Assembly (NCBI GenBank): GCA_021850605.1
Contig: JAJZLQ010000124.1
Span: 1 to 40,997, forward strand
Source: Actinomycetes bacterium
GTDB lineage: Bacteria; Actinomycetota; Acidimicrobiia; Acidimicrobiales; Acidimicrobiaceae
Reading direction: 5' to 3'
DNA length: 40,997 bases
This document shows positions 1 to 40,997 of this stretch, in pieces. Under the pieces are notes generated by a model that had not been told where the DNA came from, searched no databases, and worked only from the letters and a program-made list of their open reading frames with translations. Every line of letters begins with the position of its first letter. Within the stretch, counting starts at the first letter, position 1. The position numbers were made by a program, and so were the translations under genes.

Positions 1-1054
1 TTTGCGGGTACCTCATCACGGGAGGGCACGGGGAGCCGCCTGCCACACCCGACCGCCCGATTCACCCTGCCCCCTACATCTACGATCCCCTGTACCTAGG
101 CCCGTGCGGCTTCGACTGCGGGCGGTACCCGTCGATCTCTCGCGGCCATTCGACGGAGTCGAAGCGGTCCCCCCGCCTTGACTCGCTCGGAGGTAAGCAC
201 GTAACCGCACAGCACCGTGCGAGCCACGATTTGCCCGTCGTTATCGTCGGCAAACTCGTCGAGCATCTTGTTTCGGGTGTTGTGGCATCCGGCCGCCGAG
301 AAGCCTGCTGAGGTGCTCCGACTACCACAGGGTGTGCGGACCCAGCGACGTGACCCCACGGTTCCAGCGACGAAAGCGAGCATCCAACATGACGGGATCA
401 ACGCACAGCCGGGGGGCGAAACGCACCGGCCGGCTCGGGGCCGCTCCCCGAGCGGCGATTCCCCTCACGGTTGAGGCCGCCGGTCGCCTCGGGGAGATCC
501 GATGGTATGGCCCCCGGATGGCTGGTTTAGGCGGACGACGCGTGGCGAGAGAGAAAACTTGGTTTTGCCGGGGTGGCGGTGCCAAGAGGATGGAATCTCG
601 CTTCCGAGCCTAAGAACCAGCTGCTGTTAGATGCCAATTGTCTTGGTTCTTGCAATGAGAGGCGCCCGCAGATTTCGCCGGCAGTCCTGACCGGTGGGTC
701 GACCGCGCCGCTTGGCCGCTCTAAGCCCGAGCGCGAGGCCTACCCAAGTAACAGCCGCTTCCAACCTGGGCGCCTGCCGTAACGGATACGCCACATTCAT
801 CCGAGCTGTGTTGCCGGGCTTACCCGCGGGGTTGACAATTCAAGAGGCGTCGTAAGGGTCGGCGCAGGAAAAGGAGTTCCGGCCGGGATACAATTTCATT
901 GCCTAACAACTGGTATCGCGGTATCCCCGTGGTGGCCTGATCAAGCTTCAACTGGCGTCTCGGGGTCGGGAGGCGGGCCCAGAACGGCCGGGTGGGGCTA
1001 ATTGGAGCCAGTCCTGAGGTTGAGGTTGAGGGTCAACGTCTAGCTAAATGTGAG

Positions 1055-1086
1055 ATTTACACAGCTGTGGATAACCCTGTGCAAAA
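1055..1086. promoter_or_regulatory. Cluster of DnaA-box-like sequences (possible oriC-associated element)
   Basis: ATTTACACA (1055-1063, one mismatch to TTWTNCACA), TGTGGATAA (1066-1074, perfect reverse complement of TTATCCACA), TGTGCAAAA (1078-1086, reverse complement TTTTGCACA fits TTWTNCACA); next to cwlM/trxA/trxB, which are usually near oriC in actinobacteria. Confidence 0.5.
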
Positions 1087-1089
1087 GGT

Positions 1090-2079
1090 TTACAGATCAG
1101 CAAACCACCTGTTCAGGGCCATTGAGATCCCGCCGGAAGCGTCGTGCGGCGCTAACTTTCGAAGCACTTCGGCGTCGAGGGTGAGAGTTACGCACGGAGC
1201 TTTTGTCAATTGCAACATGCGATGTCTCGAGCCGATGATTCCGAATGCCGTGCCAGGCTCTTCTTTGCGCAGTGAATTCGCGATTTCCTGCGCGATAGCC
1301 TGACCGACGGGCGAAGTGTAATGGAAGCCCTGGAAGTATGCGATGGTGCTACCACCGCCCTCGGAGACCTCGAGATGTAGAACGACGTCCGCCTTGCCCC
1401 TATTGGCAAGTTCTGCCAGGAGAGTGACGTCCGGATGGCAGAAGTTGAGCGCGCGGAATCCGTCCTTGGCAAGTGATGACCGTACGGCCTCGGCGACGGA
1501 TGCGAGATCCAGGCCGGAAGTGATGACGATGGTCAGTCCCGCAGGGTTGCGCCTCTTGCTGACGAGTTCGATCAGTTCGCGGACTCCGGTGACCGTGATC
1601 GGACTGCGCCCGAAGTTTCGCTCGAGTTCGGCGATGGTATCAGGTCCACAGATTCCGTCACCCGCCATCCCCACGTTGATCTGGAAGTCACTTAGAGCGC
1701 GGTGGGTGGTTGGCCCAAAGGCGCCGTCGATCTTGCCCGGATCGAAACCGAGCCAGGAAAGCTTGCCCTGCAATTGGGCAACGTCATCGCCGCGCAGCAT
1801 TGGCCGCCGTAAGTAGAGGAGGCGGTCGCCGAGCTTCCAGTGAGCCTCGATTAATGAAGTGAAGGTTACGGCGTCACAAACCCCAGTGGGCGATAGGCCA
1901 TGGCCATATTGAAATGCACGCAGTTGGCTTCGCGTGGAAGGACCGAAGCGGCCTATCTCATCGACCACTACGAAGCCACACTGCGTTAGCAGTCGCTGGA
2001 GGTGTGCGATCGACTCTTCGGGCGACGAATCGTCCAACGGCAGAGCCGGCTGGGCCGACTCTGCCTCAGTAGTGGTGGT
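1090..2079 (-). CDS. cwlM: CwlM-like peptidoglycan-binding / N-acetylmuramoyl-L-alanine amidase-fold protein (start approximate)
   Basis: Two PG_binding_1-like repeats (LQRLLTQCGFVVVDEIGRFGPSTRSQLRAFQ; LQGKLSWLGFDPGKIDGAFGPTTHRALSDFQ) followed by a degenerate Amidase_3-like region; directly downstream of trxA as in other actinobacteria. The ORF-track extension to 2322 overlaps trxA and is not credible. No convincing start codon or RBS was identified. Confidence 0.75.
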   Translation of the reverse strand, partial: TTTTEAESAQPALPLDDSSPEESIAHLQRLLTQCGFVVVDEIGRFGPSTRSQLRAFQYGHGLSPTGVCDAVTFTSLIEAHWKLGDRLLYLRRPMLRGDDVAQLQGKLSWLGFDPGKIDGAFGPTTHRALSDFQINVGMAGDGICGPDTIAELERNFGRSPITVTGVRELIELVSKRRNPAGLTIVITSGLDLASVAEAVRSSLAKDGFRALNFCHPDVTLLAELANRGKADVVLHLEVSEGGGSTIAYFQGFHYTSPVGQAIAQEIANSLRKEEPGTAFGIIGSRHRMLQLTKAPCVTLTLDAEVLRKLAPHDASGGISMALNRWFADL

Positions 2080-2390
2080 TATAGGTAGGTCTCGATCTCG
2101 CGCATCAGCGCCGACTTCGACCGCGCGCCCACCAATCTCAGAACCGGCTCGCCCTTCTTGAAGAGGATCAGCGTTGGAATGCTCATCACCTCGAACCTGC
2201 GCGCCGTGTTCATGTTGTTGTCCACGTCCAGCTTTCCGATCTCGAGGATGCCGGCCTTCTCCTTGCCAATCTCCTCGAGTATCGGGGCTATCATTTTGCA
2301 CGGGCCGCACCATTCCGCCCAAAAGTCTACGAGCAGAAGGTCGTTGGTCAATAGTGCCTCGTCGAACGAGGCGTCCTGCATAACGATCAT
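2079..2390 (-). CDS. trxA: Thioredoxin
   Basis: LVDFWAEWCGPCKMIAPILEEI with WCGPC active site and SIPTLILFKKGE cis-Pro motif. Confidence 0.97.
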   Translation of the reverse strand: MIVMQDASFDEALLTNDLLLVDFWAEWCGPCKMIAPILEEIGKEKAGILEIGKLDVDNNMNTARRFEVMSIPTLILFKKGEPVLRLVGARSKSALMREIETYL

Positions 2391-2456
2391 TTTCCGATAC
2401 TTTCCAGTTGATCCGGTTTCGTTGTTCTTAAACCTTGCTGATCAGCAGGGTATTCC

Positions 2457-3419
2457 TTACCCCGCATGGACGCTTTCCAACCAGCGCTCGGTATCGAGTG
2501 CGGCCATGCAACCGGACCCGGCGGCCGTAATGGCCTGCCGATATATGTGGTCCTGGACGTCTCCGCAAGCGAAGATACCCTCGACGGAGGTATTGGTTCC
2601 ATCATGGGTCACGATGTACCTCGCGCCATCCATGTCGAGGATCCCCTCAAAGACCGAGGTGTTGGGTTCATGACCTATAGCCACGAACAGCCCGGTGACG
2701 GCGAGCTTGCTTCGCTCACCCGTAATGGTGTCCTCGAGTACGACACCTTCGAGTTGGTCACCACCGATGAGCTCAACAACGCGGGAATTCCAGGTGAAGG
2801 AGATCTTGGGATTCGCACGGGCTCTGTCCTGCATGATTTTCGAGGCGCGGAGTTCTGAACGTCGGTGGATGATGTGCACTTTCGACGCGAACTTGGTAAG
2901 GAAGGTCGCCTCCTCCATCGCCGAGTCGCCACCACCGACAACCGCGATTTCCTGGCCACGAAAGAAGAAGCCGTCGCAGGTCGCGCAAGTCGACACGCCG
3001 TGGCCGATCAACTCGATCTCTCGATCGACCCCGAGCATTATAGAGCGCGCGCCGGTAGCCACGATGATGGCGTCGGCAAGGTAGCTCGCATCCCCGTCAC
3101 CCTGGTCGGATGTCCAGATAGCGAACGGACGATTGGAGGCATCGATTCGCGTGACTTTGGCGGTGTGGAACTCTGCTCCGAACCGCTCCGCCTGGGAACG
3201 GAAGTTGCTCATCAACTCGGGGCCCTCGATGCCGTTGATGAAACCGGGGAAGTTTTCGATTTCGGTGGTCAGCATCAGCTGGCCGCCCGGCTGGTCGGAG
3301 GTGGAGGAGATCTCCCCCTCGATCACGATTGGGGCGAGATTTGCGCGGGCGGTATAGATTGCCGCCGTCAAACCTGCGGGCCCGGAGCCAATTATGGCTA
3401 CGTGCGTGTGCCTGGTCAC
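2457..3419 (-). CDS. trxB: Thioredoxin-disulfide reductase
   Basis: GSGPAGLTAAIYTARANL FAD motif, CATCDG redox motif, GGGDSAMEEA NAD(P) motif; GTG start (VTRHTHVAIIGSG) overlaps the stop of the upstream gene. Confidence 0.95.
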   Translation of the reverse strand: MTRHTHVAIIGSGPAGLTAAIYTARANLAPIVIEGEISSTSDQPGGQLMLTTEIENFPGFINGIEGPELMSNFRSQAERFGAEFHTAKVTRIDASNRPFAIWTSDQGDGDASYLADAIIVATGARSIMLGVDREIELIGHGVSTCATCDGFFFRGQEIAVVGGGDSAMEEATFLTKFASKVHIIHRRSELRASKIMQDRARANPKISFTWNSRVVELIGGDQLEGVVLEDTITGERSKLAVTGLFVAIGHEPNTSVFEGILDMDGARYIVTHDGTNTSVEGIFACGDVQDHIYRQAITAAGSGCMAALDTERWLESVHAG

Positions 3420-3757
3420 TAGTGCTCCTTGTTCTTGACCGACCTCTTCGACCAGAGAACCAAGCCAGTTATGGTCAAAATCGCTCCCAGGACTAGATAC
3501 GTGATCCAGACGTGGGAAGCGAAGGCGTAGACGGTGAGGAGCCTTACCACTGCAATGAGGAGGGCGATGCCGACCACGAGGGCTAGCAATCCACCGACTA
3601 GGCCATAAATCACCCAACGGGTGATCCGATACAGGGGAGAAATGCCCTTCTCCCTGAGCGCATCGGTCAGGTCCACCACGAGGTCGGCGGCCCGGTCGGC
3701 CCACGGCTCTCGCGTTGTCTCCGACCCCTTGCGTTCAAGTTCGTCCGGCATAGTCAC
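3419..3757 (-). CDS. Small membrane protein (holin-X-like superfamily possible)
   Basis: 112 aa with two hydrophobic segments (VIYGLVGGLLALVVGIALLIAVV; VWITYLVLGAILTITGLVLW); translationally coupled to trxB (TAGTG). Confidence 0.6.
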   Translation of the reverse strand: MTMPDELERKGSETTREPWADRAADLVVDLTDALREKGISPLYRITRWVIYGLVGGLLALVVGIALLIAVVRLLTVYAFASHVWITYLVLGAILTITGLVLWSKRSVKNKEH

Positions 3758-3816
3758 TCCACGGTTTGCTCGGGCTATGGCTAGGAGGTCAGCTTTTCGC
3801 TTTCTTCATCCCCAGG

Positions 3817-4665
3817 CTAGCTAGTTGGTTTGAGGGTGATGCAAACGCCGATTGTTCGCGGTCCTGCGTGTGCCCCGATGACGGGGCCGATAGTGGAGAC
3901 CATGATCGAGTCTTTGCCCGTAATCGAGTGGAGCTCAGCCACGAACTCGGCTTCGTCCGGCGCCATAGCACTAATGACCGATATTTCTTCGATCTCCGGC
4001 GCGACCTGACGGACGATGTCGTAGAGGAACTCGACGGCCCGTTTGCGGGTCCTTTGCTTGGAATGGGCCTGAACCTCGCCGTTGACGACCTCGATGATCG
4101 GCTTCACGGCAAGGATCGAGCCGAGGGTGGCTGCCGCCGCCCCGATCCTTCCCCCTTTGCGCAAGTTCTCCAGAGTGTCCAGCGCCCCGAGAATCCTCGT
4201 ACGGGCCGCCCTTTCCTGGACCATTGCCGCCACCTCGTGAAGCGGCTTGTCGGCGCTTCTCGCCGCCGCCACCGCGAGGCTCCCCTCTCCAAAGGTGGCC
4301 AGGAGAGAGTCGATCACCGCGACGGGAAATCCCTCAGCGGATATCTCCTCGCCGGCTTTTTGGGCCGACTGGAAAGTGGCAGAAAGTTTGGAGGAGAGGC
4401 AGATGCAGACCACACCGTCGTAGCCGTCATTGCGCGCCTTTTCGAAGGCCGCCTTGAAGGCCTCGATCGAGGGAGCAGCCGTCTGAGGCAGTTCGTTCTG
4501 GGTTTCGGAAAGTTCCCAAAACTTCTCGACGGAAAGGTCGATCACGTCGCGATACTCCTGGGTGCCGAAACGGATGCTGAGCGGGACGATCTCTATGCCG
4601 AGCTCCTCGACCAAATTGGGAGGGATGTCGCCGGCCGAGTCCGTGATTACCTTGATTCGGCTCAA
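3817..4665 (-). CDS. DegV family protein (fatty-acid-binding)
   Basis: KVITDSAGDIPPNLVEELGIEIVPLSIRFG, TAAPSIEAF, and ...GVCI C-terminus typical of DegV; probable TTG start at 4665 overlapping the murJ stop. Confidence 0.9.
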   Translation of the reverse strand: MSRIKVITDSAGDIPPNLVEELGIEIVPLSIRFGTQEYRDVIDLSVEKFWELSETQNELPQTAAPSIEAFKAAFEKARNDGYDGVVCICLSSKLSATFQSAQKAGEEISAEGFPVAVIDSLLATFGEGSLAVAAARSADKPLHEVAAMVQERAARTRILGALDTLENLRKGGRIGAAAATLGSILAVKPIIEVVNGEVQAHSKQRTRKRAVEFLYDIVRQVAPEIEEISVISAMAPDEAEFVAELHSITGKDSIMVSTIGPVIGAHAGPRTIGVCITLKPTS

Positions 4666-6269
4666 ATCATCCTCCTGCGCCCCGCCAATGCGGAGACCGC
4701 GTACTCGAGCCAAAGGAACAGTCCAAACGCCATGCCCCCGGCTATCAGCTCGACTACTAGCTTGGCAAACAATCTAGCCCCGCTGGTAGCGGCGAAGTGG
4801 TGGGAAACCAGCAGGATCGCAGCGGCCATCGCCAGCGAGGGAAGTAGGAACTTGAGCCAAGACGCCAGTACCGGGCCGAGACGAGGTGCCAGGCGTTTGC
4901 CGCGCATGACCCAGTAGGCGAGGACGGCCGCCACCGTGTAGCTGACCGAGACGGCAAGCGCCAGACCGGTTACACCATACCCGGAGACCAGGGCGACCGC
5001 CAGGATGACCGTCAGCCCGTTCTCGACCGCGTAGACCCAAAAGACCTCTTTTGCCAGCCGGGCTGCCTGTAAGCCCTGGACCATGGCCAGGTAGATGCCG
5101 AAGCCGGGTAGGCCGATGGCGAGACCGGCAAGCGCGCCAACGGTGAGGTTCACACCGTGCGTGGTGGCGGCTCCGTGTCCGAGAAGGGCTCCGACCAGCT
5201 GGCTGCCCAAAGTAAGGTAGGCGATCGCCGAGGGAATGAGGAGCGCGACGGAGGCACGAAGGCCTCGGCCGAAGCGCCGACGGAAGACCGCCAGTTCTTC
5301 GTGCGCATAGTCATCGGCAAGGCCCGGGATGATGGCGGCCATTACCGAGTAGGCGGCGATCCCGTATGGGAGCTGGAAGAAGAGGTAGGCGTTGTTGTAT
5401 GCGCTTACCGAACCCGGAGAGTGTGCGTCCGCCAGTGCCAACAGCACGTAAAGCGAGGCCTGATTGCCGAGAACATAACCAAAGGTCCAGCCGGAAAGCT
5501 TTGCGATCTCGCGCACGGCCGGATGGAAGATGTCGAAGTTGAACCCGATGGTCAGACCCACTCTTCGGGCGCCGATCAAGACGACTGCGCACTGAATCGC
5601 AACACCGAAGGTGGTGCCTAGGCCGAGGAGTAGGAGCGATGGCGAGAGATGGGTCATTGCTGAGATGGCACCATTGGTTCCCAGGTGCCCATACAGGAGC
5701 CGGAAGACGACAAGAACGATGATGGCGACGATGTTGTTCGTGATCGGCGCGAAGGCCGGCAGAGCAAAACGCCCTCGCGTGTTTAGCAGCGAGGTGAACA
5801 ACGAGATCGCACCATAGAAAAAGAGTTGAGGGGCGAAAAGTCGCAGGAGGTTGGTGGCGGCCGATAGCTGGATGGCACGTGTCGGGTCGTGATTGCCCAG
5901 CATGTATCCGCGGATTACCAATCCTGCGATCAGCTCGAATACCAGCGTGGCCGCAAGCAGGGCTGCGACACCCGTGGTCAAGATCGCGGAAAGGGCTTCG
6001 GAAGCCTCGCGCCGATCGACTCTGGAGGAAGCCTTGACCATCACCGGAATCAGCGTCGATGCCAGGACACCTCCGATGAGCAGGTCGTAGAAGGTATTGG
6101 GTGCGTTGTTGGACAGGTTGAAGACATCCGAGAGCGAGGAGATCCCCAGCGCCCATGCCAGGACAACCAGCCTGAGCAGCCCAGTGACTCTAGAGATAAG
6201 CGTCCCCAAAGCCATCGCAGAAGCATTGCGAAGGAGCCCGGAGCGTGGCGGAGCGTCACTCGTCGTCAT
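4662..6269 (-). CDS. murJ: Lipid II flippase MurJ/MviN
   Basis: Polytopic membrane protein; GTLISRVTGLLRLVVLAWALG...DVFNLSNNAPNTFYDLLIGGVLASTLIPVM is a MurJ N-terminal signature. Confidence 0.93.
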   Translation of the reverse strand: MTTSDAPPRSGLLRNASAMALGTLISRVTGLLRLVVLAWALGISSLSDVFNLSNNAPNTFYDLLIGGVLASTLIPVMVKASSRVDRREASEALSAILTTGVAALLAATLVFELIAGLVIRGYMLGNHDPTRAIQLSAATNLLRLFAPQLFFYGAISLFTSLLNTRGRFALPAFAPITNNIVAIIVLVVFRLLYGHLGTNGAISAMTHLSPSLLLLGLGTTFGVAIQCAVVLIGARRVGLTIGFNFDIFHPAVREIAKLSGWTFGYVLGNQASLYVLLALADAHSPGSVSAYNNAYLFFQLPYGIAAYSVMAAIIPGLADDYAHEELAVFRRRFGRGLRASVALLIPSAIAYLTLGSQLVGALLGHGAATTHGVNLTVGALAGLAIGLPGFGIYLAMVQGLQAARLAKEVFWVYAVENGLTVILAVALVSGYGVTGLALAVSVSYTVAAVLAYWVMRGKRLAPRLGPVLASWLKFLLPSLAMAAAILLVSHHFAATSGARLFAKLVVELIAGGMAFGLFLWLEYAVSALAGRRRMI

Positions 6270-8331
6270 CGCCCCCCTCCTCGCCGGCCGCCGGAAGGAG
6301 CCTGCGGTTGCGCCCGCCGCCCTTCCTAAGCGTCCTTATCCACCAGAGGCCGAGTACCGCCAGGGCGGCGATCGTCAGCACTACTCCCTCGATCGTCACT
6401 GTAAGCGAGCGCACCTGCAGTGCGGTCGAGGAGACCAGAACTTTACCGTCAGGAGTGGTGAGGCTCAATCCCACTTGGAAGAACCCGAGTGTCTTGGTGG
6501 AGACGACGAAAGTGGCCGTATTGGTTACAGCCCCCACCTTGATCAACTGGCTGGAGCCACCTTTGATGCGCAGGCGGTCACTGGTCATCGTAAGACGCAA
6601 GGTGAGCGGGATCTTCTCTGTGGAGGTTACCGATATAGGAATGCTCGCCTTTGTCGACGTCAAAGTCACTACGCGATTGCTTGGCAGCTGAACCTGATCG
6701 AGGATGCCGTGAATTGCGGCGGAGAGTGAATGTATCGAATTCGCTGCCGTTGCGGCCGGCAAGGTGCTGTTTAGCGACTCCAGCAGGGAAAGGCGCATCG
6801 TGTTGATCAGCGAGTGGTCGCTCGTGGCGCCCGCGAATGAGTTGAGCAGCTTGGATGCCGCATCAAAGGAATGAGCCCAAGCCACCGGCCGAGTAGCCGA
6901 GCGAACCAGCGAGGTTTCCAGCCACGCATCGGTGGGCGCAGCCGAACCCAGAGAGTCGAAGGCGTCGCGCAGCGAGAGTAAATGGAGGACCTGCACGGAG
7001 GCGATGTGTGCGGCGAAAATTCCGTCGGCGGTGATCTCCGAGGAGTTGCCGGCCGGGAGATTTAGGGCGAGTACCCGCTGGGTCGGATTGTTGGGCTGAT
7101 CCTCGAAGACCTGGACCATGTCGGAGACGAGGTTGAGGCTGTGCTCGTAGGTGGTTGCCCCCAAGGCCAGATCCTTGTTGAGCTGCGAATCCAACGAAAG
7201 GACTTCCATAGATCCGACTCCGGCGACTGGCAAGCGCAGACCAGCTGTGAGTGCGTACTTGAGGTCGGGTTGGCTCACGGCGGCGGCGTTCACGGCAATG
7301 CGCCTGTAGCCGGCCTTGGCCAGTAGCTGAAGCCCGTTCTGGCTCAGCTTCGAGGTGTTCAGGTAGGTTTCGGAGCTGATCGGGAAGGCGCTGCCCGTCC
7401 TGGACAGGATCGTTCTGGCCGTGCTCAGCTCCATCGAGTAGTACTTTCCCAGGCCGCTCGCGGTCAAGTTAGCCATGTTCACCGGTACCACATCCGTCAC
7501 CGAGAGTTCGTGGCCCGGAACGCTTGACCATGCCATGATCTGCGCCATTGCACTTCGGACGGATGCAAATTTGGAAGATTGGGCATCGGCGACGGTGGCG
7601 GCGGAGAGCTTGAGGGTTATGGATTGATTCGCTACCGACGCGAGCACGCTGGCGATTAGGGGTATACCGACCCTGATTCCAGACGTCGGCAACGCCGAGG
7701 CGTCGATCGAGAGCGCAATACCGAGGGGGACGATGTTCGGCTGCAGGGTACCTAGCACCGCCACCGGGACGACGTGGGTGGCGACTGTCTTGCCTCCGCT
7801 GATAACCGCCAGGACCAAGGGATATACGCCTTCGCACCCGCCCGCGCAACCGGGCAGGACCATTTGGAGACCTGGGCGCGCAGGGCTCTGGCTTGAGGTC
7901 TCGGGTGCGGTAAGAACGCTTAGAACGGTGGAGTAAACGTCCCCGGAGCGTTGCAAGCCCGCGAGTGCCAAGGGCTGGGAGGAGTCGAGGGGATAGCCTC
8001 GCACCCCGTAGGACATCACCGCCTGCAATTCCGATCTGCTCGATATGCGCGAATAGAGCAGTGCCTCGACGTAGGCGCCCGCCGGCGCATTGCCGACCTT
8101 TATCTGTACCGCCGAAGCTGCGCCGATCTTGAATGCGGAAGGGCCGCTGAAGAGGGCGATCGAGACCCCGTTCGCACCCTCTGCAGGTACGGTACCGGCA
8201 ACCAAGGGTGTCAGAAGCACGGAAAGCAGCAGCGCCAAAGTGCCCCAGACCCGAGCCGTCTTCGCAAAACGGGCTCCGTGCTCGCGGGCACCCGCGCTTT
8301 TCGCCGAAGGTGCCGTTACTGGATCTATCAC
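6256..8331 (-). CDS. Large secreted/membrane-anchored protein, DUF6049-like
   Basis: 691 aa with N-terminal signal/TM segment, long Ala/Ser/Leu-rich ectodomain, C-terminal TM (LTVTIEGVVLTIAALAVLGLWWI) and basic tail; lies between murJ and cca as DUF6049 proteins do in actinobacteria. Confidence 0.7.
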   Translation of the reverse strand: MIDPVTAPSAKSAGAREHGARFAKTARVWGTLALLLSVLLTPLVAGTVPAEGANGVSIALFSGPSAFKIGAASAVQIKVGNAPAGAYVEALLYSRISSRSELQAVMSYGVRGYPLDSSQPLALAGLQRSGDVYSTVLSVLTAPETSSQSPARPGLQMVLPGCAGGCEGVYPLVLAVISGGKTVATHVVPVAVLGTLQPNIVPLGIALSIDASALPTSGIRVGIPLIASVLASVANQSITLKLSAATVADAQSSKFASVRSAMAQIMAWSSVPGHELSVTDVVPVNMANLTASGLGKYYSMELSTARTILSRTGSAFPISSETYLNTSKLSQNGLQLLAKAGYRRIAVNAAAVSQPDLKYALTAGLRLPVAGVGSMEVLSLDSQLNKDLALGATTYEHSLNLVSDMVQVFEDQPNNPTQRVLALNLPAGNSSEITADGIFAAHIASVQVLHLLSLRDAFDSLGSAAPTDAWLETSLVRSATRPVAWAHSFDAASKLLNSFAGATSDHSLINTMRLSLLESLNSTLPAATAANSIHSLSAAIHGILDQVQLPSNRVVTLTSTKASIPISVTSTEKIPLTLRLTMTSDRLRIKGGSSQLIKVGAVTNTATFVVSTKTLGFFQVGLSLTTPDGKVLVSSTALQVRSLTVTIEGVVLTIAALAVLGLWWIRTLRKGGGRNRRLLPAAGEEGGDDDE

Positions 8332-8493
8332 CGTCTCCGCTACCGCCCCGAGTTCCGACCATTCTGCTTCGCGGCAGCGCGCCTCCGAGCTTGGTCGAGC
8401 CTCCTAAATGTTAGCCCTGGGCGAGCCGAGGGCGAGAGATCGGCGCCGTCGCGCGGCTATCCCTGGGGGTTCTGTGCCACCTAAGCTTGAATC

Positions 8494-9507
8494 GTGGAAA
8501 TTCTCTTTGGCACCCATCCCAAGTACATCGAACACGATGCGGGGAGCGGCCATCCGGAGCAGCCAGCAAGGCTAGATGCGGTTCTGGCCGGCGTCGAAGA
8601 GTCGGGCGTGCGGGAGGGCATAGGCTTCTTCGTGCCTGAGCCGGCCACCATGGCCGACCTGCACAGGGTGCACGACCCGGCATACGTGGACGCGCTGCGA
8701 CGCTTCTGCTTGATGGGTGGAGGCCAGCTCGATCCGGACACCGCGGTGTCCGTTGCTTCCTGGGACGCTGCCCTGCTCGCCGCAGGCAGCGGGCTGGATG
8801 CGGTTCGCCGCCTCCGCGCGGGCGAGGCGTCGTCGGCCTTCCTCGCGGTTCGACCCCCCGGGCATCATGCAGTGGCGGACAGGGCGATGGGCTTTTGCCT
8901 CATAAACAATGTGGCGGTGACGGCTGCTTCCCTGGTGGCCGAAGGTGAGAAGGTGCTCATTTTCGACTACGACGCGCATCACGGGAACGGTACGCAGGAC
9001 ATTTTTTACCGAGATCCCAACGTTTTGTACGTCTCGTTCCACCAATATCCGCTCTACCCGGGTACGGGAAGGGCGGACGAGGTGGGGGCCGGGGCCGGTG
9101 TTGGCACCACCGTAAACATTCCGGTTCCGGCGGAGACGACGCTTGGCACATACCAGGCGGCCATCGACGAGATAGTGGCACCCGCGGTCGATGCTTTTGG
9201 CCCCACCTGGGTCATTGCCTCAGCGGGCTTCGACGGTCACCGCGACGATCCGCTTACCGAGCTTGGGCTTACCGCTCAGGACTTCGGAGACCTTACCTCC
9301 TGGCTCTTCGCCCTAGTGCCTCGGGGGCGGCGTATTGCGATCCTCGAGGGCGGGTACAACCTTCGAGCCCTGACGCTGAGCGCGGCATCCACGCTCGCGG
9401 CCATGGTCGGTGAGCGCCTGATGGCGGAGAAGCCGAGCAGCGGAGAAGCCCGCATTCCCGTGATCCGCGCCATCCGCGAGGCGAGGGCGCGGTCGCTGGA
9501 GCTTTGA
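8494..9507 (+). CDS. Histone deacetylase family protein (AcuC/HDAC-like amidohydrolase)
   Basis: HPEQPARLDAV, RPPGHHAV, GFCLINNVAV, DYDAHHGNGTQDIFY, EGGYNL motifs; GTG start. Confidence 0.93.
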   Translation: MEILFGTHPKYIEHDAGSGHPEQPARLDAVLAGVEESGVREGIGFFVPEPATMADLHRVHDPAYVDALRRFCLMGGGQLDPDTAVSVASWDAALLAAGSGLDAVRRLRAGEASSAFLAVRPPGHHAVADRAMGFCLINNVAVTAASLVAEGEKVLIFDYDAHHGNGTQDIFYRDPNVLYVSFHQYPLYPGTGRADEVGAGAGVGTTVNIPVPAETTLGTYQAAIDEIVAPAVDAFGPTWVIASAGFDGHRDDPLTELGLTAQDFGDLTSWLFALVPRGRRIAILEGGYNLRALTLSAASTLAAMVGERLMAEKPSSGEARIPVIRAIREARARSLEL

Positions 9508-10982
9508 TGGCCGTCAAATTTCAGGATCCCAGCCAGCGCCTGGAGGAGATCTACTCCCGGGTGGGTGAGGTCGTCAGGGCCTTCGCAGATGCCGGGCGCA
9601 GCCTTTACCTGGTTGGAGGCAGCGTTCGGGATGCCGTCCTGGGGCGCCACATTGCGCTTCCGTCGACCTCGGATGATGAGCAGCCCCAGCAGGCGGACTT
9701 TGACTTTACCACTGATGCCCTTCCAGACGAGGTGGAGCGGATCGTCGCACCGCATGCGAAGGCGATATGGCTGGTTGGTAAGCGCTTCGGCACGGTATCT
9801 GCCCTAGTGGCCGGGATAACACTGGAGATAACCACCCACCGCGGGGACACGTATCGCGAGGAGTCGCGCAAGCCGGAGGTTGTCATGGGCACCTCCCTCG
9901 AGGAGGATCTCCTCAGACGCGATTTTCGAATCAACGCCATGGCGGTCGACTTCACGGCGGGTCCCCCCTTTAGCATCATCGATCCATTCTCGGGGATGTC
10001 CGACCTGGCGGATAGGTTTATTCGCACGCCAGGCGCTCCGGAAGTGTCGTTTTCTGACGACCCGCTCCGTATGATGCGAGCAGCGCGCTTCGCCGCGCAG
10101 CTGGGATTCGCCATTGACCCGGCCGTTCGCGATGCCATGCGTTCGATGGCCAAGCGGTTAGAGATCGTCTCGCGCGAGCGGATAAGGGACGAGCTGGACA
10201 AGATCATGCTCTCCCCACAACCCTCGATCGGCCTCCGCGTGCTTGTGGACACAGGCTTGGCGGACGAGGTTATGCCTGAACTTCCTGCGTTGGCCCTGGA
10301 GCAGGACCCCATACACCGACACAAGGACGTACTGGAGCATACCTACAGCGTGGTCGACAAGACCAGTCCGAACCTGGAACTCCGTCTGGCCGCGCTTTTT
10401 CACGACGTTGGCAAACCCGCCACGCGCCGCTATGACCCATCCGGAGTCAGTTTCCACAACCACGACGTGGTGGGTGCGAAGATGACCAAGCGGCGAATGA
10501 GAGAGCTGCGCTATCCGGCCTCCACTGTCAACACCGTCGCCAGGCTTGTTTACCTCCACCTTCGCTTCCATACCTATCAGGCGGGCTGGACCGACAAGGC
10601 GGTCCGCCGATATGTGGTGGAGGCCGGCCCGCTGCTCGATCCGCTCAATGAGCTGACACTCGCCGATTGCACGACGCGAAATCAGAAGAAGGTCCGCATC
10701 CTGGAGGATCGGATGGCCGAGTTGAAGGGGAGGATCGTAGAGCTGCGTGAGCGCGAGGAGTTCGAGGCGATCCGCCCTGAGTTGGACGGTACCGAAGTCA
10801 TGGAGATCCTTGGAATCCCACCTTCGCCCGAAGTCGGCCTGGCCATGAAGTTCCTACTACAGCTGCGCTTGGACGAAGGTCTTATAGGGCGCGAGCAGGC
10901 TACGCAAAAGCTTCTTGAGTTCTGGGCCAAGCACCGGGCCGGTGCAGGTTCCGAGGGTGATGCTGGGCCAGCGGTTTCCTGA
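9507..10982 (+). CDS. cca: CCA tRNA nucleotidyltransferase / HD domain
   Basis: LVGGSVRDAVLGR, DFDFTTDALPDEV, RRDFRINAMAVD, DDPLRMMRAARFAAQLGF and HD domain LAALFHDVGKPAT; start overlaps the upstream stop (TGATG). Confidence 0.95.
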   Translation: MAVKFQDPSQRLEEIYSRVGEVVRAFADAGRSLYLVGGSVRDAVLGRHIALPSTSDDEQPQQADFDFTTDALPDEVERIVAPHAKAIWLVGKRFGTVSALVAGITLEITTHRGDTYREESRKPEVVMGTSLEEDLLRRDFRINAMAVDFTAGPPFSIIDPFSGMSDLADRFIRTPGAPEVSFSDDPLRMMRAARFAAQLGFAIDPAVRDAMRSMAKRLEIVSRERIRDELDKIMLSPQPSIGLRVLVDTGLADEVMPELPALALEQDPIHRHKDVLEHTYSVVDKTSPNLELRLAALFHDVGKPATRRYDPSGVSFHNHDVVGAKMTKRRMRELRYPASTVNTVARLVYLHLRFHTYQAGWTDKAVRRYVVEAGPLLDPLNELTLADCTTRNQKKVRILEDRMAELKGRIVELREREEFEAIRPELDGTEVMEILGIPPSPEVGLAMKFLLQLRLDEGLIGREQATQKLLEFWAKHRAGAGSEGDAGPAVS

Positions 10983-11078
10983 GCACTCCGCCGCATGAGT
11001 AGGCAACCTCCAGCGGTGCGCCTGCGGATCAGACGCCTGGCAACAACTGAACAAAACGTCCTCGGTCGGCCGGGACGC

Positions 11079-11114
11079 AAGAGGAGGGGTGGGCATTCGC
11101 CCACCCCTCCTCTT
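11079..11114. terminator. Bidirectional hairpin between convergent cca and ino1
   Basis: Perfect 16-bp inverted repeat AAGAGGAGGGGTGGGC-attc-GCCCACCCCTCCTCTT; no strong T tract. Confidence 0.75.
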
Positions 11115-11149
11115 GGTTACAACAGATTCGTGCGAGCCGCCGGCCGCGG

Positions 11150-12223
11150 TTAGCCGCGAGCGAACTCCTCGACCATGTCGTGCGCCACATTGTCGCGATA
11201 CTGAACCGGGGGCGACTTCATGAAGTACGCCGAAGGGCCGAGCAACGGTCCGCCGATTCCCCGATCCTTGGCAAGCTTGGCGCAGCGCAGAGCGTCGATG
11301 ATCACTCCGGCGGAGTTGGGGGAATCCCACACCTCCAGCTTGAGCTCGATGTTCAGCGGTACGTCTCCGAAGTTGCGGCCCTCGAGGCGAATGTAGGCCC
11401 ACTTGCGGTCCTCGAGCCAGGCGACGTGGTCGGATGGCCCGATGTGCACGTTGTTGGCTTCTATACCGTTGTCGAGCTGGCTTGTGACGGACTGGGTCTT
11501 CGAGATTTTCTTGGACTCGAGGCGCTCGCGCTCGAGCATGTTCTTGAAGTCCATGTTGCCGCCGACGTTCAGCTGATAGGTCCGGTCGAGCACCAGCCCG
11601 CGATCCTCGAACAGCCGTGCCAGCATGCGATGCACGATGGTCGCACCGACCTGGCTCTTGATGTCGTCGCCAACGATCGGCACATTGGCCTCGGTGAACT
11701 TGGCGGCCCATTCTGGGTCGGAGGCGATGAAGACGGGAATGGCGTTCACGAAGGCGACCTTGGCATCAATGGCAGCCTGGGCGTAGAACTTCTGCGCCGC
11801 TTCGGACCCGACCGGCAGATAGCTGACGAGGACGTCGGCACCGGTCTCGCGTAGGACCCGGACCACATCCACCGGCTCGGCCGGTGACTCCTCGATCGCG
11901 TTGCGGTAGTACTTGCCAAGCCCGTCCAGTGTCGGACCGCGCATTACCATCACACCAAGGTCAGCCACATCGGCGAACTTGATCGTGTTGTTCATTCCGC
12001 CCCACATGGCCTTGGACATATCCACGCCCACCTTGGTCGCATCGATGTCAAAGGCCGCCACGAACTCGATATCACCGACGTGGTAGCCGCCTAGGGCCAC
12101 GTGCATCAGGCCGGGAACCTGCTCGTCGGCAGGCGCGTTGCGGTAGTACTCAACGCCTTGAATAAGTGAGTTGGCGCAGTTGCCCATGCCGGCAATCGCC
12201 ACCCGTACTTTCTTTTCGCCCAT
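11150..12223 (-). CDS. ino1: Inositol-3-phosphate synthase
   Basis: [99 protein letters not shown]. Start chosen at the ATG preceded by AAAGGGAGCAG; an in-frame ATG exists at 12262. Confidence 0.95.
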
Positions 12224-12249
12224 CTGCTCCCTTTCGTTTATCGTCGTTT

Positions 12250-12271
12250 CCGCCGTATTCATATACGGCGG
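12250..12271. repeat. Perfect inverted repeat between padR and ino1
   Basis: CCGCCGTAT-TCAT-ATACGGCGG (9-bp arms, 4-nt loop). Confidence 0.85.
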
Positions 12272-12277
12272 ACCTTT

Positions 12278-12916
12278 TCAGTGAATCTCCGCACTTTCAG
12301 CGGCGGAGCCTGCTTCAAGCCATCCGAGAACCGACTTGACGAAGCCGATCTCGGAGTCCATGAGTTCCGCCAACCTCCGATGGATTTGGGCCCTAAGGCC
12401 ACCATCGGGCACGGCGGCACGCGAACGGGCACGCATTTTTCCCTCCAGCACCAAGAGCCGTTCGCGGGTGCGCTCAGCAACCATGGAGCGCTCCGCGTCC
12501 TGTGCTAGATAAAGCCAGGCCATGAACTCGCCCTCTGATTCGAGCGGAAGTGTCTCCAAAAGCTGTGCGTGCAGCTTCCTACCCACGTCGGTGAGACGAA
12601 AGACCCGCTTCTGACGGACCGAGCGGTCTCCTTGTCCGAGAGGGGCGGACCGCGTTCTCCTTTCCAGAGATAACGCCAGGTCACCCGTCAAGGAGCCTGT
12701 GGCTCCAATGAAGGAGGGCCCGGCCTCCACGTAGGATGCCACCGCTCCACGCTCCTCCAGGCGCGCGAGCGCCGGATAGAGGGAGCCGAAGGAGAACTGG
12801 AAGAGGGGACCCGCAGTTTCAGCCAAGCTCTTGCGGATCTGATAACCGTGCATCTCGCCGTTGCGCAGCAGGGACAAAACCGCCAGGTCAAGCAGTTGTG
12901 ACGGTGCCTTCCTCAT
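12278..12916 (-). CDS. PadR family transcriptional regulator
   Basis: LLDLAVLSLLRNGEMHGYQIRKSLAE...FSFGSLYPALARLEERGAV winged-helix signature; gene order padR-ino1. Confidence 0.93.
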   Translation of the reverse strand: MRKAPSQLLDLAVLSLLRNGEMHGYQIRKSLAETAGPLFQFSFGSLYPALARLEERGAVASYVEAGPSFIGATGSLTGDLALSLERRTRSAPLGQGDRSVRQKRVFRLTDVGRKLHAQLLETLPLESEGEFMAWLYLAQDAERSMVAERTRERLLVLEGKMRARSRAAVPDGGLRAQIHRRLAELMDSEIGFVKSVLGWLEAGSAAESAEIH

Positions 12917-13085
12917 CCTTTCACCTCCTCCCGGATACCGGCTGCTATATCAGCCCGATATATCAACTGATAGTTCATCGAGAAATACTAGCCGAGACGT
13001 GCTTCCATTGCGCATTCCTGTTTGCGGTGCGTGCGATGAGCGGAAACCGTACCCGCGGGGAGGGCTCGATAACATGTGATACGAG

Positions 13086-13493
13086 ATGGAGATCCGGGCC
13101 AAAGTGCAGCCAACGTGGGAGAGCGACGACAGGACCGTCGACTATGCCCTGGCTCGCCTGGCCGTGTTACGTGAATTTCGGAGAGGGCGTCTTTCCAAGC
13201 CGGAGGTCTGTGACGCTCAACCCGAGCTGATTCGAGCAGCGTCTCACCTTGGGCGGCCAAAGCAGGAGGCCTGCCCGATTTGTGAGAGCGAGCGCCTGGT
13301 TTCGGTCATGTACGCCTTCGGGCCGAAGTTGCCCGCACACGGCCGCTGCCTGGAGGGTCCCGCCGACCTGTCGAAGCTCAATGCCTCGGCAAGCGCAAAC
13401 AAGGTGTACTACGTCGAGGTGTGCCTTGCATGCCGTTGGAATCATCTCGAGCGGATGTCGGTGCTCGGAGCCGGAGACGCGGCGAGCGCCTGA
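13086..13493 (+). CDS. DUF5318-like conserved actinobacterial protein
   Basis: Two CxxC pairs (CPICESERLV; CLACRWNH); adjacent to padR/ino1 as in the Mycobacterium Rv0046c-Rv0049 neighbourhood. Confidence 0.8.
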   Translation: MEIRAKVQPTWESDDRTVDYALARLAVLREFRRGRLSKPEVCDAQPELIRAASHLGRPKQEACPICESERLVSVMYAFGPKLPAHGRCLEGPADLSKLNASASANKVYYVEVCLACRWNHLERMSVLGAGDAASA

Positions 13494-13599
13494 GGTCCGA
13501 TGAAATTCGAGGCGGCCCGAATCGTCGGTCCCTTTTCAGGCTGGTAGCGTTGTGTGCGGTGCCTGCAGCTTCGAGCGCGGGACACTGGAGGTGAAGATC

Positions 13600-14442
13600 A
13601 TGCACACTGAGCGTGTGACTGTCCCTTTCGTCCGATCGTCAAAGGTGCGTAGCGGCTCCGAGCCCTTGACAATGGTTACGGCCTACGACTTCCCGGGGGC
13701 CCGCATGGTGGACCGTGCGGGAGCGGACATGATCCTGGTGGGCGATTCGCTCGCCATGGTCGTGCTAGGCCATCCCGACACTCTTTCGGTGACCGTAGAG
13801 GACATGGCTCACCACACCAAAGCGGTGGCAGCCGCAAAGCCGATGGCGCTCGTGATCACCGACATGCCTTGGATGAGCTATCACACCGGCAAGCGCGACG
13901 CGGTCAGGGCGGCTGCAAAGCTGGTCCGGGCCGGTGCCGAGGCCGTAAAGATCGAAGGTGGCCTAAAGCGCGCGAAAGCCATCAAGGCAATCGTGGATGC
14001 CGAGATTCCGGTGGTCGGTCACCTGGGCCTCACGCCGCAGTCTGTAAATGCGATGGGCGGCTTCAGGGTCCAGGGCAAGACGGCGGAGGCCGCACGTGCC
14101 CTGGTTGAGGACGCTCTCGCGGTCCAGGAGGCAGGCGCATTCACCATTGTCCTCGAGGGGATTCCCGACGCATTGGCCCGAGTGATTACCGAAAAGCTGG
14201 AAGTGCCGACCATCGGTATCGGCGCCGGCGCCGGCTGCGACGGTCAGGTGCTCGTCTTCCACGACGTGCTCGGGATCACCGAGGGTCGGAGGCCGAAGTT
14301 CGTGAAGACCTACGCGGAGCTCGAAACTATTGGCGTGGAGGCGCTGGGCCGCTTCGTGAAGGACGTTCGCACCGGGCATTTCCCTCTCGACGAGCACTCG
14401 TACCATGACACGACGGGCGAGATCGGCAAGATCTACGGCTGA
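13600..14442 (+). CDS. panB: 3-methyl-2-oxobutanoate hydroxymethyltransferase
   Basis: MVTAYDFPGARMVDRAGADMILVGDSLAMVVLGHPDTLSVT, KIEGG, GHLGLTPQSVNAMGGF, GIGAGAGCDGQVLVFHD; RBS GGAGGTG before ATG at 13600. Confidence 0.96.
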   Translation: MHTERVTVPFVRSSKVRSGSEPLTMVTAYDFPGARMVDRAGADMILVGDSLAMVVLGHPDTLSVTVEDMAHHTKAVAAAKPMALVITDMPWMSYHTGKRDAVRAAAKLVRAGAEAVKIEGGLKRAKAIKAIVDAEIPVVGHLGLTPQSVNAMGGFRVQGKTAEAARALVEDALAVQEAGAFTIVLEGIPDALARVITEKLEVPTIGIGAGAGCDGQVLVFHDVLGITEGRRPKFVKTYAELETIGVEALGRFVKDVRTGHFPLDEHSYHDTTGEIGKIYG

Positions 14443-14729
14443 GGGGGATCGGCGAGGCGGCTAAATGGTGCCGAGCCGGCGCTGGCTGCGACCGAGCGAA
14501 TTTTCGCCCGCGTTGCGCCAAGTTATGGAGGGGACCGGTACGGCGTCGGCACCACCAAGGGGCACGGCGTTACCAGTCCTGTTTGCATGTCACGGCAAGG
14601 CCGGGTTCTTGCGCCGATTGTTTGGCGCGGGCGCGGTCTGACGGAGTTAGCAAGGCCTTTTGACCACCTCAGCCCGTAACGTGTCTGCGAATCCAGCACG
14701 ACCACCAGCCCAAGTGCGGTCACCGTTGA

Positions 14730-15145
14730 TCACACCGTGTCTCCCGCATTGGTGTTAAAGGTCCGCGTTTTAGTTCCTGCCGCAAGGAGCGCAACGAGGA
14801 ACGGGTGGGGCCTTCCAGGTTCACTTGAGATCTGGGGCACGAAGAGGGTAGCAACGAAGAAGGGATGCGACGGAAGTTCGAGGATGCGGGGCTCCCCGTC
14901 AGCGTCGGTCCCGCTGAGCGAGAGGCCAGCCTCGATGATGGTATCGAGAAACGCCGGGTTGAGGCCGAAGTTGCAGTAGTAGCACTCGCTTGCCGTCGCG
15001 GACCGATAGGCGGCCGCGGCGGCGGTGCCGTCGTTGATATGGACCGTCATGGTCCGGCCAGCCATGGAACAGGAAAGCGGCGTGATGAAGAGCACAGATG
15101 CGTACGCATCGTATTCAGCGTGCTGGGCATCTGCGAAGCCGGCCG
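14730..15145 (-). pseudogene. C-terminal fragment of a 'CTP synthase C-terminal region-related' glutamine-amidotransferase-like protein
   Basis: Open frame ...GFADAQHAEYDAYASVLFITPLSCSMAGR...ECYYCNFGLNPAFLDTIIEAGLSLSGTDADGEPRILELPSHPFFVATLFVPQISSEPGRPHPFLVALLAA; the N-terminal half is missing and replaced by MocR sequence. Confidence 0.65.
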
Positions 15146-16105
15146 AGGATCGGACTCGCCATGTCCAGTGTTGCCCGGGCCTGTACAAGATATGCCACGA
15201 TGGTGCGGTCCGCACGCACTCAGCCAATGCGCAATCCCCCAAAAGGCATTACTTACTGATCCGACCGAGATGACGGTGTCGCCCCGTTCGCAGCTCGCGA
15301 GGGGTGGGGGAAGGTCTGAGTTGTCAGGTCCGAGCTCGACGAACGTCCCGTCCACCACCAATCTCGATCTGCTGGATTCAGCCGCTTCAACGACGAAGGC
15401 CCGGCTTGCGGAGTCCAAGAGCCGCCCAGTCGGGTTTTGAAAATCAGTAATAAGGTAGGCCAGTCGCGGAAGTACTTGGCGAATGGATGTGCCCAAAGCT
15501 GTGACGGAGTCGTTGATTCCTACGGCGATCACTCGGGAGTGATTTCCAGTCAGCGCATCAGGAGCGCCGGGGTAAGTCGGAGATTCGATCAGGACCGGAT
15601 CGAGTGGCTCGGCTAATGCGCGTACGGTGAGGTCGATCGCCTGCTGCACGCCATTGGTGATTAAGGTCTGCTCCGGCGAAGCCGAAAGTCGTCTGCTGGC
15701 ATGCCGCTCAGCGACCGCCTCGCGGAGGACAGCCACACCTCGCGAGTCCGTACCCGTGGTCTGTCAGATACCTCGGCCGCAGAGCGCTTGCTGAAGCGAG
15801 GGCCACCGTGATCTTTTCGTCGCCGGGCGGTGCGGCAACGGCCAGATCAAGCCATTCCGATCCTTCGGGTGTCGCGGGTCCCCACGGTGCGCCGCGCCGC
15901 CCAAGTCGCAGGAAGAGTGAGCTCGTTGGGCCGGAAATACCCGCGTTGGCACCCCGGACTTCCAGCCAGCCGGGCCCTTCCATAACCTCGACGGGAGAGG
16001 CAATCCGGGTGCAACGTGTCCGCCATTCGGGCCCAGGGAATTGCCAAGAGTTGGCTCGCGCCGAGATTGCCCTAGCCTTGGAATCAAGACTGGGGATTGA
16101 CGTGA
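15140..16105 (-). pseudogene. Degenerate MocR/PdxR-type GntR-aminotransferase regulator
   Basis: Aminotransferase fold I signatures (TNGVQQAIDLTVRALAEPLDPVLIESPTYPGAPDAL; LAYLITDFQNPTGR; VVDGTFVELG) spread over several frames; frameshifts near 15760 and 15240; Lys of the SxSKxxWGG motif is Asn (15248-15250); in-frame TGA at 15220-15222 in restored GLRIG*VRA; degraded HTH remnant upstream. Confidence 0.75.
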
Positions 16106-16205
16106 CGGCATTCAGGACTCATCGACCAAGCGGTGAGCACGTACATGGTCCGTGCCCGCCCCGCCGGGGCACCGGCCAAAGCATGTCTCGGACCGGGCCC
16201 CCGCA

Positions 16206-17417
16206 ATGACGACCAAGGGAGAATACCGCTGGCAATTCGCGGCCCGCTTCCGCCGCCACGCCTACGGTTGGAAGTCCCAGCCCGCGGTGATGCGGGTTAA
16301 GGAGGCCGTCGGCGAGATAAGGACGGTAGCTCGCCGAGACCCGGTGCTCGGCGCGCAAGGCGCCGTGGCGTTTCTTGAGCGCGTATCGCCCGCCCTGGAG
16401 CTGGTCGACAGCTCCTCAGGCGCGATCGGCACTGCTGTGCGCAATGCGGTGCGCGATCTGGTTGCCATTATCGCTCGCGCGCCCGTCGATGACGCTACGC
16501 GTCAGGGTTGGCTCGATCGGCTGTGGGCGGCGGTTGAAGCCGACGAGATTCCTTACCTTGAAAGCCTGGGCGACTATTGGGGCGATCTCTGCGCCACCAA
16601 GGAGATCGCGTCCGCCTGGGCCGACCGAACCATTGCCGCCACGAGACTCGCACTCAGCCCCAACCGAAATGTACGGGGCTTCTACCAAGGCACCACGGTG
16701 TGCCTGAGCGCGCTGTATAGCGCTGAGCGCTACGAGGAGATCCTCGACGTCCTCAAAATCGACACGATATGGGCATACAAGCGCTGGGCGGTTTTGGCCT
16801 TGAGGGCCATGGGAAAGAGGGCTGAGGCGATCCGCTACGCGGAGGCTTGCCGGTCACCGTGGACTCCCGAGCGCGAGGTGGACGCGATTTGTGAGGAGAT
16901 TCTGCACTCTTCGGGGTTTGTCGAAGAGGCGTATCAGCGCTATGGCCTGCGGGCCAACCAGCGCAGCACCTACCTTTCCACCTATCGTACGATCGCGAAG
17001 AAATATCCGCATAAAGACTCGCGGGAGCTCTTGGCCGATCTGGTGGCCGCAACTCCGGGGGCCGAGCCGAAATGGTTCGCAGCGGCTAAGGAAGCGGGCC
17101 TCTACGACGAAGCCCTTGCTCTAGCGGCCTTGGGTCCGTGCGATCCCAGGACGCTCACCCGGGCCGCCCGGGACTTTGCTGATGCGCAGCCCGCTTTTGC
17201 GGTCGGCGCCGGCGTGCTCGCCTTGCGCTGGTTGGTCGCGGGCTACGGCTACGATGTCACCGGCACTGACGTGCGCGAGGCCTACGACAACACGGTGCGG
17301 GCGGCCGACATACTGGGCGAAGGAGCGGCAACCCGGGAGCAGATCCGCGGACTTATCGCCGAAGCCGATTCCAATGGCTTTGTGGCGAAGCTCTTGGGAG
17401 CCGAACTCGGGCTTTGA
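16206..17417 (+). CDS. Conserved hypothetical protein, predicted helical-repeat fold
   Basis: Intact 404-aa frame rich in Ala/Leu/Glu helices (e.g. SSGAIGTAVRNAVRDLVAIIARAPVDDATRQGWLDRLWAAVEADEIPYLESLGDYWGDLCATKEIASAWADR); coding-like codon usage. Confidence 0.7.
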   Translation: MTTKGEYRWQFAARFRRHAYGWKSQPAVMRVKEAVGEIRTVARRDPVLGAQGAVAFLERVSPALELVDSSSGAIGTAVRNAVRDLVAIIARAPVDDATRQGWLDRLWAAVEADEIPYLESLGDYWGDLCATKEIASAWADRTIAATRLALSPNRNVRGFYQGTTVCLSALYSAERYEEILDVLKIDTIWAYKRWAVLALRAMGKRAEAIRYAEACRSPWTPEREVDAICEEILHSSGFVEEAYQRYGLRANQRSTYLSTYRTIAKKYPHKDSRELLADLVAATPGAEPKWFAAAKEAGLYDEALALAALGPCDPRTLTRAARDFADAQPAFAVGAGVLALRWLVAGYGYDVTGTDVREAYDNTVRAADILGEGAATREQIRGLIAEADSNGFVAKLLGAELGL

Positions 17418-17513
17418 GCTACGGTTCGATCTTGACGGCGCGGCCGATTCTCGGACCGACATGGCGGCTGCGACCGCCGTCTTTCCCGTCCGAGCCGATC
17501 ACGCGGTCGGCCG

Positions 17514-18218
17514 TCAAATCCCTAACCGATCCCTCAGCTCGGACTGGTGAGCTCTGCTAACAGGAATTTCGTGCTTGCACGAACCCATCATGGCCAGCAT
17601 GAACTGATCCCCGCTCCGCCGGATGGTCTCGATGTGGTCCAGGTTGACAATGCTGCTTCTGTGCACCTTTAAGAACCTGGGATCGTGCAACCTGACCTGC
17701 AGTTGGGCGAGCGATAGGCCACAGAAGTGGTGCGTGCCTTCGACGCAGATCTCGGTGTAATGGCCATCTGCCAGAAGCAGCGAGACCTTGGAGATGTCCA
17801 CGAGTGCTGTCCTGCCGTTGTGGGACACCGGCAGCTTGATGAGGCTTCTTCTCCTCTCGCCCTCGACGGCTGGGGACGACGTGAGGTCGGTGATGTCGTA
17901 GAAGACAAGGCAGTAGCCGTCGGGCCCGTCGGCTCCCATCAGCCGTTGTACTCGCAGTTGTAGGACGGTGTCGGGAACGTTGATCAGCATCGAGGCGTAT
18001 TCCAGTGTTTCGCCACTCGCAGCTTGAGCGAGGAGCCAATCGATCTTTGCCCGTGATGATTCGTGATGGATCGAGTGGATGGTCTTACCGAGGGCGGCGT
18101 GGAGTTCCTCCTCGCCGAAGACGCCACAGGCGGACTGGGAAAAGCTGATCAGCCGATATTCGTGGTCGAGGACTGCCACGCCCAGAGGAAGCTTGTTCAG
18201 GATGTACTGAGGCTGCAT
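17514..18218 (-). CDS. PAS-LytTR transcriptional regulator (RcoM-like candidate CO sensor)
   Basis: N-terminal PAS (LPLGVAVLDHEYRLISFSQSACGVFGEEELHAALGKTIHSIHHESSRAKIDWLL...LVFYDITDLT) and C-terminal LytTR (DGHYTEICVEGTHHFCGLSLAQLQVRLHDPRFLKVHRSSIVNLDHIETIRR); RBS GGGAGGAACTG before ATG at 18218; divergent from the CODH operon. Confidence 0.85.
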   Translation of the reverse strand: MQPQYILNKLPLGVAVLDHEYRLISFSQSACGVFGEEELHAALGKTIHSIHHESSRAKIDWLLAQAASGETLEYASMLINVPDTVLQLRVQRLMGADGPDGYCLVFYDITDLTSSPAVEGERRRSLIKLPVSHNGRTALVDISKVSLLLADGHYTEICVEGTHHFCGLSLAQLQVRLHDPRFLKVHRSSIVNLDHIETIRRSGDQFMLAMMGSCKHEIPVSRAHQSELRDRLGI

Positions 18219-18239
18219 CAGTTCCTCCCGCCCGCATCG

Positions 18240-18289
18240 CCGCTCGCGTGACGGATTGCCCCGCTCGCGAACGCATTCCGCCACTCGTG
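18240..18289. promoter_or_regulatory. Triplet of 9-bp direct repeats, candidate LytTR/RcoM-type operator for the coo operon
   Basis: CCGCTCGCG (18240-18248), CCGCTCGCG (18261-18269), CCACTCGTG (18281-18289); start-to-start spacing 21 and 20 bp. Confidence 0.55.
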
Positions 18290-18381
18290 CGCAGCTCTCG
18301 TTGCCTGGCAGGCCGTGTTGTTACGATTCACAAACATTAGCACCGGGCATCCGGCGTGCTCGGCGTGTGGAGGGGAGGGGC

Positions 18382-18945
18382 ATGCAGAAGGCCATATTCA
18401 CCTTGATGGAGAGGTGCGTTGCGTGCAAGAGCTGTGAGATAGCTTGTGCCGTTGCCCACTCGCAATCCGGAATCCTGGCCACGGCCCAGTTCGAGAAGCC
18501 CCTTCCGCGCTCTCGGGTCAGGATTACCTCGGCCGGCGCCTACTCGTTCGCTTCTCGGTGCGTCCATTGCGAAGACGCGGCCTGCATAGCCGCGTGCCCA
18601 ACCGGGGCAATGCATCGTGAAGCCAAGACGGGCGTGGTCGCCGTCGACCAGGACCGTTGCATCGGATGTTGGATGTGTGTTGTCACCTGTCCATTCGGGG
18701 CGGTGACAGCTGATCCGGGAACCGGCAAGGCTCTCAAGTGTGACCTTTGCGCTGTACGTACCGCCAAGGGGCTCGGCCCCGCATGCGTTGATGCCTGTCC
18801 GACCGGGGCGATGGTCTATGCGACTCCGGACGAGCTGGCCGGGATGCGGCGCTCCGCGACAGCTATGGCATCGGTCGGAGCCGTCGAGGAAATCGAGGAG
18901 AGCGTGGCGCTCTGGAGGAACCTAAAGGGAGGACGGGCAATATGA
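18382..18945 (+). CDS. cooF: CODH-associated 4Fe-4S ferredoxin-like electron carrier (CooF-type)
   Basis: CVACKSCEIAC, CVHCEDAACIAACPTGAM, CIGCWMCVVTCPFGAV, CDLCAVRTAKGLGPACVDACPTGAM; overlaps cooS by 4 nt (ATGA). Confidence 0.88.
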   Translation: MQKAIFTLMERCVACKSCEIACAVAHSQSGILATAQFEKPLPRSRVRITSAGAYSFASRCVHCEDAACIAACPTGAMHREAKTGVVAVDQDRCIGCWMCVVTCPFGAVTADPGTGKALKCDLCAVRTAKGLGPACVDACPTGAMVYATPDELAGMRRSATAMASVGAVEEIEESVALWRNLKGGRAI

Positions 18946-20843
18946 CACTTTTGAACCAGCCGCCGGTCGAAGCGGCGCTACTGCAGATTGCCCGGAAGAA
19001 GGGCATGGACACCGGAAGGGACCGACTTGCCGAAATGTCGCCCCAGTGCGGCTTCGGTGAACTCGGTACCTGCTGCCGCACGTGCTACATGGGCCCGTGC
19101 CGGATCGATCCATTTGGGGATGGCCCAAAGACAGGGATCTGCGGAATCACACCCGACGCCATGGTGGCCAGGAACCTGCTGCGGGAGACGGTCGGCGGGG
19201 CCGCGTCACATGTGGGTCATGCACGGCATGTTCTCCTGACCCTGAGGGATGTACTCGACGGCAAGGCGCCATACGAGATAAAGGGCGAGGCAAAGGTTCT
19301 CTCCCTGGCCAAGGTTTTCGGCGTTCCCACGGATGGCCGCGAGGTCAAGGACGTCTGCCGCGATCTGGTCGACATCGCCCTGGAGGACTTTGGCCGCCAG
19401 GACGAGCTTCCCAACAACTGGGTGTCCAAGCGGGCTCCCAAGGGCGAGCAGGAGATGTGGGCGAATCTGGGTTTGATGTATTCAAACCCCCACAACGAGA
19501 TAGAGACGGCCATGCACGCCACCTCGATGGGGAACGACGCGGATCCGGCATCCCTCATGATGCGCGTGCTGAAGATGAGCCTGATCGACGGGTGGACGGG
19601 GCTGGCCCTTTGTGTCGACCTGCAGGACATGCTCTTCGGCGTTCCCGAAGTCTCGGTGACCCAAGCCGCGGTTGGTGTACTGGACGAGAAAAGTGTCAAC
19701 GTTGCCGCGCACGGCCACAACCCGGTTCTCTCGGAGAAGATTCTCGAGTGGGCATTCAAGCTCGAGGACGAGGCGATCGCCGCCGGGGCAGACCGGATCA
19801 ACGTGGTGGGAGTCTGCTGCACGGGGAATGAACTCTCGATGCGCCATGGCGTCAAGCTTGCGGCGCACAACTCCCAGAGTGAGCTGATTCTCATGACGGG
19901 CGCGGTTGATGCGATGGTCGTCGACATTCAGTGCATATGGCCTCAGCTTGCCCAAGTGGCCAAGTGCTTCGACACCGCCTTTATCACTACCGACCCCATG
20001 GTCCGCATTCCTGACGCGCGACACATGCCCTTCGAGCCCGAGCACGCCGACGAAACCGCGCGCGAAATCGTGCGGGCGGCGATTGCCGCCTTCGGAGCGC
20101 GAAAAGGGAAGCCGGTGGACATACCGCAGATTTCCACCTCCGCCATGGCGGGTTTCTCAGTGGAGGCGATTGTCGGTGTACTTGCCAAGTTAAATGCCGA
20201 GGATCCCATCAAGCCCGTCATCGACAACGTGGCCAATGGCAACATCCATGGTTTTGCGGGGATCGTCGGCTGCTCATCCATCAGGTTCCGCGACGGGGCG
20301 ATGACCGAGGAGCTGGTAAAGAATCTCATTGCCCAGGATGTCCTGGTTGTGACCACCGGCTGCACCGCACATATATGTGCCCAGGCCGGCCTCCTCACGC
20401 CCGAGGCGACGGAGCGCTATGCCGGCCCTGGCCTGAAGGCCGTTCTGAGTGTGCTGGGGCGGGCCGCGGGCCTCGGCGGCGCGCTCCCACCCGTTTGGCA
20501 CATGGGCGCATGTGTAGACAACTCGCGGATCGTGGACCTTCTGGCGGCGGTGGCCGACCGCCTGGGAGTCAAGATAGGGCAGCTTCCCGCGGTGGGTTCA
20601 GCGCCTGAGCTCGTGCAGGAGAAAGCCGTGTCCATAGGTGGCTCCTTCCTGGCGCTGGGCGTGTCAACCCACATCGCCCCGGCTCCGCGGATCCTTGGGG
20701 GACCGATGGTCACCAAGCTCCTGAGCGAGGACTTGGCCGATGTGACAGGCGCGGTGGTCCACGTCGAGCTCGAAGCCAAGCGGGCGGCCGACTGGATGGT
20801 CGAACACATCTCCCAAAAGCGCGCCGCACTAGGGCTCTCCTGA
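18942..20843 (+). CDS. cooS: Anaerobic Ni-Fe-S carbon monoxide dehydrogenase catalytic subunit
   Basis: CGFGELGTCCRTCYMGPCRIDP...GICG (D/B-cluster Cys set), AAHGHNPVLSE, GVCCTGNE, VDIQCIWP, GIVGCSS, TTGCTAHICAQAG, MGACVDNSR (C-cluster ligand motifs) and QEKAVSIG. Confidence 0.97.
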   Translation: MTLLNQPPVEAALLQIARKKGMDTGRDRLAEMSPQCGFGELGTCCRTCYMGPCRIDPFGDGPKTGICGITPDAMVARNLLRETVGGAASHVGHARHVLLTLRDVLDGKAPYEIKGEAKVLSLAKVFGVPTDGREVKDVCRDLVDIALEDFGRQDELPNNWVSKRAPKGEQEMWANLGLMYSNPHNEIETAMHATSMGNDADPASLMMRVLKMSLIDGWTGLALCVDLQDMLFGVPEVSVTQAAVGVLDEKSVNVAAHGHNPVLSEKILEWAFKLEDEAIAAGADRINVVGVCCTGNELSMRHGVKLAAHNSQSELILMTGAVDAMVVDIQCIWPQLAQVAKCFDTAFITTDPMVRIPDARHMPFEPEHADETAREIVRAAIAAFGARKGKPVDIPQISTSAMAGFSVEAIVGVLAKLNAEDPIKPVIDNVANGNIHGFAGIVGCSSIRFRDGAMTEELVKNLIAQDVLVVTTGCTAHICAQAGLLTPEATERYAGPGLKAVLSVLGRAAGLGGALPPVWHMGACVDNSRIVDLLAAVADRLGVKIGQLPAVGSAPELVQEKAVSIGGSFLALGVSTHIAPAPRILGGPMVTKLLSEDLADVTGAVVHVELEAKRAADWMVEHISQKRAALGLS

Positions 20844-20853
20844 GCGAACCAAG

Positions 20854-22098
20854 ATGAGCGACCTGGTGATTGTTGGGAACGGCCCGGCGGCGGTGGCGGC
20901 TATCGAACGCTTCAGATCCCTTGACAGCCGCTCAAGGGTCACCGTTGTCTCGCAGGAGGAGGTGCCCTTTTACTCGCCCTGCCCGTTGGCGGAGTATGTG
21001 GAGGGGAGCGTGCCTCGGGAGCGTCTCTTTTTGAGGCCGGCTTCCTTTTACGACGACAACGGCGTCGAGTTCCTTGGCGGCGCGACCGCCGTCGAGCTGC
21101 ACCGCGGAGTTGTCGTGATCAGCAAGGCGGGCGAACTCCACAGCCTCGCGTGGCACAAACTGCTGGTGGCTACGGGCGCGGTGGCGGCCAGGCCCCCCGT
21201 AGACGGGATCGAGGGTACGGCCGGAGTCTTCGCGCTCAAGACGCTTTCCGATGCGGAGGCGATCATGGCCCAGGCTCGCCGTGCACGGCGGGCTGTGGTG
21301 ATCGGTTCCGGTTTCATAGGCCTGGAGGCGGCTCAGGCGCTCAGGCGGTTGGGGCTGGACGTGACCGTGCTGGAGGCACTGGACCAGGTGCTGCCGCAGA
21401 TGCTTGATGCCGATCTGGCTGAAATCGTTCGATCTCGGCTCGAGGAAAATGGCGTCAAGGTCTTGTGTGCGGCCCTTGCTCGCGCGATCGAGTCAGAAAG
21501 AGGGGCGGTGCGCGGCGTCCGGCTCGACGCTGGGGTGCTTCCCGCCGATCTCGTGATCATTGCCACCGGCGTCCGCCCCGACCTCGGGTGGCTCGCAGGC
21601 TCTGGCGTCGCAACGGATGTGGGTGTTCTCGTCGATGCCTCGATGGCCACCTCCGTGCCCGGGATCTGGGCAGCGGGGGATGTAGCCCAGGCGCCGGCAT
21701 GGGACGGCCGGCAGCGCTTGATTCCTACCTGGCCGAACGCCGTGTCAATGGGCAGGATCGCCGGAGGATCGATGGCGGGCGGGGAATCCAGACACAGCGG
21801 TACCGACGTCGTCAATGTGGTCCGGGTGTTTGGCATGGCAGTCGCCTCCTTCGGCGAGCGGAGCAACGACGAGCCGCACGACTTCGCCACCGGCGGTGCC
21901 CGGCGAAGGGTGCGAATCCGCGAGGGAGTCATCTCCAACGGCCAGTTCATCGGTGACATCTCTGGAAGCGGAGCACTCCTCGAAATGATGCGCAAAGGGG
22001 TGGACGTGCGCCGGCTGGGCGGCGTCATCGCCCGACCCGGAGTCGGACCCGCCTGGTCCTTGCCTCGTCCACCCAAGCCGGGGCGCCATGCAGCCTGA
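20854..22098 (+). CDS. CODH-linked FAD-dependent NAD(P) oxidoreductase (FNOR type)
   Basis: DLVIVGNGPAAVAAIERF FAD motif, VVIGSGFIGLEAAQALRRLGLDVTVLE NAD(P) motif, VDASMATSVPGIWAAGDVA; inside the coo operon; YSPCPLAEY cysteine at the position of redox Cys in NADH oxidase/CoADR-like enzymes. Confidence 0.9.
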   Translation: MSDLVIVGNGPAAVAAIERFRSLDSRSRVTVVSQEEVPFYSPCPLAEYVEGSVPRERLFLRPASFYDDNGVEFLGGATAVELHRGVVVISKAGELHSLAWHKLLVATGAVAARPPVDGIEGTAGVFALKTLSDAEAIMAQARRARRAVVIGSGFIGLEAAQALRRLGLDVTVLEALDQVLPQMLDADLAEIVRSRLEENGVKVLCAALARAIESERGAVRGVRLDAGVLPADLVIIATGVRPDLGWLAGSGVATDVGVLVDASMATSVPGIWAAGDVAQAPAWDGRQRLIPTWPNAVSMGRIAGGSMAGGESRHSGTDVVNVVRVFGMAVASFGERSNDEPHDFATGGARRRVRIREGVISNGQFIGDISGSGALLEMMRKGVDVRRLGGVIARPGVGPAWSLPRPPKPGRHAA

Positions 22099-22891
22099 GC
22101 CCGCAGCACGTCCGCTGCGCATCGCCGTAGCGGGAAAGGGTGGGGTCGGAAAGACGACACTGACCGCCCTGCTGGCCTCCCACTTCCTTGCCCGGGGAAG
22201 GGGTGTGCTGGCAATTGACGCGGATCCGTCGCCATGCCTTGGTCCTGCGCTCGGTTTCACCGCCGACGAGCTGGCCGCGGCCGTCCCGCTGTCCGCGATG
22301 GAGGGAGTTCTGGACGAGCGGTCGGGGGGCCGGACGGGAGTTTTCCGTATGAACCCCACCGTGGCCGACCTTCCCGAGAGGCTCACCGTGTCCCGGGGCG
22401 CCTTGCGCCTTTTACTGCTCGGGTCGGTCGAGCATGGGGGCGGGGGATGCTTCTGCCCGGCCAGCTCGGTTTTGCGGGAACTGGTTCGCCACTTGATGCT
22501 CAAAGAGGGCGAGGTTGTGCTGCTCGACTTGTACGCCGGTGTCGAACACCTGGGACGCGCGACGGCCGACTCCGTGGATGCCATGCTGGTGGTGGCCGGA
22601 CCAAACCCGAGATCGATTGCCACGGCGCATCAGGTGCGGCGCATGGCGCAGGAGGTGGGTATAGAGCGTCTCCTCCTGGTGGGCAATGGCATCACGGGGG
22701 ATGAGGATGCGGCGTACCTTGTGGATCGTGCCGGGGATTTCGAGATCGCAGGCATGATCCGGGCTTCTGTTGAAGCACTTCCGGCCGAGCGTGCCGGCAG
22801 AACCCTCTATAGCGTTGACCGCCGCGCGGCCACCGACGTAGCGGAGATAGCACTGGCGGTCGAGAGATCCGCGACCTCGGTGAGGGTCTGA
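22088..22891 (+). CDS. cooC: CooC-type nickel-insertion ATPase
   Basis: Deviant Walker A AVAGKGGVGKTTLTALLA, AIDADPSPCLGPALG, CxC motif in GGGCFCPASSVLRELVRHL; overlaps the upstream gene by 11 nt. Confidence 0.92.
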   Translation: MQPEPAARPLRIAVAGKGGVGKTTLTALLASHFLARGRGVLAIDADPSPCLGPALGFTADELAAAVPLSAMEGVLDERSGGRTGVFRMNPTVADLPERLTVSRGALRLLLLGSVEHGGGGCFCPASSVLRELVRHLMLKEGEVVLLDLYAGVEHLGRATADSVDAMLVVAGPNPRSIATAHQVRRMAQEVGIERLLLVGNGITGDEDAAYLVDRAGDFEIAGMIRASVEALPAERAGRTLYSVDRRAATDVAEIALAVERSATSVRV

Positions 22892-23253
22892 CCTTCGCAG
22901 ATCAATGGGAGCGCACTCGGCGGCCAGGCGCCCGGTTTTGGCGTGAGACGCCGATCGAGGGGAAGCGCAGGGGCTCGGGAGACCGGCTGAAACTCGTCGG
23001 AGCCCTAGCGGCCTGTGGGTGAGCGCTGCTCGCGGGTGTGCAATACCTGCCAACCACGCCGCAATTACCGAAGGCCGACAAGGCTCGAGGTGCCCATGTC
23101 TTGACCACCCCGGGCTCGAGGGGCTCGGGCGCATCCTTGTGAGCGGGCACTCGGGGTCCGTGCATCCCGCACCGCCATGCACGCGGAGCAATTAGGATAG
23201 TTCCGCTAATCGCGGGTGATTCCCACCCGCCCTGTTCCTCGCATTGTGGCGGG

Positions 23254-23277
23254 GGACCCCCGGTCGGTCCGGGGTCC
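23254..23277 (+). promoter_or_regulatory. Strong hairpin immediately upstream of the rpsF RBS (candidate S6:S18 leader)
   Basis: GGACCCC(C)GG-TCGGT-CCGGGGTCC, 9 bp with one bulged C, just before GTAGGAGGAG and the rpsF start. Confidence 0.4.
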
Positions 23278-23294
23278 GTAGGAGGAGATGCATA

Positions 23295-23645
23295 TTGTCG
23301 CGTCCGTATGAACTCATGGTCATACTTGACTCAAAAGTCGCCGATAGCGACGCCGAAGGGGTCATCACCAGGGTTTCCGATTTGATCACCCAGGATGGCC
23401 AACTGCATGAGGTGAACCGCTGGGGCCGCCGGAAGCTGGCGTATGAGATCAACAAGAATCAAGAGGGCAACTACGTTGTCTTCGAGTTCTCCGCCGGCCC
23501 GGAAGCCGTTGCTGAGATAGATCGCGTTCTTTCGATCGCTGATCCCGTCATCCGCCACAAGGTCGTTCGTCTGCCCGAGCGCGTTGCCGCCCGCATGCGC
23601 AATTCCGGGTCGAACTCGACCGAGCAAGAGCGAGTCTCTCGCTAG
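23295..23645 (+). CDS. rpsF: 30S ribosomal protein bS6
   Basis: RPYELMVILDSKVADSDAEGVITRVSDLITQDGQLHEVNRWGRRKLAYEINKNQEGNYVVFEF; TTG start with GGAGGAG RBS. Confidence 0.95.
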   Translation: MSRPYELMVILDSKVADSDAEGVITRVSDLITQDGQLHEVNRWGRRKLAYEINKNQEGNYVVFEFSAGPEAVAEIDRVLSIADPVIRHKVVRLPERVAARMRNSGSNSTEQERVSR

Positions 23646-23663
23646 ACAAACCTGGAGATAGAC

Positions 23664-24116
23664 ATGTCCAGCGGTAACACCGTATTCCTGGTTGGCAACG
23701 TGACCAAGGACCTCGAGCTGAGGTACACCCAGTCAGGACTTCCCAACGTAACCTTCGGTATCGCAGTCTCTCGTCGCTGGCAGAACCGCCAGACCAACGA
23801 GTGGGAGGAGGCGACCTCCTATTTCGACGTGGTTTGCTGGCGGGAGCTGGCTGAACACGCCCACGAGAGCCTTTCCAAGGGCTCGCGCGTCATCGTCGTC
23901 GGGCGTCTCGAGCAGCGCTCCTGGGAGAACGAAGATGGTCAGAAGCGCTCGAAGGTGGAGGTCATAGCCGACGAGGTCGGACCCAGCCTGCGCTGGGCCA
24001 CCGCACAGCTGTCGCGCACTGAGCGTAGGCAGCGCTCGAACGAGAGTGCAAGTATTACGGAGCCGGCGACCGAGATCGTCCCAAGCTCATTCATCGATGA
24101 AGAGGATCCGTTCTAA
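23664..24116 (+). CDS. ssb: Single-stranded DNA-binding protein
   Basis: NTVFLVGNVTKDLELRYTQSGLPNVTFGIAVSRRW...SYFDVVCWRELAEHAHESLSKGSRVIVVGRLEQRSWENEDGQKRSKVEV; acidic DPF tail. Confidence 0.95.
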   Translation: MSSGNTVFLVGNVTKDLELRYTQSGLPNVTFGIAVSRRWQNRQTNEWEEATSYFDVVCWRELAEHAHESLSKGSRVIVVGRLEQRSWENEDGQKRSKVEVIADEVGPSLRWATAQLSRTERRQRSNESASITEPATEIVPSSFIDEEDPF

Positions 24117-24512
24117 ATGGCAAGAGGCGAAAAGGGCTCTTCACGGAGGGCCCCCAAGGACACTAATAAGAAGATCAAGAAGAAGGTCTGCTCCTTCTGT
24201 GCCCGCAAAGTCGACTTCATCGACTACAAGGACGCCGAGCCGCTGAAGAAGTTCGTGAGCGAGCGTGGCAAGATCCGGGCGCGTCGCGTGACCGGAAACT
24301 GCGACCAGCATCAGCGCGCAGTGGCTCTGGCCATCAAGAATGCGCGCGAGATGGCGTTGCTGCCCTACACCCAGCGCATGATCGCCGAGCGCACTTCCTT
24401 GCGCGGGCCACGTGCCGCCCAGGCTCCCGTCGGGGCCCCCGAGGCGGTTTCCGAGGAAACCGCCGTTGAGGAAACCGCCGCCGACGTGGTTGCCGAAGAG
24501 GAAGAGGAGTAG
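24117..24512 (+). CDS. rpsR: 30S ribosomal protein bS18 with acidic C-terminal extension
   Basis: [65 protein letters not shown] followed by about 40 residues ending EEEEE. Confidence 0.94.
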
Positions 24513-24515
24513 TCG

Positions 24516-24959
24516 ATGCAAGTCGTATTGCGCAGCGACCAACAGCATTTGGGGAAGCGTGGCGACATCGTCGAGGTCGCCGATGGGTACGCCAGGAACT
24601 ACCTTCTTCCCAAAGGCCTGGCCATCGTGGCCACCTCCGGCATCAAGTCGCAGGCGGAGGCGATGCGACGGGCTCGCGATCTGAGGGATCGCAGGGCCCG
24701 TGAAGGCGCAGAGGAGATCGCACGCAAGATCTCAGGGGCCAGTATCACCTTGGCCGGCAATGCCGCCCACGACGGCAAGCTGTACGGCTCGGTGGGCGTC
24801 ACCGAGATCGTGGACGGCATTCGCACCAGCCTGGGTGTGGAGGTCGATCGGCGATCCGTCAAGCTCGAAGAGCCGATTCGCGAGACCGGTTCCCGTGAAA
24901 TCGCCGTGCTTCTCCATCCGGAGGTTCAGGCCTCGCTGACGGTCGTCGTAAGCGAGTAG
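24516..24959 (+). CDS. rplI: 50S ribosomal protein bL9
   Basis: MQVVLRSDQQHLGKRGDIVEVADGYARNYLLPKGLAIVAT. Confidence 0.96.
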   Translation: MQVVLRSDQQHLGKRGDIVEVADGYARNYLLPKGLAIVATSGIKSQAEAMRRARDLRDRRAREGAEEIARKISGASITLAGNAAHDGKLYGSVGVTEIVDGIRTSLGVEVDRRSVKLEEPIRETGSREIAVLLHPEVQASLTVVVSE

Positions 24960-24988
24960 GTTCTCCCCGCAGGGGATGACCCTCTTTG

Positions 24989-25024
24989 ATGGCCGCGGCT
25001 TCAAAGCTGCGGCCATTCTTGTTT
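24989..25024 (+). terminator. Rho-independent-like terminator after rplI
   Basis: ATGGCCGCGGCTT-CA-AAGCTGCGGCCAT stem with one mismatch, followed by TCTTGTTT. Confidence 0.75.
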
Positions 25025-25048
25025 CCGACGTGGTGACGGGGGAGTGGC

Positions 25049-26914
25049 GTGGCAAGGCAGATTCAGAGGCGCGATGCCAGTTCGGCGCAGAACGCCCTCG
25101 AGCGGGCTATTCCTCACAACTTGGAGGCCGAGGAGTCGCTTCTGGGGGCGATGCTCCTGTCAAGGGATGCGATCGCCGACGCGCTCGAGTTCTGCCAGGC
25201 CGCCGACTTTTACAAGCCATCACATTCGGCGGTCTTCGAGGCACTGACAGAACTCCATTCCCGGGGCGACTCGGTCGACCCGGTCAGCGTCTCCGAGGAG
25301 CTTCGCAGGCGCGACACCTACGATCTGGTGGGCGGCACGGCCGCGCTGCTGGAGCTGCAGGCCAACACACCCGCGGTGGCGAGCGCCGCGCGCTACGCGC
25401 GGATCGTGGAGGAGTACTCGCTGCTGCGCAAGCTGATCAAGGTCGCCGGCGAGATCTCCGAGCTTGCCTACTCCGTCCCGGAGAACGTGGGGGCCGTACT
25501 CGATCTGGCGGAATCCCTCATCTTCGAAGTTTCCCAGCGCAAGTCGACCGATTCGCTGGTTTCCATCAAGGAAGTCCTGCTTCGCACTTTGGACGACCTG
25601 CAGGCCCAATATGAGAACCCCGACAACGTCACCGGCATCAGTACCGGTTATTTCGAGCTCGATGAGATCCTCTCGGGCATGCAGCGCTCGGCGTTGATTA
25701 TCGTTGGTGCCCGCCCGGGAATGGGCAAGACCTCTTTCGCACTCGGGATAGCCACCCACGTGGCAAGCCGGTCCAACCTGCCCGTGCTGGTTTTCTCGCT
25801 GGAGATGAGCCATTTGGAGTTGACCCAGCGCATACTCGCTTCCGAGGCTCGCGTCGACTCGCGCAAGATGCGTACCGGCAACCTCTCCGAGGAGGATTGG
25901 AGCCGCATATCCCGCGCTCTGGGTAACTTGGCGGAGGCGCCGATCTACATCGACGACAATGCCCACGTCACCATTCTCGACATTCGCGCCAAGGCGCGCA
26001 GGCTGAAGGCGGCAACGGGCGGCCTAGGCCTGGTCATCGTCGATTACCTTCAGCTGATGTCGGGGGGCTACCGTTCCGAGTCGAGGCAGATGGAGGTCTC
26101 GGAGATATCGCGAGGCCTTAAGCTGCTGGCGCGCGAACTCGACGTGCCTGTGCTGGCTCTTTCCCAGCTCTCGCGAAACCTGGAGATGCGCTCCGACAAG
26201 CGTCCGGCACTGGCCGACCTGCGTGAATCGGGCTGCCTCGCCGGCTCCTCGCAGATCACCGTGGACGCCGATGGCAACACCGTAAGCATTGATGCCCTGT
26301 GGCGCTTCTTCGGCCATCCCGGTATGGAGCTTGTGGCCATGGACACCGAGGGCCGGATGGTTCCCGGGCGTGTTCGCGACGTCCGCTTTTCCGGCTCCAA
26401 GCCTCTCTACCGACTGCGCCTCGAGTCGGGTCTGAGTGTGGATGCCACCCCCAATCATCGCTTCTACACCCGGCGTGGATGGAAGATGCTCTGGCAGCTG
26501 AACACCGCTGATGAGCTGGCGGTTCATACGCCCGCCAGAGTGGGCGGCCGTGCCGCGTTTGCGGCCGCAGCTTCTGTCGCGCCTGCCTGTGGTGGCAGCC
26601 CCGATGAGCGCGCCGGCTTCGAGGGAGTGGTGTCGGCGGAGTTTATCGGCTGGGGACCGACCTTCGATATTACGGTGGAAGAGCACCAGAGCTTTGTCGC
26701 CAACGGTATCGTCGTGCACAACAGCCTCGAGCAGGATGCGGATGTGGTGATGTTCATCTACCGCGACGAGGCCTACAACGCCGAGACGATGGACAAAGGG
26801 ATCGCGGAGATCCTGGTTTCCAAGCATCGCAACGGACCCACGGGCGTAGCCCGCCTCTCCTTCCTGGAGACCTATACCAAGTTCGCCAATATGGCACGCT
26901 CCCACGGGGGCTGA
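25049..26914 (+). CDS. dnaB: Replicative DNA helicase DnaB containing an in-frame intein
   Basis: PHNLEAEESLLGAMLL, GARPGMGKTSFALGIA Walker A, VIVDYLQLMSG, ALSQLSRNLEMRSDKRPALADLRESG^...^SLEQDADVVMFIYRDEAY. Confidence 0.96.
   Translation: MARQIQRRDASSAQNALERAIPHNLEAEESLLGAMLLSRDAIADALEFCQAADFYKPSHSAVFEALTELHSRGDSVDPVSVSEELRRRDTYDLVGGTAALLELQANTPAVASAARYARIVEEYSLLRKLIKVAGEISELAYSVPENVGAVLDLAESLIFEVSQRKSTDSLVSIKEVLLRTLDDLQAQYENPDNVTGISTGYFELDEILSGMQRSALIIVGARPGMGKTSFALGIATHVASRSNLPVLVFSLEMSHLELTQRILASEARVDSRKMRTGNLSEEDWSRISRALGNLAEAPIYIDDNAHVTILDIRAKARRLKAATGGLGLVIVDYLQLMSGGYRSESRQMEVSEISRGLKLLARELDVPVLALSQLSRNLEMRSDKRPALADLRESGCLAGSSQITVDADGNTVSIDALWRFFGHPGMELVAMDTEGRMVPGRVRDVRFSGSKPLYRLRLESGLSVDATPNHRFYTRRGWKMLWQLNTADELAVHTPARVGGRAAFAAAASVAPACGGSPDERAGFEGVVSAEFIGWGPTFDITVEEHQSFVANGIVVHNSLEQDADVVMFIYRDEAYNAETMDKGIAEILVSKHRNGPTGVARLSFLETYTKFANMARSHGG
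26234..26722 (+). mobile_element. DnaB mini-intein (163 aa, no homing endonuclease)
   Basis: Starts CLAGSSQITVD (block A Cys1), block B GLSVDATPNHRFYTRRGWK, blocks F/G TFDITVEEHQSFVANGIVVHN followed by Ser+1; flanked by exact DnaB extein RESG/SLEQDAD. Confidence 0.93.
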
Positions 26915-27123
26915 CAACGCGCGGGCCGGCAGTGGCCGGGGCATGCCGATGCCGCTAGAAGGCGGAAACCAAGCACGTTAGCCGTTTGCGATGCTATTCT
27001 CGCGGCGCCGGCCATTCGCCCTTGCTCGAGCTATTACCGCTGAAGCGGCCCGGGGCCGCGGCTGCATGCGACAGTTGCGGGCCTTGCCGGCCCCGAGCGG
27101 AGCCAGAAGGGGTGGTGGCAAAG

Positions 27124-29082
27124 ATGAAGAGGCTGTTCGAGCCGCTTGCGATCGGCCCGGTAACCATAAAGAACAGGATCTTTTCATCGGGACACGACAC
27201 GGTGATGGCCCGAGACGGGTTGGTAACCGATCAGCTGGTTGCATACCACCGTGCACGGGCCGAGGGTGGTGCAGGCCTGATCGTGATGCAGGTGTCCGGG
27301 GTCCATTCGAGTGCGCGATACACCTCGCACGTGTTGATGGCGACTGACGACTCGTGCATTTCCGGCTATGCGAAGGTGGCTGCCGCAGTGCACCCGAGTG
27401 GCTGCAAGCTTTTCGGACAACTCTTTCACCCCGGCCGCGAAGTGATGGAGTCACCCGACGGATCCATGCCCGTGGCCTGGAGCGCATCCGCAGTCCCCAA
27501 CGAGCGCTTCAGAGTGACGCCCCGCGAACTGGACGAGGCGACCATCGCCGAGATCATTGCGGGGTACGCCGGGGCCGCGCTGCGCATGCAGGCAGGTGGC
27601 CTCGACGGGGTGGAGATCGTTGCCAGCCATGGCTACCTCCCCGCCCAGTTCCTCAATTCCTCGGTCAATCAGCGCTCAGACGGGTACGGAGGCGAATTCG
27701 GTAATCGCCTGCGCTTCCTACGGGAGACACTCGAGGCGGTCAAGGGCGCCGTTGGGCCCGGCATGGCGGTGGGCATGCGCATCTCCGGGGACGAGCTCGA
27801 CCCGGCCGGCCTCGTGGAGGACGATGCCCTCGCCGCATGCGGGGAGCTCGACCGGTTGGGGCTGACCGACTATGTGAGCGTTACGGTGGGGACCTCCGCA
27901 AGCCTGTCTGGCTCCGACCATATCGCCCCCCCGATGGACTATCCGGTTGGTTATACGGCCGCCTACGCGGCCAAAGTAAAGCAGGTTGTCAAAGTCCCGG
28001 TCCTGGTGGCCGGGAGAATCAACCAGCCCCAGGACGCAGCTCGGATCATCGAGCAAGGGAGTGCCGATGCCTGTGCGATGACCAGGGCCCTGATCTGTGA
28101 CCCAGAGATGCCCGCCAAGGTGATTGGAGGCCGTGAACAGGAGATACGCGCCTGTATCGCCTGCAATCAGGCGTGTATCGGCCATTTCCACGCCGGATAC
28201 CCGATCTCGTGCATCCAACATCCCGAGACCGGCCGGGAGCTCCTCTACGGCAGAGTTCAAAAGGCGGTGCGAGCTCGTACGGTCGTGGTTGTAGGTGGTG
28301 GGCCGGCAGGTTTGAAGGCAGCGGCGGTGGCCGCGGAGCGAGGCCATGCCGTGACTCTCTTCGAGGCACAAAGCCGCCTCGGGGGTCAGGTAAGGCTGGC
28401 GTCGGCCTTACCTGACAGGGAGGAGTTCGGCGGTGCGATCGACAATCTTTACTCGGAGGCGTCGCGGTCGGGCGTGATCTTCGAGCTTCGCCATTCGGTC
28501 ACCGCGGCCAAAGTCAGGCAGATGGCGCCCGATGCGGTCATCGTCGCGACCGGCGCCCAGCCCAGGGTACCGGTGCTGGAGACGGTGGGAATGCCGGCGG
28601 TGAGCAATGCCTGGGCGGTGATCTCGGCGCCCGGAAGGTTGAAGCCACGAGGGCGGACCGTGGTCGCCGATTGGCGGGCGGACTGGGTCGGCATCGGTAC
28701 CGCCCGTATGTTGGCCGCCAACGGGCATTCGGTGGTTTTGGCTGTGAGTGGCTACGCGCCAGGGGAGTCCCTGCAGCAGTACGTGCGCGATTCGATGGTG
28801 GGGTCCCTTTATCGCCAGCACATCGAGATCATGCCACTGGTGCGGATCGTCGGCGTTGACGAGGACAGCGTCTACCTGCAGCATGTCCTGACCGGGGAGC
28901 CGGTGATCATCGAGGAGGCGTACAATCTCGTCCTCGCCCAAGGGAGCCTTCCCGTGGACGACCTTCTTCGTGAGCTCACCGCGGACGGGAGCCTGGTGGT
29001 GACGGGAGTAGGGGACTGCCTCGCGCCGCGCACCGTGGAGGAGGCGGTGCTCGAGGGCCTGAAGGCGGCCTGGACGATCTGA
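27124..29082 (+). CDS. OYE/2,4-dienoyl-CoA-reductase-type NADH:flavin oxidoreductase
   Basis: LFEPLAIGPVTIKNRIFSSGHDT, GYLPAQFLNSSVNQRSDGYGGEFGNRLRFLRE, CIACNQACIG...CIQHP Fe-S cysteines, VVVVGGGPAGLKAAAVAAERGHAVTLFE. Confidence 0.9.
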   Translation: MKRLFEPLAIGPVTIKNRIFSSGHDTVMARDGLVTDQLVAYHRARAEGGAGLIVMQVSGVHSSARYTSHVLMATDDSCISGYAKVAAAVHPSGCKLFGQLFHPGREVMESPDGSMPVAWSASAVPNERFRVTPRELDEATIAEIIAGYAGAALRMQAGGLDGVEIVASHGYLPAQFLNSSVNQRSDGYGGEFGNRLRFLRETLEAVKGAVGPGMAVGMRISGDELDPAGLVEDDALAACGELDRLGLTDYVSVTVGTSASLSGSDHIAPPMDYPVGYTAAYAAKVKQVVKVPVLVAGRINQPQDAARIIEQGSADACAMTRALICDPEMPAKVIGGREQEIRACIACNQACIGHFHAGYPISCIQHPETGRELLYGRVQKAVRARTVVVVGGGPAGLKAAAVAAERGHAVTLFEAQSRLGGQVRLASALPDREEFGGAIDNLYSEASRSGVIFELRHSVTAAKVRQMAPDAVIVATGAQPRVPVLETVGMPAVSNAWAVISAPGRLKPRGRTVVADWRADWVGIGTARMLAANGHSVVLAVSGYAPGESLQQYVRDSMVGSLYRQHIEIMPLVRIVGVDEDSVYLQHVLTGEPVIIEEAYNLVLAQGSLPVDDLLRELTADGSLVVTGVGDCLAPRTVEEAVLEGLKAAWTI

Positions 29083-29207
29083 GGCTGCGGGCCTCTTCGA
29101 ACGAAACGCATTCCGCCCCAATAGCCTTGTAAGCAAAGCATTCAATTGCCGCCGGTCGTGTACCAATGCGGTTCGCGCTCCGGCGTCTTCACGGATAGGA
29201 GCGATAT

Positions 29208-30188
29208 ATGGAGATGCGCAGACTTGGCCATGATGGTCCCGAGGTGTCGGCAATCGGCCTCGGCTGCATGGGGATGAGCGAGTTCTACGGCCCGTATCAG
29301 GAGGCGGACGGCATCGCCCTCATCAACCAGGCGCTCGACCGGGGAGTGAACTTCCTCGACACCGCCGACATGTATGGACCTTTCAAGAACGAGGTGCTGG
29401 TCGGGAAAGCGATCTCGTCACGGCGCTCGGAGGTCTTCCTGGCCACCAAGTTCGGCAATGTACGCGGCGAGAATCGTGAGTTCCTGGGTATCAATGGCTC
29501 GCCGGAGTACGTGCGCAACGCGTGCGAGGCTTCGCTCAAGCGGCTTGGCATTGAGACGATCGATCTCTACTACCAGCACCGTGTGGACACCCGCGTGCCC
29601 ATCGAGGAGACCGTTGGGGCAATGGCGGAGCTGGTCCGAGAGGGCAAGGTCCGTTATCTCGGGCTATCCGAGGCCTCGGCGGCCACCATACGGCGTGCTC
29701 ACGCCGTGCACCCGATAACCGCGCTCCAGACCGAGTACTCGCTGTGGACTCGAGACCCGGAGGACGGCGTCCTCGAGACGACTCGGGAGCTCGGCATCGG
29801 TTTCGTCGCCTACTCGCCGCTCGGGCGCGGCTTTCTGACCGGGGCGATCCGCACCATCGACGACCTGGACCCGACCGACACGCGTCGCAACCATCCTCGC
29901 TTCAAGGAAGGAAACTTCGAAGGTAACCTTCGTCTGGTCGACGCGGTACACCAAGTGGCGGCGGAGAAGGGCGCGACCCCCGCCCAGCTCGCCTTGGCCT
30001 GGATACTCTCACGCGGCGACGACGTGGTGCCCATCCCTGGGACCCGCAAGCTGGCGCGACTGGAGGAGAACCTCGGGGCGCTCTCGGTCAAGCTTGGCGC
30101 TGAGGACCTGGCGAGGATCGAGGCGGCGTTTCCCAAGGGTGCCACCGCCGGAGATCGCTACCCCGATATGTCCACCGTCAACCGCTAG
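29208..30188 (+). CDS. Aldo/keto reductase
   Basis: [72 protein letters not shown]. Confidence 0.94.
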
Positions 30189-30272
30189 CCCCCGGCTTGG
30201 CCAGGCCTTGGGGGCGGGCAGCCTTTGCTCGACGACATCGACCGCCCCCAAGGCACACGCGCGGCGCGCTTT

Positions 30273-30299
30273 CCGGGGCTCCGTCTCAAGGAGCCCCGG
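30273..30299 (+). terminator. Hairpin downstream of the aldo/keto reductase
   Basis: CCGGGGCTCC-gtctcaa-GGAGCCCCGG, perfect 10-bp stem. Confidence 0.6.
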
Positions 30300-30367
30300 C
30301 GCCATGTCGATAGTGCCTGCAACGTGCCGTTTAGTGCGGCCCAGACCATAAAGGGAGAGCCGCCGGG

Positions 30368-31621
30368 ATGAGCTCCGAGGCACTGCTGGCACGGCAACCT
30401 ATTTTTGACCAGCGCCTCGAAGTCGTGGGATATGAACTGCTCTTTCGTGGCGCGCTCCATGGTCTTGAACCACATGCCGCTCAAGATGGCGATCTCATGA
30501 CAGCCCAGCTCATGGTGGACGCCTTCATCCTGGGAATCGACCGCCTGGCCGGCCGTAAGAAGCTTTTCATCAACGCGGATCGCCGCATTCTCACCGGTGC
30601 GGTACCCATTGTCTTTCCCCCGGAGAAGACGGTTGTGGAAGTCCTGCGCCCTCTGGGCCTTGACGACGAGGCCCGTGCCGGGGTGCAGGCCCTGGCCGAG
30701 GCGGGCTACGCCATTGCCCTCGACGGCTTCAGCTGGTTCGAGGGCGCAGAGGAGCTCCTGAAGCTGGCCGTCTACGTCAAGATCGATGTCCGTGCCCACG
30801 GGCTCGAGGAGATCGAGGACGTCCTGGGGCGCGTGCGCGCCGTCGGAGTCAAGTCGGTGGCCCTGAAGGTGGAGACCTGGGACGAGCTGGAGAGGTTCAC
30901 CGAGCTGGGCTTCGACCTATTCCAGGGGTATGTTCTTTCCCGGCCGCAGATTATTTCCGAGAAGACGCTCGTGCCCTCGCAAGTGACCAACTTGCGCCTT
31001 GCCGCCGAGCTGGCCGATAGCGACGGCTCCTTCGAGAACGTCGTCGAACTGGTGCGAATCGATCCCGCGCTCGGCCTCAGGGTACTGCAGGCAGCCAGCG
31101 AAGGACCGGAAAGGGGGCTGCGCCGCAATGTCCGAACCCTTAACGACGCGCTGGTGATGTTGGGGTGGCGCAGGCTGCAGAGCTGGGTGAGCCTAATGCT
31201 CCTCGTCGAGCCGAGAACAATGTCGTCGGAGCAGGTTTCCACCGCCCTGATACGGGCGCGCCTGTGCGAGCTGCTTGCCTTGCAGCTGGATCCGGCGATG
31301 GCGAATGCCGCCTACCTGACCGGCCTTTTGGCGAGCATGGATCTTCTCTTGGGCGTGCCGGTGGAGAGCGTGATAACCAACCTGGACCTGGCCCCGGAGA
31401 TCACCACCGCGGTGGTGGGCCTGGAGGGCAAGTTGGGCCAAGTGCTAGCCGAGGCGGAGTTCCTGCAGCTGGGCATCGGCGACTTGGGCGATGGAGGCGA
31501 TTTCGATTCGCCCGCGGTCCAAGCCGCCTACCTGGATGCCGTCCATTGGGGTGACGAGATGACCCGCGCACTTCTGAGCACCGGGGACCAGCAGGAGCGG
31601 CAGCCCCCGGGCCCCTTTTAG
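30368..31621 (+). CDS. EAL-HDOD (YuxH-like) signalling protein with degenerate EAL
   Basis: LLARQPIFDQRLEVVGYELLFRG, YVLSRPQIISEKTLVPSQVTNLRLAAEL, HDOD region VRIDPALGLRVLQAAS...LNDALVMLGWRRLQSWVSLMLL. Confidence 0.88.
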   Translation: MSSEALLARQPIFDQRLEVVGYELLFRGALHGLEPHAAQDGDLMTAQLMVDAFILGIDRLAGRKKLFINADRRILTGAVPIVFPPEKTVVEVLRPLGLDDEARAGVQALAEAGYAIALDGFSWFEGAEELLKLAVYVKIDVRAHGLEEIEDVLGRVRAVGVKSVALKVETWDELERFTELGFDLFQGYVLSRPQIISEKTLVPSQVTNLRLAAELADSDGSFENVVELVRIDPALGLRVLQAASEGPERGLRRNVRTLNDALVMLGWRRLQSWVSLMLLVEPRTMSSEQVSTALIRARLCELLALQLDPAMANAAYLTGLLASMDLLLGVPVESVITNLDLAPEITTAVVGLEGKLGQVLAEAEFLQLGIGDLGDGGDFDSPAVQAAYLDAVHWGDEMTRALLSTGDQQERQPPGPF

Positions 31622-31700
31622 GGCGCATCGCCTCCTGCTGCCCGTGTTGTGGCCGAGCCACCACCCGGCTGGTCAGTTGTGGGAAGCTTGGGCGGGATTG

Positions 31701-31736
31701 GCCGGAAGGGCGGAGTTGTACCCTTGCCCTTCCGGC
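31701..31736. terminator. Hairpin between convergent EAL-HDOD and APC genes
   Basis: GCCGGAAGGGC / GCCCTTCCGGC, 11-bp perfect arms. Confidence 0.65.
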
Positions 31737-31748
31737 TTCCTCGAGGGG

Positions 31749-33239
31749 CTATTCGTCCGCGACGATGGAACCGACGCGATCCGCTAGGCCTGGATCCCTG
31801 CGCACCAGGGAGATCGAGTAGAGAACCGCGACGACCAGGATTACCAGCGCAATGTAGGGGTACCAGCTATACGGTGCCGGCTGGCCCGGCTTGGCGAGGT
31901 AGTAGATCGGGACCACGATGGCGATAGCGCCGAGTATGGGCAGGACGCCGTGGCGGATGCCGGAGAACTCGTCCGGCCTGTACTTCCGGTAATAGAAGGG
32001 CAGGGCGAGGTTCGCAAAAAGGTAGACCAACAGGACCAGGATGGTACCCATGGTCGAAGACTCGGCGAAGAAGTTGACCGGGTCCATCGTCTTGCCGCCA
32101 AGGATATTTGAGATGGCCCAGCCGAGGATGATGACCAGCGAAATGCCGACGAAGAGCAGAATCGCGTTCATCGGCGTCTTGCGCTTGGCGTGCACCTCCC
32201 CGATCCAGGCCGGGAGCAGGCCCTCGCGACCGGCATTGAACACCAGGCGGGCCTGGGAGTTGGTCCCCGCGATCAGGGCTCCCAGCGTTGAGGTCATGCC
32301 GGCGAGGTACGCGAAGAACGCGGCCGCGCCCAGCACCCCTTGCGCCACGGTGATGAAGGGAATGGCCGCGTTGCCGAGCTTGGTGACGTTGTCGTTGAAG
32401 CCGCTCACAGTTGCATAGGCGAAGACGATGTAGGAGACCACCATGATGGCGATCGAGGCGAAGACCGCCTTGGGCACGTTGCGCCGCGGGTTGTCGGTCT
32501 CCTCGGCCAGCGCCGCCGAATTCTCCCAGCCGATGAAGAGGTAGATGGCGAGGGGGAAGCCCTGGGCGAGGCCGGTGAAGCCGTTCTTGATGTTGCCGGG
32601 GTTGAAGGGTGCCAGCGAGAGATGGCCGCCATTCTTTATCAGGGAGGCCACTGAGACTATCACCAGGACCAGCATCTCGAAGGCGAAGAAGAAGCCCGCG
32701 ATCTTGGTGGAAAGCGCTACGCCCCTGATCATCATTGCCACGGCGGCCAGGGCGAATATGGCGGTGAAGATGCCCCAGGGAATGTTCACGTTCAGATAGT
32801 GCTGCAGGGTGATCGCGAAGAAGCCTCCGGAGATGACGATGACGGAGGCCATGGCGATCATGTATCCGGCTCCGGCGATAAGTGCGGTTGACACCGCGCT
32901 TGTCGGGCCGAACGACTTGCCGATGAAGGTGATGAAGCCGCCTGTCGAAGGCTGGGCGCGCGAGAACTCGGCCAGGGTGTTGCCAAGGAAGGCGATGGCG
33001 ATACCGGCGGCAAGGATGGTCAGGGGCGAGGCGATACCTGCCGTGATGGCCAGGAAACCAAAGCCGAAGTAAAAGCTCATGGCCGGGCCGATGTTCGCCA
33101 TCGTTGCCGCGGCGATATCGGTGATACTCAGGATGCCGCGGTGCAGGCGATGGTCCGGGCCGTGCAACGGCGCATGTGGCGCCTTCGATTCCGCGAGCGG
33201 CAGCTCAGGATCCGATGGTGGTGAGAAGTCGGGTGACAA
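31749..33239 (-). CDS. APC family amino acid permease
   Basis: About 12 hydrophobic segments; GFITFIGKSFGPTSAVSTALIAGAGYMIAMASV, GWENSAALAEETDNPRRNVPKAVFASI. Confidence 0.92.
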   Translation of the reverse strand: MSPDFSPPSDPELPLAESKAPHAPLHGPDHRLHRGILSITDIAAATMANIGPAMSFYFGFGFLAITAGIASPLTILAAGIAIAFLGNTLAEFSRAQPSTGGFITFIGKSFGPTSAVSTALIAGAGYMIAMASVIVISGGFFAITLQHYLNVNIPWGIFTAIFALAAVAMMIRGVALSTKIAGFFFAFEMLVLVIVSVASLIKNGGHLSLAPFNPGNIKNGFTGLAQGFPLAIYLFIGWENSAALAEETDNPRRNVPKAVFASIAIMVVSYIVFAYATVSGFNDNVTKLGNAAIPFITVAQGVLGAAAFFAYLAGMTSTLGALIAGTNSQARLVFNAGREGLLPAWIGEVHAKRKTPMNAILLFVGISLVIILGWAISNILGGKTMDPVNFFAESSTMGTILVLLVYLFANLALPFYYRKYRPDEFSGIRHGVLPILGAIAIVVPIYYLAKPGQPAPYSWYPYIALVILVVAVLYSISLVRRDPGLADRVGSIVADE

Positions 33240-33405
33240 CTAGGTCCTTTCATGGAAAGATGTCCGCAAAATGCTCCAGTGCGGGTGGAGCATGATTGAC
33301 GAATCTACTTCTTTGTTACCCAAAGGTGCCAGGGAGGAAACGGATTCCGAAGCGGACATTCGGTTCCGAAGGATAAGTGAAGGTGTTGCTTTTGTGGACA
33401 TTAAC

Positions 33406-33448
33406 AACGAAACGGCTCCCGGTCACAAGGGCCAGGAGCCGTTTCGTT
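33406..33448 (-). terminator. Terminator of aconitase gene
   Basis: Perfect 14-bp arms AACGAAACGGCTCC / GGAGCCGTTTCGTT; T-rich on the minus-strand 3' side. Confidence 0.7.
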
Positions 33449-33467
33449 TGACAACTGTTGTCAGAGG

Positions 33468-36167
<2,700 letters not shown>

Positions 36168-36226
36168 TCGTAGCCAAGGGCCCCGAAAGCGTGCTAATCG
36201 CGTGTGGCGCGGCCCTGCATGGCCGA

Positions 36227-39226
36227 TCAGGAGATTTCAGGTACGAAACCTTGCCGGAGAGTGTTCTCCGAGACGACCACCGGGTTGACGAACTGGCCCA
36301 GGTATTCCGGGGATCCCGCCTTGGAGCCCACTCCCGAGTGATGGTGGCCCCCGAAAGGCTGGCGGCCCGGGATCGCTCCGGTGATTGGCCGGTTTATGTA
36401 GATGTTTCCTGCATCCAGCCGGTGCGAGGCCATGGCAATGGAGGCGGGCGAGCGGCTGAAGATGCCGGCCGTCAGGCCGTAGACGCTCGAGTTCGCCAGC
36501 TCAATCGCATGCTCCAAGTCATTGGCGAGCTGTACGCACAGAACCGGGCCGAAGATCTCGTCCTGTAGCACCGGCGATCCCGGCAGCGCATCGACGACCA
36601 GAGCTGGCGCTGCGAAATAGCCGGTTTCGGGAAGCTCCTGACCCGACCTGATGACGCGGCCCTGCATTCGTGCACCTGCCACATAACGCTCGACCCGCTC
36701 GAGCGCGTCACCGTCGATCAGCGGGCCCATCTGGACATCGGGCCGCCGCGGGTCGCCGATAATGATCGCCTGCATGGCTCCCTCCAGGCGCTCCAACAAC
36801 TCCTCCTCCTGACCCCGCAGGACGATGAGCCGTGAGGCGGCCGAGCACTTCTGGCCGGCAAAGCCGAAAGCGGAGTGGATCGCACCTGGAATGGCCTGGT
36901 CGAGGTCCGCATCCGCATCGACGACTATGGCGTTCTTGCCGCCCATCTCCGCGATGACCCTCTTGATGTCGCGTTGGCCCGGTGCGACCCGCGCTGCTGC
37001 GGCGATGATCGAGGTTCCCACGGCAAAGGAGCCCGTGAAGGCGATCACCGAGATTTCCGGGTGAGCGACCAGGTGGGGACCGATCTCTTCACCAATGCCC
37101 GGTGCCAGGTTGAGCACGCCATCCGGGAGCCCGGCTTCCTCGAACGCGCGCAGGATGGCAAGAGCGCAGGCCGGGGTCTGCTCGGCGGGTTTCAATACCA
37201 CGGTGTTGCCGGTGGCGATTGCGGCCGACGCCATACCCATGGGGATGGCCATCGGGAAGTTCCAAGGCGAGATGACTGCGGCGATACCTTTGGGCCGATG
37301 CATCAGCCGGTTCATCTCACCGAGCGGCGAGTCGAGTTCCCGGCTCTCGAAGAGGCGGACCGCCGCCCTGGAGTAGAGCTCGAGGTAGTCGATCGCCTCG
37401 GTTATGTCCCCTTCGGCCTCGCGCCAGGGCTTGCCGGCCTCGAGTACCTCGAGCGCGGCGAGTTCCTCGCGATGGGAGGATATCCAGTCCGCGGCGCGGA
37501 GCAGGATTGCCGCCCGCTGCCGCGCAGGCGTGGTTGCCCAGGTCCCGGAGGCCTCGCGCGCGCAGCGCACTGCCTCGTCGATCTCATCGACTCCCGCGGA
37601 GGCGGAGCGGGCGACCACCAGGGCGGGGTTGGCCGGGTTGGTCGAGATGATCTCGCCCTCGGTCTCAATCCGCTTACCACCTGCTATTACGGGGATCCGC
37701 CGCCGCGAGAACTCCGAGCCGAACAGGCTTCCGATGCCTTCTGCTTCCAGATGGGATATGGCGGTCTGCATGCGAACGCGCTCCGACATCCGGTGATCCT
37801 CGAGGGCGGGGTGATGACTAAAGGGCGTTTCCAGGCGATCCACCGCCGCGGCGCGCTTGGTGGGCCGGCCCGCCTTTGGCTCGGCCAGGAGCCGGTTGAG
37901 TGAGTGACGCTTCTCGACAAAGCCGCTGCGCAGGAAGCTCTCGTTGGAGGTGTTCTCGATCAGCCTTCTCACCAGGTACGACATCCCCGGTATCAGCTCC
38001 CCTGTGGGCAAGTACAGCCTGACCCGGGGAACCTGGGTACGCACCGCTCGTGCCAGCGAGTCCGCCATTCCGAAGAGCATCTCGATTTCATAGGCGTCCG
38101 GAGGGAGCCCGTTTGCGCGGGCGGCTGCCACCGCATAGGCGATGGAGCGAAGGTTGTGGGTGCCAAAGGCCGGTCTGATCCGGTCGGAAGCCGCCAGGGC
38201 GGTGTCGATGCAGCGTTCGTAGGAGTAGTCGGTCTCCTCCTTCCGCTGCCACACCGGCGCCGCCCATCCTTCGATGGAGGCGCGCACGATCTCTGAGTCG
38301 AAATAGGCGCCTTTGACCAGCCTCACCCAAAGTGGGGTCCAACCTTGGGCGACACGGCGTCCCGAGAGTTCGATCACCCTCTCCAGGTCGGCGGTGGCAC
38401 TCGTGAGGTAGGCCTGCACCACGGCGCCCAGGTGCAGCCTCGCGTAGGCCCGGTCCAACGCGACCGCTTCCAGCAGTTCGAAGGTGGGCTCCCTCGCCTC
38501 GTGATCCTCCATGTCCAAGAAGCAGAGCAGTCCGGGGTCGAGCGACGCGGCAAGGATCGGGCGCAGCCGTTCGATTACCTCGGAGACCCCGATCTCTTGG
38601 CTCAGCGCCGCGAAGTGGGGGCTTAATGCGGTGGGCTTGATCGAGATGGAGGCGGCGGGGATCGGACCGAGATGGTCGCGCGCTGGCGGGCCGGCAAGCC
38701 GAGGGGCGGCCAAGGAGAGTGCCGAGGCAAGCTCGAGGAGTCGTTGCTGGTAGCGCTCCGCCTCAGCCTGCCCCAGGGTCTTTTCCCCGAGGAGATCGAC
38801 CGTGGTCGAGATGCCTTGGGCGGCATAGGCGGCCGCACGCTCGGTTATCTCCGATGTTGTCGAGCCGGCGATGAAGAGCTTGGCGACGCTTTCGATACCC
38901 GAACGGATCGCCGCGACAGCGGCTGCCTCCCCGAGCGGCGCCTCGCCCGCGATGCGCAGCCCGCGCGCGACGAGGCCGCTTTCACCCTCGGCGAGGTACT
39001 GCCGGGCGTGGATGTATATGTCGCGAGGCCCGTGCAAGCGGGGGAAGACGTCCACCAGCCGGAAAAGCCGGGTGCGGAAGTCCGGATCATGCATTGCCCG
39101 CCGCATGATCAGCCTTTGAAAGGCAGGCAGCTGGGCCAGTGAGACGCGCTCTACACCGGCATCCAGAATGGCTTTGGCCACCTGCTTGACTTCGGCCTGC
39201 CCGGGCCTCGATAGCTGTGCTGCCAT
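36227..39226 (-). CDS. putA: Bifunctional proline dehydrogenase / L-glutamate gamma-semialdehyde dehydrogenase
   Basis: [95 protein letters not shown]. Confidence 0.95.
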
Positions 39227-39437
39227 AGCAGCCTCCTTCTTCCGCCCGGCGAGGCGCGGGCGGAGGCGCCCTTTGTGGCCAACCTTAGCAACGAGGTGGA
39301 GACGGGGCCATCACAATTCTGGCGGGCAAACGCACCCCTGCTTGGAACAAGTTGGTGCGCGCAATTGGATAAACTTCGGAAAGTCGCAGGGATGGACCTC
39401 GGGCGCGCGGCCACAATGGTCAGGAGGTGCCGCATCC

Positions 39438-40040
39438 ATGTCAAGCAAACTGGTTGCCGAGAGCCAGGCCGGATCACCCGTCCAGGCGGCCGGGTTTTCC
39501 ATTGTTCCAATACCGGGCCTGATCATCGCCGCCGCCTACGTTGCGGCACTGGTGGTTGCGCTAGTGAGCAACACGCTCTGGGCAGTGGACTTCTTCCACG
39601 TCGTCTCGGGTGCCCTCTGGACGGGTGTCGACCTCTTCGTCGGCTTCGTAATCGGTCCCATCCTGGGCAAATTATCGATCCCGGCCCGGGTTGAATTCTC
39701 GAAGCGCTTCATGCCCAAGATGGTGGTCATAATGCCGGCTCTGGTAGTGGCGACGCTGGCGGCGGGTTTCCAGCTTGCGCTTCAGCAGGGGTACCTGGTC
39801 GCCTCCTTCCCGGACCATGGCTGGATTGTCGCCTCCTTCGTCGTGGTCGGTGTGCTGGCGGTGGTGGCGATCGGGATTCTGGAGCCGGCCAACCTGGCGG
39901 TGCTCTTCGAGCTTCGCAAGCCACAGCCGAACGGCGAGCTCGTCGCCGTGCTGATGAAGCGGTTCATCTACACCGCCGGCGTGACTGGCGCAATGCAGAT
40001 CGCGACCCTGGTGATCATGACAAAGCTGGCGACGGTATGA
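39438..40040 (+). CDS. Polytopic membrane protein, DUF2269-like
   Basis: About 5 TM segments; DFFHVVSGALWTGVDLFVGFVIGPILGKL; stop overlaps the next start (ATGA). Confidence 0.65.
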   Translation: MSSKLVAESQAGSPVQAAGFSIVPIPGLIIAAAYVAALVVALVSNTLWAVDFFHVVSGALWTGVDLFVGFVIGPILGKLSIPARVEFSKRFMPKMVVIMPALVVATLAAGFQLALQQGYLVASFPDHGWIVASFVVVGVLAVVAIGILEPANLAVLFELRKPQPNGELVAVLMKRFIYTAGVTGAMQIATLVIMTKLATV

Positions 40041-40462
40041 GCACTGCACCTCAGCCCTCGGCCTTCTCGCCGTATACGGCAAAGCGCCCTCCTGTCGGGA
40101 TTCTCTGCCAGGTCGCGCTGGGCGCCATCGTGCTCTCAGCCATCGTGCTGGCCGCCCAGATCCCACGGCTGAGTGAACTGACGGTTCCCATAGCGCTGGC
40201 CGGAGTCGCTTGGGTGCTTTTCATGGCTGCCGCGGCAATGCTTGTGCGAGTGGGGCCGTTCGCCTGGGGTGTCTTCCGGATGGTGGCGGTCCGGCAACTC
40301 CTGGTGGAGCTGGTGATCTCCGGAATGCTGGAGTTCGTATTCATCTATGACCACACGCCCGGCAACGCCCTGGCCATCTTTACGGCTCTGGTAGTGGTCT
40401 TCTGCCTGGATATCGCGCTGCTGATCGCCTTCTCGGTGGCGCGCTACCAGGAGCCGGTGTAG
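40037..40462 (+). CDS. Small polytopic membrane protein of unknown function
   Basis: 141 aa, about 4 TM segments, translationally coupled to the preceding gene. Confidence 0.65.
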   Translation: MSTAPQPSAFSPYTAKRPPVGILCQVALGAIVLSAIVLAAQIPRLSELTVPIALAGVAWVLFMAAAAMLVRVGPFAWGVFRMVAVRQLLVELVISGMLEFVFIYDHTPGNALAIFTALVVVFCLDIALLIAFSVARYQEPV

Positions 40463-40493
40463 GGGTTGGCAACCGTCGAAGCTCCTACGGTTG

Positions 40494-40793
40494 TCAAGCC
40501 ACCAGATGTTCTTTGAGCCGGGACCGGTAAGTGGCAACGGATTCCTTCTTGTGATCGAGCCCTCTCTCAATCCCCGAGATCTTGGCCGGCCAGATACCAA
40601 GGTCGTCCGAGACGGTCCGCAGGAAGACCTGCGCTGCTGTTCTGGTTGGGCGAAGCCGGGCCCCCGACTTCCTCTCCTGGCTCAGGTCCTGGTAGCAGAG
40701 CGACAAGGTCTTGAGGGCCAGTCCGAGCGCCTCGTGGGGATCAGGCGCGCTTCCCCGGGGCGGAACTTCGCACACGGGACAGGCGATCGGCAA
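40494..40793 (-). CDS. Small protein with XRE-like HTH motif
   Basis: FLRTVSDDLGIWPAKISGIERGLDHKKESVATYRSRLKEHL resembles helix-turn-helix...ISxIERG; N-terminal part includes a CxxC-type start region (ACPVCEVPP). Confidence 0.4.
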   Translation of the reverse strand: MPIACPVCEVPPRGSAPDPHEALGLALKTLSLCYQDLSQERKSGARLRPTRTAAQVFLRTVSDDLGIWPAKISGIERGLDHKKESVATYRSRLKEHLVA

Positions 40794-40997
40794 TGTTGGC
40801 GGGCGGTGACTCAGGAAGTGTCGCGGGCGCGGTGATGATTAGCTAGCGGACCTGCAGGGCCAGGCGGGTTCTGGTCTCACGAGCCGGCAGTAGGCGATGC
40901 GGAGCACCCGGATCGATTCGATGATGTCCTTGTGGCCTCGCAGTTAAGGGCGGACCCTGCCGCCGACCTGGCGCCGAGGGGATCGGACTTGCCCCGC

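Follow-up and report, generated by a model that had tools for sequence, protein, structure and literature searches.

A laterally spread Ni,Fe-CO dehydrogenase operon with a predicted route to NAD(P)+ in the Acidimicrobiaceae

Ni-dependent CO dehydrogenases (Ni-CODHs) are usually regarded as enzymes of anaerobes. In the anaerobic deltaproteobacterium Geobacter sulfurreducens, the genes GSU2099-2095 encode RcoM, CooS, CooC, CooF, and an FAD/NAD(P) oxidoreductase (FNOR), and CO-dependent NADP+ reduction was observed in extract (PMC4703632). A CooF-CooS-FNOR set is likewise found in the CODH-IV operon of Carboxydothermus hydrogenoformans (CHY0735-0738), whose enzyme ChCODH4 (structure 6elq) has been described as CO scavenging and O2 resistant (Domnik 2017, as given in papers citing it). 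AorABC of Aromatoleum aromaticum (8c0z) has a tungsten aldehyde oxidoreductase as its catalytic subunit, and electrons run along a chain of Fe4S4 clusters to FAD and NAD+ (PMC10413684). RcoM regulators ligate heme by His and Met, with CO replacing the Met (PMC9670170), and the published RcoM1 operator consists of three TTCNNGCA repeats with 12- to 13-bp spacers, a period of 20 to 21 bp (PMC11347149).

Here, we describe a coo locus in a 2.56-Mb Acidimicrobiaceae genome (154 contigs, 91% complete), within a 40,997-nucleotide stretch referred to as the window. Likened by described gene content, it has the same five components as the Geobacter module, with RcoM in front and without a hydrogenase or acetyl-CoA synthase (ACS) partner; the order in Geobacter is instead CooS-CooC-CooF-FNOR. 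The locus probably encodes a CO:NAD(P)+ oxidoreductase module like that of Geobacter, gained by horizontal transfer and induced by CO. Since operons of this kind have been reported from Geobacter before, what is new here is the hosts and the span of the clade across phyla; the mechanism is not.

The coo operon and its CooS

The operon consists of the following genes:

18382-18945, + strand: cooF, matched by PF13247 and other models; 16 cysteines with CooF/AorA-like spacing; matches AorA (8c0z_C)
18942-20843, + strand: cooS, predicted monofunctional Ni,Fe-CO dehydrogenase; above the TIGR01702 cut-off, with complete cluster ligands; best solved relative 6elq (ChCODH4)
20854-22098, + strand: FNOR, FAD/NAD(P) oxidoreductase; PF07992, with FAD and NAD Rossmann motifs; best solved relative AorC (8c0z_E)
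22088-22891, + strand: cooC, Ni-insertion ATPase; match to CooC 3kje, with Walker A and CFC motifs

We verified the coordinates of these genes, which an initial annotation had called overlapping or adjacent. By open reading frame, cooF and cooS overlap by 4 nt, a gap of 10 nt separates cooS from FNOR, and FNOR and cooC overlap by 11 nt; cooF-cooS-FNOR-cooC was thus confirmed as a single tight plus-strand operon (18382-22891). The CooF-like ferredoxin proposed there does have its cysteines arranged as four [4Fe-4S] motifs, and the CooC, proposed on a Walker A and a CxC motif, carries KGGVGKTT and CFC and matches the solved CooC 3kje (E 2e-34). It also holds that no hydrogenase or ACS genes adjoin the operon. 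Among the neighbors listed, aconitase and PutA are present, while the supposed thioredoxin system comes down to a thioredoxin-reductase-like open reading frame (2457-3704), judged by eye. The initial annotation overlooked three things: an RcoM-type regulator stands beside the operon, the locus belongs to an island, and the operon type has a precedent in Geobacter. Elsewhere in the window, DnaB (25049-26914) contains an in-frame intein (PF14890) at residues ~445-558, within its C-terminal domain.

We confirmed the assignment of the window CooS as a predicted monofunctional Ni,Fe-CODH. It scores 620.6 bits against TIGR01702, for which the cut-off is 478. In an alignment that included ChCODH4, all 12 cluster ligands of ChCODH2, as well as H93 and K563, are kept in the window CooS and 13 close relatives. 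With ChCODH2 as the reference, the conserved residues are C39 and C47 of the D cluster, C48, C51, C56, and C70 of the B cluster, and H261, C295, C333, C446, C476, and C526 of the C cluster, cluster roles that we take to be established for ChCODH2. The full set of metal-ligand motifs originally claimed is therefore present. The gene is under strong purifying selection: comparison with two sister genomes gave dN/dS values of ~0.035 and 0.028.

At one gas-tunnel position, the clade differs from both ChCODH2 and ChCODH4. Residue 559 is Leu in all 14 close clade members, Ala in ChCODH2, and Tyr in ChCODH4, whereas V610 is unchanged. ChCODH2 was made less oxygen sensitive by A559W and A559H, and Leu is not among the changes reported in the accessible part of that source (PMC12338426).

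Electron partners and a probable route to NAD(P)+

CO-derived electrons might leave CooS by several routes, and we searched the genome for the partners that each would use. These genome-wide statements come from single-family searches of a 154-contig, 91%-complete bin; because of this incompleteness, the missing hydrogenase and ACS are not proven absent from the organism. No match to CdhC/ACS (PF03598) was obtained in the 91%-complete genome, and control genomes gave matches. A Ni-ligating group 4, or energy-converting, [NiFe] hydrogenase was not found in the same genome. The form I CoxL motif AYxCSFR is absent from the four CoxL-family genes, three of which have xRGAGR and one neither motif; on these motifs none counts as form I, and a Mo-CODH as the actual CO oxidizer was rejected.

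The two remaining hydrogenase-like loci bear on a second possibility, that CooF hands electrons to a hydrogenase encoded away from coo, which would yield H2. Both a [NiFe] hydrogenase (contig C129) and a Hyf/Nuo-like membrane complex (contig C10; L048 4374-8202) exist, but neither is near coo. The former is a large/small subunit pair with a maturation protease, matching uptake-type family models, and the large subunit of the latter is without both Ni CxxC motifs, so that it appears to be a hydrogenase-related complex, not a hydrogenase. We consider this coupling very improbable.

The homologies of CooF and FNOR suggest a different destination. The nearest solved relative of FNOR is AorC (8c0z_E), and CooF has AorA (8c0z_C) among its nearest solved relatives. 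A second resemblance of FNOR is to PadH, a subunit of NADH-dependent phenylglyoxylate dehydrogenase: it scores 251 bits against the PadH family model, below that model's cut-off. Because ACS, a Ni-ligating energy-converting hydrogenase, and form I CoxL were not found in the 91%-complete genome, and because CooF and FNOR match AorA and AorC, electrons most likely pass from CooS to CooF, FNOR, and NAD(P)+. This is the route that the initial annotation had proposed, and it is supported by the AorA/AorC homology and by the failure to find other partners in the 91%-complete genome.

A Glu after the second strand of an NAD-binding fold generally favors NAD+ over NADP+. FNOR has a Glu at this position (VTVLEALDQ), which suggests a preference for NAD+. 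One feature counts against this best explanation: FNOR is the least conserved partner, at 46 to 53% identity versus ~80% for CooS, which is unusual for a tightly coupled complex. Cys43 of FNOR lies in an invariant YSPCPLAEYVE/YSPCPLAEYI motif, near the position of the redox Cys of NADH oxidases and coenzyme A (CoA)-disulfide reductases; AorC is without it.

FNOR falls within the NADH oxidase/CoA-disulfide reductase superfamily, and its invariant Cys43 would suit a role in CO detoxification or oxygen-stress defense. The enzyme would scavenge traces of CO, or FNOR would use electrons from CO to reduce peroxide or oxygen, a role that has been put forward for the ChCODH4 operon. That the best solved relative of CooS is ChCODH4, the enzyme described as scavenging and O2 resistant in papers citing the original work, fits such a role, as does the presence of the operon in obligately aerobic Azotobacter. 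However, the resemblance to ChCODH4 is not specific, because CooS is hardly closer to ChCODH4 (48.1% identity) than to ChCODH2 (47.6%). The rubrerythrin-like gene of the CODH-IV operon has no counterpart in this operon, and a dedicated connection to NAD(P) would be superfluous for an enzyme that only scavenges. We regard this role as unlikely, though it is the most serious competitor to a CO:NAD(P)+ oxidoreductase.

CooS chemistry is reversible, so the operon might instead reduce CO2 to CO with reduced cofactors, for biosynthesis or electron disposal. Such a direction has been suggested for a CODH beside FNOR in Clostridium autoethanogenum (PMC6344411). But no CdhC/ACS that would use the CO was found in the 91%-complete genome, and a CO-sensing regulator suits CO use better. 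NAD(P)H alone is, moreover, too weak a reductant for conversion of CO2 to CO, and we find reverse operation scarcely plausible.

RcoM-type regulator and candidate operator

Two features upstream of cooF suggest control by CO:

17514-18218, - strand: putative RcoM-type PAS-LytTR regulator (PF04397 LytTR, PF08448 PAS_4), divergent from cooF
18264-18291, + strand: candidate RcoM operator, half-sites CTCGCGAA and CTCGTGCG, 20 bp apart

The regulator frame is open from a GTG at 18284, with the likely start at ATG 18218. The protein aligns with a Paraburkholderia RcoM (L075), at ~30% identity; this is also a PAS-LytTR protein, but its neighbors are aerobic Mo-CODH (cox) genes. The His of the reference sequence HPEKSRDK and the Met that follows it 30 residues later fall in columns without variation among the regulators compared, consistent with the heme ligation described for RcoM. 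We infer that the divergent protein is RcoM-type and CO sensing. Such a regulator was found in the window and at 8 related loci: it adjoins the operon in every sufficiently long Acidimicrobiaceae locus of the window CooS type and in the Rhodocyclales locus L013. None was found beside cooF in the Azotobacter, Azomonas, and UBA5811 loci.

The repeats follow the same distribution. Ahead of cooF, the period of the best repeat pair is exactly 20 bp in 9/9 loci with RcoM and 0/6 without, a comparison that is not an independent test because the half-site consensus was derived from these very sequences. As a control, we scored the published TTCNNGCA triplet consensus against 200 shuffles per locus. 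The real score was matched by 0/200 shuffles for L004 and L005, 15 to 23/200 for L007, L010, and L013, and 51/200 for L015. For the window, 108/200 shuffles were as good, and about half were likewise for L002 and L003. The candidate operator is thus supported for the family; for the window, where about half of the shuffles score as well, it is proposed by its position and period only.

Combining these parts, CO would bind the heme of the RcoM-type regulator, which would then activate the divergent cooF-cooS-FNOR-cooC operon via repeats in the shared intergenic region. CooC would load nickel, and CooS would oxidize CO to CO2, with electrons running from its C cluster through B and D into the four clusters that CooF carries. 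If CooF and FNOR form a complex with CooS, electrons would continue to the FAD of FNOR and reduce NAD+ (or NADP+). The NAD(P)H may feed the respiratory chain and, with the CO2, may supply the Calvin cycle.

Genomic island, lateral spread, and host

The coo set lies in a region with the following features:

14443-23184: island carrying the coo set, between panB and rpsF, delimited by the homology break against the coo-less sister genome G010
15047-15736, - strand: remnant of a MocR/YczR-type regulator, covering residues 144-313 of a 458-aa NCBIfam model
16152-17417, + strand: 421-aa gene of unknown function, outside the coo operon; no match in Pfam or NCBIfam; 97% identical in the sister locus L002

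Homology to G010 (L050), whose DnaB is 92% identical to that of the window, extends up to 14442, where panB ends, and is found again from 23185, ahead of rpsF; between these points, G010 has a different 1 kb. Genes panB and rpsF are also adjacent in five further coo-less congeners. Thus, the coo set lies in an ~8.7-kb island missing from sister genomes at this locus. Contamination of the bin was rejected: the same island is present in G004 (L002), and the operon is beside rpsF in L003 too. A search for repeats at the island ends gave nothing useful. In a related Acidimicrobiaceae bin, a serine recombinase domain (PF00239; L004 6525-7013) lies directly downstream of cooC and is a possible agent of mobility.

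The window CooS type was found in 7 of 43 Acidimicrobiaceae genomes, in four of eight genera; the near relatives are bins labeled "Actinomycetes bacterium" or "Acidimicrobiaceae bacterium." Two more of the 43 genomes have a different CooS, 44% identical. Among 396 genomes sampled from the class, those of other families had no close CooS type. Other Acidimicrobiia (L024, L078, and L058-L072) have two different CooS types, 43 to 45% and 38 to 40% identical to that of the window.

Outside the family, the closest CooS proteins (78 to 82% identical) are from Azotobacter beijerinckii, A. chroococcum, and A. vinelandii, Azomonas macrocytogenes and A. agilis, UBA5811, and a Rhodocyclales bin. DnaB identity drops to 56 to 58% already within the window's genus. 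Because the CooS proteins are so much more alike than their hosts, this CooS type must have moved between phyla. Acidimicrobiaceae, Rhodocyclales, Azotobacter, and Azomonas all retain the gene order cooF-cooS-FNOR-cooC, so these relatives do carry the oxidoreductase in the operon. The Azotobacter and Azomonas loci (L006, L008, L009, L011, and L012), with CooS 79 to 81% identical, differ in having neither an adjoining RcoM nor period-20 repeats. The A. vinelandii locus also encodes a [NiFe] hydrogenase large subunit and a maturation protease (L009 16256-17862), ~5 kb away from the coo operon. The CooS tree supports a Pseudomonadaceae group (98/100) and an Acidimicrobiaceae group (80/94), and a long stem separates them from ChCODH2 and ChCODH4; with outgroups on long branches, it does not tell donor from recipient. 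Plasmid carriage was rejected, as none of 72,556 plasmids had a close CooS of this type.

The host had been taken for an ordinary heterotroph, a view that its gene content contradicts. We read from the sequence a form I RuBisCO cluster, cbbL-cbbS-cbbX, with a LysR-type regulator, and the genome also encodes two heme-copper oxidases in addition to the [NiFe] hydrogenase away from coo. A RuBisCO match was present in 7/7 family genomes with the window CooS type versus 20/36 others, a co-occurrence that is only suggestive, the genomes being related. We rejected nitrogenase protection as a theme common to Azotobacter and Acidimicrobiaceae, as no CooS-bearing family genome had nifH above the cut-off. 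A strong partial nifH match in the cooS-less genome G025 (L080, contig C38 21267-21761; 294 bits over 165 positions) suggests nitrogenase in Acidimicrobiaceae. We found no description of a CODH/FNOR module in the window's lineage in the literature covered, which was incomplete.

A module type known from Geobacter is unexpected in actinobacteria that use oxygen and fix CO2, as is a very similar enzyme in the aerobe Azotobacter. We offer, as a speculative and rather unlikely extension, that the CooS clade found both in Acidimicrobiaceae that respire oxygen and in the obligately aerobic Azotobacter and Azomonas works in, or survives, air, and that in Acidimicrobiaceae it gives CO2 and NAD(P)H for Calvin cycle growth on CO. 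If so, Ni-dependent CO uptake would reach hosts that respire oxygen through one laterally exchanged clade, and Azotobacter would be a cultivable source for studying natural oxygen tolerance of Ni-CODH. CO would then have a direct link both to NAD(P)H and to the Calvin cycle, as its oxidation in the host would provide both CO2 and NAD(P)H.
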